Positions 1 through 64,000 of a DNA stretch of 64,000 nt are shown one piece after another. The DNA comes from Capnocytophaga periodontitidis. GTDB taxonomy: Bacteria; Bacteroidota; Bacteroidia; Flavobacteriales; Flavobacteriaceae. The notes below the pieces were generated by a model. That model searched no databases. It had not been told where the DNA came from and saw nothing but the letters and a program-made list of their open reading frames with translations. The first letter of the stretch is position 1. Each line of letters begins with the position of its first letter. The stretch spans positions 1-64,000 of the forward strand of contig NZ_JAEFDB010000006.1 of the NCBI RefSeq assembly GCF_016126015.1, in the 5' to 3' direction. Made by a program: the position numbers and the translations under genes.

Positions 1-3000
1 TGTACGAGTCATTACAGATGATGTGTAGGCTGTTCCTGAAGCTACATATCCATAAGTATAAGTAGCTGTACCTCCTGTGATATTCAACCAAGCTTCACCC
101 TGAGTATTACAAGAAGCTTTTTGGGTAGCAACTGCTGTAATTTGTAACTGAGTGAGCGAACGTTTGATTTCAAAGCTCTTAGAAGTTACACAACTAGCTA
201 CCCCACCAATAGTTTCAGTAAATTTCACATAATATTTACCTGCTGGTAGGTTACCATTTGCGACTTGAGGTGCGGTGAATGGAGATGGCACTGTACCTCC
301 TGCACCTACCATTAGTTGATGATTATCTTCACGATAAACTTGATAATCTATATGGGTAGTGCTTCCGTGAGGATTTGTTAAAGTAAAGGTAAAGGTACCA
401 TCATTGCCAGTTGCACAACTTACATTTTTCACATCTATTGCTACTGACATCTGTGAGTATGTAGGTACAGGGACGGTCATCTGTTGGGTATAACGACACT
501 TAGTAAGCATATTATAAGCTACAAAAGTGTATTGTACACCTGGTGTGAGCCCTCCTATGGTTACTGCCACTCCGGTACCTGAGGCAACTCCTTTGTGCCA
601 TACATCGTTAGTTCCATCGGCATTAAGTGTAGTAACTGTATTGAGAACTGATCCCGGAGGTGGGTTTTGAATACCTGGTCGATATATAGCAAAGTACGCA
701 TTAGTAGATGCTGTAAAGGTAGGTGAGCTGGTTGCTGTAATGCGTACCTCACCTGTAGTAGCACAAGCAGTAGGTATTACAGGAGTGATAGACATTACAT
801 TAGAATTAGGTAAGATTACAGTTGTGAAATGTGTTACACAGCTATTGCCATCAGTAATAGTGATGTTATAGTTACCATAATCTAATCCAGAGAATACTCT
901 TGAGATATTATTAGAGGTTGTAAGTGTTTGTGTATCCTCTTTACCAGAAGTAGTATTTCTAACATTGATTACAAAAGGTTGCATACCTCCACCATTGAGA
1001 GTTACTGTAATGGCAGCTAAGTCAGCAGCGGATGAGGTACATCCCATTTGCTTACTTACTGTAGCTGTAGCCGTAAGTTGAGGCACTGCTGTAATAGTAA
1101 AGGCTTGAGTAGCCACACAACCACGGTCATCGGTGAGGTGTGCTATATAGTTACCTGGCGCCAAAGCTGTAGGAGTCTGCGTTACTCCTAAACCATTCAC
1201 CACTTTAAGAGTATGTGAAGCTGTACCTACATAGTAATTACTTGGCGTAATTGTTACCGAACCGTTGTTATTACCACAAGTAGCTTGAGTAGTGGTAAAG
1301 GTATTGGTTAAGAAACGTGGTGGATCGTAAGCTAAAGTTATATAAGCTTGTCGTTTACATTCACTTCCATCAGGTTTGTAAGTTACTTGGAAACGGAACT
1401 CGGTAGTGGTAGCTATCGCTACTGGATAAGTAAAGGTTACTTGAGTAGTATTAGATGCTATAAAGTGATAAGTAGCTCCACCATCAACACTATAGCTAAA
1501 CTCTTTGAGTGCTGTAGGGATACCTCCAGAAGCGGTGAGTGTATAAGTTACACTGCTACCTTTACAATCAGCATATTGTGTTTGAGTAGGTGATACAGTG
1601 AGTGATAATGGTGCATAAATTTGAGTAGTTACTGTTGCTTGACAACCAAAACCATCGGTTATTACAAATGTATGAGAGCCAACATCAAGTGCATCAGGAT
1701 ACTCAAAAATTGATGTATTGAAGGCATAATTATTACCTCCTACACGTTGTACTTTATAGTTTCCATTACCGCTAATTACTGTAATTTTTACTTTCTTCTC
1801 TTGTGTATCACCATAGCAATAAGAGGTAGGTTCAGCAGTAACTGAAAGTGTAGCTTTATCAGCGATTTCAAAGGTAGTTTCGGTAGTACAACCTTTGCTA
1901 TCTTGTACTACTAAGCTATAAGTACCAGGTGCAAGGTTCGGTATTTCATAAGGGTTTACTCGTGGAGCTGCTGGTTGCAATGCTCCTAAGGTTCCACTTA
2001 CTAATCCTACTCTGTACTGATAACCTCCTACATTACCTCCTGTAGCCGATACTTTTATCTTAGCTACTCCAGCGTTATAGCAAGTTACTTTATCCATTAC
2101 TACTACTGTAGGTACAATAGGAGTAGGCTGGCCTATTTTGTAACTTACGGTTACTGCACAATTAGCATTAGCAGCATCTCTTATGCTCACTACTCCACTT
2201 TGGGTAGCTTCTAATCCTGTAACGGTAAATACTCCTTGAGCATCAAGGGTTGTAGGTGTCCAAGTGGTTGTAGTTGTGTATGTCCATTCTACTGAATAAA
2301 GAATATTTGTAGATGTTGGATTAATAACCTTGATACGTACCTCACCATCTTGAGCTCCAATACAGCTAACGTTTTTCTCGATACCGAATTTTTCGGCACG
2401 CATTTGTTTATTCTTTTCTATATTAATAAGTTGAGTAACCTTCAAATCACAATAAGCAATAGCCTGTGATACTTTAAGGTTATCCATTACAAAATCATTA
2501 CCTAAGCCTCCATAAGTGGCAGCAGCTGTATTCACTACTTTCACTAATAGTTCTCCGTTAGCAAAGCCTGTCATCTCAGCTTCGGTAAAGGTGACTTTAT
2601 AATTTGTCCAACTATTGTTGTTAATAGTTGCTAAACTCTTGCTACGCAAAGTAGTACCATCGGGTTTTGCTATTTCTATATTGAGGCGAGCTGGTACGGC
2701 AGTTACTCCTGTTCTAAAGAGGTTGAGTGCATCTAAACTTACAGTAAATTCAGTATTAGGAGCTACTCCTTTTAGAAGTTTTTGATATACTATTTCATTG
2801 TTACCATTTCCTGCTACTGCTAAGTAACGACCTCCAGAAGGATCAACAGGAGCTGTGGTAAGCCAATTAGGATTTGAACTTACTTGTAGTTGTTTAGTAA
2901 GCACTTGGTTACCATCTGAAAGACTTCCTGAAGAGTTACATACCAAAGAAGTATTGGCTGCTGGTAAACAATCGTTATCATCTTTGCCAAAATCTTCTGC

Positions 3001-6000
3001 AAAGAGTACATTAGGTGTTGTAGCAGTGTCTATTGGACGATAGTATACTGTAAGAGTGTGTACTCCTGGTGATAATAATCGATTAAAGTTGTTACCTGCA
3101 AGAGTTTGTTTGGCACTACCATCAATGCTATATTGGTAAGTTTGGCTTACAGTAGATGAAACTGTAATAGTTACTGAACCATAACCATTATCACAACGAT
3201 AAGCTATAGGGCTCAACGCTATGGTAGGCACTGAAGTTGCTTGTGTAACTATAGGTATTTCAATACGGCAATCTTTGTTATCTTTCACATAGATGGTTGT
3301 AGAACCTCCAATAAATCCTATAGGATTAGTTACATAAGTATTTTCACCATCAAAGCTATAACGATAAGGAGGAGTACCACCTGTAACGTTGTTCACTGAT
3401 ACTTTGTATTGGTTATGTGCTGTATCGCAGGATCTATCAGCTACTACACCAGCATAAGCGCGCAAAGGTGCTTGAGGAGGAAGTATCACCACAGGTTTCT
3501 TGATATAGGTACAAGTTGTTCCTGCCACTTGTGATAGCATTTCTATTTCGTAAGTACCTGCAGGAATACCTGTAAATAAACCTCCTGTGCTAGTTTTGAA
3601 AGCAGCTCCTACACGAGCTCCTGTTTTATCTAATTTATATAGATTAATCTTACGATTTTGGTTTTGAGAGCCAGGAGCAAAAGTAAGATTAATCACCCCT
3701 GTATTAGGATTGCTTTCACACTGAATTTCTTGTGTTGCACTAAAGGTAAATGTATGTGGATTTGGTGGAGTTACGGTCACCTTGTTAGACAAGGCAAAAG
3801 CTCCATTACGCGTATCACCCACTAAGAATACATATTCACCTACACGAGTGATATTTGCTACTTCAACCTCTACACTTGGCTGATGTGCCAATTGAATAGC
3901 GATATGAGGAGCATTCAAAGCGGTAGATATATCTGTATATTGTTGCTGACCATCTATTGTCCAAATATAAAAACGATAGGTAGGAGCACCTCCTTCAGCT
4001 TTAAGTTCAAACTTAGCCTTGTTACAAGAGGTAAATCCTTTGAAAGTAGCAGTTACCTTCATTTGGCTCGTTTTGTTGATAGTCACTTGTCCGTTGTATT
4101 GACAACCAGGTATTTGTGGTGAGGTTACCTTCACATCATAAGTACCTTGTGGCAAATTATTGATACGATAATCGTTTGTGTTGATTACCTCTGTACGGAA
4201 AGGTGTCCCTCCTTTGAAAATTTCTACTTTATAAGTTACTCCACTAGTACTAAGTAGCAATCTTACAGAACCTTGAGAAAAATCAGTTTCGTGAATTTCA
4301 TCAGTAAGTGAACCTGTAAGTCCTGCTGTAAATACTTCAAAATAGAAACTTTCATTACAATTAAGCAATTTCAATCGGTATTTACCTGCTGTATTAGCTA
4401 CAAAAGTGCGATTGTTGTGGAAAGTTGTCCAACATTGATCTTCAGTATTTCTACAATCAGAAGATGATTCATTACAAGAGCCACTCCATTGTTGCCACTC
4501 AAAAGCAGTATTTTGGTAGCTTACTGTAATATTTTTGGAGCTTCCTTGACAAAGGTAGAAATGACTTGTCCATCTACCGTTATCAGGGCAAGTTACTCCT
4601 ATGTTTTGTGCTTGAGCACGGATAGGATCGGTAGTTGCTGTAATAGCTTGGTATTGTATTGTTTCAGTAGTTCCTATCTGATTTCCTTCGCAAGAAAGAG
4701 TTTTTACTACTTTGTAAACTCCTGGACCATTAGCTTGATATGTGCGATTAGTTTCGCCAGGAAGCATATTTCCATTTTTATACCATTGATAAGTATTAAA
4801 AGTTCCTGTAGCTTCGAGTGTCATTATTCCAGAACCACAAACTACTTCTTGGCGTGTACAATTGGAAGTATCTACTGTAATAGAACTTGAGCCAGCCTCT
4901 GATTGTTGAGCTGTAGGACAAGCGTTAGGTCCTCCTTCATACGTGATAGAGAAAGCTGTTTTCAGATAGTTAGCACAAGGTAGTAAGAGTTTATCGCAAT
5001 CGGCTACTACTTTCATTGGGATACGAATGCTCCGCCTTGGGTCGCCTAACTTGAGAGTAGATTGAGGGTAACCTGATGTACTACCTATTAAAAACTGATA
5101 GGTTTTCGTAGCAGGATTATACAATTTCTGAGGTTGTGGATTAGCTACTGTACCATCACCTGCATTATTGAGATCGGGCTCACCATTAGTAACTACGGCA
5201 GAATTGGGAGGTAGATTTACTGTAATAGTAGCACGTTTAATATTTTCAGCCCCTACATTCTCATAGCTTAATTCATAGAAGAAAGCTTGATTAGGAGTAA
5301 GATGAGTAATAGGATTACCCGATGTATCCACATAGCGTTGTGAAGTTTTTAGTTTCAAAGCATTCGACTTCACTGTCACGATAAATGTACAAGTGCTAAT
5401 AGTAGCTAATAGATTATCTTTAAAGGTATAAGTAACTGTATGGACACCTATAGGGAATACACTCCCTGGAGCGTGGCTACGTGTAGTAGTTACTCCTCCT
5501 GAACAAGTAGGATATGCCTCGGGTTCACGCCATTGTACTAACTTGCCACACTGCCCTGCCTCTACAGTAACTTCTATATTATTCGGACAGTTTTTAACAA
5601 GAGGCGGTTCATCTATAGGTGGTAATACCACAGTAACTGTTTTAGTATAGATAGCGCTATTAGAACATCCTACTCCTGGTTTAAGTTTGTACTCAGCCAT
5701 ATAGGTAGTAGTGGTATAAATAGCCTCCCAGAAACTTTCTCCAGTACGTAATGGATAAGTAGTAGTTTTATTTCCGTTAGCATCAAGTTTAAACCAATTG
5801 ATATCAAAAAGATGTTCTGAAAGACCTAATTTCACACGTGCTTGATTTCCGGTACAGAAAGGTACAGGACGGTCGATCACCAAGAACGGATTGAACGCAT
5901 TGGTAAGGTCTATATCTACATCCTTAGGTACTGTTTGGCAACGGTGCTCAGTCTCTATGAGGTAGTGACCTGTAGTAAGATTTTCAAATATATTAAAGTA

Positions 6001-8337
6001 TTTATTATCACTTGCCTCAAGCTTCACTGTTTCTTTAAGCGTAGCGGTAGTAGCCGTAGCCGATGTTTTTTGATAGAGGCGGAAAGTAAGAGGGAAATAC
6101 ACTTCTTGACCTGTTACATCAACAGCTATCATACCTGTAGCACTTCCTTGGTGGCAAATCACTGGGTTTACGACAGGGTTGAGCTTAACAAGATCGGCAA
6201 TAGAAATTTCCTTATAGAAATAACTTTGCCAACTCTTGCTAGGCACTCCTGGATCGGATGCATCAGTTTGATACATAGATCCCGATTTAGGTTGGAGATA
6301 AGCATTATAATAAAAACCACTGGTTTTTATCCTATATTTACCAGCAAGTAAGTTTACAAATTCCCCTGAATGTCCTCTTACATAATCATTACCAGAAGGT
6401 TGTATCACTGCTTTCCAAGATTTGTTACCATAAGCATCCTCTTCTTCTCGTTCTAAATAAACATAAACACCATCTTGAAAAATTTGATTACCTATATTGT
6501 ATTTGAGTTTCCCTATTTCGCAATCTTTTTCAACTTTTAATTCAGGTTTATAAGCAGGCATACCTGGTATATAAATTGTTTTTTGGGTAGTATTGCTACA
6601 AGCATCGGTAATCGTAATATTATAATTTCCTTCAGGTAAATTAGTATAATGGTATCGATAGCTTCCTGCAGGTTGTGTAGTTTCTAATGGGAAAGTTACA
6701 GTACGTGTACCGTGATCACCCATACTCACTTTTGCAAAATAAGAAACTACTTTTTTACCATCAGCTCGTTCTAATTTAAATTTCAAAGGATGAGAGTATA
6801 TATTAACAGGGTAGTCTATTCTAAAGGCTCCTGTACCTTCATACACTCCATAACCTATATCTAATTTATCAAATATTTTGTTGATATCTGCAGCCGCTGT
6901 AGTAGGATAATAAACATTTACTAATGAAGTACAAGTACTATGACAGTTATTAGGGTTTTCATAAGTAAGTCTATAGAGACCTTCTCCTACTTTGTCCACA
7001 TAGATTAATCCATTAGTCCACTGAGCCTGTCCTAAAGCAGGCGAGTTAGAAGCTACCAAAGGTACATTTACCCAAGGTCCTCCTACACCACCAAGAGATT
7101 TTTCCAATTTAAAATACTGCATCTCAATAGGGTGAACCCATCCTAACAAATATGAGTAAGTGCCACCATTTATATTAGGCATATTTCTATAGTCACGATT
7201 CCTCATATTATAATTGAAATACAATCGTTTATCTAATCCACAATTTCGGCTATAAGATTGGTTTTCAGCGGATAGCATTTGAAAGTTAGCGCAAGTCAAT
7301 GGGTCTATTTGTTCATTGAAACGAACTCTCTCTTTAATGGTATTTTTAGGACCTTTGATAGTAACCTCTATCTCATCACCTTTTTTAAAAACGTAGTTAT
7401 TTACATAAAAACCATAACCATCAAAAGTAGAAGAAATATCAATATCAGGTTTTGAAGAATTTAAAAAGCGAACCACTGCCCTACCTGTTTGTTTAAAATA
7501 GTTCTTAATGGCATTTGCATCCGACATACCCGTAATTACCCAATTGTTATCTTGGCGTACAATTCTAAATTGTCCTTTATATTTACCACAATCAGTTTTG
7601 TGCATTTCCATATACCTATCATACATTCTAATTTCCATACATTCTAAGGAGAATTGTTCTTTTGGTATTTGGATAGAAGGATAACGGCGAGTTTCACCAC
7701 ATTTTTCACCTACAGCTGTAACATCCTTAATTTGGAGCGTTACTACTGTATTTTGTTTGATAGGATTTGCATTAGTACCACGCACCTCTATATAATTAGA
7801 CCCTGAAGGTCTTGAAAATCTTTGAGTAGGCAGTAATACATTTTTACCTGTAGGATCAAGAATCGTAACATCAAAAGGACCGTGCCCTCCATTAGGTATC
7901 TGAAAGCGTACTCCTCCTGTATTAGGTTGTCCACAAATAGGAGGTAATATCTGCAAAGCTTGTACATTCATTACCTTGTAGTTAGACTCGGCTTCTACTT
8001 CACGTTCTTCAAAAGCACCAGTATTTTCATCGCGTACGATGATTTTATACTTTCCTGCTTTAAGATTGTAGAAAGTATGTTCGGCAGGAGCCGAAGGTGA
8101 AGGGCGCTGCATACGAAACATATCGCCACCTTGGCCTTCACCTTGTATTTCTACAATAAATTTACCACTTGAAGGTAAACATATAGCAGGATATGGAGAA
8201 GCATCTTGTGCTGTTACTTTTATCTGGTTATCATTATAACAATTTCCCTTGATAGAAGTGGTTTGCACATTGATACATTGAGCAAATCCTGTTGCTGTGA
8301 AGATTAAAAATACAATTGCTGTAAGAAACTTTTTCAT
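1..8337 (-). CDS. Giant SprB-like repetitive surface protein (5' part, runs off the left edge)
   Basis: The minus frame stays open from an ATG at 8337 to the window edge, about 2,779 codons without a stop. It begins with a signal peptide (MKKFLTAIVFLIFTATGFAQ). Many Ig/SprB-type repeats follow, with recurring Cys, 'GxxPYxYS' cores and closings like 'LxPGxYxxxVxDxxGC'. Residues about 910-990 look like a HYR domain (NCPNN, then a C-terminal HTVTYTFKDN). About 985-1100 resembles a DUF11-type conserved repeat. About 1775-1960 contains a jelly-roll-like segment beginning LFAEDFG. Such proteins in Flavobacteriia are exported by T9SS and act as gliding or host adhesins. The C-terminus, where a T9SS sorting domain would sit, is outside the window, so export by T9SS is inferred. 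The plus-strand ORFs across this region are shadows. Confidence 0.88.
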   Translation of the reverse strand, partial: MKKFLTAIVFLIFTATGFAQCINVQTTSIKGNCYNDNQIKVTAQDASPYPAICLPSSGKFIVEIQGEGQGGDMFRMQRPSPSAPAEHTFYNLKAGKYKIIVRDENTGAFEEREVEAESNYKVMNVQALQILPPICGQPNTGGVRFQIPNGGHGPFDVTILDPTGKNVLLPTQRFSRPSGSNYIEVRGTNANPIKQNTVVTLQIKDVTAVGEKCGETRRYPSIQIPKEQFSLECMEIRMYDRYMEMHKTDCGKYKGQFRIVRQDNNWVITGMSDANAIKNYFKQTGRAVVRFLNSSKPDIDISSTFDGYGFYVNNYVFKKGDEIEVTIKGPKNTIKERVRFNEQIDPLTCANFQMLSAENQSYSRNCGLDKRLYFNYNMRNRDYRNMPNINGGTYSYLLGWVHPIEMQYFKLEKSLGGVGGPWVNVPLVASNSPALGQAQWTNGLIYVDKVGEGLYRLTYENPNNCHSTCTSLVNVYYPTTAAADINKIFDKLDIGYGVYEGTGAFRIDYPVNIYSHPLKFKLERADGKKVVSYFAKVSMGDHGTRTVTFPLETTQPAGSYRYHYTNLPEGNYNITITDACSNTTQKTIYIPGMPAYKPELKVEKDCEIGKLKYNIGNQIFQDGVYVYLEREEEDAYGNKSWKAVIQPSGNDYVRGHSGEFVNLLAGKYRIKTSGFYYNAYLQPKSGSMYQTDASDPGVPSKSWQSYFYKEISIADLVKLNPVVNPVICHQGSATGMIAVDVTGQEVYFPLTFRLYQKTSATATTATLKETVKLEASDNKYFNIFENLTTGHYLIETEHRCQTVPKDVDIDLTNAFNPFLVIDRPVPFCTGNQARVKLGLSEHLFDINWFKLDANGNKTTTYPLRTGESFWEAIYTTTTYMAEYKLKPGVGCSNSAIYTKTVTVVLPPIDEPPLVKNCPNNIEVTVEAGQCGKLVQWREPEAYPTCSGGVTTTRSHAPGSVFPIGVHTVTYTFKDNLLATISTCTFIVTVKSNALKLKTSQRYVDTSGNPITHLTPNQAFFYELSYENVGAENIKRATITVNLPPNSAVVTNGEPDLNNAGDGTVANPQPQKLYNPATKTYQFLIGSTSGYPQSTLKLGDPRRSIRIPMKVVADCDKLLLPCANYLKTAFSITYEGGPNACPTAQQSEAGSSSITVDTSNCTRQEVVCGSGIMTLEATGTFNTYQWYKNGNMLPGETNRTYQANGPGVYKVVKTLSCEGNQIGTTETIQYQAITATTDPIRAQAQNIGVTCPDNGRWTSHFYLCQGSSKNITVSYQNTAFEWQQWSGSCNESSSDCRNTEDQCWTTFHNNRTFVANTAGKYRLKLLNCNESFYFEVFTAGLTGSLTDEIHETDFSQGSVRLLLSTSGVTYKVEIFKGGTPFRTEVINTNDYRINNLPQGTYDVKVTSPQIPGCQYNGQVTINKTSQMKVTATFKGFTSCNKAKFELKAEGGAPTYRFYIWTIDGQQQYTDISTALNAPHIAIQLAHQPSVEVEVANITRVGEYVFLVGDTRNGAFALSNKVTVTPPNPHTFTFSATQEIQCESNPNTGVINLTFAPGSQNQNRKINLYKLDKTGARVGAAFKTSTGGLFTGIPAGTYEIEMLSQVAGTTCTYIKKPVVILPPQAPLRAYAGVVADRSCDTAHNQYKVSVNNVTGGTPPYRYSFDGENTYVTNPIGFIGGSTTIYVKDNKDCRIEIPIVTQATSVPTIALSPIAYRCDNGYGSVTITVSSTVSQTYQYSIDGSAKQTLAGNNFNRLLSPGVHTLTVYYRPIDTATTPNVLFAEDFGKDDNDCLPAANTSLVCNSSGSLSDGNQVLTKQLQVSSNPNWLTTAPVDPSGGRYLAVAGNGNNEIVYQKLLKGVAPNTEFTVSLDALNLFRTGVTAVPARLNIEIAKPDGTTLRSKSLATINNNSWTNYKVTFTEAEMTGFANGELLVKVVNTAAATYGGLGNDFVMDNLKVSQAIAYCDLKVTQLINIEKNKQMRAEKFGIEKNVSCIGAQDGEVRIKVINPTSTNILYSVEWTYTTTTTWTPTTLDAQGVFTVTGLEATQSGVVSIRDAANANCAVTVSYKIGQPTPIVPTVVVMDKVTCYNAGVAKIKVSATGGNVGGYQYRVGLVSGTLGALQPAAPRVNPYEIPNLAPGTYSLVVQDSKGCTTETTFEIADKATLSVTAEPTSYCYGDTQEKKVKITVISGNGNYKVQRVGGNNYAFNTSIFEYPDALDVGSHTFVITDGFGCQATVTTQIYAPLSLTVSPTQTQYADCKGSSVTYTLTASGGIPTALKEFSYSVDGGATYHFIASNTTQVTFTYPVAIATTTEFRFQVTYKPDGSECKRQAYITLAYDPPRFLTNTFTTTQATCGNNNGSVTITPSNYYVGTASHTLKVVNGLGVTQTPTALAPGNYIAHLTDDRGCVATQAFTITAVPQLTATATVSKQMGCTSSAADLAAITVTLNGGGMQPFVINVRNTTSGKEDTQTLTTSNNISRVFSGLDYGNYNITITDGNSCVTHFTTVILPNSNVMSITPVIPTACATTGEVRITATSSPTFTASTNAYFAIYRPGIQNPPPGSVLNTVTTLNADGTNDVWHKGVASGTGVAVTIGGLTPGVQYTFVAYNMLTKCRYTQQMTVPVPTYSQMSVAIDVKNVSCATGNDGTFTFTLTNPHGSTTHIDYQVYREDNHQLMVGAGGTVPSPFTAPQVANGNLPAGKYYVKFTETIGGVASCVTSKSFEIKRSLTQLQITAVATQKASCNTQGEAWLNITGGTATYTYGYVASGTAYTSSVMTRT

Positions 8338-8400
8338 TTTTTTTACTTTTAAGCTATAAGTAATAATATCTCGCGTGTAATTTATATATAATTAAGGGTA

Positions 8401-8431
8401 CAAAAATAATATTTCTTTCTTATTTACACAA
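8401..8431 (-). promoter_or_regulatory. Promoter of the giant surface protein gene
   Basis: On the minus strand TATTTTTG (8408-8401) fits the Bacteroidota -7 box TAnnTTTG, with TTG (8431-8429) 20 nt upstream. The predicted transcript would start near 8394 and leave a leader of roughly 58 nt before the ATG at 8337. Confidence 0.6.
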
Positions 8432-8601
8432 CACTGTCTCCTTGTTTTTACACTAACAAAACATTCTTTTTATTATAATATACTGATTTTTAAATAAATA
8501 ATTAGATGTTAAAATATTGTTAAATTTTTATTCAGGTAAAAAAATAAAAGATATGAAGTAAGAAAAATACAGATTTTTAAAAGCTAATTTTCATTAATTT
8601 C
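8432..8601. other. AT-rich gene-free spacer between divergent promoters
   Basis: The intergenic region 8338-8670 is strongly AT-rich. Apart from the two divergent promoters at its sides I see no open frame, no convincing hairpin and no repeat in the middle part. Confidence 0.6.
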
Positions 8602-8631
8602 TTGCTATTTTGTTTTTTTTTTGTATTTTTG
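8602..8631 (+). promoter_or_regulatory. Promoter of the sugar-nucleotide/Leloir cluster
   Basis: TTG (8602-8604), 19 nt, TATTTTTG (8624-8631): an exact match to the Flavobacteriia consensus. It lies 39 nt before the nucleotidyltransferase ATG and is the only clear promoter I find ahead of the run 8671-15516. Confidence 0.7.
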
Positions 8632-8670
8632 CCGATGTAATTTAATTAATCATAAAAAATACACACTATA

Positions 8671-9534
8671 ATGACTACATTAGTGATTCTTGCCGCTGGA
8701 TTAGGAAGCCGTTTTGGCTCTGATAAACAATTAGAAAATATTCACAATGGCAACGCCTTATTCGATTACGGTATTTACGACGCACTACAAGCTGGTTTTG
8801 ACAATATCGTGCTCATCATCCGCCACGAAATCGACAACCTCACCCGCCAACACCTCGAAAACCGCTTCAACAATGTTCCTATCTCCTACGTATATCAAGA
8901 CGATTTTAACCCAAAAGACATCGAACGTAAAAAACCTTGGGGTACAGGGCACGCTATGCTTTGTGTAAAAGAGTTTGTAAAAAACCCTTTCCTCATCATC
9001 AATGCCGATGATTACTATGGCAAAGAAGGCTTTCGTTTAATGTATGAAGCGCTCAATGCTGGTAAAGAAAAAACTTTCTTCTCAGGAGGATATCTACTGA
9101 AAAACACCCTTAGTGAAAACGGAACAGTTTCACGCGGTATCTGCGAAGTAGACGCCAATCATCACCTACTCTCTATCAACGAAGCTACCAAACTGCGTAA
9201 AATTAACGAAACTACTGCCGTAGACGAAGCTACGGGCGCCGAGTATCCTCTAAGCACCTACGTATCTATGAACTTCTGGGGATTTACTCACGAAGTTTTG
9301 GATATAGCCGACCGTTATTTCAAAGAATTTGTAGCCGAACATAAAGATGACCCTAAATCCGAATTTTATATCCCTATGGTAGTACAACACGCCATTAAGG
9401 ATTACGGATATAAATTAGAAGTATTACCCAATCACGACAACTGGTTCGGTATGACCTATCACGAAGACCTCGCAATGGTACAAAACGAAATACAAAAACT
9501 CGTAGATAAAGGCGAGTACCCCGATAAATTCTAA
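8671..9534 (+). CDS. Sugar-phosphate nucleotidyltransferase
   Basis: A 287-residue protein of the GT-A nucleotidyltransferase fold. The N-terminal signature LAAGLGSRFGSDKQ (residues 7-20) binds the nucleotide, and NADDYYG near residue 112 supplies the metal-binding Asp. These enzymes transfer a nucleotidyl group to a sugar 1-phosphate. It is followed 68 nt downstream by a NahK-like kinase, which would make a hexosamine 1-phosphate, so a UDP-HexNAc-forming role is a reasonable inference, but the specificity cannot be read from sequence. It is shorter than GlmU and lacks the left-handed beta-helix acetyltransferase half. First gene after the promoter at 8602-8631. Confidence 0.85.
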   Translation: MTTLVILAAGLGSRFGSDKQLENIHNGNALFDYGIYDALQAGFDNIVLIIRHEIDNLTRQHLENRFNNVPISYVYQDDFNPKDIERKKPWGTGHAMLCVKEFVKNPFLIINADDYYGKEGFRLMYEALNAGKEKTFFSGGYLLKNTLSENGTVSRGICEVDANHHLLSINEATKLRKINETTAVDEATGAEYPLSTYVSMNFWGFTHEVLDIADRYFKEFVAEHKDDPKSEFYIPMVVQHAIKDYGYKLEVLPNHDNWFGMTYHEDLAMVQNEIQKLVDKGEYPDKF

Positions 9535-9549
9535 TAAAATGTTTAACCC

Positions 9550-9593
9550 GTAAGAGATAATAAGTTTTTTACTTCTTATCTCTTACCTCTTAC
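9550..9593. repeat. Intergenic TAAGAG-type repeat forming a long hairpin
   Basis: The strand reads GTAAGAGATAATAAGT (9550-9565), five T, then ACTTCTTATCTCTTAC (9571-9586): a nearly perfect inverted repeat with one mismatch. It is followed by another partial unit (CTCTTACC). The same unit recurs near 50704-50733 and inside the DPP11 signal-peptide coding region (57216-57250). It has no U-tract, so it is not a classical terminator. Confidence 0.6.
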
Positions 9594-9602
9594 CTAAATA
9601 AA

Positions 9603-10646
9603 ATGAAAGAAATAGCCAATCAATTTAACTTGAAAGGAAACCTCCTTTCTGTGGAACCTTATGGCAACGGACACATCAACCGTACGTATTTGGTAAAAAC
9701 CACCGATACAAATTATATCCTTCAAGGGATTAACAGCAATGTGTTCAAAACCCCCGACAGCATTATCAAAAACATCGAACTGCTTTGGGAAACTGAACCC
9801 AACAATCACATCATTCTCCCAATGATGAAAGCTAAACAAGGAGGATACTCCGTAAATGCCGAGGGCATTGTATGGCGTGTATTCCCTTTTGCAGAAGGCT
9901 ATACTTCTTATGAATTCATAGAAGCTCCTTGGCAAGCCGAGAAAGCTGCCACCGCCTTTGCAACTTTTATGAAAACCTTTGCCAATATCGACACCTCTCG
10001 ATTGCAGGCTACCATTCCTAATTTCCATAACGGAGATTTACGCTTCCAACAACTCGAAGATGCTTACGCTCAGGCAACACCTGCACGCAAAGACAAAGCT
10101 GAAAAGCTATACGAATTTGCGCAAAAACACAAGGTAATTTTCGACCTTATCCAAAAAGAAGTAGACGAAAAGCGCATTCCTATACGCGTAACCCACAACG
10201 ACACCAAAATCAATAACGTACTCATCAATAAATCCAATCCCGATGATTTTAGAGTAATCGACCTCGATACAGTGATGCAAGGTATCTTACTCTACGATTT
10301 CGGCGATATGGTGCGCACTTCGGTAAGCCCTACCGAAGAAAACGAAGCCGATGAAAGCAAAATCGTTTTCAATACCGAGTTCTTCGAAGCACTTTGTAAA
10401 GGTTTTTCAGTAATGAACCCTGTAATGACTCCTTCAGAGAAAAAACATATCGTCGACGGAGCCAAATATATGATATTCATTATCGGTATCCGTTTCCTCG
10501 CCGATTATTTTAACAACGATGTGTATTTCAAAACCTCATATCCTGAGGAGAATTACATTCGTGCCCGCAACCAGTTCGTGCTCTTTCAGCGTTTGGAAGA
10601 CAAAGAAAAAGAACTCAGAGCAATTGCTAAAAAGTACTTTAAATAG
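9603..10646 (+). CDS. N-acetylhexosamine 1-kinase-like phosphotransferase
   Basis: A 347-residue aminoglycoside-phosphotransferase-fold kinase. The catalytic loop is VTHNDTKINNV (His198-Asn199-Asp200) and the metal-binding motif is VIDLDTV (Asp220, Asp222). Length and the N-terminal pattern 'GNGHINRTYLV' resemble NahK-type kinases, which phosphorylate GlcNAc/GalNAc at C1. Together with the preceding nucleotidyltransferase and the galK/galM/galT genes it suggests salvage of hexoses and hexosamines from host glycans. Substrate choice is inferred from family and context; a homoserine or choline kinase-like activity is less likely in this setting. Confidence 0.75.
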   Translation: MKEIANQFNLKGNLLSVEPYGNGHINRTYLVKTTDTNYILQGINSNVFKTPDSIIKNIELLWETEPNNHIILPMMKAKQGGYSVNAEGIVWRVFPFAEGYTSYEFIEAPWQAEKAATAFATFMKTFANIDTSRLQATIPNFHNGDLRFQQLEDAYAQATPARKDKAEKLYEFAQKHKVIFDLIQKEVDEKRIPIRVTHNDTKINNVLINKSNPDDFRVIDLDTVMQGILLYDFGDMVRTSVSPTEENEADESKIVFNTEFFEALCKGFSVMNPVMTPSEKKHIVDGAKYMIFIIGIRFLADYFNNDVYFKTSYPEENYIRARNQFVLFQRLEDKEKELRAIAKKYFK

Positions 10647-10669
10647 GTAATACAAACTTTTAGTTTTGA

Positions 10670-10684
10670 AACTTTGCCAAAGTT
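10670..10684. repeat. Short perfect inverted repeat AACTTTG-C-CAAAGTT
   Basis: A 7-bp palindrome with a one-base centre lies 42 nt before the secreted hydrolase start. It could be a regulator site or a trace of a dispersed palindrome. A weak -7-like AAACTTTG overlaps it, but the first base differs from TAnnTTTG. Confidence 0.35.
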
Positions 10685-10726
10685 GAAACCAAGCTAATTT
10701 TTAATTTAAAATCTATTTTTTTTACT

Positions 10727-11554
10727 ATGAGAAATGTTTTTATAACCTCCCTTTTACTTATTTTGCCACTATCTACGTTTGGACAATCTCCATTCTCAGT
10801 GAAAAAAGTAGGAGAAAAAGGAAGTCCTATTTTGTTTATTCCAGGACTTGGCTGCTCCAGCGATGTCTGGCAAGAGACTGTATCTGCTCTGATCACTAAC
10901 CACACTTGCTACCTGCTTACCTTAGCGGGGTTTGGAGGAATTACCCCTGTAAAGAATCCAAGTTTGGACTATTGGACAGATGCCATTATCTCCTATATCA
11001 AAAAGGAGAACATCCAAAAACCTACGATTGTAGGGCATAGCTTAGGGGGCATCCTTGCTATGAAAATAGCTGCTAAAGCCTCTGACCTACTTGATAGAAT
11101 AGTGATTGTAGATGCTTTGCCTTGCTTGCCTTTGCTTTCTGATCCTAATTTTAAGATAACACCTAACAAGGATTGTACTCCTATGATCAAGGAACTTACA
11201 GCAATGCCCAAAGAAGACTTTGAGCGTTCGCAAATGGCTTCAATGATGTACTATACAACAAAGGAAGCCAAGAAGCCTACCATCGTTCAGTGGAGTGTAG
11301 CCTCAGATAGGGAGACCCTCGCCAAACTTGTGTGTGAAATCTCTAATACAGACCTCAGAGAGGAAATAAAACAGATAAAAGTGCCTGCCTTAGTGCTCTT
11401 AGAGTCCGTATTTACTTCTTCAAAAGACAACATAAGAGATCAATATCAAAATTTATCTTTGAGAGACCTTAGATATGCCAATAAAGGGCTCCACTTTATT
11501 ATGTATGATGACTTTGATTGGTATTTGACTCAGCTAAAATCCTTTATAAGATAA
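10727..11554 (+). CDS. Secreted alpha/beta hydrolase
   Basis: A 275-residue protein with a signal peptide (ends near STFGQ, residue 20), then an alpha/beta hydrolase core. LFIPGLGCSSDVW (about 37-48) forms the oxyanion-hole region, GHSLGG carries the nucleophile Ser105, and NKGLHFIMYDD near the end supplies a candidate His. It acts outside the cytoplasm, unlike its kinase neighbours, and sits between the NahK-like gene and galK with gaps of 80 and 124 nt. Its substrate is unknown. It could be a carbohydrate or lipid esterase; placement in the sugar cluster is the only hint. Confidence 0.75.
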   Translation: MRNVFITSLLLILPLSTFGQSPFSVKKVGEKGSPILFIPGLGCSSDVWQETVSALITNHTCYLLTLAGFGGITPVKNPSLDYWTDAIISYIKKENIQKPTIVGHSLGGILAMKIAAKASDLLDRIVIVDALPCLPLLSDPNFKITPNKDCTPMIKELTAMPKEDFERSQMASMMYYTTKEAKKPTIVQWSVASDRETLAKLVCEISNTDLREEIKQIKVPALVLLESVFTSSKDNIRDQYQNLSLRDLRYANKGLHFIMYDDFDWYLTQLKSFIR

Positions 11555-11678
11555 GAAATATATTGTCTCTACAAGAATCATATCTATTAGGAATTGTCTT
11601 TGACAGCACTCCGTTTTTCCATTATATTATTTAATTAAGTAATTTCTAAACAAAACTAATAACTAAAATTAAAACTAT

Positions 11679-12836
11679 ATGAAACACTTAGAACAAAAGT
11701 TTCAAGAAGTTTTCGGTGCTCCTGCCGAAAAACAATTCTTCGCACCAGGACGTGTGAATCTCATCGGTGAACATACCGACTACAATGGCGGTAATGTGTT
11801 CCCTTGCGCTATCGACAAAGGTACTTACGGTCTCGTAAAAAAACGCAACGACCGCAAATTCCGTATGTATTCTGAAAACTTTGCCGACCTTGGCGTAATG
11901 GAGTTCACCCTCGACGAACTTACCAACGACAAAAAACACGATTGGGCTAACTACCCAAAGGGTGTGATTAAAATGTTCCTCGAAGCAGGGCAAAAAATCG
12001 ACTCTGGGTTCGATATTCTCTTTTCTGGGAATATCCCTAATGGCGCAGGGCTTTCTTCTTCTGCTTCTATTGAGATGCTTACCGCTATTGTGCTAAAAGA
12101 CCTCTTCCACCTTTCTATTGACCCCGTGGAAATGGCGCAATTAGGCAAAAAAACTGAAAACCTATTCATTGGGGTAAACTCTGGTATTATGGACCAATTT
12201 GCGGTAGCTATGGGTAAGAAAGACCACGCTATCCTCCTCGATTGCAACACACTCAAATATGCCTATGTTCCTGTGGTACTCAAAGATGAGGTAATCGTGA
12301 TTGCCAATACTAACAAACGTCGTGGTCTCGCCGATTCTAAATACAACGAACGCCGTGCAGAATGTGATGAAGCCTTAGCCGAATTGCAAACTAAATTACC
12401 TATCAAAGCCTTAGGAGAACTCTCTATTGAACAATTTGAAGCCAACAAAGACCTCATCAAGAGTCCCGTTCGACAAAAAAGAGCAAAACACGCAGTGTAT
12501 GAAAACCAACGTACTCTTAAAGCTCAAAAAGAGCTTTCAGCAGGTAATTTAGCTGAGTTTGGTAAATTAATGAACCAATCGCACATTTCTTTGCGCGACG
12601 ATTATGAAGTAACTGGTGTAGAACTCGACACTTTGGCTGCTCTTGCTTGGGAACAACCTGGGGTAGTAGGTTCACGTATGACGGGAGCTGGCTTTGGTGG
12701 CTGCACTGTAAGCATCGTGAAAAAAGACAAAGTAGACGATTTCATTAAAAATGTAGGCGAGGCTTACAAGAACAAAATAGGTTATGCTGCCGATTTCTAT
12801 ATCGCTTCTGTAAGCGACGGCGCTAAAAAACTATAA
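11679..12836 (+). CDS. galK: Galactokinase
   Basis: A 385-residue GHMP kinase. The galactokinase signature GRVNLIGEHTDYNGG occupies residues 24-38, the ATP-binding GHMP motif PNGAGLSSSAS is at 120-130, and the third motif GAGFGGC lies near residue 345. It phosphorylates alpha-D-galactose at C1 in the cytoplasm, the first committed step of the Leloir pathway. galM follows 12 nt downstream and type-2 galT after that, so the three are probably co-transcribed. Length is normal for the family. Confidence 0.95.
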   Translation: MKHLEQKFQEVFGAPAEKQFFAPGRVNLIGEHTDYNGGNVFPCAIDKGTYGLVKKRNDRKFRMYSENFADLGVMEFTLDELTNDKKHDWANYPKGVIKMFLEAGQKIDSGFDILFSGNIPNGAGLSSSASIEMLTAIVLKDLFHLSIDPVEMAQLGKKTENLFIGVNSGIMDQFAVAMGKKDHAILLDCNTLKYAYVPVVLKDEVIVIANTNKRRGLADSKYNERRAECDEALAELQTKLPIKALGELSIEQFEANKDLIKSPVRQKRAKHAVYENQRTLKAQKELSAGNLAEFGKLMNQSHISLRDDYEVTGVELDTLAALAWEQPGVVGSRMTGAGFGGCTVSIVKKDKVDDFIKNVGEAYKNKIGYAADFYIASVSDGAKKL

Positions 12837-12848
12837 ACAAGACAAAGT

Positions 12849-13916
12849 ATGATAACCATCAACAAAAGCCTGTTCGGTACTCACAACGGACAGGCTGTCT
12901 ATCAATATACCTTACAGAATGCGAACGGCTTTCGCGTGTCTGTTTTGAACTTAGGCGGTACTATTACCGAAATAGCTGTAAAAGACAAACACAACGTACT
13001 GAAAAACGTAGTATTAGGCTATGCGCATTTGGAAGATTACATAGGTAATGGTGCCTACAATGGTGCTACCATAGGGCGCACTTCAGGGCGTATTCACAAC
13101 GCTGCTTTCACTATCGACGGGAAAACCTATCACCTATTTAAAAATAATGGTGAAAACTCATTGCATGGTGGTAAAGAAGGTTTTAGCAGTAAACTCTTTG
13201 AAGTAAAAGAGCTCGCTAATGGTTTAGAAATGCACTACACAAGTCCTGATGGTGAAGAAGGCTACCCTGCAAAAGTAGATTTCAAAGTGATTTACACCAT
13301 CACTGATGACAACAGCCTGCATATTGCTTACGAAGCCGTTGCCGATGCCAAAACCTATCTCAATATCACCAACCACAGTTATTTCAACCTTTCAGGCGAT
13401 ATGGAAATGAATGGCGATACCCAAGTATTACAAATCGCTGCTGATAATATTTGTGAATTAGCAGAAGGACTCATTCCTACCGGTAATTATATAGCTGTAA
13501 AAGGTACTACTTTCGACCTCCGCAAAGGTAAAGTCATCGCCGAGGGTATTGCCGAGGGGCATCCTCAATTCGAAATCACTCGTGCCTACGACCACCCTTT
13601 TGTGCTCAACCACAGCGGACTCAATGGTGCTCCTCAGTTGATATTACATTCTCCTGACAGTGGTATTACTATGGAAGCCTATACTACCCAACGTGTGGCT
13701 GTGATTTACACCGGTAACTTTTTGGACGATGTGCCTGTATTCGATAAGGTATGTACTGCCAAAGAAAAACCATCAAAAAACCCACGATTTGTAGGTGTAG
13801 CTATTGAGATACAAGATTTCCCCGATGGTATCAATCAGCCGAAGTTTGGGGTAAAACCCTTAGAAAAAGGGGAAGTGTACAAGCAAGAAACCGTTTATAA
13901 GTTTCTTATTAAATAA
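12849..13916 (+). CDS. galM: Aldose 1-epimerase (mutarotase)
   Basis: A 355-residue galactose mutarotase-like protein. Visible family motifs are NGENSLHGG near residue 102 (His), TNHSYFNLSG near 175 (second His) and AIEIQDFPDGINQP near 320, which carries the catalytic Glu. It interconverts beta- and alpha-galactose, supplying the anomer used by GalK. It has no signal peptide and so acts in the cytoplasm, unlike the secreted mutarotases found in some Bacteroidota loci. It is 12 nt from galK, which implies one transcript. Confidence 0.93.
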   Translation: MITINKSLFGTHNGQAVYQYTLQNANGFRVSVLNLGGTITEIAVKDKHNVLKNVVLGYAHLEDYIGNGAYNGATIGRTSGRIHNAAFTIDGKTYHLFKNNGENSLHGGKEGFSSKLFEVKELANGLEMHYTSPDGEEGYPAKVDFKVIYTITDDNSLHIAYEAVADAKTYLNITNHSYFNLSGDMEMNGDTQVLQIAADNICELAEGLIPTGNYIAVKGTTFDLRKGKVIAEGIAEGHPQFEITRAYDHPFVLNHSGLNGAPQLILHSPDSGITMEAYTTQRVAVIYTGNFLDDVPVFDKVCTAKEKPSKNPRFVGVAIEIQDFPDGINQPKFGVKPLEKGEVYKQETVYKFLIK

Positions 13917-13956
13917 CGAATAATCTTGTTAAATTATTAATTGATAATTATTAATT

Positions 13957-15516
13957 GTGAAAGTTTATATTGAAGTAGAAAAGCTCATCAGTTATGCGGT
14001 ACTTCATAACTTGGTGAAGGAAGACGACCGTATTCTTGTTACCAATGCTGTTTTGGAAAGTATTGGTTGCGATAGTTATACCGAGTTTATAAAAGAAGAG
14101 CAAGCTCAAATCGATAAAGAGGTAGCCCAGATAACTTATCCTACGGAAGTACTCGACCGCTTAGTACAGTGGGCAGCTGAGAACGGCACCCTCACTACCG
14201 ATACGCTTACTTTCCGCGACCTGCTGAACTCTAAGATTATGGGACAGGTATTACCTCGTACTTCTGTGATTCGCAACGATTTTTGGCATACTTACCAAAG
14301 GAGCAAAGAGCAGGCAACCCAACAGTTTTATGAGCTCAACAAGCAAAGCAACTACATACGCACCGATAGAATTGCTAAGAACATTCTGTGGGAACACAAT
14401 AGCCCTTATGGCAATTTAGAAATTACTATCAACCTTTCTAAGCCAGAGAAAGACCCTCGTGATATTGCTGCCCAAAAAGATGTGGTAGCAACTAACTACC
14501 CTAAATGTTTGCTCTGTAAAGAGAACGAAGGCTATATGGGGCGCGTAAATCACGCTGGTAGGCAAAACTTGCGCACGATTAAGCTGGATTTAGCTAATGA
14601 GGAATGGTTTTTCCAATACTCTCCCTATATCTATTACAACGAGCATTGTATCGTCTTTTCGAGTGAGCATCGTCCAATGAAGATTGACAAGGCTTGCTTT
14701 GAGCACGTATTGGGCTTTGTAGAGCAATTCCCTCATTACTTTCTCAGCTCTAATGCCGATTTACCTATTGTGGGAGGCTCTATCCTCTCACACGACCATT
14801 TTCAAGGCGGACGACACATTTTCCCTATGGAAAAAGCTACCATAAAAGAACGTGTGAGCTTTAAAGGCTTTGAAGATGTGGAAGCAGGTATCGTAAATTG
14901 GCCTATGAGCGTATTGCGATTGCGCGGTGAGAAAGACCGCCTCATCGCCTTAGCCGATGTCATCTTGCAATCGTGGATAAACTACAGCGATGAATCATTA
15001 GGCATCTACTCGCATACTGAGGGTGTGCGTCACAATACGGTAAACCCTGTGGCTCGTTTTAAAAACGGCAAATATGAACTTGATTTGGCTTTGCGCAACA
15101 ACCGTACGGATACTGAGCACCCTATGGGTATCTTTCACCCTTACGAACATCTGCACAATATCAAAAAAGAGAATATTGGGATTATTGAGGTGATGGGCTT
15201 AGCGATTTTACCTGGTAGGTTAAAGACTGAAATGGCGAGCATTAAAACCTTGCTTAGTGAAGCTATTACAGCTGGTAACGCTTTCAGCACTGTATATACC
15301 CAAATGAACGCTGACTCTGCTTTGCAAAAACACACTCAGTGGTTAGAACGTTACGTGAATATCTCTCCTACCCCACTCTCAATCGACAATTTAGACGAGT
15401 TTATCAATAGGTGTATAGGTGATACTTTCTGTGAAGTATTGGAAAATTGCGGCGTGTTCAAACATACTCTTGAAGGCGAGGAAGGATTTAGAAAGTTCGT
15501 GAACCAAATTTGCTAA
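13957..15516 (+). CDS. galT: UDP-glucose--hexose-1-phosphate uridylyltransferase, type 2
   Basis: A 519-residue protein of the Firmicute-type (type 2) GalT family rather than the 350-residue E. coli type. CLLC (184-187) may be a zinc ligand pair, and the catalytic HxHxQ motif is HDHFQ (His279, His281, Gln283) in GGSILSHDHFQGG. It swaps UMP between UDP-glucose and galactose 1-phosphate. The start is GTG at 13957: the following MKVYIEVEKLISYAV matches the usual beginning of the family. The third enzyme of a galK-galM-galT run; no galE is seen in this window. Confidence 0.9.
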   Translation: MKVYIEVEKLISYAVLHNLVKEDDRILVTNAVLESIGCDSYTEFIKEEQAQIDKEVAQITYPTEVLDRLVQWAAENGTLTTDTLTFRDLLNSKIMGQVLPRTSVIRNDFWHTYQRSKEQATQQFYELNKQSNYIRTDRIAKNILWEHNSPYGNLEITINLSKPEKDPRDIAAQKDVVATNYPKCLLCKENEGYMGRVNHAGRQNLRTIKLDLANEEWFFQYSPYIYYNEHCIVFSSEHRPMKIDKACFEHVLGFVEQFPHYFLSSNADLPIVGGSILSHDHFQGGRHIFPMEKATIKERVSFKGFEDVEAGIVNWPMSVLRLRGEKDRLIALADVILQSWINYSDESLGIYSHTEGVRHNTVNPVARFKNGKYELDLALRNNRTDTEHPMGIFHPYEHLHNIKKENIGIIEVMGLAILPGRLKTEMASIKTLLSEAITAGNAFSTVYTQMNADSALQKHTQWLERYVNISPTPLSIDNLDEFINRCIGDTFCEVLENCGVFKHTLEGEEGFRKFVNQIC

Positions 15517-15539
15517 TTTGCTAATTATTTGTATTTTTG
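15510..15539 (+). promoter_or_regulatory. Promoter of the DUF5686 gene, overlapping the galT stop
   Basis: TTG (15510-15512), 19 nt, TATTTTTG (15532-15539), embedded in a TTTGCTAATTTGCTAATT repeat. The -33 box lies inside the last codons of galT. The -7 box covers position 15537, where a longer open frame could begin with TTG, so translation must start later, at ATG 15564. Confidence 0.7.
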
Positions 15540-15563
15540 CGCTTCAATATTAACTTTTATACG

Positions 15564-18080
15564 ATGAAAAAACACTTCTTACTGCTCTTTTTGTGTGCTT
15601 TTGCACCCTTTGGTTCTTATCTATGGGCTCAAACGCACGTATCGGGTAAAGTAATCGACGAAAATGGCCAACCTATAGCTTTTGCTAATGTGTTATTCCC
15701 TAAAACTACTATCGGCGCTTATACCGATGATGAAGGGCGTTTTTCTCTATACTCCGAAAAAAAACAAAGAGAATTAGAGGTATCATTCATAGGGTACACC
15801 ACCAAAAAAATTCATTTGGAAAAAGATAACACCAAAGGATTGGTAGTAGTACTCGTAGAAGGTGAACAGTTAGACGCAGTAACTATTGTGGCTAAACCTA
15901 AAAAGGCACTTTCTAAAAAAGAGAACCCTGCCTATACCGTTTTGCAAGGAATTTGGAAAAACAAAAAGAAACGCGGATTGCAAAATGCAACAGCTTATCA
16001 GTATAAAAAACATACTACTACCGAGTTAGGGGTGAACAACCTCGATACTGTCTTCCTCAAAAAAGCCTTAGGCAAAGAATACGATACTATTAGAAAAATC
16101 CTATCTGAGAAAAAATACAAAGAAACTTTCTCACTCCCTATGTACCTCACCGAAAAAATAGAAACGGTGTACGGTGACAATCAGTTGGGTAAAAAGCGTG
16201 TAGACATAGAAGCCGAACGTTCCCAAGGCATTGTGCAACAAGGTTTTGGTTTGGAACGTGTAAGCCAATCGTTTGACGAGTTTGAGATTTATGACAATAC
16301 TTATATGATACTCAACAAACCGTTCGTGAGTCCACTTTCCGAATTTGGCTATGGTGTGTATCTATATGTACTCAGCGATACGATTCAAAAAGATGAACGC
16401 CAATTCTATCGCATCAACTTCTTCCCTCGTGATGATCAAGATTTAGCTTTGCAAGGGCAATTTGATGTAGATACCAAAACCTTTATAGTGAGTGCTATAC
16501 AAATGCACACCACCCCTAAAACCAATATCAACTTAGTACGCCGACTCTCATTTGAAAAATACTTCACCATCGCCAACGATAGTGTTTACTTACCCGAACG
16601 CGAAATTCAAGAAGGTGATTTTACACTACTTACCAAAAAAGATGAAGAAAAAGGACTTTATGTAAAGAACTTTATCGATTATTCCGATATATTATTGAAC
16701 AAATCTAAAACTGCTGAATTTTACGACCAACAAGTAGTGAAAACAGCTAAAGATCAGTTTCATAAGGATGATACTTATTGGGATAACAATACCTTGGGAG
16801 GGGCTGACCTCACCAAAACTAAACTCCTAATTCGTGAGGTGGGAAGCAATAGGCGTATCAAAATGATAGGCGATGTAACCGATGTGGTAACTTCAGGTTA
16901 CATCCCCATTGGTAATTACCTACAATTTGGTAGATTCTGGCAAACTTTCTCAAGTAACAATGTTGAGGGCTTGCGTTTGCGTGCAGGATTCCGTTCCTTC
17001 ATCTCTACCGACGATCGCTTTCGTACCTATGTATATGGTGCTTATGGATTGAGAGACAAACAGTTTAAGTACGGATTCAGTGGTAAATACCTCCTTTCTC
17101 ACAGTCCACGCATCACCCTCGGAGCTGGTTATCAGAACGATAATTTGCAATTGGGTACCTTTGTAATGCACGACGATACTGAACTGAATTTCGAAAAAAC
17201 TACTAACTTCATCATTGCACGTGGTGAGAATTACTACCTCACCCGCAACAAAAAAATACAAGGGGTAATTAATTACGATATCATTCCTAACTTGCAATTT
17301 TCAATATTTGGTACTTACCAAAAACTCTCTTCCGCAAGTGAAGATAACTTCCTCATTGCCTACCAAAATCCTAAAACAGGTGATGTAATTCACGAGTACG
17401 ACAACTTCTATACAGGGCTACAACTCTCTTTCACCCCTTACCGAAAAGTATTTGGTTATGGTGTAGAACAACGTTATGGCAAAAAACTCTTCCCTTTGTA
17501 CACCCTCAAATATTCTAAAGGGGTAGATGGGGTGATAAACAGCAAGTTTGATTACGACAAAGTGCAAATGATGCTTTACAAACCCATTCCTCTCTTTGGT
17601 TATGGCATTTTCCACGCCAATATTGAAGCTGGAAAAGTATTTGGTACAGCACCACTTATTGCTTTAGCTCCCACCCCCGCTAACCAATCGTATTCATCAG
17701 CTCCTAACACCTTTGCACTTTTGGATTACTACGATTTTATCACTGATACCTATATCAATGGATATTTTGAACATCATTTCGATGGTTTCTTGTTCAATCG
17801 TATTCCTTTCTTACAAAAAACACGATTCAAAAGCTTGATATTCGGTCGATTTGCTTATGGAACGCTCTCCGACAAGAACAAAAACGCTAATATCACCAAT
17901 ATTGTATTTAATTCACCCGAAAAACTCTATTGGGAATACGGCTTTGGTATTGAGAACATAGGGTTAGGTAACTTTCGCTTTATACGAGTAGATTTCGTAT
18001 GGCGCAACGATTTCAATGATGTGAATGGGGTACGGAATCCTAAGTTTGGTGTACGGATTGGAATAGTACCATCATTTTAA
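15564..18080 (+). CDS. DUF5686 outer-membrane protein with carboxypeptidase-like regulatory domain
   Basis: An 838-residue protein: signal peptide (MKKHFLLLFLCAFAPFGSYLWAQ), a carboxypeptidase-D regulatory-like beta-sandwich over about residues 24-105 (VSGKVIDENGQPIAFANV, then FIGYTTKKI), and a long C-terminal part rich in alternating beta-strands ending 'FGVRIGIVPSF', as expected for an outer-membrane barrel. This matches the DUF5686 family of Bacteroidota. Function is unknown; the architecture recalls SusC-like receptors but there is no TonB plug signature. I choose ATG 15564 over an upstream TTG because the promoter overlaps the latter. The acyl-CoA reductase follows 26 nt downstream. Confidence 0.85.
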   Translation: MKKHFLLLFLCAFAPFGSYLWAQTHVSGKVIDENGQPIAFANVLFPKTTIGAYTDDEGRFSLYSEKKQRELEVSFIGYTTKKIHLEKDNTKGLVVVLVEGEQLDAVTIVAKPKKALSKKENPAYTVLQGIWKNKKKRGLQNATAYQYKKHTTTELGVNNLDTVFLKKALGKEYDTIRKILSEKKYKETFSLPMYLTEKIETVYGDNQLGKKRVDIEAERSQGIVQQGFGLERVSQSFDEFEIYDNTYMILNKPFVSPLSEFGYGVYLYVLSDTIQKDERQFYRINFFPRDDQDLALQGQFDVDTKTFIVSAIQMHTTPKTNINLVRRLSFEKYFTIANDSVYLPEREIQEGDFTLLTKKDEEKGLYVKNFIDYSDILLNKSKTAEFYDQQVVKTAKDQFHKDDTYWDNNTLGGADLTKTKLLIREVGSNRRIKMIGDVTDVVTSGYIPIGNYLQFGRFWQTFSSNNVEGLRLRAGFRSFISTDDRFRTYVYGAYGLRDKQFKYGFSGKYLLSHSPRITLGAGYQNDNLQLGTFVMHDDTELNFEKTTNFIIARGENYYLTRNKKIQGVINYDIIPNLQFSIFGTYQKLSSASEDNFLIAYQNPKTGDVIHEYDNFYTGLQLSFTPYRKVFGYGVEQRYGKKLFPLYTLKYSKGVDGVINSKFDYDKVQMMLYKPIPLFGYGIFHANIEAGKVFGTAPLIALAPTPANQSYSSAPNTFALLDYYDFITDTYINGYFEHHFDGFLFNRIPFLQKTRFKSLIFGRFAYGTLSDKNKNANITNIVFNSPEKLYWEYGFGIENIGLGNFRFIRVDFVWRNDFNDVNGVRNPKFGVRIGIVPSF

Positions 18081-18106
18081 GTAAAAGGAAAAATAGATAC
18101 TTTCTA

Positions 18107-19114
18107 ATGAAGCAACGAAATATAAACAAGTTAGTTCGGTTAGGGGAACTACTTTCTAAAACCGAACAATTCAACGATATATTTGAGAAAGCAGAACAGC
18201 AGAACAGTTGGTTTACGCGTACTAATGTAATATTTGCCTTTAAATCGTGGAGTGATGCCCTCAGCAAAAACAATGTAAAACAATGGCTGTCGCAATATCA
18301 ATTACCACAAACCACTTCGCCTAAAAGAATATTGATTGTAATGGCTGGCAATCTACCTTTGGTAGGCTTACACGATTTGTTATGCGTATTGGTAACAGGG
18401 CATAAGGCAATCGTGAAGCTCTCCAGCAACGACTGCGTACTACTTCCCTACCTTATAACACAGATGAAGACTTTTGCTCCTGAATGGACAGAAGCGGTAA
18501 CTTTCACAGATGATAAAGTAACTGAATACGATGCGGTAATAGCTACAGGTAGCGATAATACTGCACGCTATTTTGAGTATTACTTTGGTAAGAAACCCCA
18601 TATTATAAGAAAAAACCGCCATTCAGTAGCCGTACTCACCGGAAAAGAAACCCCTGAAGAACTTTTCGCTTTAGGTAAAGACATTTTTCTGTACTACGGC
18701 TTAGGTTGCCGAAGTATTTCTAAACTATTCGTACCTAAAGGATATGACTTCAACCTGTTATTCCAAGCAATTTACCCCTATAAAGATATCATTCAAGAAC
18801 AAAAATACGCCAATAACTACGACTACAACAAAGCCGTCTACCTAATGAGTTTATTTCAGCTCCTCGAAAACGGATTTTTACTCCTAAAAGAAGATGAGCA
18901 CTATGGCTCTCCCATTGCTACTCTCTTCTATGAATACTACACTAATGTAGATAGCTTAAAAGAAAAACTCACTACCGATGCTGAAAAAATACAATGTGTA
19001 GTTGCACACAATTTTACAACTGAAGAAGTAGCCTTCGGAGAAACCCAAACCCCCCAATTATGGGACTACGCCGATGGAGTAGACACTCTCAATTTCCTAC
19101 TCAAATTAGCCTAA
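18107..19114 (+). CDS. Acyl-CoA reductase (LuxC-like)
   Basis: A 335-residue aldehyde-dehydrogenase-fold protein. The motif YYGLGCRSISK places the likely catalytic Cys at 201, and LIVMAGNLPLVGLHD (about 76-90) fits the nucleotide-binding region of LuxC-type reductases. The family reduces acyl-CoA or acyl-enzyme intermediates to aldehydes with NAD(P)H. Flavobacteriia keep one such gene of uncertain physiological role. It starts 26 nt after the DUF5686 gene, so probably shares its transcript. Confidence 0.8.
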   Translation: MKQRNINKLVRLGELLSKTEQFNDIFEKAEQQNSWFTRTNVIFAFKSWSDALSKNNVKQWLSQYQLPQTTSPKRILIVMAGNLPLVGLHDLLCVLVTGHKAIVKLSSNDCVLLPYLITQMKTFAPEWTEAVTFTDDKVTEYDAVIATGSDNTARYFEYYFGKKPHIIRKNRHSVAVLTGKETPEELFALGKDIFLYYGLGCRSISKLFVPKGYDFNLLFQAIYPYKDIIQEQKYANNYDYNKAVYLMSLFQLLENGFLLLKEDEHYGSPIATLFYEYYTNVDSLKEKLTTDAEKIQCVVAHNFTTEEVAFGETQTPQLWDYADGVDTLNFLLKLA

Positions 19115-19226
19115 AATAATCAAAAAACACCAACTGATAACAAAAATTTTAAACCTTATAAGGTATTAATTATAAGATACTTATAAAATAATTACAACTT
19201 TTCTCAAAAAAAAGTACTAAAAAAAA

Positions 19227-19256
19227 TTGCAGATATAAAAAAAAGTAGTACTTTTG
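19227..19256 (+). promoter_or_regulatory. Strong promoter of the tRNA-Glu pair
   Basis: TTG (19227-19229), 19 nt, TACTTTTG (19249-19256), then CCACCGCA. The element closely resembles the tRNA-Asp promoter at 58827-58856 from the A-tract through the downstream 'CCGCA', suggesting a shared stable-RNA promoter type. Confidence 0.75.
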
Positions 19257-19298
19257 CCACCGCATTGAGAGAGAAACAATGCCTAAATAAAGCAAATT

Positions 19299-19370
19299 GG
19301 TCCGTTCGTCTAGGGGTTAGGACGCAAGGTTTTCATCCTTGTAACAGGGGTTCGATTCCCCTACGGACTA
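19299..19370 (+). tRNA. tRNA-Glu (UUC), copy 1
   Basis: A 72-nt cloverleaf: acceptor GGTCCGT pairs with ACGGACT, D-arm GTCT/GGAC, anticodon stem CAAGG/CCTTG around loop TTTTCAT (anticodon TTC), T-arm AGGGG-TTCGATT-CCCCT. CCA is not encoded. The first acceptor pair is G-U. Confidence 0.95.
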
Positions 19371-19414
19371 CAAGCCATAATTTAAATTTTTTAAACGGTT
19401 AAACAAAAACTTAA

Positions 19415-19486
19415 GGTCCGTTCGTCTAGGGGTTAGGACGCAAGGTTTTCATCCTTGTAACAGGGGTTCGATTCCCCTACGGACTA
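19415..19486 (+). tRNA. tRNA-Glu (UUC), copy 2
   Basis: Identical in sequence to the copy at 19299-19370 and separated from it by 44 nt; a recent tandem duplication or one kept identical by conversion. No separate promoter is visible in the spacer, so both probably come from one precursor, with rpsT 62 nt further down. Confidence 0.95.
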
Positions 19487-19548
19487 CTACACTAAATGCA
19501 CTATTCGTATCTAAATGATACAACTTAAAATTAAATCAGTAAAGGAAA

Positions 19549-19806
19549 ATGGCAAACCATAAATCAGCATTAAAAAGAATTAGAAGAAACGAAGCAGCTC
19601 GCTTGCGCAATCGCTATCAACACAAAACGGCTCGTAATGCCGTTAGAAAACTACGTGCTTTAGAAAATGTAGAAGAAGCTAAAACACTTTTCCCTAAAGT
19701 AGTTTCAATGATCGACAAGCTCGCTAAGAGAAATATCATTCATGCTAATAAAGCAGCGAATTTAAAAAGCAGTTTAGCTAAACATATCAATAAATTAGCT
19801 AAATAG
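19549..19806 (+). CDS. rpsT: 30S ribosomal protein bS20
   Basis: An 85-residue basic protein with the typical N-terminus [23 protein letters not shown] and a helical, lysine-rich body. It binds 16S rRNA and helps early 30S assembly. Length is normal. It lies 62 nt after the tandem tRNA-Glu genes and ends just before a strong terminator, so it may be read from the tRNA promoter. Confidence 0.96.
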
Positions 19807-19834
19807 TCATTTAGGTTTTAGATTTATCACTGAT

Positions 19835-19866
19835 AGCCAGATTTATGCAAGTAAATCTGGCTTTGG
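19835..19866 (+). terminator. Rho-independent terminator after rpsT
   Basis: Stem AGCCAGATTTA (19835-19845) pairs with TAAATCTGGCT (19852-19862), a 6-nt loop lies between, and a T-rich run interrupted by GG follows. Confidence 0.75.
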
Positions 19867-19892
19867 TGTTTTAATATTAAATTTATAAAATT

Positions 19893-21014
19893 ATGAAATA
19901 TACATCTTATGCCCTACTCTTTTTGCTATCAGTACTTGTTTCTTGTAACAACACAAATCAAGATAATAACGAAAAACAAACACATAAAACAAAGTCTATA
20001 GAGTTCGAAGAGTTCAAACTCATCGACCTAACACCTAAGGCACAGGAAGATATGAGACACTGGAAAAGTTTCCAATCACTGATGCAAGTAATCGTTTCTA
20101 TGGCGCCTGCCAAGATTAAAAACACCGATGATTTGATGCTTTCCAATCCTGATAGCTTGTTAATATACAGCCGTTTATATCCAGTTAATTCCAAAACTGA
20201 AGTTATCAATAGCGTTGTAGAACACGATTGGAGAACCCCAGCTGATACTGCTAAAGATACCGTTTTCAGGTTTGAAAAAAAGAAAAATAACGCAGAAAGT
20301 TTTTTACAATGGCATCGCTTTTTGGTAGCCAATATCCCTTATACTTTTTCAATAGTTTTGAAAAAAGTGAATTACCCCAATGTAAAACTGAACTTTTTGG
20401 AAGGAGAAAACAATGAGTTATCAGCGACTTTAGCCCTTGATACCCTGAGCACTTCTACTAACAACGTAAAAAGAACTACCCTCTCCGACGATTGGTACAG
20501 TTACCAAATTAATTTTTTACCAAAAAAATCAGCGTCATACGCCATTAGGCTTTCCTTAGACGAAAATGCTAAAGAGAACGACAATGTAATACTATACCGC
20601 TCTATTTTAGAACTTCCTGCAAAACACTTTCATCAAGTAGGTAAATTTTCTGATAAGATTGTAGGAGAACACTCCGATGTTGAAAGCTCTTATTACTCTG
20701 TATTTTTTTGGTTAGTACAAATAGAAGATGCTCTCAAAGAACTACTCAACAGCGATACTTTTCCCGAACGTATTGATGTTCCTACTGTAAAAGCTCGTTT
20801 CAGGCTTTTTCAAACACAAATTAAATCATTAGCCGATAATGTTAAAAACAATCCTGATTTCAACGAAAATGAGCTTAAAAACAACATTTTTTTATTAGGA
20901 GAAACTTTCAATAGTATTATAGCTCGTATCAACAATATATACAGCAACGACTTAGACGATCGTATGAAATATATCGATACTCAACAAGATTCTATTCCTT
21001 CAACTAATAATTGA
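19893..21014 (+). CDS. Lipoprotein of unknown function
   Basis: A 373-residue protein with a lipobox (LSVLVSCNN, Cys19) followed by a polar Asn/Asp/Lys-rich linker, so it is probably anchored in a membrane. The middle contains beta-rich segments and the C-terminal third is helical (KARFRLFQTQIKSL...). I do not recognise a domain. It sits alone between the rpsT terminator and its own terminator at about 21037-21076. Confidence 0.75.
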   Translation: MKYTSYALLFLLSVLVSCNNTNQDNNEKQTHKTKSIEFEEFKLIDLTPKAQEDMRHWKSFQSLMQVIVSMAPAKIKNTDDLMLSNPDSLLIYSRLYPVNSKTEVINSVVEHDWRTPADTAKDTVFRFEKKKNNAESFLQWHRFLVANIPYTFSIVLKKVNYPNVKLNFLEGENNELSATLALDTLSTSTNNVKRTTLSDDWYSYQINFLPKKSASYAIRLSLDENAKENDNVILYRSILELPAKHFHQVGKFSDKIVGEHSDVESSYYSVFFWLVQIEDALKELLNSDTFPERIDVPTVKARFRLFQTQIKSLADNVKNNPDFNENELKNNIFLLGETFNSIIARINNIYSNDLDDRMKYIDTQQDSIPSTNN

Positions 21015-21036
21015 ATCTAAACACATTCATTAATTT

Positions 21037-21076
21037 AAAAGCCAATAATACCTTTATAAGATGTTATTAGCTTTTT
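21037..21076 (+). terminator. Terminator after the lipoprotein gene
   Basis: AAAAGC and AATAA on the left arm pair with TTATT and GCTTTT on the right, with a mismatch between, ending in CTTTTTC. Confidence 0.5.
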
Positions 21077-21138
21077 CAAAATTTAAATTAGTACCATATT
21101 CTTCTTGTTTAAAAGTAATTCGTAATTCATTTCTATAC

Positions 21139-21177
21139 AAAAAAGTCAGCAATTAGTAAAAACTAACTACTGACTTC
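21139..21177 (-). terminator. Terminator of the OmpA lipoprotein gene
   Basis: Read on the minus strand, AAGTCAG-n-AGTTAGT folds with ACTAATT-n-CTGACTT around a short loop and is followed by TTTTTT. It lies about 32 nt past the OmpA stop codon. Confidence 0.7.
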
Positions 21178-21208
21178 TATCTCATTTGCTAATTTTCAAA
21201 TTTGGTAA

Positions 21209-22081
21209 TTATTTTCCTTTACCACCGATAGCAGGGTCTTTCATTCCCTCTTCAATCATAGTGTAGAATTGGTCGAGCTTAGGCAATATCACAATACGAG
21301 TACGACGGTTTAAGGCACGTCCGTTAGCATCACCATTGCTTGCTAAAGGCACGTAATAGCTACGACCAGCTGCAGTCATACGTTCAGGAGCAACTCCAAA
21401 GTCTTTTTGTAATACACGTACAATCTCGGTAGCGCGCATTACGCTCAAATCCCAGTTGTCACGAATACAACTTGTTTTGATGTTTACGTTATCGGTGTGT
21501 CCTTCCACCATAAACTCAAAGTCAGGTTTATTTTTAACCACTTTTGCAACTTTTTCAAGTACGCTCTTTGCGTTTTTAGAAATAGTGTAGCTACCACTGC
21601 TGAAAAGCATCTTATCAGAGATATTGATAAATACCACACCTTTTTCTACTTTGATGTCTACATCTTGGTCGTCTAAGTTACCCAACACTCCTTTGAGGCT
21701 TTGTACCAAGGCGAGGTTTATTGAGTCACGACGGGTAACAGCATCGCGCAAATTCTTGATAGTTAAATCTTTTTCACGCAAGCTTTCCAATGATTTTTCA
21801 AGGTTCTCAGCACCTTTTTGGGTAAGCGTAGTAAGGTTACCCATATTGTTGATGAGCTGCTGATTGTTTTCTTTGAGCAAATCATTTTGGTTTTTCAAAC
21901 TCTCAATTTTATATGCCAAATTGTTCTTTTCGTCTAAACACATATTGAGTTTTACGGTAGCAGTGTTTAGCAAATCTTCAGTTTGTTTGTTTCTTGCTTC
22001 TAACTCAGCATACTTCTTTTTAGATACACACGATGTTGTAACTAATGCCAGCATCGATAGTGCGATAATAAATTTTTTCAT
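21209..22081 (-). CDS. OmpA/MotB-family peptidoglycan-binding lipoprotein
   Basis: A 290-residue protein with a lipobox (LALVTTSCVS, Cys18), a long coiled coil over about residues 24-125 (many Leu/Lys/Glu heptads), and a C-terminal OmpA domain from about 150 with the motif EGHTDNVN and the closing LNRRTRIVILP. The family anchors the outer membrane to peptidoglycan; the long coiled coil would span the periplasm. It starts 50 nt after the OstA-like gene and is probably the second gene of that transcript, closed by the terminator at 21139-21177. Confidence 0.88.
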   Translation of the reverse strand: MKKFIIALSMLALVTTSCVSKKKYAELEARNKQTEDLLNTATVKLNMCLDEKNNLAYKIESLKNQNDLLKENNQQLINNMGNLTTLTQKGAENLEKSLESLREKDLTIKNLRDAVTRRDSINLALVQSLKGVLGNLDDQDVDIKVEKGVVFINISDKMLFSSGSYTISKNAKSVLEKVAKVVKNKPDFEFMVEGHTDNVNIKTSCIRDNWDLSVMRATEIVRVLQKDFGVAPERMTAAGRSYYVPLASNGDANGRALNRRTRIVILPKLDQFYTMIEEGMKDPAIGGKGK

Positions 22082-22131
22082 ATAGTTTATGTTTTATAAT
22101 TAATGAATATGTTACAATAAGAGTGCCAAGA

Positions 22132-23820
22132 TTATCTCTTACTTGTTTTTTGCTTGGCTTTGTTTTTTTCTTTAGCGGTTTTGAGTTCTTTTTTCAGAGA
22201 TGGATTGGCTAATATCATTTCGTCTTCATCTATCTCTTCAGGGGTTTTCATTCCCTTTATTTCTTTAGGTTTTATCTTTTTCTCGGCATCGCTGTAAATC
22301 TCTTCTTTGCGATGAATACGCTCGTTGCCACGCCAGACAAATTCTTTAAACTTGCGATCGTTCACGTGTAACTTTTCTTCTGGGTATAAATTCCCCGAAG
22401 GTTGTGTAATAAACACAGTTTGTTGCAGTTGCTGCTTTTTATCCAAATAGAGCTTGATATGGCTGCAAGTGAGTTTGTTGATACCTACCAGCTCTTTAGC
22501 ATCGTTGTACACGTAGTAAATAGACTCAGTATTCTGCAAAAAGTCTATCTGTCGCAAAGCATTATCTTTAAACTTACCATATAAGAACTTACCTTTCACC
22601 TGGTTATACCCATCGCCTAAAGTATCTTTTTCTACCACGAGAGCGTTGTTGAACACTTTGAGGGAGTCTAACTGTTGAGTTTTTGTATTGGCAATCAGGT
22701 GGATATTATCGCCCGTCATCTGGCTTACGCCTGTCCACGCTACGGGTTTGCCCACCAATTGGGTGAGCCCGTTAGCTTCATCGGAGTGGATAGAGTCGCA
22801 TTTGGCTTGCATATCGCTTTTGAAGATACGGGCATCGGGGTAGGCGCGAATCACGCGGTGTTGGGGTTTGCCCGTTACCAAAATGCGCTTGCCGTGCATA
22901 TACATTGAATCTTTTTCTACCAGCGTAATTACCACTGCTTTTTTAGTGATAAACATTGAATCTTTAGCTTTGTGAATTTCGCCGTAATGTCCACGTACAA
23001 AGGTTTTGTTTATGGTATCGGAAATGAAGATATTGTTAGAACCTGAGGAAAACTGTCGGCGTTTATCGAAGTACAAGCTGTCGCCTACTAAGGTTTTGAG
23101 GTCGTATTCTATTTTGGCGTGTTTCATAAAATAGCCCAGTTCGCGACGTGTATCGTAAAAACCGCGTTCGCAATACACCTTGTAATCAGCGCCCACAATA
23201 GTAGTTTTACCATAAAAATAGGCATTGCCCGAATTGTGGTAATAGTCTAACACTTGTGAATTGACTGTAAAATCGCGATTGACAATCTTTACTGAATTGG
23301 TAAACTGATTTTTTTTAGTAGTTACATAATATTTGCCTGTTTGGCTGGTGAGTTCATTTTCAGCATTGGTAATTTTACCGAAATTATTGTAGTAAGCTTC
23401 TTGTTTATTGCGGTCAAAGAAGAGTTCTTGAGTTTCGAGGGTCATATTGCCGTTGCGCAATACTACATTTTCTTTAGCTATAGCGGTTTTAGTATTTCCT
23501 TTGTAGGATACGTATTGGCTGTTCATCTGCAGGGTATCGCCTTGTTGCAACACCACATTTCCGTGAGCGATTACCTCGTTTTTTTCCTCATAAAGCACTG
23601 CCAAATCGCACCACACATCCAATCCTTGGTGGCGGAATTGTACCCGCTGTCCATCGGATTTAAAAATAGTTGCACCAGGGTATTTCACATTGTCGATGGT
23701 AAACTCTCCTCCGTAAACAATTTCGATACGTTTAGTTTTAGGTTCGCTTGTTTGTGCCACAAGGCTTTGCAAGCTAAGAGTAAACATTGAAAATAATATG
23801 TAAAAAAACGTTTTTTTCAT
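22132..23820 (-). CDS. OstA-like LPS-transport protein
   Basis: A 562-residue protein with a signal peptide ending at LVAQ. It carries several OstA/LptA-type beta-repeat segments, for example VIAHGNVVLQQGDTLQMNSQYVS near residue 80 and repeated 'A.GNV.L..G....L..' patterns. The C-terminus is highly charged (KEKNKAKQKTSKR). This matches the Bacteroidota OstA-like family thought to contribute to lipopolysaccharide transport across the periplasm. It has its own promoter at 23845-23874 and the OmpA lipoprotein follows. Confidence 0.82.
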   Translation of the reverse strand: MKKTFFYILFSMFTLSLQSLVAQTSEPKTKRIEIVYGGEFTIDNVKYPGATIFKSDGQRVQFRHQGLDVWCDLAVLYEEKNEVIAHGNVVLQQGDTLQMNSQYVSYKGNTKTAIAKENVVLRNGNMTLETQELFFDRNKQEAYYNNFGKITNAENELTSQTGKYYVTTKKNQFTNSVKIVNRDFTVNSQVLDYYHNSGNAYFYGKTTIVGADYKVYCERGFYDTRRELGYFMKHAKIEYDLKTLVGDSLYFDKRRQFSSGSNNIFISDTINKTFVRGHYGEIHKAKDSMFITKKAVVITLVEKDSMYMHGKRILVTGKPQHRVIRAYPDARIFKSDMQAKCDSIHSDEANGLTQLVGKPVAWTGVSQMTGDNIHLIANTKTQQLDSLKVFNNALVVEKDTLGDGYNQVKGKFLYGKFKDNALRQIDFLQNTESIYYVYNDAKELVGINKLTCSHIKLYLDKKQQLQQTVFITQPSGNLYPEEKLHVNDRKFKEFVWRGNERIHRKEEIYSDAEKKIKPKEIKGMKTPEEIDEDEMILANPSLKKELKTAKEKNKAKQKTSKR

Positions 23821-23844
23821 TCAGAAATGTTTTCATTGAGAATG

Positions 23845-23874
23845 CAAAGATAGTAAATAATTGATAATTAACAA
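23845..23874 (-). promoter_or_regulatory. Promoter of the OstA-like/OmpA transcript
   Basis: On the minus strand TATCTTTG (23852-23845) with TTG (23874-23872) exactly 19 nt upstream. The region 23856-23905 is built of degenerate TTGATAATTAACAATTGA units. Confidence 0.7.
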
Positions 23875-23960
23875 TTGATAATTGACAATTAATTGGCAAT
23901 TTGTTCTTCCTATTGGAATTTACAAAAACTTCATTTTTAGAAAAAATCGTTTTTTATTAT

Positions 23961-23989
23961 TTGTAATTTGCAATTAATTCATATTTTTG
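23961..23989 (+). promoter_or_regulatory. Promoter of the 6S-like RNA
   Basis: TTG (23961-23963), 18 nt, TATTTTTG (23982-23989). No protein starts for almost 290 nt downstream, but a structured, terminator-ended segment follows at once. Confidence 0.6.
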
Positions 23990-23995
23990 CACCAA

Positions 23996-24221
23996 TAAAA
24001 TCAATTGAGATATAGAAGAATAGAAAAACACCCATAAGATTTAAAGAGAAAGTTGTTAATATTCCTTTTTAAAAGAATCTGGTAAATTCAATAAAAAAGC
24101 AGAGGTGAATTAACAAAATGTTTCTCGCCCCACAAGGGCGTGAACTGTTTTTGTTACATACCTGTTTTTGGGCATACCAGAGCCTTTTTAAAAGTGTGAA
24201 CAAAACATTCACGCTTTTTTT
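23996..24221 (+). ncRNA. Structured non-coding RNA, candidate 6S RNA (6S-Flavo type)
   Basis: An untranslated segment with its own promoter and terminator folds into one long rod. Pairings seen: TTTTAAAAG (24067-24075) with CTTTTTAAAA (24184-24193); CTGGTA (24079-24084) with TACCAG (24175-24180); AGGT (24103-24106) with ACCT (24160-24163); TAACAAAA (24111-24118) with TTTTGTTA (24149-24156); and apical CGCCC-CACAA-GGGCG (24126-24140). Asymmetric internal bubbles separate them. A bubble-interrupted rod of this size is the shape of 6S RNA, which mimics an open promoter and sequesters RNA polymerase, and a flavobacterial 6S family is known. The identity is inferred from shape and context. Confidence 0.6.
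24194..24221 (+). terminator. Terminator of the 6S-like RNA
   Basis: GTGTGAA (24194-24200) pairs with TTCACGC (24208-24214), including one G-U pair, followed by seven T. Confidence 0.75.
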
Positions 24222-24276
24222 ATGCTCAAAGGTTGCTCTTATTCGTTTTGTAACATTAAAATTAAATCAATAACAA

Positions 24277-24633
24277 ATGAGAAAAATCGTTTTATTCAGT
24301 GCTTTGGCACTACTGTTAGCGAGTTGTGGTGTAACAAGAGAGTTATCACACAATGTAAACAACCATACTACTCAAGTGGTATTGGCTAAAAATAACTTTA
24401 AAGTAGTAGAACACGTGAAAGGAGAAGCCTCTAATCAATATTTACTTATTATAGGAGGTGGAAAACGTGCTTTGGTGGAAAAAGCAAGAGCTAAAATGCT
24501 TCAGAATGCGAATTTGGTAGGTTCTTCAAGAGCTATTATCAATGAAACTGTAGAAATAAATTCTTTCTTTTTCTGGTTTGGTATGCAATACACAGTAACT
24601 GTTTCAGCTGACGTAATCGAATTTACTGAATAG
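24277..24633 (+). CDS. Small DUF6567-like lipoprotein
   Basis: A 118-residue protein with lipobox LLLASCG (Cys17). The body NNFKVVEHVKGEAS...KRALVEKARAKMLQNANLVGSSRAIINETVE resembles a small lipoprotein family of Bacteroidota (DUF6567), which has the same 'alternating helix, LVGSS, strand' pattern. Function is unknown. It lies 55 nt after the 6S-like RNA terminator and ends at a bidirectional terminator shared with glmS. I see no clear promoter of its own. Confidence 0.75.
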   Translation: MRKIVLFSALALLLASCGVTRELSHNVNNHTTQVVLAKNNFKVVEHVKGEASNQYLLIIGGGKRALVEKARAKMLQNANLVGSSRAIINETVEINSFFFWFGMQYTVTVSADVIEFTE

Positions 24634-24639
24634 TAAAAG

Positions 24640-24684
24640 TAAAAAGAGTCAGTTTACATTTTTAGGAAACTGACTCTTTTTTTT
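24640..24684. terminator. Bidirectional terminator between the small lipoprotein gene and glmS
   Basis: AAAAAGAGTCAGTTT and AAACTGACTCTTTTTTTT form a long stem with A and T tracts on either side, so it can serve both convergent genes. Confidence 0.85.
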
Positions 24685-24693
24685 ATTAGTAAA

Positions 24694-26535
24694 TTATTCT
24701 ACGGTTACTGATTTGGCTAAATTACGAGGTTGATCGACATTGCAACCGCGCTTGATAGCGATATAATAAGACAGCAACTGCAAAGGAACTGAGGCTAAAA
24801 TAGGAGTCAGCGCCTCACTGATTTCGGGTATTTCAATCACGTGGTTTGCTAAGCCCGCCATTTGGGTATCGCCTTCGGTTACTACGGCTATAATTTTACC
24901 TTTGCGCGCCTTTATTTCTTGTGCATTGGAAACTACCTTATCATAATGTCCTTTAGATGGTGCTATGAATATCACCGGCATATTCTCATCGATAAGGGCG
25001 ATAGGTCCGTGTTTCATCTCGGCAGCTGGATAGCCTTCGGCGTGAATATAGGATATTTCTTTGAGTTTTAAAGCCCCTTCCAAAGCGGTAGGGAAGTTAA
25101 AACCACGACCTAAATACAAACAATTGGTAGCTGTTTTATAGCTTTCGGCTATCTGGGCTATCTTGTGATCGACTGTTTTGATAGTGGTTTCGAGCAACTG
25201 TGGCACACGTTCTAATTCCTTGCAAAGACGGTGATAGGTTTCCGTACTGAGGGTACCCTTTTTATGTCCTAAATGCAAAGCGATAAGGGTAAGCACCGTG
25301 AGTTGGGTGGTAAAGGCTTTGGTAGAAGCTACCCCTATTTCAGGACCTGCGTGAGTATAAGTGCCTGAATGGGTGATACGCGCAATTGATGAACCCACCA
25401 CATTGCAAATACCGTAGATAAAAGCCCCTTTTTCTTTCGCTAATTTGAGGGCTGCTAAGGTATCGGCGGTCTCGCCTGATTGTGAAATAGCAATGACGAT
25501 ATCCCCTTTATTGATAATAGGGTTACGATAGCGGAACTCTGAGGCGTACTCTACTTCTACAGGAATGCGCGCGTATTCTTCTAACAGATATTCACCTACC
25601 AAGCCTGCGTGCCACGAAGTCCCACACGCTACAATAACAATACGTTTGGCATTGAGGAAAGTCTCTAAATGATTATCTATTCCTGATAGTTTGGTAGAGT
25701 GGTTGGGCAAGAGGCGACCGCGCATCGTGTCTTGGATAGACTTAGGCTGCTCGTAGATTTCTTTGAGCATAAAATGGTCGTATCCGCCTTTTTCAATTGC
25801 TTCGAGGTTGAGTTTGAGTTGTTGTACAAACGGACTCACCTGCTCGTTACTGCCTATTTTAATCACTTTCAACGGTTTGTTGAGGTGAATGGTAGCCATT
25901 TCGCCATCTTCTAAATACACAGCGTTTTGAGTGTACTCTATAAAAGGAGAGGCATCGGAGGCGATGAAAAACTCGCCGTCACCTACCCCGATTACCAATG
26001 GACTACCCAAGCGGGCTACTACTATTTCCTCAGGTTTACTTTCCTCCATTACAGCAATGGCAAAAGCGCCAACTACCTCGTTGAGCGCATAGCGCACGGC
26101 TGTCTCTAAATTGACGTTTTCTTTTTCTTTGAAGTATTCGATGAAATTTACTAATACTTCGGTGTCAGTATCAGAATGGAATACAAAACCCTCTTTGATG
26201 AGGTTTTGCTTGATACTTTCGTAATTCTCAATAATTCCGTTGTGTACAATGGCTATTTTACCAGAATTAGAGCGGTGAGGATGCGAATTAATATCGTTAG
26301 GCACTCCGTGAGTAGCCCAACGGGTATGCCCCATACCGCAGCCATAAGTAGGAACATTTTCCCCTGCTTTGGCTACCAAATCGGATACTTTGCCTTTGGT
26401 TTTTTCTCCGTAAAAACTCTCAGCGTTTAAGATAAAACCTGCGCTGTCGTATCCACGGTATTCTAAGCGTTTTAACCCATCAATCACGATGGGAAAGGCG
26501 GCGCGTTTGCCTAAATAACCTACAATTCCACACAT
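24694..26535 (-). CDS. glmS: Glutamine--fructose-6-phosphate aminotransferase (isomerizing)
   Basis: A 613-residue protein of normal length. It starts MCGIVGYLG with the glutaminase nucleophile Cys2, followed by a class II glutaminase domain to about residue 240, two SIS isomerase domains (ACGTSWHAG, SQSGETADT), and the invariant C-terminus DQPRNLAKSVTVE. It makes glucosamine 6-phosphate for peptidoglycan and LPS. Last gene of the minus-strand run der-ddl-coaD-glmS, 29 nt after coaD. No glmS ribozyme is expected or seen. Confidence 0.97.
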   Translation of the reverse strand: MCGIVGYLGKRAAFPIVIDGLKRLEYRGYDSAGFILNAESFYGEKTKGKVSDLVAKAGENVPTYGCGMGHTRWATHGVPNDINSHPHRSNSGKIAIVHNGIIENYESIKQNLIKEGFVFHSDTDTEVLVNFIEYFKEKENVNLETAVRYALNEVVGAFAIAVMEESKPEEIVVARLGSPLVIGVGDGEFFIASDASPFIEYTQNAVYLEDGEMATIHLNKPLKVIKIGSNEQVSPFVQQLKLNLEAIEKGGYDHFMLKEIYEQPKSIQDTMRGRLLPNHSTKLSGIDNHLETFLNAKRIVIVACGTSWHAGLVGEYLLEEYARIPVEVEYASEFRYRNPIINKGDIVIAISQSGETADTLAALKLAKEKGAFIYGICNVVGSSIARITHSGTYTHAGPEIGVASTKAFTTQLTVLTLIALHLGHKKGTLSTETYHRLCKELERVPQLLETTIKTVDHKIAQIAESYKTATNCLYLGRGFNFPTALEGALKLKEISYIHAEGYPAAEMKHGPIALIDENMPVIFIAPSKGHYDKVVSNAQEIKARKGKIIAVVTEGDTQMAGLANHVIEIPEISEALTPILASVPLQLLSYYIAIKRGCNVDQPRNLAKSVTVE

Positions 26536-26564
26536 ATTTTTAAGTTCTTTTATTATTTATTAAT

Positions 26565-27017
26565 TTATACTCTTACACTTTCGGGCACTAATACGGTATA
26601 ATCACCGTGATTGCGAATAACATCACGCACAATAGACGATGAAATAAACGAAGTACGCGCTGCCGTAAGTAAAAAGACAGTTTCTATTTGAGATAATTTG
26701 CGGTTAGTATGTGCAATAGCTTTTTCGAACTCAAAGTCGGCTGGGTTGCGCAAACCTCTAAGGATGAACTGAGCATCAATTTCTTTGCAGAAGTCTACCG
26801 TAAGTCCTTGGTAAGTAGTAACTTTTACTTTGGGTTCATCGGCAAAGGCTTTTTCGATAAACTCTTTGCGTTGTTCTACCGTAAACATATAGTTCTTGTC
26901 GCTATTGATACCTATGGCAACCACAATTTCATCGAATAGGTCTAAAGCACGAGTAATAATATCGTAATGACCTAAGGTAATGGGGTCAAACGACCCTGGA
27001 AATAAAGCTCTTTTCAA
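26565..27017 (-). CDS. coaD: Phosphopantetheine adenylyltransferase
   Basis: A 150-residue nucleotidyltransferase of the cytidylyltransferase-like fold. The TxGH motif lies in GSFDPITLGHYDII (residues 8-21), and RTSFISSSIVRDV near residue 120 is the family's C-terminal signature. It adenylates 4'-phosphopantetheine to dephospho-CoA. It starts 17 nt after ddl and precedes glmS, consistent with one operon. Confidence 0.95.
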   Translation of the reverse strand: MKRALFPGSFDPITLGHYDIITRALDLFDEIVVAIGINSDKNYMFTVEQRKEFIEKAFADEPKVKVTTYQGLTVDFCKEIDAQFILRGLRNPADFEFEKAIAHTNRKLSQIETVFLLTAARTSFISSSIVRDVIRNHGDYTVLVPESVRV

Positions 27018-27034
27018 TGATTAACGATTAATGG

Positions 27035-28012
27035 TTAGTAATTCAATACTCGTTCTATTTCGCTTTCGAATAGTTCTTCAAGGCTGATACCCGCTACTTT
27101 AGCTTGTTGAGGCAGTAAACTCGCTTCTGAAAGCCCTGGTGTAGTATTCATTTCGAGCAAATAAGGTGTATCGCCTACTATGATGAACTCACTTCGGCTG
27201 AAGCCTTCCATTTTCAACAATCGGTATACACGTTCCGCCAAAGCGTTGATTTTAGCCGTCATTTCGGCAGATAGGCGCGCAGGGGTAATTTCTTGCGACT
27301 TGCCGTTATATTTGGCATCATAATCGAAGAAATCATTTTCGGATACAATCTCAGTCATTGGGAGAACTTTTATTTTCCCGCGATAGTTGATTACCCCGAT
27401 AGAGATTTCAGTACCTTTCAAGAAACTTTCGATGAGGATTTCGTCGTCTACTTCAAATGCTTTGTCTATATACATAGGCAGTTGAGCCTCTTCATATACT
27501 TTATACACTCCAAAACTACTCCCTGATTTATTAGCCTTCACAAAGCAAGGTAAGCCTACTTTGGCTACAATATCAGCAGTGTTATAGTCTTCACCTTTGT
27601 TGAGATAGTATGAAGGGGCTGAAAGAATGCCAAAAGGTTTGAGTACTGATAGCATATCACGTTTGTTAAACGTAAGAGCCGAAGCATACATACTGCATCC
27701 TGTGAGCGGTAAGCCAATTAAATTGAAATAGGCTTGTAAATAACCATCTTCACCTGGGGTACCGTGAATGGCATTGAAAACGGCATCAAAAGTAATTTTA
27801 CGTCCGTTTACTGTTACCGAGAAGTCGTTTTTATCAATAGGATGTTCGTTGTTTTGAGCATCTACATACACCCATTTATCGCGGTCGATACGCACGGGGT
27901 AAGGTACATATTTATTTTGGTTGAGATGTTTGGCTACTACTGCAGCACTCTTTAAAGAAACGGGAGCTTCATTAGAGTATCCTCCCATTATGATTGCTAT
28001 ATTTTTTTTCAT
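27035..28012 (-). CDS. ddl: D-alanine--D-alanine ligase
   Basis: A 325-residue ATP-grasp ligase that joins two D-Ala for peptidoglycan. Visible are MKKNIAIIMGGYSNEAPVS (N-terminal domain), HGTPGEDGYLQ (about 82-92), FVKANKSGSSFGV (ATP-binding) and LLEMNTTPGLSEASLLP (metal-binding end). I place the start at ATG 28012. A longer in-phase reading to 28081 would overlap the der 3' end by more than 50 nt and its extra 23 residues do not look like Ddl. The gap to der is then 13 nt. Confidence 0.95.
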   Translation of the reverse strand: MKKNIAIIMGGYSNEAPVSLKSAAVVAKHLNQNKYVPYPVRIDRDKWVYVDAQNNEHPIDKNDFSVTVNGRKITFDAVFNAIHGTPGEDGYLQAYFNLIGLPLTGCSMYASALTFNKRDMLSVLKPFGILSAPSYYLNKGEDYNTADIVAKVGLPCFVKANKSGSSFGVYKVYEEAQLPMYIDKAFEVDDEILIESFLKGTEISIGVINYRGKIKVLPMTEIVSENDFFDYDAKYNGKSQEITPARLSAEMTAKINALAERVYRLLKMEGFSRSEFIIVGDTPYLLEMNTTPGLSEASLLPQQAKVAGISLEELFESEIERVLNY

Positions 28013-28025
28013 TTTTTCAATAGTA

Positions 28026-29330
28026 TTACTTCTGACGGAAATACACGTCAATTGGAACACCGTTAAAATCAAAGTTCTCACGGAGTTTGTTTTCTATAAA
28101 ACGTCGGTAGGGGTCTTTTACGTATTGTGGCAAATTAGCAAAGAAGGCAAATTGCGGCATAGGTGTGGGCAATTGAGTACAGAACTTTATCTTGACATAT
28201 TTTCCTTTGATCGCAGGGGGTGGATAGTTCTCAATAATAGGCAACATCACCTCGTTGAGTTTACGAGTAGGGATACGCTTGGTGCGGTTGTTATACACTG
28301 CTACAGCCGTTTCTATAGCTTTGTAAATACGTTGCTTATTCAATGCCGATACAAACAAGATGGGCACATCGGTGAAAGGTTCTATTTCTTTGCGGATAGC
28401 CGCTTCGTACTGTTTAGCCGTATTGTTTTCCTTCTCTACCAAATCCCATTTGTTTACTAATATCACGATGCCTTTGCGATTGCGTTGTGCCAACCAGAAG
28501 ATATTAGCATCTTGACTTTCAAAACCACGTGTAGCATCGAGCATCAAAATACACACATCGGAGTGTTCAATAGCACGAATAGAACGCATCACTGAGTAGA
28601 ATTCTAAATCCTCTTTTACTTTAGATTTACGGCGGATTCCCGCTGTATCAACTAAATTAAATTCAAATCCAAAGCGGTTGTACTTAGTATCAATAGCATC
28701 GCGTGTAGTGCCTGCAATATCGGTAACAATATAGCGGTCTTCGCCTATAAGAGCGTTGATAAAGGACGATTTACCCGCATTAGGTCTCCCTACTACAGCA
28801 AAGCGAGGCAAGGGATTTTCTTCTTGTTTTTCTTTTTCGGGCAAGAGAGCGACTAAATCGTCGAGTAGCTCTCCTGTACCACTACCATTTACACTTGATA
28901 GGGCATAGAGATGTTCAAAACCTAAGGCATAAAATTCGTGCATATCGTTACGACGGTTGTTGCTATCCACTTTGTTTACTGCTACTAATATTGGTTTATG
29001 GCATTTGCGCAACAACTCGGCTACAGCTTCGTCCATACCGGTAAGTCCTTCTTCGACGTTTACCATAAAGATAATCGCATCGGCTTCGTCTATGGCTAAG
29101 GAGACTTGTTTGTTGATTTCTTTCTCGAAAGAATCGTCACTACCTGCTAAGTAGCCACCCGTGTCGATCACAGAAAAAGAGACCCCATTCCAGTCGGTTT
29201 TACCATAATGGCGGTCGCGTGTAACGCCACTCACGGCGTCCACGATAGCCTCACGGCGTTTTATCAAACGGTTGAAAAAAGTGGATTTACCTACATTGGG
29301 GCGTCCCACTACAGCTACTATAGCACTCAT
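28026..29330 (-). CDS. der: Ribosome-assembly GTPase Der (EngA)
   Basis: A 434-residue tandem GTPase. The first G domain begins [17 protein letters not shown] (P-loop) with DTGG and NKVD; the second has [24 protein letters not shown] and NKWD; a C-terminal KH-like domain ends EGVPID-like ([12 protein letters not shown]). It assists 50S maturation. I place the start at ATG 29330: a longer frame to 29381 crosses the -7 promoter box at 29352-29359. First gene of der-ddl-coaD-glmS. Confidence 0.96.
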
Positions 29331-29351
29331 AATATACCTACTTATTTTTTG

Positions 29352-29381
29352 CAAAGATAGAAAATAATTAACAAATGGCAA
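29352..29381 (-). promoter_or_regulatory. Promoter of the der-ddl-coaD-glmS run
   Basis: On the minus strand TATCTTTG (29359-29352), with TTG (29381-29379) exactly 19 nt upstream. It lies 22 nt before the Der start codon. Confidence 0.7.
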
Positions 29382-29389
29382 TTATCTTC

Positions 29390-30313
29390 TTATAAACGCT
29401 GTTCTTTTTTGTAGGGATTAGGACGATATCCTTCCATTAAAGCATCGTTTTCCATTATAAACGGAATGGCATTGGGTTGCTCCCACTCTACATCATATCG
29501 GTTCATTAAATAATCGCTGAGCTGAGTGCGATTAGCAAATTTTATCGCCTGATAAGGTTCTTGGAAAGCGAGTTTTTCGATAAAGAGTAGCTTGCCTTCA
29601 AAAGGTACTAATACCCCCACGTGTCCCACAAAGAGGGTGTTCTCTTCTGGGGTGATTTGGGAATGGAAGACTGCCGAGATAAGCGATGCCTTAGTAGGGT
29701 CGTTTTTATAACGGAAATCAATACCGCGTTCTTTCCACGCTTGTTGCATCGCCTGCAAATGAGTGTTTATATCTTTGGTATTAGTAGTAGGCACCTCGGT
29801 AAAGAGGGTGAAAAAGTTGTTTTCTTCCTCTGGGGTAAAGAACTTTTTAGGGGTATTGTGCAAGGATTCTCGGTCTATAAAAAGTACTTCGTCTTCCTCT
29901 TTGGTAGCAAACTTTTTATCTGCAGGAAAAGCAATCAAATCACGCAAGAGGGTAAAAGAGGTAAGACGACAGTTATAACCTTGAAACATAGGGTATTTAG
30001 ACGTCCAAATGCTTTGTATAGCAACCTCATCATACTTAGGTAGCAGGCTATCAATAGTTACAAATCCTTTGGGTACTAAGCCTGCTTTATCGCCTACGGT
30101 TTGGTTGAAAAGGGCTACACTCTCCAAAAAAGAGGCTACATTTTGTTCAGCTATTCCGGCTGCTATAAGGGCTTTTTGCACTTCTTCTTGAGTAGCAGTG
30201 TCTACCAAATTAGAATAAGTGAGCGGAATGCTCGTTTTTTCTGTTGTTGCTTTCTTCTGCTCACAAGATATTGCTCCTAATGAGAGAATTGTTATTAGTA
30301 AAAGTTTTTTCAT
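29390..30313 (-). CDS. DUF4300-like lipoprotein
   Basis: A 307-residue protein with lipobox SLGAISCEQ (Cys17). The body contains NCRLTSFTLLRD, FIDRESL and HVGVLVPFEGKLLFIEKLAFQEPYQAIKF, a pattern I associate with the DUF4300 family found in Bacteroidota and Firmicutes. The 'HVGVL...F.EKL...PYQ' segment recalls papain-like cysteine peptidase folds, with Cys and His candidates, but that is speculation. It starts 6 nt after the preceding minus-strand gene, so they are co-transcribed. Confidence 0.7.
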   Translation of the reverse strand: MKKLLLITILSLGAISCEQKKATTEKTSIPLTYSNLVDTATQEEVQKALIAAGIAEQNVASFLESVALFNQTVGDKAGLVPKGFVTIDSLLPKYDEVAIQSIWTSKYPMFQGYNCRLTSFTLLRDLIAFPADKKFATKEEDEVLFIDRESLHNTPKKFFTPEEENNFFTLFTEVPTTNTKDINTHLQAMQQAWKERGIDFRYKNDPTKASLISAVFHSQITPEENTLFVGHVGVLVPFEGKLLFIEKLAFQEPYQAIKFANRTQLSDYLMNRYDVEWEQPNAIPFIMENDALMEGYRPNPYKKEQRL

Positions 30314-30319
30314 TTGATG

Positions 30320-31057
30320 TTATTTTAGACTTTTCTTTTTAGTTTTAAAACGTTTTTCCTTAGTATAAGTAGTATATCTTAATCCTGTGCCACAAATGTA
30401 CATAACAGAACTATAGTAATCCTTTTTCCAAATGCCATTCTCTTTTTTATAAACGGCATCTATCTTTTTGTCGGATTGACCAAAGCTAAAATATGCTTTA
30501 TTTCCTCCATCAAAGAATATGGGTTCTGAAAAAGTGAAACATTGTAGTTTTTCTGGTCTGTAAATGAGTTCTTTCAATTTTTTGTATACTTTCCAAGCTT
30601 CTTTTTCTCTTCTTTTTTTACTCCAATACCATTTTACAGTTACAAAAAAGGTATGCGGACGAACAAAACGTTCTTTGTCTTTTATGTTTCTCTTTGTAAA
30701 AACAAAATCTTGAGTATCAAATGATGGCAATAAACTATCTTGAAAACATTCTCTTGCTTTTTTGAATACTTGAAAGTCCCAATACGATGATTCTGGATTT
30801 TTTTTTCGTTCCTGAATAGCTTTTATAACACCTTTTGCATCGTTAGATAATGCTGAGTTGCGACCGTAAAAAGGCTTTTCTTTTGCATACTCAAATTCAT
30901 AAGCTGAAGGTATATAGGGCGGTTCTAAGTAAAAATATTCATAATCTTCAGGAATAAAATCCTTATATACTTGATTGAAAAATTCTTCTTTGCTTTCCTC
31001 TTGCGAAAAGAGCAATTTAGAACAGAACAACAATAAGAAGGTTATTTGTTTTTTCAT
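30320..31057 (-). CDS. Secreted protein of unknown function
   Basis: A 245-residue protein with a signal peptide (MKKQITFLLLFCSKLLFSQ). It is rich in Lys, Glu and aromatic residues (DYEYFYLEPPYIPSAYEFEY) and has no recognisable domain. It sits between the Fic gene (21 nt upstream) and the DUF4300-like gene (6 nt downstream). The gaps suggest the GNAT, Fic, this gene and the DUF4300 gene form one transcript. Confidence 0.65.
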   Translation of the reverse strand: MKKQITFLLLFCSKLLFSQEESKEEFFNQVYKDFIPEDYEYFYLEPPYIPSAYEFEYAKEKPFYGRNSALSNDAKGVIKAIQERKKNPESSYWDFQVFKKARECFQDSLLPSFDTQDFVFTKRNIKDKERFVRPHTFFVTVKWYWSKKRREKEAWKVYKKLKELIYRPEKLQCFTFSEPIFFDGGNKAYFSFGQSDKKIDAVYKKENGIWKKDYYSSVMYICGTGLRYTTYTKEKRFKTKKKSLK

Positions 31058-31078
31058 ATTTGTTTGATATAATTAAAG

Positions 31079-31624
31079 TTATATATTGCTCTCATAATAA
31101 TAAGACTGTTCTATACCTTTAAAAATTACTTCATGGTCATTTACTTTATCAGTAAGGGCAGGTTGCAACAAAAAGCGCAATTCCAAATCGTTGATAGGGC
31201 TACGCTCCATTGCTTGGAGATAAGGAGCTTTATCTATCTGTTGCCAATTCACTACTTTACCTAAGCGTTTTTTGAGTATCAAGTCGATCCATATACGAGT
31301 AGCTCGTCCATTGCCTTCCATAAAAGGGTGGGCTATATTCATCTCTACATATTTGGCTACAATTTCTTCAAAAGTATTTTCAGGCATTTGGTCTATTACA
31401 GGCAGGATAGCATGCAAAAACATCGCATTGGCAAAACGAAAACCTCCTTTACTGATATTCAACTGACGTATTTTACCCGCAAAATCGTAAAGCCCCTCAA
31501 AAAGATAGCGATGTATCTCGCATAATCCTTTAGTGGTACCTACTTCTATCTGCTCTATAGTCCCACTCTCAAAAAGGCGATAGGCATTTTGCAAACTTTG
31601 TGCGTCGATTTCTTGAGTTTTCAT
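31079..31624 (-). CDS. Fic-family AMP transferase, class III-like
   Basis: A 181-residue Fic protein. The catalytic motif [12 protein letters not shown] has His99, Asn105, Gly106 and Arg107. The C-terminal helix ends QSYYYESNI: Ser174-xxx-Glu178 matches the autoinhibitory (S/T)xxxE(G/N) motif of class III Fic proteins, with Ser where Gly/Asn is usual. Fic enzymes add AMP to a target Tyr/Ser/Thr; class III members are switched on when the Glu moves away. I use ATG 31624, two nt past the GNAT stop, rather than TTG 31630. Confidence 0.88.
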
Positions 31625-31626
31625 CT

Positions 31627-32154
31627 TCAATTTTCTCTGTTCAATGTATATATTAAACTTGTATGCCTCTCTCCTATAAGCGGAAACAAGAAATCTTCAA
31701 GGGTATGATGGTAACGGAAGCCACATTTTTCAAGTACTCGCTGTGAGGTAACATTTTCCTTGTATGCGCCTGCCCATAGCTGGGTAAGGTGCAACTCTTC
31801 AAAAGCATATTGTATTACTCTTAGAGTAGCTTCAGTAACATAGCCCTTACCCCAAAAGTCTTCTCCAAGCCAATAGCCTATTTCGGCTTCATTTTCTCCT
31901 ATAGAAAGATTGCTCTCTCCTTGCAAAAGCAAGCCTATACTGCCAATAGGTGTGTTATTGGGCAGACAAATAGCAAAACTATGAGCCTTGCTAAGGACAA
32001 CCTCAATAATCTCTCGGCTCTCCTCCACACTTTTGTGAGGGTTCCAACCGCACCGCTTGCCTATAATAGGATTGTGTGCTTGTGTGTATAAGGCTTCGGC
32101 ATCGGTAATTTCCCAAGGGCGAAGCAAAAGGCGTGTTGTTTGAAGTGTTTCCAT
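31627..32154 (-). CDS. RimJ/RimL-type GNAT acetyltransferase
   Basis: A 175-residue GNAT. It starts with [19 protein letters not shown], has the acetyl-CoA-binding segment [26 protein letters not shown] (Q/RxxGxG/A-like) and ends [16 protein letters not shown]. Such enzymes acetylate protein N-termini or small molecules; the target is unknown. It stops two nt before the Fic start, implying co-translation. The gap upstream (32155-32210) has no clear TAnnTTTG box. Confidence 0.85.
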
Positions 32155-32210
32155 AAGATTAGTTATAATTGTTTTAAGCGTTTTCTACTTTGATATAAGT
32201 AATTTATTAA

Positions 32211-32399
32211 TTAACGTGAGTTCGGCGTAAGTAATTATTTAAAAATCAGAAAAAATATTATAAATCTCCCACAAAGCCAGCGAGGGCTCTCAGCTGGGTA
32301 TGTGAACACACGAATTTTCACCTGATGGTGAATTATTTTGTGAATATATTATGATATAAAGCTGAAAATCAATATTCTTTTATATCGAACTGACATTAA
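32211..32399. mobile_element. MITE-like or insertion-sequence remnant (about 189 bp)
   Basis: Bounded by imperfect inverted repeats: TTAACGTGAGTTCGGCGTAAG (32211-32231) against the complement of the right end at 32379-32399, about 15 of 21 positions alike by eye. The inside is AT-rich, codes for nothing, and contains a hairpin TTCACC-TGAT-GGTGAA (32317-32332). The terminal 'GTGAGTTCG' type recalls some flavobacterial IS982-like ends, but no transposase is present and no target duplication is certain. Confidence 0.4.
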
Positions 32400-32581
32400 A
32401 TAACAATTATAAATTTAACAAAGCTAAATATGATGGAATAAAAAAATGACAATTAGAACAAAAGTTGTTTTTTGTTTTTGTGAATGTAGAAATAGAACTA
32501 TATTGTCCCGAATTGCCAAAGTGCAAAGATAGTGAATAACGAGATAAAAGCAAATAGAAAACAAAATTATTTTCGTCAAGA
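32400..32581. other. AT-rich spacer before the WYL pseudogene
   Basis: No open frame of note. A possible minus-strand -7 box (CAAAGATA at 32524-32531) is the only element I see; it may be the decayed promoter of a lost gene. Confidence 0.4.
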
Positions 32582-33415
32582 GGTATTTACCCTAACTACC
32601 AACAAATCTACAAAGAAATGGATAGTTATTTAGGTGAAAAAGGGTATAACTGACAATTGTTTGAGCGCGACAAAGAGACAATACGCGATGAATGACACTA
32701 TGATTTGAGATTTGAGGACGAAACTTATGCGCTATACGAAGATGAAAATCAGCTGATAGTAGATGACCTATTGGCAGCTTACATCTTGTTTATCGTGCAA
32801 AACCAAGACGGCAAACTACCTGAATGCGTGATTACAGAAACTCGTCAGCATACGGGTACAAACCATATAGCCGACTGTATAGAGGCTATAGAAGCACATA
32901 AAGAACTGCACATCACTTACTACGACTACCGCGATGAGCAAACCAAAGCCTATACGCTACAGCCTTACAAACTAAAGCATAAAGACTATAAATGGTATGT
33001 GTTGGCAGTAGATAAACAAGATAGCAGTGTGCCTTTTAAAGCCTTTGCCTTAGAGCGCGTGCGTTCGTTAGAAATAGGTGCTACCTTCCGACCTAATAAA
33101 GAATTAGACTTCTACAGTCCGTATTACAATGCTTTTGGGATGTTTACCGATGCCAAAGCCGAAAAGGTAGTGTTACAGTTTGATCACCGCGATGGTAACT
33201 ATCTCAAAGCCTCGCCTATTCACCACTCACAGCGAGTTATAGCTGAAACCGCAACACATATCACCTTTGAACTCTATGTAAAACCCACTCTCGACTTTAT
33301 TATGGAATTGATGAAACGCAGTTGGTCGCTTACTATATTAGAACCTACTCACTTGCGAGATACTTTTGTAAAATATTGGCAAGAAGCAGTGAAGAGAAAT
33401 TTGAAAGTGGATTAA
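32582..33415 (+). pseudogene. Decayed WYL-domain transcriptional regulator
   Basis: The C-terminal two thirds encode a WYL domain: ITYYDYRDEQTKAYTLQPYKL, KWYVLAVDK and the later PLDF-type helix region. Going upstream in the same frame one meets QLFERDKETIRDE, a typical HTH-linker segment of these regulators, but it is broken by TGA at 32651-32653 and at 32693-32695, and the N-terminal HTH start is missing. The only start for the intact part is a TTG at 32705. The fragment of 236 codons therefore looks like a remnant rather than a working gene, although a WYL-only protein cannot be excluded. Confidence 0.75.
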
Positions 33416-33440
33416 TCAAGTGGTTTATAAATCAAAAAAA

Positions 33441-33522
33441 AGCTGTCCGAAAGTTTTATTTGTGGGGGCGTTTGCAAAACGCCCTTACATAGTATACTTT
33501 AAAAGTAATTGATTATCATAGT
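33441..33522. repeat. 82-bp dispersed repeat, copy A
   Basis: Matches 38934-39015 in the same orientation, about 68 of 82 positions by eye. The core is a perfect hairpin GGGCGTTT-GCA-AAACGCCC (33466-33484), followed by a conserved TAAAAGTAATTGATTATCA. It lies just past the WYL pseudogene. Confidence 0.8.
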
Positions 33523-33571
33523 AATGGCAAAGATAATATAGGAGGTGTATCATTTTGTGATACTATGATAA

Positions 33572-33609
33572 AAAAAAGAGTGCCAAAACAATTTTTGGCA
33601 CTCTTTTTT
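33572..33609. terminator. Bidirectional terminator
   Basis: AAAAAGAGTGCCAAAA pairs with TTTTGGCACTCTTTTTT around a very short loop. It serves the HNH-like gene on the minus strand (stop at 33630). A further hairpin GTATCA-TTTTG-TGATAC lies at 33547-33563. Confidence 0.85.
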
Positions 33610-33629
33610 AGTTAAATAAGTTATATTAC

Positions 33630-34634
33630 TTATTTTGCTCCTTTCTTGCTGTTATAACTACTATGCATTAGTTGCAAATTCATTTTTGCATTAATTTTCT
33701 GAAATTCTTCTTCCAGCTCATCAAAATGAATTCTATTTCTAAAAGACTCATCATTTGCAATTATAGTAGATAATAGACGTACTGAATCTCTATCTAAATT
33801 TCCTCCTTTCACTCGTTTTCTAAATTCATCTGTGATAAGTGATAGTTGAGGAAAATCGTTTTTATCTAAAGACTCTAATAAGAGACTAATAGGCTCAATG
33901 TGATCGATAACAATTTCTCTAAGTTTACCTGATTTTACAACTAGAGTTACTAAATTATCAACTTCTGTTTTAGCAGAAACCTTTTCCTTATTTATAAAGA
34001 CCTGTCCATTACTATACTCAATTTCTAAGTCTTTTAAATCTTTGACTTTTTTAGCAGTAGTCCCTACAAAATAGATAATGTTATCTATTTGATGATTAAG
34101 TATTTTGTCAAAAGTTTTCTCGTGTCCTGTTTTATAAAAGTATTGTTTTATAAAACGAATAGGGAAAATAAGATGACCATTGTTATTATAGCGGTCTTGT
34201 GAAATTAGCCTACGAAATAGAGTGTCTCTAACAAAAGTAGAAGAGTAGTGTATGTAAGCACTATTGGTATTACATATTTTTTCCTCTTCTTCTACATCTT
34301 TTTTAATGTCATTTAAAGAAATAGTTGCAACTGAAACTTCAGCAGAAAGGCAGATTTTCTCTTCAATAAAATCAAGGTACTTCATAAACCCTGCACGGTA
34401 ATGATTCTTAGAAGTAACTTCTATAATCTCAAAAAGTTCTTCTCCTATTTCTCTCAATTCATCAAGAGCATCTAAACTTTTTGCTTTATAGATATTCTCT
34501 ACTAGCTCAAAAAGTTTATGCCTAAATTGTTTGTCAGCATTATTTACGTAATTAACATAACTATCAATGCTATTTACTCCATTTTTTGGCAAGAATTCTG
34601 TAAATTCTTTCTGTTTAAAAAAGGTATTATTCAT
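33630..34634 (-). CDS. HNH-like nuclease candidate, partner of the FtsK-like protein
   Basis: A 334-residue protein. Residues 9-35 (EFTEFLPKNGVNSIDSYVNY) and 77-92 (KNHYRAGFMKYLDFIE) resemble the SAM-like N-terminal helices of some restriction nucleases and integrases. The C-terminal half looks like a stretched HNH fold: DHIEPIS (Asp244-His245), then about 70 residues, then NLQLMHSSYNSKKGAK (Asn319, His324, Asn328). The pattern DHIxP + NLxLMxxxxNxxKG is that of McrA-type HNH enzymes, here with a long insertion. Its region 131-323 aligns with 379-572 of the upstream FtsK-like protein. Metal or DNA cleavage is inferred only. It has its own promoter. Confidence 0.65.
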   Translation of the reverse strand: MNNTFFKQKEFTEFLPKNGVNSIDSYVNYVNNADKQFRHKLFELVENIYKAKSLDALDELREIGEELFEIIEVTSKNHYRAGFMKYLDFIEEKICLSAEVSVATISLNDIKKDVEEEEKICNTNSAYIHYSSTFVRDTLFRRLISQDRYNNNGHLIFPIRFIKQYFYKTGHEKTFDKILNHQIDNIIYFVGTTAKKVKDLKDLEIEYSNGQVFINKEKVSAKTEVDNLVTLVVKSGKLREIVIDHIEPISLLLESLDKNDFPQLSLITDEFRKRVKGGNLDRDSVRLLSTIIANDESFRNRIHFDELEEEFQKINAKMNLQLMHSSYNSKKGAK

Positions 34635-34654
34635 AAATTTGTGATGTTTTAGTT

Positions 34655-34721
34655 TAACGCCCCAAAAGTACTAACTATTTTTCTTGCTACCAAATATAAA
34701 ATGTTAAAATTTGGGACGTTA
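34655..34721 (-). promoter_or_regulatory. Promoter of the HNH-like gene inside an inverted repeat
   Basis: On the minus strand TACTTTTG (34670-34663) has TTG (34693-34691) 20 nt upstream. Two 12-bp arms, TAACGCCCCAAA (34655-34666) and TTTGGGACGTTA (34710-34721), are inverted with one mismatch; one arm overlaps the -7 box, the other lies upstream of the -33 box. This looks like a two-site operator. Confidence 0.55.
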
Positions 34722-34732
34722 GGGTGATTTTT

Positions 34733-36451
34733 TTACAGCTTATTAATTATTTGAAATGCTTGTTGTGATAATAGCTTTTCTATTTCGGCAATGAGGACTG
34801 TAGGGTTGAGCTCCTTAGCAAGCTTTCTGTCGCGGAAGACATTCTCTGTAACTTCCTTTATTTCAATAGGTTCGGTGAGGGTTGAAGTATGCTCTCTAAG
34901 GGCGACTACTATCTTATTCAGTTGCGGATAGTTGTTATTGGGCAACGCATCAAAAATGGGAGAGATAATTCTCTTCGGATGAATAGCTATTGAAAAAGAG
35001 GGTGGATAATACTCACTGTGGTCGATTACAAAGGGGACTATTTCGCCATTGGGCATAGCACTGTACACCGCTTCTTGATTGATGAGCAACTGCCCGCTTT
35101 TCTTTAGAACATCTATATATGCTACATTACTGATTTTCTTAGGGGTATCGCTGATAAGATAGGTAGCCTCATTGCTGATGCGGAGAAGCATTTCTTCAAA
35201 AAGATCACGCTCCATACTGTTGAAAAAACGCCTTATCAAAAATAATGAAAACGCTACTTTCTCATCACTACTACACAATTGAGTGTATAGCAAGCTATTG
35301 ACTAAAGCGTCCTTAAACGTTTTAACGCTGAGCTTTTCATTAGCTTTGCGTTTGCCGTCGCGTTTTCTTCGCTTTAAAAGTTTGTTTATGTATTTGCCAA
35401 GTGCTTGTGCTCTATGCAAGTCGGCTACAATCATAGTTTTGCGCGAAATCTCTCCTTTTTTAAAGGCTACAATCTTTTCAAAGATAGTTTCTTCAAAAGA
35501 AGGGGCTAAAATCTCAGTCCGCTCATACCACAGAGTGTTATCGTGCTTATACTCAAGCATTGTATCAAATACCTTGTGAAAATCGACGACCTTTTTTACG
35601 GTTGCTTGCTGTTGCACATAATCGGCAAAACTACCGATGAGGTGGATGCCTTGTTTAAAACTCTCCTCTAAGGTGTCCCACAGTTCAGAATATTGCTGAT
35701 ACAATGCGTAAGCATCACTGATAAACACTATTATACGTGGCTCACAACTCTCACATTTCAAGCGTTTTTCATTTTCGGCAATTAGTGCTTGCAACACCTC
35801 TTGAGGTTCGGTAGCGGTAGTAAAAGCATAAGGTGCGATAACTTCTTGTAGAGCATTATCCGAGGTATTGTTACTATCTATCCATACCAACTGAACGTTT
35901 TTAGGCGTTTGCCAAAACAACAACGACAACAATACGAGTTGTAACCCCTTGTAGTTGTCGGCTGGGGTATCGTTTTTAATAGCCCAATGTGTTTCGGTAG
36001 CTAAATCAACGAGATGTAGGTTGTGATTATCGATTCCTAAGGCAATAGGCAAGGTCATAGCTGCATTTCTGAATTGTTGAGCGCAGAACAATTCGCTCAA
36101 ATGTACCCAACGAGTACTTTGATTAGGAATCGCGATGTGTACAAATTGTTTTTCTATGCGCTCACCTATAAAACTGTTGGGAGATAACACATAGCCTTTC
36201 GGAAAGGCTTTTTGCACTCTTTCAAAATCATTTTGCTGAAATAACGATTTCATTTTCACCGAGAAAGTGTTCTGCTTTCGTTCAATAGTAGGGTGAAAAG
36301 TCCCTTTGAAAGGCAGTTCAAGCAATTGGAGCGTTTCCTTAATATAACGCTCTTGTTCAACAATTTCGCGTTCTAAAAGCGCGCACATAGTCATTTTTGA
36401 CTGACCGAGCAGTGCCACTGGCAACTGCATTAATGATTTTTGTTTTTCCAT
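34733..36451 (-). CDS. FtsK-like pseudo-ATPase with lost Walker motifs
   Basis: A 572-residue intact frame that follows the FtsK/SpoIIIE motor order. Seen: IAIPNQSTRWVHLSEL (107-121), RNAAMTLPIALGIDN (128-142, FtsK has SPLPLALGKD), VDLATETHWAI (148-158), LLSLLFWQTPKNVQLVWIDS (174-193), ALIAENEKRLK (222-232), PRIIVFISDAYAL (238-250) and QGIHLIG (267-273). Where FtsK has GxTGSGKS, this has IKNDTPADNYKG with no Gly-Lys-Ser; the Walker B Asp-Glu is Asp246-Ala247. It should therefore not hydrolyse ATP. Residues 379-572 resemble the neighbouring HNH-like protein but stop before its last HNH motif. Role unknown; defence or plasmid/phage functions are possible. Confidence 0.65.
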   Translation of the reverse strand: MEKQKSLMQLPVALLGQSKMTMCALLEREIVEQERYIKETLQLLELPFKGTFHPTIERKQNTFSVKMKSLFQQNDFERVQKAFPKGYVLSPNSFIGERIEKQFVHIAIPNQSTRWVHLSELFCAQQFRNAAMTLPIALGIDNHNLHLVDLATETHWAIKNDTPADNYKGLQLVLLSLLFWQTPKNVQLVWIDSNNTSDNALQEVIAPYAFTTATEPQEVLQALIAENEKRLKCESCEPRIIVFISDAYALYQQYSELWDTLEESFKQGIHLIGSFADYVQQQATVKKVVDFHKVFDTMLEYKHDNTLWYERTEILAPSFEETIFEKIVAFKKGEISRKTMIVADLHRAQALGKYINKLLKRRKRDGKRKANEKLSVKTFKDALVNSLLYTQLCSSDEKVAFSLFLIRRFFNSMERDLFEEMLLRISNEATYLISDTPKKISNVAYIDVLKKSGQLLINQEAVYSAMPNGEIVPFVIDHSEYYPPSFSIAIHPKRIISPIFDALPNNNYPQLNKIVVALREHTSTLTEPIEIKEVTENVFRDRKLAKELNPTVLIAEIEKLLSQQAFQIINKL

Positions 36452-36619
36452 AAGAAAAAAAATAATAATATTATCTATATATATCGTTTTTTCTCTCAGA
36501 TATAAGTAAAACGCAAAAAAGTTATTAACAATTTTCTTATATTTCTGATTATCAATGCTATATTTTTTATACTTTTTTCTTACCTAACTTACAACAATAC
36601 ACACCAGAGTTTTTTAGCA
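36452..36619. other. AT-rich gap upstream of the FtsK-like gene
   Basis: No gene. On the minus strand there is no exact TAnnTTTG box; the nearest is AATAACTTTTTTG around 36510-36522. How the FtsK-like gene is expressed is unclear. Confidence 0.4.
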
Positions 36620-36660
36620 CAAAAAAACTTTGCTAAGAGTCCTAAAACTCTTAGCAAAGT
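36620..36660 (-). terminator. Terminator of murE
   Basis: A perfect 14-bp stem: ACTTTGCTAAGAGT (36627-36640) and ACTCTTAGCAAAGT (36647-36660), loop of 6. On the minus strand it is followed by seven T, so it ends the murE transcript and separates it from the FtsK-like gene. Confidence 0.85.
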
Positions 36661-36688
36661 CTAATTTCTATTTTCTAATTCCTAACTG

Positions 36689-38152
36689 CTACTTCTTGTA
36701 CAATTCCAGAAACTCGCGGACGGTTTCAAAGTCGTCAAAATGGTGTTTTACGCCTTTAATTTCTTGGTAAGTTTCGTGTCCCTTACCGGCGATGAGGATG
36801 ATATCGCCTTTTTGGGCGTTCTTACAAACGGATTGTATTGCCTGACGACGGTCGGTGATGGTTTGTACTTTGTGGAAGTGTTGTGGCTGTACCCCTTGTT
36901 CCATTTCGGCAAGAATCGTCTCAGGTTCTTCGTTGCGAGGATTGTCGGAAGTGAGGATGACATTATCGCTGAGGGTTGTAGCGATATCAGCCATTATAGG
37001 GCGTTTGCCTTTGTCGCGATTGCCCCCACAACCCACTACAGTAGTGAGTGTCTCGTTGTGAGTGCGTATATCGTTGATGGTTTTTAGAACGTTTTCAAGC
37101 GCATCGGGGGTATGAGCGTAATCTACGATGGTAATCACTCCCGTAGCCGATACAGCGTATTGGAAACGCCCAGCCACGGGTTCTATAGCACTGATGAGTG
37201 TAAGCGCCTCAAGTTCGTCAATACCTAAAAGTGTAGCTGCTGCATATACCGCTAAAAGGTTATAGGCATTGAACTCCCCTATGAGTTTTGTCCATACCTC
37301 GTGCTGATTGATGCGCAACAACAAGCCGTCAAATCTGCTTTCAATGATATATGCTTTATAATCTGAATAGGTTTTGAGAGCGTAAGTTTTCTTTTGGGCT
37401 TTGGTGTTTTGTAACATAAAAACCCCATTTTTATCATCGTTGTTCACTAAGGCAAAAGCGGTAGCTGGCAACGCATCAAAGAAACGCTTTTTCACATCGC
37501 GATAGGCAGCGAAGGTTTTGTGATAGTCAAGGTGATCGCGGGTGAGGTTAGTGAAAATACCACCTGCAAATTGTAGTCCTTCGGTGCGATGCTGGTCGAT
37601 ACCGTGCGAACTGACCTCCATAAAGCAGTATTTCACCCCTTGTTGTACCATTAAGTGTAGATAATGATTTAGTTGAAGAGGGTCGGGGGTAGTGTGAGTA
37701 GCTTCAAAACGCTGGTCGTCTACGTATACTGCTACGGTAGAGAGCAAACCTGCTTTTTGTCCTGCTTTTCTAAACAATTGGTAGAGAAGCGTTGCAATAG
37801 TAGTCTTTCCGTTAGTGCCTGTAACGCCTACTAAGGTAAGTTTTTCGGAAGGATTGCCATAGAAGTTAGCCGCGATAAGAGCTAAGGCGCTATGAGTATT
37901 AGGAACTACTATATAGCTTACATCAGGCAAGGGCTGTTGAGGTAATTGCTCACATACAATAGCAGTAGCACCACTGCGAATAGCTTGGTCTATATATTCG
38001 TGTCCGTTAGATTGAGTGCCAGTGATAGCAACAAACATACTTCCTTTTTCTACCTTGCGAGAGTCGAAACAAACGGAAGTAATAGGTTTGTCTTCTTCAT
38101 AAAGAGAAGCCTTTATAGAGATGTTTTTAAGTAATGTTTTTAAATTAGTCAT
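36689..38152 (-). CDS. murE: UDP-MurNAc-L-Ala-D-Glu--2,6-diaminopimelate ligase
   Basis: A 487-residue Mur ligase of normal length. P-loop GVTGTNGKTT at residues 109-118. The C-terminal domain has DNPRNEEP near residue 400, the DNPR motif that selects meso-diaminopimelate as third residue. It works in the cytoplasm on peptidoglycan precursors. In most relatives it follows ftsI directly; here a 236-residue gene of unknown function and an 82-bp repeat lie between. A strong terminator follows, and mraY/murD do not come after it. Confidence 0.95.
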   Translation of the reverse strand: MTNLKTLLKNISIKASLYEEDKPITSVCFDSRKVEKGSMFVAITGTQSNGHEYIDQAIRSGATAIVCEQLPQQPLPDVSYIVVPNTHSALALIAANFYGNPSEKLTLVGVTGTNGKTTIATLLYQLFRKAGQKAGLLSTVAVYVDDQRFEATHTTPDPLQLNHYLHLMVQQGVKYCFMEVSSHGIDQHRTEGLQFAGGIFTNLTRDHLDYHKTFAAYRDVKKRFFDALPATAFALVNNDDKNGVFMLQNTKAQKKTYALKTYSDYKAYIIESRFDGLLLRINQHEVWTKLIGEFNAYNLLAVYAAATLLGIDELEALTLISAIEPVAGRFQYAVSATGVITIVDYAHTPDALENVLKTINDIRTHNETLTTVVGCGGNRDKGKRPIMADIATTLSDNVILTSDNPRNEEPETILAEMEQGVQPQHFHKVQTITDRRQAIQSVCKNAQKGDIILIAGKGHETYQEIKGVKHHFDDFETVREFLELYKK

Positions 38153-38199
38153 TAGTCAATTTATCAATTTGTTAATTATAAGGAGTATAGCTAGGGTAT

Positions 38200-38910
38200 T
38201 TATTGGGCTTTCATTTCGTTAATAAATTCGTCCCAGCCGTATTTTAAGTATTTCTTATTGGGAATAAACTCTCCTGCCCCTATATCTAAATCACCTGAAC
38301 AAGGTACGCGATAATATGCCCAACTTACTTGCTGTGTTTTCTGTGTTTGTTTGCTTGTCCACGTTCCAATAAAAGCATTGTTGAAATAAGGGTCAGCTCC
38401 TTCATAGAAATCGTTATACTCTAAATTTCCTTTGTTAGAAATAGCCCAACAAAGTAATACTTTCCCCTTAAAAATACCTGTTGCAGAGAGGTTTTCATAT
38501 TCATCAAAAAGGAAGTTGCCTTCAGCAATTCCTTCTTCCTTAAAGTTGGTTTCTTCAGTATTTACAAGTGTTTTTAGTGTGTTTATAACAATAGTCCCTC
38601 TAAACTTACGGGTGTTTTTGGCTACACGCGTCCAGCCTTCTACTTGGTATAATGATGGTTGTGTATTGTCTTTTTTAATACTTGTAAACTGAACTACCAA
38701 TCGCTTTTTGTGAATGCCTATTGCGCCTAAAAATTTAGTTTCTTTATATAAAAGAACAGGGGTAAAGTCCATTTTAGCAATAGGGAGATTGCAAGGTTTT
38801 ACTTTAGTGTAAAGACTTGTTATTGTTTGCTCTAAATCTTTGTAAGAACAAGGCTGCGCTACAGCTAATGAGGTGATGAAAACGAATGTTGTGATAAAGA
38901 ATATTTTCAT
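38200..38910 (-). CDS. Secreted protein of unknown function inserted in the dcw cluster
   Basis: A 236-residue protein with a signal peptide (MKIFFITTFVFITSLAVAQ). The rest is beta-rich with repeated Lys/Thr segments (GIHKKRLVVQF, GTWTSKQTQKTQQVSW) and four Cys; I recognise no domain. It sits between ftsI and murE, beside the 82-bp repeat, so it is probably an insertion into the ancestral gene order rather than a cell-division gene. Confidence 0.65.
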   Translation of the reverse strand: MKIFFITTFVFITSLAVAQPCSYKDLEQTITSLYTKVKPCNLPIAKMDFTPVLLYKETKFLGAIGIHKKRLVVQFTSIKKDNTQPSLYQVEGWTRVAKNTRKFRGTIVINTLKTLVNTEETNFKEEGIAEGNFLFDEYENLSATGIFKGKVLLCWAISNKGNLEYNDFYEGADPYFNNAFIGTWTSKQTQKTQQVSWAYYRVPCSGDLDIGAGEFIPNKKYLKYGWDEFINEMKAQ

Positions 38911-38933
38911 ATTATCATTTTAAGAGTTCAAGA

Positions 38934-39015
38934 GGCTGTTCAAAAAGTTTTTCTTTAGGGGCGTTTGCAAAACGCCCTTACATAACACACTCTAAAAGTA
39001 ATTGATTATCAAAGT
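38934..39015. repeat. 82-bp dispersed repeat, copy B
   Basis: Same orientation as copy A at 33441-33522, sharing the GGGCGTTT-GCA-AAACGCCC hairpin (38959-38977) and the TAAAAGTAATTGATTATCA tail. It is followed by degenerate TTTGCTAATTGGCTAATTG units (39030-39062) that run into the 3' end of ftsI. Confidence 0.8.
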
Positions 39016-39050
39016 GTAGCGACGCAATCATTTGCTAATTGGCTAATTGA

Positions 39051-41069
39051 CTAATTAGTTAATTCTCCACACTGTAAAACTACTATGGTATTGTGCGCTA
39101 CTTTGGAGCCTTTGGCAACCGATTGGCTACTTACTTTGCCTTCGCCCGAAAATTTCACTCGTAAACCCATATTTTCGAGTAAGGCAATGGCATCCATTAC
39201 ATTCATACCCGTAAGATCGGGCATTACTGTTTTGTATTTTGCAGCCTTAGCATAGTAATCTTCATAGTTTTTAGTAGTTTTTCCCGATACATTTTCCACA
39301 TCTTCTACGGTGTCCATCAACAGTGAATTAGTATAGATTTTATGAGCTATACTTTTGAATACAGGTCCCGATACATCGGCACCGTAAATCCCCACACTGC
39401 GGTCGGGCTCGTGAATGACTACTATACACGAGTATTTTGGGTTGTCTACCGGAAAAAATCCTGCAAACGAGGATATATAACTCAGTTTGCTTGCATCCGC
39501 ATTGGCGTAGTTTTTACGAGCAGTTCCTGTTTTGCCTGCCATCGAAAAATCGGGGGAATAAAGTCGGTGTCCTGATCCATACGAACGTCTCACTACATCG
39601 GCAAGCATTCCCTTAGCTTTATCGGCAGTTTGTTTAGAGCAAATTTTTCCGTTGATAATCTCTACATTAAACTTTTCTATTGCTTTGTTCCATTCTTTTA
39701 CTTCCTTGATCATTCGGGGTTTTACCATCACTCCCCCATTGGCAATAGCGTTGTAGAAAGCCAAGCTCTGCAAAGGGGTAATTTTTACGGCATAACCTAT
39801 GGCCATAGATTCGAGGGTCACCCCACTCCATAGCTTGTCGCGTGGTGTAGGAATAAAAGGAGCTCCTTCACCTAAGATGGGTAAGCCTAACTGCTGATTG
39901 AGATTCATTTTTAGCAATTGAGAGGTAAAATCCGAAGGGTTTTTCGCAAATAGTGAGTGTACTAACTCGGTCATCCCCACGTTTGAGGATACCGAAAAGG
40001 CTTTGTTTAAGCTAATGCGCCCTGTGAAGTGATGTTGTGAATCTTGAAAAGTCTTATCGTAGTACTGTTGTTTTCCGTCTTTTATATCCACTACATAAGT
40101 GGTATCGATATTGCGGGTTTCCATAGCAGCAACAACAGTCATCAATTTGAATACCGACCCAGGTTCGTGAGCTTCGCCTATAGCAAAGTTATAACGCTCG
40201 GCATAGGTGTCGTTTTTTTTGTTTAACTCAAGATTGGAAATAGCTTTTATCTCGCCTGTACTCACTTCCATTACAATCACGCAACCGTGCTGAGCTTTAT
40301 ATTTCTTCAGTTGGGTAAGTAAGGCGTGGTGTGCAATATCTTGTATGTTGATATTGATAGTAGAAACTACATCATAACCATCTTTAGGTTCTATAATATC
40401 AAACCCACTGGCGAGTTTCCACTGTCCTTTGGCGATTTTCTGTTCTAAGCGTCGTCCTTTAGTACCCAAAAGGTAATTGGCATAAGCACCTTCAAGCCCT
40501 ACACGGGTAGTGTAACCAGTTTCATCGGTACGCGCATAACCAATACTGCGGTGAGCAATCCCTCCTAACGGATATTCGCGTTTGATGTTTTTCTCTATAA
40601 TGATTCCCCCTTTGTAGGGACCTTTGTCAAACAGTGGAAATTTTTTGATACGTGCATATTCACTATAGCCTAAATTACTTGCGATAAGTAAGTATCTGTT
40701 CTTTAAATTGCGTTCTTTTTTAAGTAGATTCAAATAGTAGTTACTTGGACGACCAAACATCTTTGAAAGGGAATCGCTCAACGGCTTTACATATTTGTTG
40801 AAATTGGCTTTAGAAGGGGCTATCCCGTCCCAACGAATATCGTAACGAGTTACCGAGGTAGCCAATAAACTCCCATCATCGGAATACAAATTGCCTTGAC
40901 TGGGAATAATATCAGCCTCACGCAAGGTAGTTTCGTCTACTTTGGCGCGATATTCATCACCTTCTATTTGTATTTTGATGAGTTTTACGGCTATTATTAT
41001 AATCATCAGCAGGATTACCAATGCTACAAAGTAAGTGCGTGCGGTTATTTTTTTGTCGCTTTTTTCCAA
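39051..41069 (-). CDS. ftsI: Cell-division transpeptidase FtsI (PBP3-like) with PASTA domain
   Basis: A 672-residue class B penicillin-binding protein. Membrane segment at about 12-32; a dimerisation domain; transpeptidase motifs SVFK (Ser305-Lys308), SSN (361-363) and KTG (513-515). The C-terminus from about 605 is a PASTA domain (MPDLTGMNVMDAIALLENMGLRV). It cross-links septal peptidoglycan. It follows the ftsL-like gene by 23 nt. The stop region is made of the TAATTAG micro-repeat found at other gene borders. Confidence 0.95.
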   Translation of the reverse strand: MEKSDKKITARTYFVALVILLMIIIIAVKLIKIQIEGDEYRAKVDETTLREADIIPSQGNLYSDDGSLLATSVTRYDIRWDGIAPSKANFNKYVKPLSDSLSKMFGRPSNYYLNLLKKERNLKNRYLLIASNLGYSEYARIKKFPLFDKGPYKGGIIIEKNIKREYPLGGIAHRSIGYARTDETGYTTRVGLEGAYANYLLGTKGRRLEQKIAKGQWKLASGFDIIEPKDGYDVVSTININIQDIAHHALLTQLKKYKAQHGCVIVMEVSTGEIKAISNLELNKKNDTYAERYNFAIGEAHEPGSVFKLMTVVAAMETRNIDTTYVVDIKDGKQQYYDKTFQDSQHHFTGRISLNKAFSVSSNVGMTELVHSLFAKNPSDFTSQLLKMNLNQQLGLPILGEGAPFIPTPRDKLWSGVTLESMAIGYAVKITPLQSLAFYNAIANGGVMVKPRMIKEVKEWNKAIEKFNVEIINGKICSKQTADKAKGMLADVVRRSYGSGHRLYSPDFSMAGKTGTARKNYANADASKLSYISSFAGFFPVDNPKYSCIVVIHEPDRSVGIYGADVSGPVFKSIAHKIYTNSLLMDTVEDVENVSGKTTKNYEDYYAKAAKYKTVMPDLTGMNVMDAIALLENMGLRVKFSGEGKVSSQSVAKGSKVAHNTIVVLQCGELTN

Positions 41070-41092
41070 TGCTTTACCTCCTTATTGTTTTG

Positions 41093-41419
41093 TTATTCTT
41101 CTACAATTACTTTAATTTTTTGTGGTGGTTTCTCAGGCTGCTTGAGTCCTTTAGATTCTAATTGTTCTAACAGCGACGACTCTAATCGCACCTTCTGTAA
41201 GCGCGAACGCACATCTACAAACTGACTTTTGAGTTCATTAACCTCTTCATTCAGTTTAGCAATTTGGTGTACTTTGGCATCTACTCGCTGTGAACTGGTA
41301 ATCATTATGATAATCAGCACAAACAGAAAGCCAACAAACATCCAGCTTTTAAAAGCGTCTTTGCCTACAAAAAACTTTCCGCGTAGTATATTTTTAATTT
41401 CGTCGGTAGCTCTTCCCAT
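41093..41419 (-). CDS. FtsL-like division protein
   Basis: A 108-residue small membrane protein: about 24 cytoplasmic residues, one transmembrane helix near 27-43 (MFVGFLFVLIIIMITSS), then a coiled coil (IAKLNEEVNELKSQFVDVRSRLQKV). This topology and the place between rsmH and ftsI identify it as the FtsL-type partner that recruits FtsI/FtsW to the septum. Sequence conservation of the family is low, so position carries the call. Confidence 0.85.
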   Translation of the reverse strand: MGRATDEIKNILRGKFFVGKDAFKSWMFVGFLFVLIIIMITSSQRVDAKVHQIAKLNEEVNELKSQFVDVRSRLQKVRLESSLLEQLESKGLKQPEKPPQKIKVIVEE

Positions 41420-41441
41420 TTTTTAGTTATAAAATTAAGAA

Positions 41442-42356
41442 TTAAGAGTTTATGCGTTCAGCAATGCGAAGTTTAGCACTGCGAGCTCGGTTATTCATTG
41501 CAATCTCACTATCGGTAGGAGTGATAAGTCCGCCTACTTTTTTAAACGGAACTGACACATTGCCAAACCAATCTTTTTCGGGAGTACCTTCTAATTGTCC
41601 GTCGCGTATAAAGCGTTTCACGGCACGGTCTTCAAGCGAGTGATAGCTGATGAGACTGATGCGCCCCCCAGGTTTCACCACATCGGGCAGTTGTAACAAA
41701 AACGATTCCAGTGCCTCCATTTCGCCGTTCACCTCTATGCGTATCGCTTGATAGATTTGCGCTAACACCTTGTTTTCTTTGAACTTGGGTAAAAAACTCT
41801 TTACAGCCTCTTGTAACTCACTGCCTAACTGAATAGGCTTCTGTGCTCTATAATTGATAATCGCTCGAGCGATAGCTTTGGCGTTTTTCAGCTCACCATA
41901 GTTGAAAAACAATCGACTTAAATCTTCTTCATCATATTCATTTACAATTTCTTTAGCCGAAATTGCTGCATTTTGGTTCATACGCATATCCAAAGTACCT
42001 TCAAAACGAGTAGAAAAGCCGCGTTCGGCAACGTCAAATTGATGAGAAGAAACCCCAAAATCACCTAAAACCCCGTCTACTTGTGTAACACCATAGAAAC
42101 GCAAGTATTGTCGCAAATATTTGAAATTCTGCTGAATGAGTGTAAAACGGTCATCGGCTATAGCATTGGCAGCTGCATCAGTATCTTGATCGAAAGCAAA
42201 AAGTCGCCCCTCATTGCCTAAATGTTTGAGGATTTCACGCGAATGACCGCCGCCGCCAAAAGTGATATCTACATAAGTGCCATTGGGCTTAATTGCCAAA
42301 CCTTCAACACTTTGTTGCAACAAAACGGGAATGTGATAAGAGGAATTATCGTTCAT
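41442..42356 (-). CDS. rsmH: 16S rRNA (cytosine-1402-N4)-methyltransferase
   Basis: A 304-residue RsmH/MraW. HIPVLLQQSVEGL at the start, the SAM-binding DITFGGGGHSREIL (residues 30-43), and GVLGDFGVSSHQFDVAERGFS in the middle are all family signatures. It methylates C1402 of 16S rRNA. It opens the dcw cluster on the minus strand; no mraZ is present upstream, where a divergent promoter pair leads to a nitroreductase. Confidence 0.96.
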   Translation of the reverse strand: MNDNSSYHIPVLLQQSVEGLAIKPNGTYVDITFGGGGHSREILKHLGNEGRLFAFDQDTDAAANAIADDRFTLIQQNFKYLRQYLRFYGVTQVDGVLGDFGVSSHQFDVAERGFSTRFEGTLDMRMNQNAAISAKEIVNEYDEEDLSRLFFNYGELKNAKAIARAIINYRAQKPIQLGSELQEAVKSFLPKFKENKVLAQIYQAIRIEVNGEMEALESFLLQLPDVVKPGGRISLISYHSLEDRAVKRFIRDGQLEGTPEKDWFGNVSVPFKKVGGLITPTDSEIAMNNRARSAKLRIAERINS

Positions 42357-42382
42357 ATTACAGAATGTTCTAAAACAGAGGG

Positions 42383-42412
42383 CAAAGGTACAAATAATTA
42401 GCGAATTAGCAA
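42383..42412 (-). promoter_or_regulatory. Promoter of the dcw cluster (rsmH side)
   Basis: On the minus strand TACCTTTG (42390-42383) with TTG (42412-42410) exactly 19 nt upstream, 27 nt before the rsmH ATG. Confidence 0.7.
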
Positions 42413-42416
42413 TATT

Positions 42417-42447
42417 TTGTTCGTTTCAGTTTCTTTTTGTAATTTTG
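42417..42447 (+). promoter_or_regulatory. Promoter of the nitroreductase gene, divergent to rsmH
   Basis: TTG (42417-42419), 20 nt, TAATTTTG (42440-42447). Its -33 box is 5 nt from that of the rsmH promoter, so the two polymerase sites would compete. Confidence 0.65.
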
Positions 42448-42512
42448 TCATTACAAAATAAAAATCAATAAGAAATGTCAGGAAATTTAGCTGACTACTA
42501 AACACTAATTCT

Positions 42513-43235
42513 ATGTTAAAAGATATTTTACACTTCCGCAGGGCGGTACGTTATTACGCTCCTACGCCCATCAGTGAGGAAAAGGTGCGTGAATGCCTTA
42601 AGCTCGCTACACTAGCTCCTACTGGTTTCAATATGCAACTGTATGAGTTGTACCATATTACTGATAAAGATTTACTTAAAAAGCTCGCTCACGCCTGTCT
42701 CGACCAGCGTACGGCTACCACCGCACAACAGATGGTGGTTTTTGTTACCCGTCAAGACAAACACCGCGCGCACGCTCGTGCTATCTTGGAGTTTGAGCGT
42801 GGTAATGTACAGCGCAACAGTCCGCCCGAAAGGCAAGCCAAACGCATTAAAGATAAAGAGGCGTATTACAGTAAGCTGATGCCTTTTGTGTATAGTAGAT
42901 TTTTTGGGTTGCTAGGACTCTTCCGCAAAGCGTTTGGGGTGGTTACCAGTTGGTTTCGCCCTATGATGCAACAGCTCTCGGAAGGCGATATTCGCGTAAG
43001 TGTACACAAAAGCTGTGGACTCGTAGCACAGACCTTTATGCTGGCAATGGCAGAGGAGGGTTACGATACTTGTCCGTTAGAGGGTTACGATAGCAGACGC
43101 ATTAAGAAGTTGTTACACTTACCTTGCGGGGCAGAAGTGAATATGGTGATTACTTGTGGACTTCGTGAACAGCGCGGTATCTGGGGTGAAAGGTTTAGAT
43201 TGCCGTTTGAGGAAGTGTACAGACATAATGATTAA
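42513..43235 (+). CDS. Nitroreductase-family flavoprotein
   Basis: A 240-residue protein. FRRAVRYYAPTPISEEKVRECLKLATLAPTGFNMQ (residues 8-42) is the FMN-binding start of the family, and GYDTCPLEGYD near 185 is its dimer/active-site loop. These enzymes use NAD(P)H to reduce nitro- or quinone compounds. An internal insertion around 100-150 (RQAKRIKDKEAYYSKLMPF) is longer than usual. It has its own promoter and a weak gap to the following hydrolase. Confidence 0.85.
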   Translation: MLKDILHFRRAVRYYAPTPISEEKVRECLKLATLAPTGFNMQLYELYHITDKDLLKKLAHACLDQRTATTAQQMVVFVTRQDKHRAHARAILEFERGNVQRNSPPERQAKRIKDKEAYYSKLMPFVYSRFFGLLGLFRKAFGVVTSWFRPMMQQLSEGDIRVSVHKSCGLVAQTFMLAMAEEGYDTCPLEGYDSRRIKKLLHLPCGAEVNMVITCGLREQRGIWGERFRLPFEEVYRHND

Positions 43236-43286
43236 TGGTTAATGAATAATGATTAGATACTAATAACTGTTTAATAATTCAAATAT

Positions 43287-44111
43287 ATGAAACTTAGGAA
43301 CATAATTTTTACTTTTTTAGTTACTATTAACTTGGTAAATGCCAAAACTGAACCTGTAACTATTCAGGGAGCTGTAGGAACACTTCGCGGAGTGGTTACC
43401 ACTCCTGATACTGTGAAAAAGTCTCAGAAAATCCCTACTGTGATTATCTTCCACGGACTGACTAGCAATAAAGACAAAAAGCTATATGCTACTTTGGCAG
43501 ATAGCTTAGCAACACACGGTATTGCTTCAGTACGCTTTGACTTTAACGCACACGGCGAAAGTGAAGGAGATTTTAAGAAAATGTCGTTAGATAATGAGTT
43601 AGAAGATGCACGGCGCATAATGGCATTTACTAAAAGACTCTCTTTCGTAGGTAAGATAGGCTTGATAGGACACTCGCAAGGAGGGGCTATAGCGATGCTT
43701 TTGAGTGCAGAATTAGGAAAGAAAAACGTTAAAGCATTAGGCTTGTTAGCTCCTGCTTCTACAATTCACGACATACTATCACAAGGGGTACTGTTCGATG
43801 CCACTTTCGACCCATTGAATGTACCTGAGGAGCTTTCCTTTTTTGGAGGGAAAGTAACTGTGGGGAAAGACTATATTCTCTCAGCACAACGCTGTAAACT
43901 CATTGAGAAAGCGAGTACCTACAAAGGCAAGGTGCTGGTAATTCACGGTACGGGTGATCGGATGATATCTTATACTTATAGCGAGAATTTGCCTTTTTTC
44001 TACAAGCATTGTAAGGTAAGTCTTATAGAAAGAGGGGACCATTTGTTTACTGCCAAAGAAGCGCAAACAGCAAAGATAATGACACAATTTATGCTGAAAA
44101 ACTTGAGATAA
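43287..44111 (+). CDS. Secreted serine hydrolase, S33/feruloyl-esterase-like
   Basis: A 274-residue protein with a signal peptide (ends NLVNA, about 19). The alpha/beta-hydrolase core has IFHGLTSNKDKK (oxyanion loop), GHSQGG (nucleophile elbow, Ser near 130), GTGDRMIS (acid Asp) and ERGDHLF (His). The pattern 'VRFDFNAHGESEGDF' is typical of bacterial cinnamoyl or acetyl ester hydrolases. The substrate is not known. It is followed by a 143-nt gap without a clear terminator. Confidence 0.8.
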   Translation: MKLRNIIFTFLVTINLVNAKTEPVTIQGAVGTLRGVVTTPDTVKKSQKIPTVIIFHGLTSNKDKKLYATLADSLATHGIASVRFDFNAHGESEGDFKKMSLDNELEDARRIMAFTKRLSFVGKIGLIGHSQGGAIAMLLSAELGKKNVKALGLLAPASTIHDILSQGVLFDATFDPLNVPEELSFFGGKVTVGKDYILSAQRCKLIEKASTYKGKVLVIHGTGDRMISYTYSENLPFFYKHCKVSLIERGDHLFTAKEAQTAKIMTQFMLKNLR

Positions 44112-44254
44112 TGAATCGATTAGTCGATTTGTCAATTTGCCGATGTGCCCCAATTTACTAATGACTTAATAACTAATTTATCAAATGAAAATATATAAAA
44201 TTACCAATATTGTAAGAAATGGAGATATAGTGTAAAGGTAAAATATAAGTGGCA

Positions 44255-44734
44255 ATGAAAGGAATCATCTTAACAGATAACACTAATTACTTGGGTTTTG
44301 ATAGAAATATTTCTCTATGGGGGCAAAAATCTTTTCAATATCCTATAGTAGATGATTATTTTGTAGATGCAAAATATCTTGAGCGTATTCTGGAAGAAAA
44401 GGAAGGTCTTTTTAAGAATAATCTTCATCTATTATACTTCAGTGAAGATAGTTGTGAACATCCCAATTTTAAACAAATAGGTGTGGATTGTGGCTATTTA
44501 TATGAGCCAATTGATGATTTCTATATAGGTTTTTCAATCATATACAATGAGATACTAAGAATTGACAATTCTTTTTGTGTAGAATATAAAAAACGACTTA
44601 ATGAATATTCTCTTTTTTCCTCCGCTGTGCAGGCAAAATCTTTTTTACAAGAAAGAGCTTTTTTCTGTGATAAGTATAAGTTTGAAAATGCTTTTCAGAG
44701 ATTGAGTGTTGTGAATATTTATATATACAAATAG
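44255..44734 (+). CDS. Hypothetical protein, first of an ATGA-coupled cluster
   Basis: A 159-residue protein of no recognised family. It is acidic and aromatic-rich (DCGYLYEPIDDFYIGFSIIYNEIL) with a C-terminal helical part, a composition common in immunity proteins. I take ATG 44255 instead of GTG 44249. The next gene starts 3 nt after its stop. AT content is higher than in the core genes around it, which suggests transfer. Confidence 0.6.
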   Translation: MKGIILTDNTNYLGFDRNISLWGQKSFQYPIVDDYFVDAKYLERILEEKEGLFKNNLHLLYFSEDSCEHPNFKQIGVDCGYLYEPIDDFYIGFSIIYNEILRIDNSFCVEYKKRLNEYSLFSSAVQAKSFLQERAFFCDKYKFENAFQRLSVVNIYIYK

Positions 44735-44737
44735 ATT

Positions 44738-45319
44738 ATGGCTTATTTTAGAATTGTCTTTAAAGAGGATAATAAGTTGTGGCAGAAGTATTTTACTTTT
44801 GCTTATCGTTTTGTGATAGGGGATAATGAGGATGTGAAATTTCCTGAAAACTACACGCTTCAGTCTTCGGATGTGTTGAAGATACAAGCACTTAATCATC
44901 AAGGAGAGGTGGTGAAAGATATTTCTTTCTTTAAGAAGGAAAAGATGTCTCCTTTTCAAAGGACTAAGAGTCATATTTTGGTTAGGGAGGATATCTTTCA
45001 GGAAGAATTATTTAAGAATTTAAAAGGAATTACTTTTTTGACGGTAGTTCCTGATGGTAATTTTCCTTATAAATACAAAATGCTTTCTTTTACAAATGTG
45101 TTGGATTGTGTTGATTGGCAACATTCTATAAGAAAACAATTCGACTTTTTTAGTAAACTGGTATTGGATACTTCAAAAATACCAGAAGGCTTAAATGGTT
45201 TTTATCTGTCTAATTGGAATCAGTTTGGTTATTATACTTGTATTGTGAATGAGAAACTCAAAGAAGCCCTTTTACAATTAGCTGAACTACCTAAATTTTT
45301 AGATTTTGCTGAATTATGA
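44738..45319 (+). CDS. Hypothetical protein, possible Imm11-type immunity protein
   Basis: A 193-residue protein. Its end, YYTCIVNEKLKEALLQLAELPKFLDF, resembles the closing 'ivSekLkeaLeklgltGleF' of the Imm11/DUF1629 immunity family, and the body MAYFRIVFKEDNK...KFPENYTL is consistent with such small acidic proteins. The stop overlaps the next start by four nt (ATGA), so translation is coupled. No toxin gene is next to it in the window. Confidence 0.55.
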   Translation: MAYFRIVFKEDNKLWQKYFTFAYRFVIGDNEDVKFPENYTLQSSDVLKIQALNHQGEVVKDISFFKKEKMSPFQRTKSHILVREDIFQEELFKNLKGITFLTVVPDGNFPYKYKMLSFTNVLDCVDWQHSIRKQFDFFSKLVLDTSKIPEGLNGFYLSNWNQFGYYTCIVNEKLKEALLQLAELPKFLDFAEL

Positions 45320-45942
45320 TTAAAAACATTTATGAACCCGATAATGAAGATATACTTTTTTGGTTAGCCCATAATGAAAAATGGCCTGACCCCGATTGGG
45401 ATCTTTATGTGGTGAATGGAAAAAATGATGATTTGGTTTTCCAATTAGCTAATGACAACGTGTGCCCTGAACAAGAGTTCTTCCTGCATTGTCTGTATTA
45501 CTTCGTGGGTGAGGTGTATATCTCAAATGATATGGAGAAGTATCAGGAACGTATAGATAATTTATTTAGCAAGACTGCTCTTTTGCCTTCTGTGATGCAA
45601 TGGAAAGACAAAACAGAGCTTTTATTGGCTGGAAAAATTACTTTTGATAGCGATTTTTGGCTGGATTATCTCTTTTATCAAGACATTCAAAAAAGAAATA
45701 TAGAAGATTTATTATATGAACCCAATTCTGTAGAAAAATTAAGAGAATATGCCTTACAATTGTATCCAAAAGGCTTTTCTAAAGAGGAAATATATCAGAT
45801 ATTCCTTAAATCCGACATTGAATTGCAGAATGATAAAACAGAAGAATCATATATAGATACATTGGAAGATGTAATGGATATGATAGTAGGTTGGTATCCA
45901 AGTAGAAATATTGATTTTGAAAATGAAGTAAAGAAAATATGA
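45316..45942 (+). CDS. Hypothetical acidic protein
   Basis: A 208-residue acidic, helical protein (DEDILFWLAHNEKWPDPDWDLYVV...). It has no signal peptide and no family I recognise. The short repeated segment pattern at 5-70 recalls helical repeat immunity proteins. It overlaps both neighbours by ATGA junctions, which places it in a tight four-gene unit. Confidence 0.55.
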   Translation: MIKNIYEPDNEDILFWLAHNEKWPDPDWDLYVVNGKNDDLVFQLANDNVCPEQEFFLHCLYYFVGEVYISNDMEKYQERIDNLFSKTALLPSVMQWKDKTELLLAGKITFDSDFWLDYLFYQDIQKRNIEDLLYEPNSVEKLREYALQLYPKGFSKEEIYQIFLKSDIELQNDKTEESYIDTLEDVMDMIVGWYPSRNIDFENEVKKI

Positions 45943-46409
45943 ACCTATTCATTAAAAATATAAAACACAATGCTTATATTGTAGTAATTTGCTATATAAT
46001 ATTAGTTTGTTTCTACAATGTATTCAATAATATAAGGAAACCAGGAATGCCTGAGCTACATTCCTTTTCATTAGAGGGGATACAAGCCCTTGTAGGAACT
46101 TTTGCTATACCTATGATGCTACTTTTTGAATCGTATAGACACGGTGATTGGGTACTAAATACCATCAACAAACTCTTAATTATTGCTCCATTCCTATTTT
46201 ATATACTCCTCCCTATTGTTCTGAAAAAGATAACTTCTTTCAATTTCAAAAACTATTTTCTCACCATAGATGTTATTACATTTGTGATATACGGACTTAT
46301 AATGCTGCCTACTTTAGCTGTGGGTTTATCGGCTGTTATAGCTGTACCAGCTTATATTTTTATGCTGCATTATCGAAATCAACAGTATAAGAAAGGACTA
46401 TTTAATTGA
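45939..46409 (+). CDS. Small four-helix membrane protein
   Basis: A 156-residue protein with four probable transmembrane helices: about 13-30, 46-62, 80-95 and 105-145. It has no recognised motif. It begins with an ATGA overlap to the gene before, so it is the last member of the coupled cluster 44255-46409. A membrane immunity protein would fit but is not shown. Confidence 0.55.
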   Translation: MNLFIKNIKHNAYIVVICYIILVCFYNVFNNIRKPGMPELHSFSLEGIQALVGTFAIPMMLLFESYRHGDWVLNTINKLLIIAPFLFYILLPIVLKKITSFNFKNYFLTIDVITFVIYGLIMLPTLAVGLSAVIAVPAYIFMLHYRNQQYKKGLFN

Positions 46410-46425
46410 AAAAAACGTCATTCAT

Positions 46426-46457
46426 TATTCGTCATTCGTAATTATTTATTATCTTTG
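46426..46457 (+). promoter_or_regulatory. Repeat-borne promoter of manA
   Basis: TATCTTTG (46450-46457) with TTC in the -33 position 19 nt upstream (46428-46430), inside ATTCGTCATTCGTAATT units. The segment from TTCGTAATTATTTATTA through TTTGCCCT is nearly the same as at 63871-63900. Confidence 0.6.
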
Positions 46458-46485
46458 CCCTGTTTAATTAACAACCTTAATAAAA

Positions 46486-47448
46486 ATGTATCCAATAAAA
46501 TTTAAACCAATCCTTAAAGAACGTCTTTGGGGAGGCACTAAACTAAAAACATTATTCAACAAACCTATTGAAAGTGATATTACAGGCGAAAGCTGGGAAG
46601 TATCAGGAGTACCAGGCGATATCTCTGTAGTAGCCAATGGAGCTCTTGAAGGTAAAAGTCTGCAAGAACTCATTGATTTATACCCTAATGAACTACTCGG
46701 CAAACACGTACACCAGCGTTTTGGTCGCGATTTTCCTATCCTTATTAAATTTATAGATGCACGTGAAGACCTTTCTATACAAGTGCATCCTAACGATAAA
46801 TTGGCAAAAGAACGCCACAATTCTTTTGGTAAAACCGAAATGTGGTATGTACTTCACGCTGATGCAGGTGCTGAATTGATTGTAGGCTTCAACAAAACAG
46901 TAACTAAAGAGGAGTATCAACAGCATTTAGACAATGGTACGCTTACTGATATTCTCAACTACGAAAAAGTGAAAGATGGCGATACTTTCTTTATCAACAC
47001 GGGCAAAGTGCACGCCATAGGTAAGGGGATTATCATTGCCGAAATACAACAAACCAGTGATATTACTTACCGCGTGTACGACTTCAACCGTCGTGATAAA
47101 AATGGCAACTTGCGCGAACTCCACACTGAACTCGCTCTCGATGCCATCGACTATGAGAAGAAAGACGACTTTAAAGTGCAGTACTCTCAAAATGCTAATG
47201 AGGTGAACAAAGTGGTGAATTGCCCTTATTTTATCACTAATTTACTACCGCTTACAGCTGGTTTTGAGAAATCGCTTGCTCAAGATGATTCTTTCCATAT
47301 CTATATGTGCGTAAAAGGTGAAGGTACCATCGGTGATGGCACTACCGAATTGTCTATCAAACAAGGTGAAACAGTGCTTTTCCCTGCTTCTTGCCACAAA
47401 TTAGAGGTAAAAACTAAAGGGATGGATTTATTAGAAGTGTTTATTTAG
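46486..47448 (+). CDS. manA: Mannose-6-phosphate isomerase, type I
   Basis: A 320-residue cupin-fold zinc isomerase of the short bacterial type. The metal-binding motifs are IQVHPND (about 103-109), KTEMWYV (near 119) and TGKVHAIGKG (near 176). It interconverts mannose 6-phosphate and fructose 6-phosphate. It has its own repeat-borne promoter and no close neighbour that suggests a dedicated pathway. Confidence 0.95.
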   Translation: MYPIKFKPILKERLWGGTKLKTLFNKPIESDITGESWEVSGVPGDISVVANGALEGKSLQELIDLYPNELLGKHVHQRFGRDFPILIKFIDAREDLSIQVHPNDKLAKERHNSFGKTEMWYVLHADAGAELIVGFNKTVTKEEYQQHLDNGTLTDILNYEKVKDGDTFFINTGKVHAIGKGIIIAEIQQTSDITYRVYDFNRRDKNGNLRELHTELALDAIDYEKKDDFKVQYSQNANEVNKVVNCPYFITNLLPLTAGFEKSLAQDDSFHIYMCVKGEGTIGDGTTELSIKQGETVLFPASCHKLEVKTKGMDLLEVFI

Positions 47449-47499
47449 AAATTAGCTGTAAGCACTAAAAACTAGTATTCACTAACCCTTTACCTAATT

Positions 47500-47949
47500 A
47501 TGAATTTACCAAAATATGATATCATTCCTGATAAAGACCCATACACATTTAATTTTATCAGTGAAGGAAAAAATGGAACTATTCAAAAAGTTGTTTTCTA
47601 CCAAGAAATAGAACCTGCTGGGGTATTCAATTTAGCTTTAGGAGATAGAAATCCTATCACAGGAGAAATAGATGATAAAATTGTTACTGATAATGGCGAT
47701 ACTGAAAAAGTATTAGCTACAGTTGTTGCTACTATTTATGCTTTTTTAGATGACTTTCCTAATGCTTATATATACGCTGAAGGAAGTACTCATTCGCGAA
47801 ATAGACTTTACAGAAGAGGGATAACCAAATACCTAACAGATGCTCTTGAAGATTTTATTATCTATGGATTATTCACTAACAAGAAAATAGAACTTTTTAA
47901 TCCTAATACTAATTATGTGGGATTTCTCATTCATCGTAAAATAAAATAG
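47500..47949 (+). CDS. DUF6934-like protein
   Basis: A 149-residue protein, pattern KYDIIPDKDPYTFNFISEGKNGTIQKVV...FNLALGD...DDKIVTDNGDTEKVLATVVATIYAF...GSTHSRNRLYRRGITKYL. This fits the DUF6934 family of Bacteroidota. Function is unknown. It is followed after 3 nt by a 69-residue ORF, an arrangement common to two-gene toxin-antitoxin-like pairs. GSTxSRxRLYRxGI could form a binding site for phosphate or nucleic acid; this is speculation. Confidence 0.75.
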   Translation: MNLPKYDIIPDKDPYTFNFISEGKNGTIQKVVFYQEIEPAGVFNLALGDRNPITGEIDDKIVTDNGDTEKVLATVVATIYAFLDDFPNAYIYAEGSTHSRNRLYRRGITKYLTDALEDFIIYGLFTNKKIELFNPNTNYVGFLIHRKIK

Positions 47950-47952
47950 ATT

Positions 47953-48162
47953 ATGACAGAAGAAGAAAAAAAAGCTAAAACTAAAAGAATGTGGGATAAG
48001 TATCAGATACGTCTTACTTATAAAGAACAAACTGATACTACCACCGACTATGCTAATAGCAAATATTTTGCAGATAAATTGGCAAGAGCCAAAGAAACAC
48101 TTAAAGGAGTAGATTTTCCCGAAGGTTTCTTCACTTTAACAAACTTACAAACTAACAACTAA
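47953..48162 (+). CDS. Small partner protein of the DUF6934 gene
   Basis: A 69-residue charged, helical protein (TEEEKKAKTKRMWDKYQIRL...KYFADKLARAKETLKGVDFPEGFFTL). No recognised family. It lies 3 nt after the DUF6934 gene and 4 nt before fabH, so all three are translated from one message. Confidence 0.65.
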   Translation: MTEEEKKAKTKRMWDKYQIRLTYKEQTDTTTDYANSKYFADKLARAKETLKGVDFPEGFFTLTNLQTNN

Positions 48163-48166
48163 AAAT

Positions 48167-49174
48167 ATGTATACATCAAGAATTAAGGGATTAGGATTTT
48201 ATGTCCCTGACAATGTAGTTACTAACGACGACTTATCCAAACTAATGGATACCAGCGATGAATGGATTCAAGAGCGCACTGGTATCAAAGAGCGTCGTCA
48301 CGCCCTAAAAGGCAGTGATACCACTACCTCAATGGGGGTAAAAGCGAGCTTAAAAGCTATTGAAGTTGCTAAAATCAATAAAGAAGAAATAGACTTTATT
48401 GTATTTGCAACTCTCAGTCCCGACTTTTATTTCCCTGGTTGTGGGGTATTGGTACAGAAAGAATTGGGCTTGCCTAACGTAGGGGCTCTTGATATTCGCA
48501 ACCAATGTTCGGGCTTTCTTTACGCGCTCTCTGTAGCCGACCAGTATATCAAAACGGGGATGTACAAAAATATCCTTGTGATAGGTGCTGAAACCCAATC
48601 GCCTGCGCTGGATATGAGTACTCGTGGTCGCAATATGGCAGTGCTCTTTGGCGATGGTGCTGGGGCTGCTATCGTTTCTCGTTCCGATGACCCCGAACGC
48701 GGTATTCTCTCTACTCACTTGCACAGTCAAGGTGAGCACGCCGAGCAATTGGCAATGATAGCACCTGGGGTAGGTACCAAATGGGTGCCTCAAATATTGG
48801 CTGAAAACGACCCTGATGATGTGAGTTATTATCCTAATATGAACGGTCAGTTTGTATTTAAAAATGCTGTAGTGCGCTTTGCCGAAGTGATTGAAGAAGG
48901 ATTAAAAGCTAACGGACTTTCTCGCGAAGATATCAATATGCTGATTCCTCACCAAGCTAATTTGCGTATCTCACAGTTTGTACAACACCAATTCAAACTC
49001 ACTGATGAACAGGTGTTCAACAATATAATGAAATATGGTAACACTACCGCCGCTTCTGTGCCTATTGCTCTTACTGAAGCAGTTCAACAAGGCAAAATCA
49101 AGGACGGCGACCTCGTAGTACTTGCTGCTTTTGGTAGTGGTTTCACTTGGGCAAGTGCTATTATAAGATGGTAG
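48167..49174 (+). CDS. fabH: Beta-ketoacyl-ACP synthase III
   Basis: A 335-residue thiolase-fold enzyme starting fatty-acid synthesis by condensing acetyl-CoA with malonyl-ACP. The triad is Cys114 (RNQCSGF), His in LIPHQANLR (near 267) and Asn in KYGNTTAASVP (near 297). It is a normal length for the family. It starts 4 nt after the DUF6934 pair. Whether it is the only fabH of the genome cannot be told. Confidence 0.95.
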   Translation: MYTSRIKGLGFYVPDNVVTNDDLSKLMDTSDEWIQERTGIKERRHALKGSDTTTSMGVKASLKAIEVAKINKEEIDFIVFATLSPDFYFPGCGVLVQKELGLPNVGALDIRNQCSGFLYALSVADQYIKTGMYKNILVIGAETQSPALDMSTRGRNMAVLFGDGAGAAIVSRSDDPERGILSTHLHSQGEHAEQLAMIAPGVGTKWVPQILAENDPDDVSYYPNMNGQFVFKNAVVRFAEVIEEGLKANGLSREDINMLIPHQANLRISQFVQHQFKLTDEQVFNNIMKYGNTTAASVPIALTEAVQQGKIKDGDLVVLAAFGSGFTWASAIIRW

Positions 49175-49193
49175 CCACAGCGTGGCAGACAAT

Positions 49194-49238
49194 AAAAAAG
49201 CTGTTGAACATTACAACTTGTTCAACAGCTTTTTTTTA
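49194..49238. terminator. Bidirectional terminator between fabH and xth
   Basis: AAAAAAGCTGTTGAAC and GTTCAACAGCTTTTTTTT form a 12-bp GC-containing stem with flanking A and T tracts; it ends both convergent transcripts. Confidence 0.88.
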
Positions 49239-49264
49239 TCTCTCTAACACCTATCCCTTGACTT

Positions 49265-50029
49265 CTAACTCCTAATCTCTAATACAATAGGGCAATGGTC
49301 GCTGTGTTTTGCCTCAGGAAGGATAAGTGCACGTTCCATTCGGTTTTCTAAAGGGGCAGATACTAAGTGATAGTCAATCCGCCAACCTTTGTTGTTGTTG
49401 CGAGCATTAGCGCGATAGCTCCACCACGAGTACTGATGTGACTCTTTGTGGAAATAACGGAAACTATCAATAAAACCACTCTTCATAAACTTGTCTAACC
49501 ACTCGCGCTCTACGGGCAAGAAGCCTGATACAGTAGCATTGCGCACGGGATCGTGTATATCGATTGCCTCGTGACAGATGTTGTAATCACCACAGATAAC
49601 GAGGTTAGGCACTGTTTGTTTGAGCTTATTAATATACTTTTGAAAGTCAGCCATAAAAGTGAGTTTGAAATCCAAACGATCGGGGTTCGTACCTGAGGGC
49701 AAATAGAGACTCATTACTGAGAGTGTCTCAAAATCAGCACGAAGTACTCGTCCTTCCTTGTCCATATAATCAATTCCTGTGCCTATTTCCACGTGTTTGG
49801 GAGCGATTTTAGAGAGAATAGCCACACCACTATAACCTTTCTTTTCAGCACTATGGTAATATTGATAAGTATACCCTAATTCAGTAAATACTTCTGTAGG
49901 TATCTGGTCTTCAAAGGCTTTTATCTCTTGCAGACATAATACATCAGGGTTAGCACTTTTCAGCCAATCGGCAAAGCCTTTAGTAAGGGCTGCCCTTATG
50001 CCGTTTACATTGTAACTGATAATCTTCAT
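49265..50029 (-). CDS. xth: Exodeoxyribonuclease III
   Basis: A 254-residue endonuclease/exonuclease/phosphatase-fold protein. ISYNVNGIRAA (Asn7), LQEIK (Glu35), the central GDYNICHEAIDIHDP and the closing HSDHCPIVLEI are the metal and catalytic motifs of ExoIII. It repairs abasic sites. Its start overlaps the deoC stop by one nt. The last residues are encoded by the CTAATTTCTAAT-type border repeat. Confidence 0.94.
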   Translation of the reverse strand: MKIISYNVNGIRAALTKGFADWLKSANPDVLCLQEIKAFEDQIPTEVFTELGYTYQYYHSAEKKGYSGVAILSKIAPKHVEIGTGIDYMDKEGRVLRADFETLSVMSLYLPSGTNPDRLDFKLTFMADFQKYINKLKQTVPNLVICGDYNICHEAIDIHDPVRNATVSGFLPVEREWLDKFMKSGFIDSFRYFHKESHQYSWWSYRANARNNNKGWRIDYHLVSAPLENRMERALILPEAKHSDHCPIVLEIRS

Positions 50030-50691
50030 TAGTAGCCGCTTCCTTTCTCTCCTTTTAAGATAGCAATTCCGTTAGAAGTACCTATGCGTTCTACGCCAAG
50101 GTTTACGTATTGCATAGCTGTTTCATAGTCGCGTATACCTCCAGATGCTTTCACTTTAGCCTTATGTTGCACACATTCTTTCATCAGTTTTACATCGGCG
50201 AGTGTTGCGCCCCCCGTACCAAAGCCTGTAGAAGTTTTTACAAAATCGGCTTTAGCATCAAGGGCTAAACGGCAAGCCAAGCGTTTTTCTTCATCAGTAA
50301 GGTAACAAGTTTCGAGGATGACTTTCAGCACACGGTTTTCACCTGTACAGCGTTTAAGAGCGATAATTTCGTCCAATACTTGATTGGTTTTCCCTGATTT
50401 GAGCCAACCTACATTCAGCACCATATCAATTTCATCAGCACCATCGGCAAGGGCTTCACCTGTTTCAAAATATTTGGCTTTAGCCGACATTGCTCCTAAG
50501 GGGAAGCCTACTACGCTACATACCTTGATATCAGTACCTGTTAAGAATTTTTTAGCGGTTGCTACATAGCCACTATTCACACATACCGAATAAAAATCGT
50601 ACTCCACAGCCTCTTTACAAAGAGTTTCAATCTCGCTAATGGTAGCTGTAGCTTTCAGAAGCGTGTGGTCAATGAGTTTGTTTAATTCCAT
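50029..50691 (-). CDS. deoC: Deoxyribose-phosphate aldolase
   Basis: A 220-residue class I aldolase. The Schiff-base lysine is Lys152 in DFVKTSTGFGTGGAT, and VKASGGIRDY near 181 holds the second conserved Lys. It splits 2-deoxyribose 5-phosphate into glyceraldehyde 3-phosphate and acetaldehyde, salvaging deoxynucleosides. xth overlaps by one nt downstream. Upstream lies the TAAGAGGTAAGAAG repeat. Confidence 0.95.
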   Translation of the reverse strand: MELNKLIDHTLLKATATISEIETLCKEAVEYDFYSVCVNSGYVATAKKFLTGTDIKVCSVVGFPLGAMSAKAKYFETGEALADGADEIDMVLNVGWLKSGKTNQVLDEIIALKRCTGENRVLKVILETCYLTDEEKRLACRLALDAKADFVKTSTGFGTGGATLADVKLMKECVQHKAKVKASGGIRDYETAMQYVNLGVERIGTSNGIAILKGEKGSGY

Positions 50692-50703
50692 AGTTTTTTT
50701 AGT

Positions 50704-50733
50704 TAAGAGGTAAGAAGTAAGAGGTAAGAGATA
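50704..50733. repeat. TAAGAGGTAAGAAG-type border repeat
   Basis: Four degenerate units (GTTAAGAG, GTAAGAA, GTAAGAG, GTAAGAG, ATAAG) lie just upstream of deoC, followed by CTAATTTCTAAC units to about 50765. Same family as 9550-9593 and 57216-57250. Confidence 0.7.
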
Positions 50734-50756
50734 AGTATGATACTAATTTCTAACTT

Positions 50757-51530
50757 CTAACTCCTAATACCTATTTTAATATATTCTCGTTGATTGTAAT
50801 TTTCTTTAAATGTTATAGATATATACAGATAGTTGTTTTTGCTAAAGAATATTGCTTCTTTTTCACTGTAATCAATTGTCCAATATTGAGGGCTAACAGT
50901 AATAAGTTCTTTTAAAGTGAATGATTTCGCTTGTTTTACTTTATAAAACATTAAAAATGTTCCCAAAACATCACTATATGTCCCTATTACATAGTTTCTA
51001 TCAGGTGATAAGAGCGGTTCGCCTTCCATTTTAGTCTGATTACCTGTTTGTTTATCAATAAAAAGAATTTCTTGAGCTCTATAAACCGTATATCTCACTA
51101 CATATTGATTTAAATCAGGTATTTCACCTAAATAATCGTATATTTCAGCATCTCCATCATTTTCAGATTGCTCTGTATCTTCAAATGTAACAGTTTTATT
51201 TTTACAAGGAAGCTCAATCACTCCATTTTGTTTTTCAATTCTTAAATTGTCGTTAGTGAGGAAATAATAGCGATGTTTCAATGCTTGTAGGTATTCCTGC
51301 TTTGAAATCTTTGCTATAGTAAAATATTTCCCAAAATCCTTAGTGTCAGAAGTGTCTCCCATTGTTTCTAAAAGCTCCTTTTCTGTAGGTTTATCCTCTT
51401 TAGCAGAATTTTCTGTTTGTATTTGAGGTTCTTCAGTAGGAGCAACACTTTCCCCTGCTGGTTGTTTCCCTTGAAAGAGATTACAGCCAGCAAACAATAG
51501 TGTTAAAATAAAAGAGATAAAGTATTTCAT
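50757..51530 (-). CDS. Tandem-family lipoprotein (member 1, shortest)
   Basis: A 257-residue lipoprotein (lipobox LLFAGCNLF, Cys16) followed by a Gln/Glu/Pro-rich linker. The C-terminal half (LRIEKQNGVIELPC...EYIKIGIRS) is common to the four paralogues in this array, but the SH3-like segment VQKELYVI... is missing, so this copy lost its N-terminal domain. Function is unknown. The copies share the 'DKxTGxxTxxExxPxLSPDxxYxI' strand pattern, which may be a beta-propeller-like or WD-like fragment. Confidence 0.75.
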   Translation of the reverse strand: MKYFISFILTLLFAGCNLFQGKQPAGESVAPTEEPQIQTENSAKEDKPTEKELLETMGDTSDTKDFGKYFTIAKISKQEYLQALKHRYYFLTNDNLRIEKQNGVIELPCKNKTVTFEDTEQSENDGDAEIYDYLGEIPDLNQYVVRYTVYRAQEILFIDKQTGNQTKMEGEPLLSPDRNYVIGTYSDVLGTFLMFYKVKQAKSFTLKELITVSPQYWTIDYSEKEAIFFSKNNYLYISITFKENYNQREYIKIGIRS

Positions 51531-51559
51531 AGATTAGTTATAATGCTATTTACTAATTT

Positions 51560-52519
51560 CTAATTTCTAATTCCTATCTTGATATACATTCGCTGTTTGT
51601 TAGGATTTTTATGCTCGTCAAAAAAGTTTGGGATAACATTCATCGGGGCGTATAAGAAACCATTTTTACTAAAAAAGATGGGTTCTTTATCAAAATCATA
51701 GGTTGCCCACCATTTTATGTCTTCATTTACTAAAGTTTCAATCACAAATGGTTTTATGCTTTTTATGCGATACAAAGAAATTATTCCCACTAAATCTTCA
51801 TAAGCTCTCCCTATTGTAATGATATACTTCTTATCGGGAGAGAGAAATGGAAAACGCTCAAAATCAGTTTGCTTACCAGTGGTTTTATCTATAAAAATAT
51901 AAGCATAAAAATCTTCAGAATCTTCAAAAACTAAATATTGATTGAGAACAGGAACATTCCCTACATAAGCATAGGTTGTAGAAAGAGGATTTTCAACACT
52001 ATTAGGCTGGTCTTTTAGATAAACTGTTTTATGCTCACAAGGGAAGGTAAGTTTGCCATTCTTCTTTACAATTGCAAGGGTGTCTTCTATGAGGAAATCT
52101 ATCTTATTTCTAAGAGCTTCTTGATATTCTTCATAAGAAATTTGATCTATACTCAGGTATTTAGTGATACGATCGTTAGAATTTCCGTTAATATCTACGT
52201 TTTTTGTAAGATCATCCCTTGTGATTTTAGTTTTCAGAGTATTCCAATCACCTACATCTTTCTTTTTTATATAATCTCCTCTGTCAGTTTTGTAAAACTC
52301 ATTTCCTTCTGCACTTATTTTTATTTTCTCGCCGAAAAGATAATAATCTTCCCGTTCTTCCTTATCAATGACATACAACTCCTTCTGCACTGGCACAAAC
52401 ACTTCTTCTTGTTGTTGTTTTTCCTCTACTGCAACACTTTCCTCTGCCAGCTGTTGCCTTTGAAAAAGGTTACAGCCAGCTAATAATAGTATTAAAATAA
52501 AAAAGATAAAGTATTTCAT
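51560..52519 (-). CDS. Tandem-family lipoprotein (member 2)
   Basis: A 319-residue lipoprotein (lipobox LLLAGCNLF). After the Gln/Glu linker a SH3-like segment (VQKELYVIDKEEREDYYLFGEKIKISAEGNEFYKTDR) precedes the common C-terminal domain, which ends MYIKIGIRN. It starts 19 nt after the next member. The signal-peptide DNA is nearly the same as in its paralogues, suggesting recent duplication or conversion. Confidence 0.78.
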   Translation of the reverse strand: MKYFIFFILILLLAGCNLFQRQQLAEESVAVEEKQQQEEVFVPVQKELYVIDKEEREDYYLFGEKIKISAEGNEFYKTDRGDYIKKKDVGDWNTLKTKITRDDLTKNVDINGNSNDRITKYLSIDQISYEEYQEALRNKIDFLIEDTLAIVKKNGKLTFPCEHKTVYLKDQPNSVENPLSTTYAYVGNVPVLNQYLVFEDSEDFYAYIFIDKTTGKQTDFERFPFLSPDKKYIITIGRAYEDLVGIISLYRIKSIKPFVIETLVNEDIKWWATYDFDKEPIFFSKNGFLYAPMNVIPNFFDEHKNPNKQRMYIKIGIRN

Positions 52520-52538
52520 AGATTAGTTATAATGCTAT

Positions 52539-53543
52539 TTACTGATTTCTAATTCCTATCTTGATATACTTTCGTTGGTCATTAAGTTTAACATCTTTCT
52601 TTCCTTTCCAAAAAAGCCCTTCAACATTAAAAGAAGCGTAAATATTTCCATTACTGCTAAAAAACAAAGGTGTTTCTTTTGTGTGATAAGGCATCCAATA
52701 ATTAATTTCTGTTTGAGCTACCATTTCAATAAGGGGAATACTATCTTTTTGGACATTGTACAAAGATATTTTTGTGTAATTCATATATGTGGGGTTCGTT
52801 GTACAAAATAAATACTTGAAATCAGGAGAAAGAAAAGGCTCTTGCCCTAATTTCATTGTTTCTTTAGTATCTTTCTCTATCAAAATAAAAAATCCATATG
52901 CTACATCTCCTTGGTATGTTATGTAGGCAAGATAACGTTGTAAAGGTGCTATCCACCATACTTTTTCACAATTACTCCATTCTATATCTTCTTTCTCTAC
53001 TTCATAAGCTTGATGATTGATGTAAAGCACCCCCTCTTTGTAGGTGAAATTTTTTATTGGAGTTCTGAAATCTACTCTATTTTTCAATTCTTTTTGGTAC
53101 TCTTGCTTTGGTATGAGTGAAATAGTAAAATAATCAGATAGATTTTTTCCTTCTTTAGATATATCAAATTCATTTTCACCTTCTTCTAACTCCTCAACTG
53201 CTTCTAAAATCTCTTTTGTAAGTGGGATTTCGTTATATGTACCCATATTTTCTTTCAGTAAATAACAATCCGTAGGTGATTTTATCTTATAGAAATGCTT
53301 TGACTCAGCTTCTAATTCTACAAGCTCTCCTAACTCACACTTTAAGTTGAGTTTAGCAGTTGTATCAGGGGCAGAATAAAGTTCAGTTTTAGGATTTATC
53401 ACATACAACTCCTTCTGCACTGGCACAAACGTTTCTACCTGCTTTTCCTCTACTATAGCACTTTCCTCTGCCGGCTGTTGCCCTTGAAAGAGGTTACAGC
53501 CTGCAAACAATAAGATTGATACATATAGTAGTAAGATTCTCAT
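52539..53543 (-). CDS. Tandem-family lipoprotein (member 3)
   Basis: A 334-residue lipoprotein (lipobox LLFAGCNLF). It has an SH3-like segment (ELYVINPKTELYSAPDTTAKLNLKCELGELVELEAESKHFYKI) and the common C-terminal domain ending RKYIKIGIRNQ. It starts with an ATGA overlap to the stop of the Cys-rich protein gene, so translation is coupled. Confidence 0.78.
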   Translation of the reverse strand: MRILLLYVSILLFAGCNLFQGQQPAEESAIVEEKQVETFVPVQKELYVINPKTELYSAPDTTAKLNLKCELGELVELEAESKHFYKIKSPTDCYLLKENMGTYNEIPLTKEILEAVEELEEGENEFDISKEGKNLSDYFTISLIPKQEYQKELKNRVDFRTPIKNFTYKEGVLYINHQAYEVEKEDIEWSNCEKVWWIAPLQRYLAYITYQGDVAYGFFILIEKDTKETMKLGQEPFLSPDFKYLFCTTNPTYMNYTKISLYNVQKDSIPLIEMVAQTEINYWMPYHTKETPLFFSSNGNIYASFNVEGLFWKGKKDVKLNDQRKYIKIGIRNQ

Positions 53544-54043
53544 TTCTTTATATATTTTTTAGTTCCTTTTTCTACTAATATCTCTTTATAAGTTCCACTT
53601 TTTGTATAAAAAGTAAAGATTATAGCCGTCATTACATAATCCTTACAACCTTTACAACACTCTTTTATAAGATTATCTCCCAGAATGTCTGCTACAAAAG
53701 TATGGTCTCCTTGTTTGAACTCAAAAGCCGTATATTCACGATATAGGAAAAAATCATCAGCATTAGGGTCACAACAATAGCGGTCATATACTTTGCGCTT
53801 CATTTCCTTATCAAGATACTTGGCTATATGCTCATTTATAAAAAACTGGCTCCCCTTAAAGCAGTCTTCTTTTATTGAGGCTTTAAATAACTTACGCTCA
53901 TAGGTTATTTTTTCAATTTCTTCAGTAGGTATCTTCTCATCAAAGCAAATTTGCTCCCCATCTAGAAAAGTAACACAATTGTGCTGACTGTAAACATTTC
54001 CTACCCATAAAATCCCTAAAAAGTAAAGTAATAATCTTGCCAT
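53540..54043 (-). CDS. Cys-rich secreted protein in the lipoprotein array
   Basis: A 167-residue protein with a signal peptide (MARLLLYFLGILWVGNVYSQ) and about ten Cys (CVTF, EQICFD, KEDCF, RYCCDP, KECCKGCKDYV), so disulfides or metal are likely. It is unrelated to the lipoproteins on either side. A gap of 5 nt to the upstream gene and an ATGA overlap downstream place it in the same message. Function is unknown. Confidence 0.7.
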   Translation of the reverse strand: MARLLLYFLGILWVGNVYSQHNCVTFLDGEQICFDEKIPTEEIEKITYERKLFKASIKEDCFKGSQFFINEHIAKYLDKEMKRKVYDRYCCDPNADDFFLYREYTAFEFKQGDHTFVADILGDNLIKECCKGCKDYVMTAIIFTFYTKSGTYKEILVEKGTKKYIKK

Positions 54044-54048
54044 AATAA

Positions 54049-55062
54049 CTATTGTTTGATCTTAATTCTTACATACTTACAAGATTTATCTGGCTTATCG
54101 TATTGATAACTACCAGAGAGATCCATTGCCACATACAAACACCCGTCTTTGCTAAAGAAAGTAGGTCGTTTTTTATCATTCTCGTATGCTACCCAATAGC
54201 GAATTCCTGCTACTGCCACAAGCTCAATTTTAAAAGGTTCTTTACTGAGAACTTTATATAGCGCAATAGCTGTAGGACCTCCCATTTCTGTCTCCCCAAG
54301 AGTAATGATATACTTTCCATTGGGCGAAAGGTAAGGATAACTATCTATTTCTGTTTTATGACCTGTTCTTTTGTCTATAAAAAATTTATCCCACGTTTCG
54401 TCATAAGTCCCTGCTATAAGGTATTGGTGTATAGGCTTCATATCACCCAAATATTCATATTCTTCCCTATCTGCCTCTGGTTTTAGTGCTGAATCCTTAA
54501 ACTCAACAAGAGTATCTCTACAAGGTAGTGTTAGAATCCACTTTTCCTTCTTAATAGAAAAAGTATCCTTCACCAAAGGGAAGTATCCATTTTTCTTTGC
54601 TTTTTGATATTCTTCGTAAGAAATCAAATCAATCGTAAAATATTTGGAAAGAGTAATCCCTTTTTCTTCTTCTATAGTGCCATCTTCTTGCTTCTTACCT
54701 ATTAAATAAACATCTTCTAAGCCTTCCTTAAAACGGATATCCTCATAGTTTCCCATATCTTCCTTGCGAAGATACCAATTCCTATTGCTTTTTATCTTAT
54801 AGAAATGCTCTGATTCTGCTTCTATCTCAAGGAGATCCCCAAAAGAGTTTAATCTGTCTTTAGGTTCACTATGAATATCAGGTTCTGTATATTGCATAGT
54901 TTTAGGATTTATCACATACAACTCCTTCTGCACTGGCACAAACACTTCTTCTTGTTGTTGCTTTTCCTCTACTATAGCACTTTCCCCTGCCGGCTGTTGC
55001 CCTTGAAAGAGGTTACAACCAGTAGATAATAATACCAAAAAGAATATGATAAAGTGTTTCAT
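54049..55062 (-). CDS. Tandem-family lipoprotein (member 4, first in transcript)
   Basis: A 337-residue lipoprotein (lipobox LLSTGCNLF). It has an SH3-like segment (ELYVINPKTMQYTEPDIHSEPKDRLNSFGDLLEIEAESEHFYKI) and the common C-terminal domain, ending CKYVRIKIKQ. It is the first gene of the minus-strand array 55062-50757 and lies after the AATTCGTCATTCGT repeat. No exact promoter box is seen. Confidence 0.78.
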   Translation of the reverse strand: MKHFIIFFLVLLSTGCNLFQGQQPAGESAIVEEKQQQEEVFVPVQKELYVINPKTMQYTEPDIHSEPKDRLNSFGDLLEIEAESEHFYKIKSNRNWYLRKEDMGNYEDIRFKEGLEDVYLIGKKQEDGTIEEEKGITLSKYFTIDLISYEEYQKAKKNGYFPLVKDTFSIKKEKWILTLPCRDTLVEFKDSALKPEADREEYEYLGDMKPIHQYLIAGTYDETWDKFFIDKRTGHKTEIDSYPYLSPNGKYIITLGETEMGGPTAIALYKVLSKEPFKIELVAVAGIRYWVAYENDKKRPTFFSKDGCLYVAMDLSGSYQYDKPDKSCKYVRIKIKQ

Positions 55063-55127
55063 TAGTTGTTATTTGTAATTCGTCATTCGTCATTCGTAAC
55101 TCGTCATTCGTAACTCGTAACTCGTCA
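55063..55127. repeat. ATTCGTCATTCGTAACTCGT tandem repeat
   Basis: About seven degenerate 7-8-nt units (ATTCGTC, ATTCGTA, ACTCGTC, ACTCGTA) fill the gap between the lipoprotein array and DPP11. The same unit accompanies promoters at 46426-46457 and 63849-63893. Confidence 0.8.
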
Positions 55128-57275
55128 TTATTTCACCAGTTTCATTTCGTTTAACAGATATCCTGCTCCAGCGTATTTATCTATAATGAAAAGCACATAG
55201 CGTATATCTACCATTATGTTGCGACATATTTTAGGATCGTAGTGAATATCACTCATTGTGCCCTCCCATACGCGGTCGAAATTAAGACCAATGAGGTTGC
55301 CTTGCGCATCAATAGCAGGACTTCCTGAGTTTCCTCCTGTGGTGTGATTGGTCGCTATAAAGCACACGGGCATTTTGCCATTAACGCCATAAATGCCATA
55401 ATCTTTTTTCTCGTAGAGTTCACGCAATTTAGCAGGTACATCAAACTCGTAATCGTTCGGTACATATTTTTCCATTACTCCATCTAAATAGGTCATATAA
55501 TCATAAGTTACAGCATCTAAAGGTGAATAGCCCGCTACCTTGCCATAAGTAACACGCAAGGTGCTATTAGCATCGGGGAAGATGCGGTCTTGAGGTTTAG
55601 AAAACTCTAAAATAGCTTTCATATAGGTGCGTTGTAGAGCTGTAATTTCATCATCTAAGTTTTGATAAGTAGGTATTACAGTTTCGTAGAAATGAGAGAT
55701 GATTTGCTCTACAAACTGCACTCCCACATCGTTTTTGAGGCGTTTTTCAAAAGCGTCGTCAGAAAGATTGAGCACTTTGTCCATTTCGGCTTTAGAGGCT
55801 AAAAACGATTCTTTGTAGAGTTTATCAGCCAAAGAGTGTGCGTCAAATTGCTGAAGATTAGGAGATAGCAAGGCTTTAGGCATTGTTTTAGCGTAGTAGT
55901 TAATCGCTTGTTCAAACACAGCTTTATCTACATTGAGGTCGTAGTTTTTAAATACAGTTTCAAAGTTGTTTAAAAGGTTTTTCTTGCAATTAGCGAACGA
56001 TTGAGTGCCTTTTTCGCGTAGTGCATTGCGAAGTTGGAGTATTTTGTAACCATTGGCAATCAGATCGATATTGCGCATAGCGAGTTCCGAGTATAGGTCG
56101 GCTGCTAAAGCGTAATCTTGAATTTGAGCGTATTTTTCAGCAAATTGAGGTAGAATATGTCCATATTCAGCAGTTTTACCGCGTTTTTCAACTTCTTTTA
56201 TGAATTTTTGTTCTTGAGCGCGTTTGATAGCTACAGCGTTCGATTTTTTCAAACCTTGAGTTTCGCCTATCCATTTTTTCCAATAGTTAGCAACACTGGC
56301 ATATTTAGAGGCATATTTTATTTTAATTTCGGAATTGGAGCGCATAAATGCGTCTTGTGTTTTAAGTACCACATCGCGAATGCCTATTTTAGCAGGGTTG
56401 AGTACATTTACAATTTGCTCCACAGCAACTGCTGGGAGGTATTCTTCAGTGCGACCAGGATAACCAAAAACCATTGTAAAATCACCTGCTTTCACACCTT
56501 TGAGCGAGATAGGGAAGAAGTATTTAGGGCGATAGGGCACATTGTCTTTGGAGTACTCGGCAGGACGATTGTTCTTATCAGCGTAGACACGGAAGAGAGA
56601 AAAATCACCCGTATGGCGAGGCCACACCCAATTATCGGTATCTGAACCGAATTTGCCAATAGCTGAAGGGGGAGCGCCTACCAAACGTACATCTTTAAAG
56701 GTTTCAACTACAAAAAGGATATATTGGTTACCCTCATAGAATGCACGAATGCGGTTTTCTTGCCAACTTTCTTTAGGTGAGTTTTGTACCAAAGAGGCTA
56801 TATTGCGTTCAATTTGGGCATTGCGAAGAGTTTCATCTTTGAGGTTTTGTGTATCGGCAAGTACTTTTTTAGTTACATCTTCAATACGAACGATAAAAGT
56901 AACTTCTAAATTCTTGTTAGGCAACTCTTCCGATAGGTTTTTAGCCCAAAAACCATCTGTGAGATAATCATTTTGTACCGAAGAATGTGCTTGTATTTGT
57001 CCGTAACCACAATGGTGATTGGTGAGCAGAAGTCCCTGATTAGAAATCATTTCAGCAGTACACCCCCCATTGAAGTGGGGCACAGCATCTTTCAAACTCG
57101 ATTTGTTGATGTTATAAATATCGCTTACCGACATTTTCATTCCTAAGGATTTCATTTCCTTGGCATTCATACCTTCAAGAAGAGAAGGAATCCACATACC
57201 ACCTTGCTGAGCTGTTAAGGTAAGAGGTAAGAGATAAGAGATAAGAAGTAGTAGAATGAGGTTAATTTTTCTCAT
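55128..57275 (-). CDS. dpp11: S46 dipeptidyl peptidase, DPP11 type (Asp/Glu-specific)
   Basis: A 715-residue periplasmic S46 serine peptidase. His of the triad in TNHHCGYG (87-88), Asp in the SDTDNWVWPRHTGDF region, Ser650 in TGGNSGSP. The specificity residue eighteen positions after the Ser is Arg668 (LIGLNFDRVWEGTMSD), as in DPP11, which removes X-Asp/Glu dipeptides; DPP7 has Gly there. It has a signal peptide encoded by TAAGAG-type repeat DNA. It supplies dipeptides from host protein, important in asaccharolytic oral bacteria. Confidence 0.92.
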   Translation of the reverse strand: MRKINLILLLLISYLLPLTLTAQQGGMWIPSLLEGMNAKEMKSLGMKMSVSDIYNINKSSLKDAVPHFNGGCTAEMISNQGLLLTNHHCGYGQIQAHSSVQNDYLTDGFWAKNLSEELPNKNLEVTFIVRIEDVTKKVLADTQNLKDETLRNAQIERNIASLVQNSPKESWQENRIRAFYEGNQYILFVVETFKDVRLVGAPPSAIGKFGSDTDNWVWPRHTGDFSLFRVYADKNNRPAEYSKDNVPYRPKYFFPISLKGVKAGDFTMVFGYPGRTEEYLPAVAVEQIVNVLNPAKIGIRDVVLKTQDAFMRSNSEIKIKYASKYASVANYWKKWIGETQGLKKSNAVAIKRAQEQKFIKEVEKRGKTAEYGHILPQFAEKYAQIQDYALAADLYSELAMRNIDLIANGYKILQLRNALREKGTQSFANCKKNLLNNFETVFKNYDLNVDKAVFEQAINYYAKTMPKALLSPNLQQFDAHSLADKLYKESFLASKAEMDKVLNLSDDAFEKRLKNDVGVQFVEQIISHFYETVIPTYQNLDDEITALQRTYMKAILEFSKPQDRIFPDANSTLRVTYGKVAGYSPLDAVTYDYMTYLDGVMEKYVPNDYEFDVPAKLRELYEKKDYGIYGVNGKMPVCFIATNHTTGGNSGSPAIDAQGNLIGLNFDRVWEGTMSDIHYDPKICRNIMVDIRYVLFIIDKYAGAGYLLNEMKLVK
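57216..57250. repeat. TAAGAG-type repeat inside the DPP11 signal-peptide coding region
   Basis: Plus-strand units GGTAAGA, GGTAAGA, GATAAGA, GATAAGA, AGTAG, like those at 50704-50733 and 9550-9593. Read on the minus strand they encode LLLLISYLLPLTLTAQ, the hydrophobic core of the signal peptide. Confidence 0.75.
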
Positions 57276-57296
57276 AGTGTTGATTTAATTAAAGTG

Positions 57297-57304
57297 CAAA
57301 TATA
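57297..57304 (-). promoter_or_regulatory. -7 box of DPP11
   Basis: TATATTTG on the minus strand, 22 nt before the ATG at 57275. No TTG lies at the usual 19-20 nt spacing. Confidence 0.45.
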
Positions 57305-57346
57305 GGGAATATTTTTCTAATAAATAACTAATTGACAAATTATTTG

Positions 57347-57354
57347 TACTTTTG
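57347..57354 (+). promoter_or_regulatory. -7 box of dgt
   Basis: TACTTTTG, preceded by AATTATTTG as in the promoter at 15510-15539, with no TTG at standard spacing. It lies 56 nt before the ATG at 57410. Confidence 0.5.
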
Positions 57355-57409
57355 CCGATTGAACACTACACGTATTATTTTTTAATTGTCAATCGTTAAT
57401 CAAAAAAAT

Positions 57410-58753
57410 ATGATTTGGGAAAAATTACTTTCGTTGAATAAATATGGCGATACAACACCACGACCTCGCCTCAAAGAGGACGAAACACGTCTCAGCTTTG
57501 ATATGGACTACGATCGTGTGGTCTTTTCAAGTGCTTTTCGCAGTTTGCAGGACAAAACACAAGTAATTCCGCTTTCTAAAACAGGTTTTGTGCATACTCG
57601 CCTCACTCACAGTATAGAGGTGTCGGTAGTAGGACGTAGTTTAGGGCGTGCCGTGGGGAAACATTTGCTCACCAAATACCCTCATTTGCGCGAATTAGGC
57701 TATCAAACTAATGATTTTGGGGCTATTATTGCAGCGGCAGCCGTAGCTCACGATATTGGCAACCCACCTTTTGGGCATAGTGGCGAAAAGGCAATAGGCG
57801 AGTTCTTTCAGTTTAAAAAAGGAACAGCCATCAAGCACTTGCTTACCGATGCCGAGTATGCCGATTTGTGTAATTTCGAGGGGAATGCCAATGGTTTTAG
57901 GATTCTCAACGAAACGCGCTTAGGAGTAGAGGGTGGTTTGCGCCTTACGTATGCTACCTTGGGAGCTTTTACTAAATATCCTAAAGAATCATTGCCCATA
58001 CGCCCAACCAATAGAATAGCTGATAAAAAGTATGGATTCTTTCAAGGCGATAAAGTTTTCTTCAAAGAAGTAGCAGATACTTTAGGACTCAAATCAAATA
58101 GTGAAGCTGGTGAATTGCGTTATGCGCGCCATCCGTTGGCTTTCTTGGTAGAGGCTGCCGATGATATTTGCTATACTATTATCGATTTTGAAGATGGTAT
58201 CAACTTGGGGCTCATCAGCGAAGAAGTAGCTTTAGAATACTTGGGAGCGATTATTGATAATCGTATCAACACTCAAAAATACAGCAAGTTGCAAACAAAA
58301 GAAGAGCGCATTGCCTATTTACGTGCGGTCTCCATCGGAGCATTGGTGCAAGATGCTACCGATATTTTCTTACAAAACGAAGAGACTATCCTCGCTGGCA
58401 ATTTTCATCAATCCTTATTATACAATAGTAAATACCGTCACCAAATCACCGATGTAATCGATTGCAGTGTAGAACACATCTATCAATCGGATGAAGTAGT
58501 AGAGAAAGAAGTATCGGGTTATGTGATTTTACAGCATCTATTAGACATCTTTTTTACAGCAATTATCAATCGTGAGAATGGACGAGAAACCTCATTTGAT
58601 AAACTTTTGCTCAAAAAACTACCTGAAAAATACCGCAAAGAGGGGACGATATACGACAAAGTGATGGGTATTACCTGCTATGTAGCGAGCCTTACCGATA
58701 GCAATGCACTCGAATTGCACTTAAAAACTGCCAGTCGCACCTCAAATATGTGA
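57410..58753 (+). CDS. dgt: Deoxyguanosinetriphosphate triphosphohydrolase-like protein
   Basis: A 447-residue HD-domain protein. FVHTRLTHSIEV gives His67, AHDIGNPPFGH gives the His114-Asp115 pair; a later Asp lies near 255 in EAADDICYTIIDFEDG. The family splits dNTPs, mainly dGTP, into deoxynucleoside and triphosphate. I choose ATG 57410 (MIWEKLLSL) rather than TTG 57386, because MxWxxLLsxxRyG is the family's usual start. A tRNA-Asp gene follows. Confidence 0.92.
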   Translation: MIWEKLLSLNKYGDTTPRPRLKEDETRLSFDMDYDRVVFSSAFRSLQDKTQVIPLSKTGFVHTRLTHSIEVSVVGRSLGRAVGKHLLTKYPHLRELGYQTNDFGAIIAAAAVAHDIGNPPFGHSGEKAIGEFFQFKKGTAIKHLLTDAEYADLCNFEGNANGFRILNETRLGVEGGLRLTYATLGAFTKYPKESLPIRPTNRIADKKYGFFQGDKVFFKEVADTLGLKSNSEAGELRYARHPLAFLVEAADDICYTIIDFEDGINLGLISEEVALEYLGAIIDNRINTQKYSKLQTKEERIAYLRAVSIGALVQDATDIFLQNEETILAGNFHQSLLYNSKYRHQITDVIDCSVEHIYQSDEVVEKEVSGYVILQHLLDIFFTAIINRENGRETSFDKLLLKKLPEKYRKEGTIYDKVMGITCYVASLTDSNALELHLKTASRTSNM

Positions 58754-58826
58754 TAATACAAAACGTTCATTATCAGTAATATTTGAAAAAAGTTTTAAAA
58801 AAAATAAAAAAAAGTCTCCAAAAAAT

Positions 58827-58856
58827 TTGCAGGTATTGAAAATAGTTGTACTTTTG
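58827..58856 (+). promoter_or_regulatory. Strong promoter of tRNA-Asp
   Basis: TTG (58827-58829), 19 nt, TACTTTTG (58849-58856), then CAACCGCA. Closely similar to the tRNA-Glu promoter at 19227-19256. Confidence 0.75.
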
Positions 58857-58898
58857 CAACCGCAATGAAGAAATGAATTGCACAATTTATTGATAAAT

Positions 58899-58972
58899 GG
58901 TCTGGTAGTTCAGCTGGTTAGAATACATGCCTGTCACGCATGGGGTCGCGGGTTCGAGTCCCGTCCAGACCG
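58899..58972 (+). tRNA. tRNA-Asp (GUC)
   Basis: A 74-nt cloverleaf: acceptor GGTCTGG/CCAGACC, anticodon stem CATGC/GCATG around loop CTGTCAC (anticodon GTC), T-arm CGGG-TTCGAGT-CCCG, discriminator G. CCA is not encoded. Confidence 0.96.
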
Positions 58973-58998
58973 CTTCATAAGATTTAGTTGTGTTGTTT

Positions 58999-59072
58999 TG
59001 TGTAAATATTTTTACACGGGTTTATAGTAAACCAATGAAAGCTTTCCTTTCTCCAAGGAGAGCTTTTCTTAT
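58999..59072 (+). terminator. Three hairpins ending in a terminator after tRNA-Asp
   Basis: In order: GTGTAAA-TATT-TTTACAC (about 59000-59017), GGTTTA-TAG-TAAACC (about 59019-59033), and AAAGCTTTCCTT-TCTCC-AAGGAGAGCTTTT (59038-59066) followed by CTTATTTT. The last is a plausible Rho-independent terminator. Confidence 0.65.
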
Positions 59073-59123
59073 TTTAACATCAATACATCAAAAATTAGCA
59101 AATTAGAAAATTGAAAAACAGCC

Positions 59124-59138
59124 GGTGCGGATCGCACC
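59124..59138. repeat. GC-rich hairpin GGTGCG-GAT-CGCACC before the HAD gene
   Basis: A 6-bp perfect stem with a 3-nt loop ends 10 nt before ATG 59149. It is unusually GC-rich for this DNA and could hinder initiation or be a trace of a mobile palindrome. Confidence 0.5.
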
Positions 59139-59148
59139 AAATTATAAT

Positions 59149-59937
59149 ATGATCAAGCTCATTGTTTCCGACATAGATGGTACTTTGGTGAATAACCAAA
59201 AGGAAATCCCTAATAGTTTTTGGGATGTGTTCAAAACTATTGAACAGAAAGGTATTCTTTTTTGTGCAGCAAGTGGCAGACAGTTGCAGAGTTTGCACGA
59301 ACTCTTTGCGCCTATCAAAGAGCGCATTGCCTATGCTCCCGATAATGGCGCATCGCTCATCTATCAGGGAAAAACGCTTTTTGAGCGACCTATCGCTTTT
59401 ACTTCTTTCTTTCCTATCTTGCGCACTTGTAACGAAATTCAGCAGATAGGCGTAGCCCTTTGCGGCAAGAAGAGTGCTTATATAAAAACCGATGATGAGT
59501 GGATTTTTGATGAGATTGCTCGTCATTATCCTGCTCATACTCGTGTAACCGATTTTGTAGCTATCGATGACGAAATTTTTAAAATAACCGTCTGTGACAG
59601 AGGTATTTCTCGCCTCAATTCCTTTCAGTATCTTAAAAAATATGCTAATGAGTTTAATGTAGTGGTATCGGGTGAGATATGGCTGGATATCACGGGTAAA
59701 GATGTGAATAAAGGTGATGCTATTGCGCACTTGCAATCACAACTGAACATCACTCCTGATGAAACTGTAGTATTTGGCGACCATTTAAACGATGTAGAGC
59801 TCATTCAGCGCGCTACTTATAGTTATGCAATGCTCAATGCGCAAGAGGAACTCAAAGCACTTGCAAACTATGTAACCGAATATGACAACAATCACGCAGG
59901 TGTAGTGCGTACCCTCGAAAAATTATTGCAATCATAA
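59149..59937 (+). CDS. HAD-family phosphatase, Cof type
   Basis: A 262-residue HAD hydrolase. Motif I is SDIDGTLV (Asp8 nucleophile, Asp10), motif II CAASGR near 44, motif III Lys in GKDVNKGDAI near 187, motif IV GDHLNDVELIQRA near 213. It has a C2B cap. It dephosphorylates small phosphorylated metabolites such as sugar phosphates or flavins; the substrate is not known. I use ATG 59149 rather than GTG 59125, because the latter lies inside the GC-rich hairpin. The thioesterase starts 18 nt downstream. Confidence 0.85.
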   Translation: MIKLIVSDIDGTLVNNQKEIPNSFWDVFKTIEQKGILFCAASGRQLQSLHELFAPIKERIAYAPDNGASLIYQGKTLFERPIAFTSFFPILRTCNEIQQIGVALCGKKSAYIKTDDEWIFDEIARHYPAHTRVTDFVAIDDEIFKITVCDRGISRLNSFQYLKKYANEFNVVVSGEIWLDITGKDVNKGDAIAHLQSQLNITPDETVVFGDHLNDVELIQRATYSYAMLNAQEELKALANYVTEYDNNHAGVVRTLEKLLQS

Positions 59938-59955
59938 ACCTAAAAATATATTACA

Positions 59956-60720
59956 ATGGACTACAATAAAACAATTTTCACCGAAACCTATAAAGTGCGT
60001 AGCACTCAAGTGAATTTAAACAATCAGTTAGGACTATATGGGCTATTAGGAATGCTCCAAGATATCGCTGCCGAGCACGCTGCTTATTTAGGATTCGGTT
60101 ACAAACAATTAGTGCAAAAAGGATTCTTCTGGGCACTAATTCAGCAAAAACTCAAAATGAACTACTGGCCTCAATGGAATGAACGTATCACTGTGAAAAC
60201 TTGGTCATTACCAGTACAAGGGGTCTATGCTTTCCGCGAGTTTGAACTCTATTACAACGACCAAAAAATAGGCGAATGTGCTAGCACTTGGATTACAATG
60301 GACATAGCCACCCGCCGCCCTATAGAACTTACTGAACAACAAGAAATTTTCCACCCGCGTACCGATGGAGGTCTTAATTTTCGCACTGAACGCATTGCGT
60401 TACCTGATGATATGCAACAAGTTAATCAATTCAAGGTACGTGTGAGTGACCTTGATATGAATGCTCACGTGAACAATGTGAAATACACTCAGTGGGCATT
60501 GGATATGATGACTGAACGCAACCACCGTGAGTTTACAATCAAAGAGTACGATATCAACTTCCTTTCCGAAACTTTTATGGGCGATGAAATGCAAGGATTT
60601 AAGAGCAAAGGTAGATATTTAGACGATGCTCATAATTTAGTAGAACTTTATCACTATGCTCAAAAAATTGGGGCTTCTAAACCTGCTTTTATCTCGCATT
60701 GGATAGCTGAAAGAATTTAA
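59956..60720 (+). CDS. Acyl-ACP thioesterase
   Basis: A 254-residue double hot-dog protein of the FatA/FatB-like bacterial family. The catalytic segment is VSDLDMNAHVNNVKYTQW with Asp, Asn and His; the first half has GMLQDIAAEHAAYLGFGY and the typical RITVKTWSLP...FREFELYY. It releases free fatty acids from acyl-ACP. It is joined to the HAD gene by 18 nt and to the GH110 gene by 15 nt, so it is probably one transcript. Confidence 0.88.
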   Translation: MDYNKTIFTETYKVRSTQVNLNNQLGLYGLLGMLQDIAAEHAAYLGFGYKQLVQKGFFWALIQQKLKMNYWPQWNERITVKTWSLPVQGVYAFREFELYYNDQKIGECASTWITMDIATRRPIELTEQQEIFHPRTDGGLNFRTERIALPDDMQQVNQFKVRVSDLDMNAHVNNVKYTQWALDMMTERNHREFTIKEYDINFLSETFMGDEMQGFKSKGRYLDDAHNLVELYHYAQKIGASKPAFISHWIAERI

Positions 60721-60735
60721 AACAAAACAATAAAT

Positions 60736-62376
60736 ATGAAACCAGCTATTATTATCACCCTCACTGCCTTGCTTTTAGGCTCTTGCCAAAGCGTACATTA
60801 TCTTCCTACAACAACTCATTATACTCTCAATCAAACAGTTGATAAAGAGTTGTACATCTCCAATCACGACCAAACTAACCCTAAAAAAGTGGCGTTCTAC
60901 TACGAAAATCTGCACAATGTAGTCATTGATGGAAAGGGGCAAAAATTAGTGTTTCACGGTACGATTTTGCCTTTTGTAGTGAAAAACTGTAGCAATCTCA
61001 CCCTTCGCAACTTCTCAATAGATTTTGCAACACCTTACCTCAGACAGTTACAAATTACCGAAGTAGATAGCTTGCACAATAGTGTAAAGGCGCAACTCTA
61101 CCCTCAAGGAAACTACAAAATTGAGAATGAAAAACTCTACTTCATAGGTGAAGATTATCAGGAAATGCCTTTTGGAGGAATGGTTTTCTCCCCAGATAAA
61201 CACTTAGCCTACCGCCGTGCTGATGTTCCTTTTTCACCTACCAAAATAGTTGAACTTGCTCCTAACGAATTTTATATAGAGGGAATGGGCAAATCGCCTT
61301 TTCTACAAGTAGGCGAGCGCTTTGTGTTGCGCACTTATTCCCGACCTACACCTGCTATTTTTGTAACCGAAAGCAAAAATATAACTCTTGAGAATATCAC
61401 AGTACACAATGTGCAAGGGATGGGACTATTGGCTCAACTCACTGAAAATATGACTCTTGATAAGTTTCGAGTAGCAATAGAGGAGAGGAGTGAACGTTTT
61501 TTCACTACTCAAGCCGATGCTACCCATTTTTCAGCTTGTAAAGGAAAAATACGCTCAGTAAATGGTTTGTATGAAGGTATGGCTGATGATGCTATCAATG
61601 TACACGGCACTTACTTGAAAGTCATTACTCGTGAGAATGATTATACTATCAAAGCGCAATATATGCACCCTCAATCGTGGGGATTTCTTTGGGGAGAAGT
61701 GGGTGACCAAGTGCAATTTGTCGCTGCTAAAACAATGGAAACTATAGGTGATAAAACTTATAAAATTTACCAAATAAAATCTGTTGATAAACCTACTGAA
61801 GTAGGAGCTAAAATATTTGAAATCACTTTTGATAAGCCTTTACCTGCTGAGGTAACCCCCGATACGCCTTGTGGGGTAGAAAATCTTACTTGTACGCCTA
61901 AAGTGCTTTTTAAAAACAACATAGTGCGCAACAATCGGGCACGAGGGGCACTTTTTAGTACCCCTAAAAAAGTAGTATGCAGTAACAATCTATTCGATCA
62001 TACTCACGGGGCAGCAATCTTGCTCTGTGGTGATTGCAATGGTTGGTACGAAACGGGCGCTTGTCGTAATGTGAGTATCAAAAACAATCGTTTTATAAAT
62101 GCACTTACTGCCAATTATCAGTTTACGAATGCTATTATCTCTATCTACCCCGAAATCCCTAATTTAGAGGCACAACAAAAATATTTTCACTCTAATATAC
62201 GCATTGAAAACAACCTCTTTGAAACTTTTGACGAACCTATTCTTTATGCTAAATCAGTAGAAAATCTTATCTATCGCAATAATAAGATTATCAAAAATGA
62301 GGACTTCAAACCCTTTCATTGGAATAAAGAACGCTTTAAGTTGGAACGTGCTAAAAATGTAAAGATACAGGATTAG
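60736..62376 (+). CDS. GH110-like alpha-1,3-galactosidase lipoprotein
   Basis: A 546-residue lipoprotein (lipobox LLLGSCQS, Cys17) with a right-handed parallel beta-helix over about 55-520: repeated short strands such as NLTLRNFSI, NITLENITVHN and NVSIKNNRF. The conserved QADATHFSACKG (Asp261) and GMADDAINVHGTYLK (Asp284-Asp285) resemble the GH110 exo-alpha-1,3-galactosidases of Bacteroides, which remove the blood-group-B or Galalpha1-3 epitope. Surface location fits mucin foraging with the following GH20 enzyme. Exact linkage specificity is inferred. Confidence 0.78.
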   Translation: MKPAIIITLTALLLGSCQSVHYLPTTTHYTLNQTVDKELYISNHDQTNPKKVAFYYENLHNVVIDGKGQKLVFHGTILPFVVKNCSNLTLRNFSIDFATPYLRQLQITEVDSLHNSVKAQLYPQGNYKIENEKLYFIGEDYQEMPFGGMVFSPDKHLAYRRADVPFSPTKIVELAPNEFYIEGMGKSPFLQVGERFVLRTYSRPTPAIFVTESKNITLENITVHNVQGMGLLAQLTENMTLDKFRVAIEERSERFFTTQADATHFSACKGKIRSVNGLYEGMADDAINVHGTYLKVITRENDYTIKAQYMHPQSWGFLWGEVGDQVQFVAAKTMETIGDKTYKIYQIKSVDKPTEVGAKIFEITFDKPLPAEVTPDTPCGVENLTCTPKVLFKNNIVRNNRARGALFSTPKKVVCSNNLFDHTHGAAILLCGDCNGWYETGACRNVSIKNNRFINALTANYQFTNAIISIYPEIPNLEAQQKYFHSNIRIENNLFETFDEPILYAKSVENLIYRNNKIIKNEDFKPFHWNKERFKLERAKNVKIQD

Positions 62377-62405
62377 AGAATTAGAAAATTAACAAATCTA
62401 TTATT

Positions 62406-63914
62406 ATGAAACTATATTATATACTACTGCTTTTAGCTTTTCCTCTTTCAGCACAAATAAATGTAGTGCCACAGCCTAATGAAGTGCATTACTATAAAGG
62501 CAGTTGTAAGGTGAATACCCCCATTACTTATATAACAGAACCTACTATTGCCAATCCTGAAGGTTATCAGTTAGTTATTCAACCTCGAAAAATAACGATT
62601 AAGTACAGCGCTGAAGCCGGAAAGTACTATGCAACACAAACGCTTAAACAATTGATATTTCAGGCAAAAAAAGAATACAAAGAATCCTTGCCTTGTCTCA
62701 CCATTACCGATGCCCCTCGTTTTGCTTATCGCGCCCTAATGGTAGACCCCGCGCGTCACTATTGGAAAATAGAGGATTTGAAAAAGTATATCGATGTGAT
62801 GTCGCAATACAAATTCAACTACTTACATTTGCATCTGAACGACGACCAAGGCTGGCGCATAGAGATTAAAAAATATCCCAAGCTGACAGAAATAGGGGCT
62901 AAGCGAACAGATTTTGAAGGAAGCAAGCGCAATAATGAAGGCTTTTATACCCAAGAAGAAATGAAAGACTTGGTGCGGTATGCTTTAGAGCGTAATGTAC
63001 AACTCATCCCTGAGTTTGATGTGCCAGGACATAATGATGCTGCAGTGGCTGCCTATCCATTTCTCAGTTGTAACGATACGATTATAGGGGTGCGCACTAC
63101 TGCTGGGGTTTCTAAGAATTTGTTATGTGTATCCAAAGAAGAAGTTTTTACTTTTATAGATGATGTCATCAGCGAGTTATCAGAGGTATTCCCTTGTAAA
63201 TATTTTCATATAGGTGGCGATGAAGCTCCTTTGGATAAATGGCTTGAAAATCCGAAAGTGCAACAGCTTAAGAAAGAATTACAAACTACTAATGACCAGC
63301 AACTGATGAGTGAGTTTTTCAAAAGGGTAAATGAGTTCTTAGTAAAAAATGGCAAGCAACCTCTCATTTGGATGGAACTCGAAGTGCCTACTTATCCTCA
63401 AAATAGTGTAATGTATTTGTGGCGGATGCACACGACCCCTCAGGTATTAGAACGCGCTAAAAAAGATAACTTCAAAGTAATATGTTCACCGGGAGAGTAT
63501 GCTTATTTTGATTATCCTCAAGCTAAAGACGATTTACCTAATGTAGACTGGATGCCTACCCTCACGCTACAACAAGTATATGAATTTAACCCCGCTTTTT
63601 CTCTCACTCCACAAGAAGAAAAACAATACATTTTAGGGGTAGAAGCTACCTTATGGGGCGAAAGTGTAAAAGACCTTTTTAGAGCTTTTTATATGACCTA
63701 TCCGCGTGCCCTCGCCCTCTCCGAAGTAGGTTGGACAAAAATGCAACAGCGTTCTTGGAAGTCGTTTACCAATAGGTTAGAAGGTCAATTGAGTTATTTA
63801 TTGCAACAAGGAGTCAATTACAGACCTCCTGTGGAGTTATCTCCTTTTTTTCGTAATTCGTATTTCGTATTTCGTAATTATTTATTACTTTTGCCCTCTG
63901 TAACAAAAATTTAA
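62406..63914 (+). CDS. GH20 beta-N-acetylhexosaminidase
   Basis: A 502-residue protein with a signal peptide (ends SAQ, residue 17), a GH20b-type N-terminal domain (18-105) and a TIM barrel. The catalytic pair is in FHIGGDEAP (Asp272-Glu273). It cleaves terminal beta-GlcNAc/GalNAc from glycans. Typical GH20 proteins end near 'GVNYRP' (about residue 477). The last roughly 25 residues here (from ELSPFFRNS) are encoded by an intergenic repeat and by the next gene's promoter, so the original stop was probably lost. Confidence 0.9.
   Translation: MKLYYILLLLAFPLSAQINVVPQPNEVHYYKGSCKVNTPITYITEPTIANPEGYQLVIQPRKITIKYSAEAGKYYATQTLKQLIFQAKKEYKESLPCLTITDAPRFAYRALMVDPARHYWKIEDLKKYIDVMSQYKFNYLHLHLNDDQGWRIEIKKYPKLTEIGAKRTDFEGSKRNNEGFYTQEEMKDLVRYALERNVQLIPEFDVPGHNDAAVAAYPFLSCNDTIIGVRTTAGVSKNLLCVSKEEVFTFIDDVISELSEVFPCKYFHIGGDEAPLDKWLENPKVQQLKKELQTTNDQQLMSEFFKRVNEFLVKNGKQPLIWMELEVPTYPQNSVMYLWRMHTTPQVLERAKKDNFKVICSPGEYAYFDYPQAKDDLPNVDWMPTLTLQQVYEFNPAFSLTPQEEKQYILGVEATLWGESVKDLFRAFYMTYPRALALSEVGWTKMQQRSWKSFTNRLEGQLSYLLQQGVNYRPPVELSPFFRNSYFVFRNYLLLLPSVTKI
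63864..63893 (+). promoter_or_regulatory. Promoter of the acyl-CoA ligase gene, inside the hexosaminidase 3' end
   Basis: TACTTTTG (63886-63893) with TTC at the -33 position 19 nt upstream (63864-63866). Same repeat-borne layout as manA. Confidence 0.6.
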
Positions 63915-63918
63915 ACCA

Positions 63919-64000
63919 ATGAATACCGTAAATCGTTTATTCGATATACCTTATTATCAACAATCTAAACACCCTTTAGAGGTCGCTTTTGCTACCAAAT
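63919..64000 (+). CDS. Long-chain fatty-acid--CoA ligase (N-terminal fragment)
   Basis: Only the first 27 codons are in the window: MNTVNRLFDIPYYQQSKHPL followed by EVAFATK. This is how flavobacterial AMP-forming acyl-CoA synthetases begin. It starts 25 nt after the promoter's -7 box and runs off the right edge. The call rests on a short stretch only. Confidence 0.6.
   Translation, partial: MNTVNRLFDIPYYQQSKHPLEVAFATK

Follow-up and report, generated by a model that had tools for sequence, protein, structure and literature searches.

Can a protein of the FtsK motor class that lacks the usual ATP loop be kept by a bacterium, and what would such a protein do beside a nuclease-like gene? This question is raised by a 64,000-nucleotide stretch of Capnocytophaga periodontitidis DNA (the window), in which an earlier note had read one open frame as an FtsK motor with both Walker motifs lost and had proposed that it works with the adjacent nuclease-like protein. 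We compared this gene and its surroundings with other genomes, which carry G numbers below; G000 is the genome of the window. A P-loop-less FtsK derivative does lie beside an HNH-like gene in the window, and together with a palindrome and a convergent WYL gene the two form a cassette (Table 1).

Table 1. Cassette features by position in the window, with the evidence for each
Feature	Positions	Strand	Evidence
WYL regulator gene, broken	32582..33416 (open piece 32705-33415)	plus	96.5% DNA identity to intact G314 gene; Pfam
P1 palindrome TATCACAAAATGATA, orphan copy, candidate WYL operator	33548..33562	minus	sequence pattern
Inverted repeat then T run, probable terminator of HNH-like gene	33572..33609	minus	read by inspection; absent from terminator scan list
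HNH-like nuclease gene, 334 codons, 29.0% GC	33630..34634	minus	invariant motif residues; relative in type I R-M operon
P2, conserved promoter-like spacer before effector gene	34658..34698	minus	identity to G314 spacers; promoter reading by eye
Pseudo-FtsK (motor) gene, 572 codons, ATG start	34733..36451	minus	open frame; Pfam FtsK_SpoIIIE above cut-off; homologues; dN/dS
C-terminal domain, residues ~375-572, HNH-homologous, motif residues lost	34736..35329	minus	BLASTP, motor profile, alignment
FtsK-derived part, residues 26-229	35765..36376	minus	Pfam 118-223; PDB profile match 95-230; hhalign 26-218
P-loop position, residues 160-167, NDTPADNY in place of GxxGxGKS	35951..35974	minus	ungapped alignment; lost in 5/5 homologues

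The FtsK-derived gene and its lost P-loop

The frame without a stop described in the earlier note, which named no strand, is present on the minus strand. The FtsK profile that had been proposed as a check (PF01580, FtsK_SpoIIIE) gives the protein 26.2 bits, above its cut-off of 24 (E 6.3e-6, residues 118-223; 27.7 bits in a genome-wide search), covering only the first half of the profile (positions 2-109 of 221). Pfam returned no other family at E up to 1, and the protein is without the membrane and gamma (DNA-reading) domains of full FtsK. Searched against the PDB at E up to 1, a profile of the pseudo-FtsK family gave three matches, all of them FtsK (best 2iuu, E 7.2e-8, residues 95-230), and hhalign aligned residues 26-218 with FtsK (E 6e-9), a stretch that takes in part of the FtsK alpha domain. 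These matches point robustly to FtsK for residues ~101-229 and more weakly for the alpha-domain-like residues 26-100.

The loss of the P-loop is confirmed. In the PDB profile match and in the hhalign alignment the P-loop block of FtsK aligns without a gap, GATGQGKS of the genome's own FtsK falling on NDTPADNY at residues 160-167; Gly-Lys-Ser/Thr is absent where the earlier note had placed the lost motif. The loss is common to all five homologues, and a P-loop shifted to another place is ruled out, as none of the five holds GK[ST] anywhere in its sequence. GxxGxGK[ST] was intact at all 54 FtsK loci checked, which represent 49 distinct genes by place and include all 20 Capnocytophaga genomes. 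The site has invariants of its own within the family, namely Asp-x-Pro followed by Lys and Gln-Leu (D161, P163, K168, Q171 and L172).

The second half of the motor gave a different result. The FtsK order that had been followed as far as GIHLI holds for residues ~101-229 and, more weakly, for 26-100; from Walker B (IIVFISD) to GIHLI it fits FtsK by eye, with scores within the shuffle range. When residues ~221-345 were compared with the FtsK second half, as a profile from Walker B to the motor end, 230 to 744 of 2000 shuffles reached the real scores, which puts all five motors within the shuffle range. A block test of this half scored 18.3 against 23.4 for the best of 40 shuffles. One pairwise FtsK alignment passes residue 229, that of the G304 motor (33-266 in its longer-start numbering, E 2.7e-6). 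If the strands correspond, the equivalent of the FtsK Asp-Glu pair is Ser-Asp in G000 and G308, Asn-Glu in G306 and G314, and Asn-Asp in G304, and the Asp-Ala once assigned to Walker B is one residue out of register. The statement on Walker B is thus unproven.

Codon comparisons agree with the earlier view that the protein is kept. Six of the ten motor pairs were saturated in dS, and the four others gave dN/dS of 0.14-0.21. The two pairs with the lowest dS gave 0.14 (G306-G314) and 0.16 (G304-G308); the other two measurable pairs gave 0.19 and 0.21, at dS above 2. By this measure the P-loop-less FtsK derivative is under purifying selection.

Homologues and origin

Motor homologues over most of the length were found in five of 20 Capnocytophaga genomes, the window copy included, with identities to that copy of 43% (G306), 42% (G314), 37% (G304) and 36% (G308, where the match covers residues 133-569). 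Their frames run to 535-579 codons in four genomes and 451 codons in the fifth. As a query against 299 family genomes the motor matched 289; beyond G000 the best E was 1.9e-10, and the matches listed fall in frames of FtsK length. The full motor was found in one genus only (one of the 299 family genomes), and a motor scan of genome contigs gave no further relatives.

Two results bear on whether the motor could be a relict of the cellular FtsK. The window genome encodes its own complete FtsK elsewhere (an 811-codon frame with GATGQGKS), and one separate FtsK match occurs in each of the 20 Capnocytophaga genomes. When the motors were ranked against a set of 26 FtsK proteins, only two of them from Capnocytophaga, none had a protein of this genus as its nearest match: the genome's own FtsK came 21st for G000, 26th for G306, 7th for G314 and 26th for G304, and the G308 motor had a single, insignificant match (E 0.74). 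A viral or plasmid origin was set aside: neither the motor nor the HNH-like protein has relatives in phage records or IMG/VR, the HNH-like protein has none in plasmid records, and the only plasmid match of the motor is a Legionella plasmid FtsK. PADLOC left the HNH-like protein without a match and gave the motor only a weak DrmC hit (E 0.0039).

The motor tail and the HNH-like neighbour

Beyond the earlier note, there is homology between the motor tail and the neighbouring HNH-like protein. Residues ~375-572 of the motor are matched by the C-terminal half of the neighbouring protein (BLASTP E 2e-8), and the motor-family profile finds the HNH genes of G304 and G000 at E 3.1e-24 and 3.3e-22. In the neighbour, D244, H245, N328 and K331 are invariant in all five homologues, among them a distant one from G755, a genome of another family in the same class. 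The proline after Asp-His is missing in G308, and the histidine of LQLMH is replaced by Gln in G308 and by Asn in G755. The pattern of Asp244-His245, Asn328 and Lys331 is one that we take to be the HNH nuclease motif. Read from the alignment, the Asp-His and the terminal H/N..K motif are absent from all five motor tails.

The neighbour is best called a candidate HNH protein on the strength of this motif and of the G755 relative, Pfam scores aside. The full protein had no Pfam match above cut-off, four fragments of it compared with the Pfam HNH families reached at best E 0.12 (the C-terminal fragment, below cut-off), and the HNH profiles gave nothing useful against the PDB. The G755 relative was found with a joint profile of motor tails and HNH proteins (E 7.2e-23). 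Its gene is flanked by hsdS and hsdR of a type I R-M operon, and the 19-kb stretch that holds it also carries genes for Abi_2 and reverse transcriptase. The locus as a whole (L117, 480-13351) reads as a defence island, in which a YgjP-type protease accompanies these genes.

The HNH profile is rare in wider sampling. It matched one of 397 family genomes (G000 itself) and two of 395 class genomes (G000 and G755), and a scan of genome contigs returned three loci, all on Capnocytophaga contigs among those already compared. With an E limit of 0.01, the joint tail profile matched ten of 395 phylum genomes; G000 and G755 were clear, and the other eight lay at E 3.7e-4 to 0.0085.

The WYL gene and the palindrome

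At the far end of the cassette, and convergent with it, stands a WYL gene in all five motor genomes. The WYL and WCX domains of its product score above the Pfam cut-off; Pfam reported no HTH family, and a PDB search gave no match at E up to 0.01. Among the 20 genomes a close form of this gene (at least 63% identity to the window piece) occurs in exactly the five that carry the motor, the next best match reaching at most 35%, and some WYL match is present in 18. The chance of such an overlap is 1 in 15504, a figure that overstates independence because the genomes are related. In the window itself the gene is broken, with two in-frame stops and its 5' end lost.

The palindrome TATCACNAAATGATA has six exact copies in the 20 genomes (~54.4 Mb), all in these cassettes: one each in G000, G306 and G308, three in G314 and none in the 15 cassette-free genomes. 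Base composition predicts 1.9 copies and a reversed control gave one; as the pattern was derived from these six sites, the new information is the absence of other copies. The palindrome begins 62, 60 and 59 nt upstream of the motor start codon in G306, G314 and G308. In G304 a degenerate form, with two mismatches in one arm and one more in the spacer, starts 60 nt ahead of that codon, so that the spacing is 59-62 nt in the four genomes with an intact WYL gene. In the window the palindrome is missing before the motor gene, and the orphan copy lies beyond the HNH-like gene. Within the window alone, a search with up to two mismatches found two sites where 1.13 were expected (27 of 100 shuffles), no rarer than chance. 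The broken WYL gene and the missing motor-promoter palindrome coincide in this one case only. We regard the palindrome as a candidate operator for the WYL protein.

Cassette sites and exchange of effector genes

The cassette occupies two sites. In G000, G306 and G314 it lies beside murE; in G304 and G308 it is flanked by SprT/aminopeptidase-type genes on one side and ileS on the other (gene names by eye). No motor follows murE at seven other murE loci, those of G304 and G308 included.

The earlier note had asked whether the neighbour is always the same HNH-like gene. It is not: a homologous HNH gene adjoins the motor in four of the five genomes, and in the fifth, G314, the motor, which shares 91% identity with its G306 counterpart, adjoins a different HNH-like gene. 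The spacer before the window HNH gene is closely matched by two spacers of G314 (90.6% over 127 bp and 96% over 77 bp), behind which stand x359 and x296 (HNH-like), whose products have no clear relation to the window HNH protein. The x296 protein matches an endonuclease VII PHROG (E 2.2e-13), PDB 4h9d (E 0.0012) and, below cut-off, Pfam HNH_4 (18.4 bits); its 8.7 bits with the neighbour's HNH profile are too low to call the two related. Database searches with x359 gave nothing useful. Full-length P2 occurs in G000 and G314 only among the 20 genomes, with short partial matches in G000, G299, G306 and G309. G314 also repeats the terminator-palindrome block (92%). Between its HNH-like and WYL genes (L050, 5487-7081), G314 carries a truncated second P-loop-less FtsK-like fragment together with a 359-aa protein.

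Gene trees were compared for the four genomes with both genes (G000, G304, G306 and G308), the G000 row for WYL being the open piece. The HNH tree groups G000 with G304 and G306 with G308, whereas the motor and WYL trees group G000 with G306 and G304 with G308; the conflict amounts to delta logL of 138, 91 and 107, and both alternative trees were rejected each time. Between G306 and G314, dS is 0.32 for the motor and 0.35 for WYL against 1.30 for murE, which points to transfer. The effector genes have 26.6-29.7% GC, against 36.0-41.4% for the motors and 37.9% for the window. By sequence comparison, then, the effector genes change independently of the motor and WYL genes.

Three further features of the surroundings were noted. 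The dcw cluster rsmH-ftsL-ftsI-murE (window 36689-42356, names by eye) is broken after murE, as it is in several relatives; G305 (L121) keeps next after murE a gene that reads, by eye, as mraY. AT-rich plus-strand ORFs of 161, 193 and 208 aa at 44249-45942 (30.4% GC over 44001-46000) are missing from the equivalent position in G314 (L050, ~16098-16107), which marks an indel close to the dcw genes. A Fic/DOC domain protein (PF02661) is encoded near the cassette at 31079-31630.

Discussion

The reading that we prefer, and to which we give not quite an even chance, is that of a modular cassette against invaders, regulated by WYL, whose dead motor serves as an ATP-independent adaptor for an exchangeable nuclease. 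The WYL protein would repress the motor gene through the palindrome and would let go of it upon infection or DNA stress. The dead motor would pump no DNA but may retain the FtsK docking surface for DNA or for an FtsK-type ring, whether the host's or an invader's, while its HNH-like tail could keep the live nuclease in place, position it or restrain it. Once the state of the DNA or of FtsK changes, the nuclease would be released or aligned, and the invading DNA would be cut. Three observations raise the odds of a role of the defence type: the WYL gene, the palindrome and the location of the HNH relative in a type I R-M operon. The swapping of effectors speaks against a motor-nuclease interface that has co-evolved tightly.

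The main rival is a toxin-antitoxin or immunity pair, which we consider unlikely. The HNH-like gene would be a toxic nuclease and the pseudo-FtsK its antidote, with the tail occluding the nuclease and the FtsK part giving stability or binding DNA. The motor is encoded first and the nuclease second in all four genomes with the pair; a dead homologue of the toxin domain is fused to the partner, near-identical spacers precede different effectors, and the cargo is AT-rich, exchangeable and toxin-like. Antidotes usually co-evolve with their toxin, but the motor does not track its effector, as seen in G314 against G306 and in the conflict between the HNH and motor trees. In addition, a repressor at the motor-promoter palindrome would starve the cell of antidote, while the nuclease might go on being expressed from the candidate promoter P2 (a reading by eye).

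We think it improbable that the HNH-like gene encodes a selfish endonuclease, or one of the homing type, whose N-terminal domain is recombinase-like, the cassette persisting by moving and the pseudo-FtsK acting as a mobility helper. The two insertion sites, the low motor and WYL dS between G306 and G314, and the weak resemblance of the G755 relative to Phage_int_SAM_1 (below cut-off, E 0.0018) fit this picture; the near absence of relatives from the viral and plasmid records speaks against it, and the private palindrome with its linked WYL gene fits regulation better. That the gene is a functionless, decaying FtsK derivative, as the broken WYL gene, the truncated G314 fragment and the weak FtsK similarity might suggest, is very improbable in view of the long open frames in all five genomes, the dN/dS of the two lowest-dS pairs and the palindrome spacing kept in four of the five.

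The proposed anti-invader cassette can be set beside several known systems. HerA/FtsK capture is nearest in idea and DUF4297-HerA nearest in parts. In the former, HerA/FtsK domains, some with the cellular FtsK alpha domain, are recruited into anti-invader loci, and one class pairs a motor with an inactive and an active nuclease domain (PMC10853773). At the sequence level the cassette resembles this class, with HNH-like domains instead of REases. The class usually includes an Orc/Cdc6 ATPase and REase-type nucleases, and its motors are discussed as active (PMC10853773), whereas the cassette motor is without a P-loop, its dead HNH-like domain is fused to it, and the effectors change behind conserved spacers. 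Since the motor is without the ATPase feature, we class the cassette as a variant rather than a member. DUF4297-HerA also combines an FtsK/HerA-class ring protein with a nuclease, but its HerA hydrolyses ATP (PMC11291478), unlike the P-loop-less cassette motor with its HNH-like nuclease. Some CoCoNuT loci are described as placing an FtsK-like ATPase beside an inactivated REase-like protein (PMC11090510).

Kept domains with lost Walker motifs also have parallels in other systems. The type VII secretion proteins EccC/EssC keep such FtsK-type domains (PMC11154593), and in YueA-like ATPases only the middle of three HerA/FtsK domains is active (PMC3482391); these are tandem domains of a secretion ATPase that retains an active domain, whereas the pseudo-FtsK stands alone with an HNH-like tail. 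The inactive STAND NTPases of BREX, e.g. BrxB, are P-loop NTPases without Walker motifs that, like the pseudo-FtsK, are kept in a defence-type setting (PMC12839542); their fold is STAND/Orc, not FtsK, and by eye no BREX genes were seen in the cassette loci. On the regulatory side, BrxR is reported to bind inverted repeats whose arms are separated by a 5-bp spacer (PMC9122601), a spacing that the cassette palindrome shares, and CapW to act as a repressor by binding to CBASS promoters at palindromes of 19-24 bp (PMC9122588). In both cases, as in the cassette, a WYL gene lies beside a defence-type operon with a promoter palindrome of ~20 bp, which in the cassette is a candidate site. The capW gene lies upstream on the opposite strand (PMC9122588), whereas the cassette WYL gene is downstream and convergent. 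We found no description of this cassette in open-licence papers.

A bolder version of the preferred reading, to which we assign a low probability, is a pseudo-motor immune platform. A constant, WYL-controlled adaptor would receive nucleases plugged in by recombination at the conserved spacers, with the dead tail as a universal dock, and may read the state of genuine FtsK-type rings, whether host FtsK or the motor of a plasmid or phage, by co-assembling with them.

DNA pumping is the usual explanation for FtsK/HerA-class proteins in defence loci. If the anti-invader function that we infer for the cassette is true, a member kept without the usual ATP loop would separate docking from pumping, and would offer a compact test of the immune role of the motor fold. 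The palindrome may in turn serve as a short DNA tag for locating further modules in Capnocytophaga strains.
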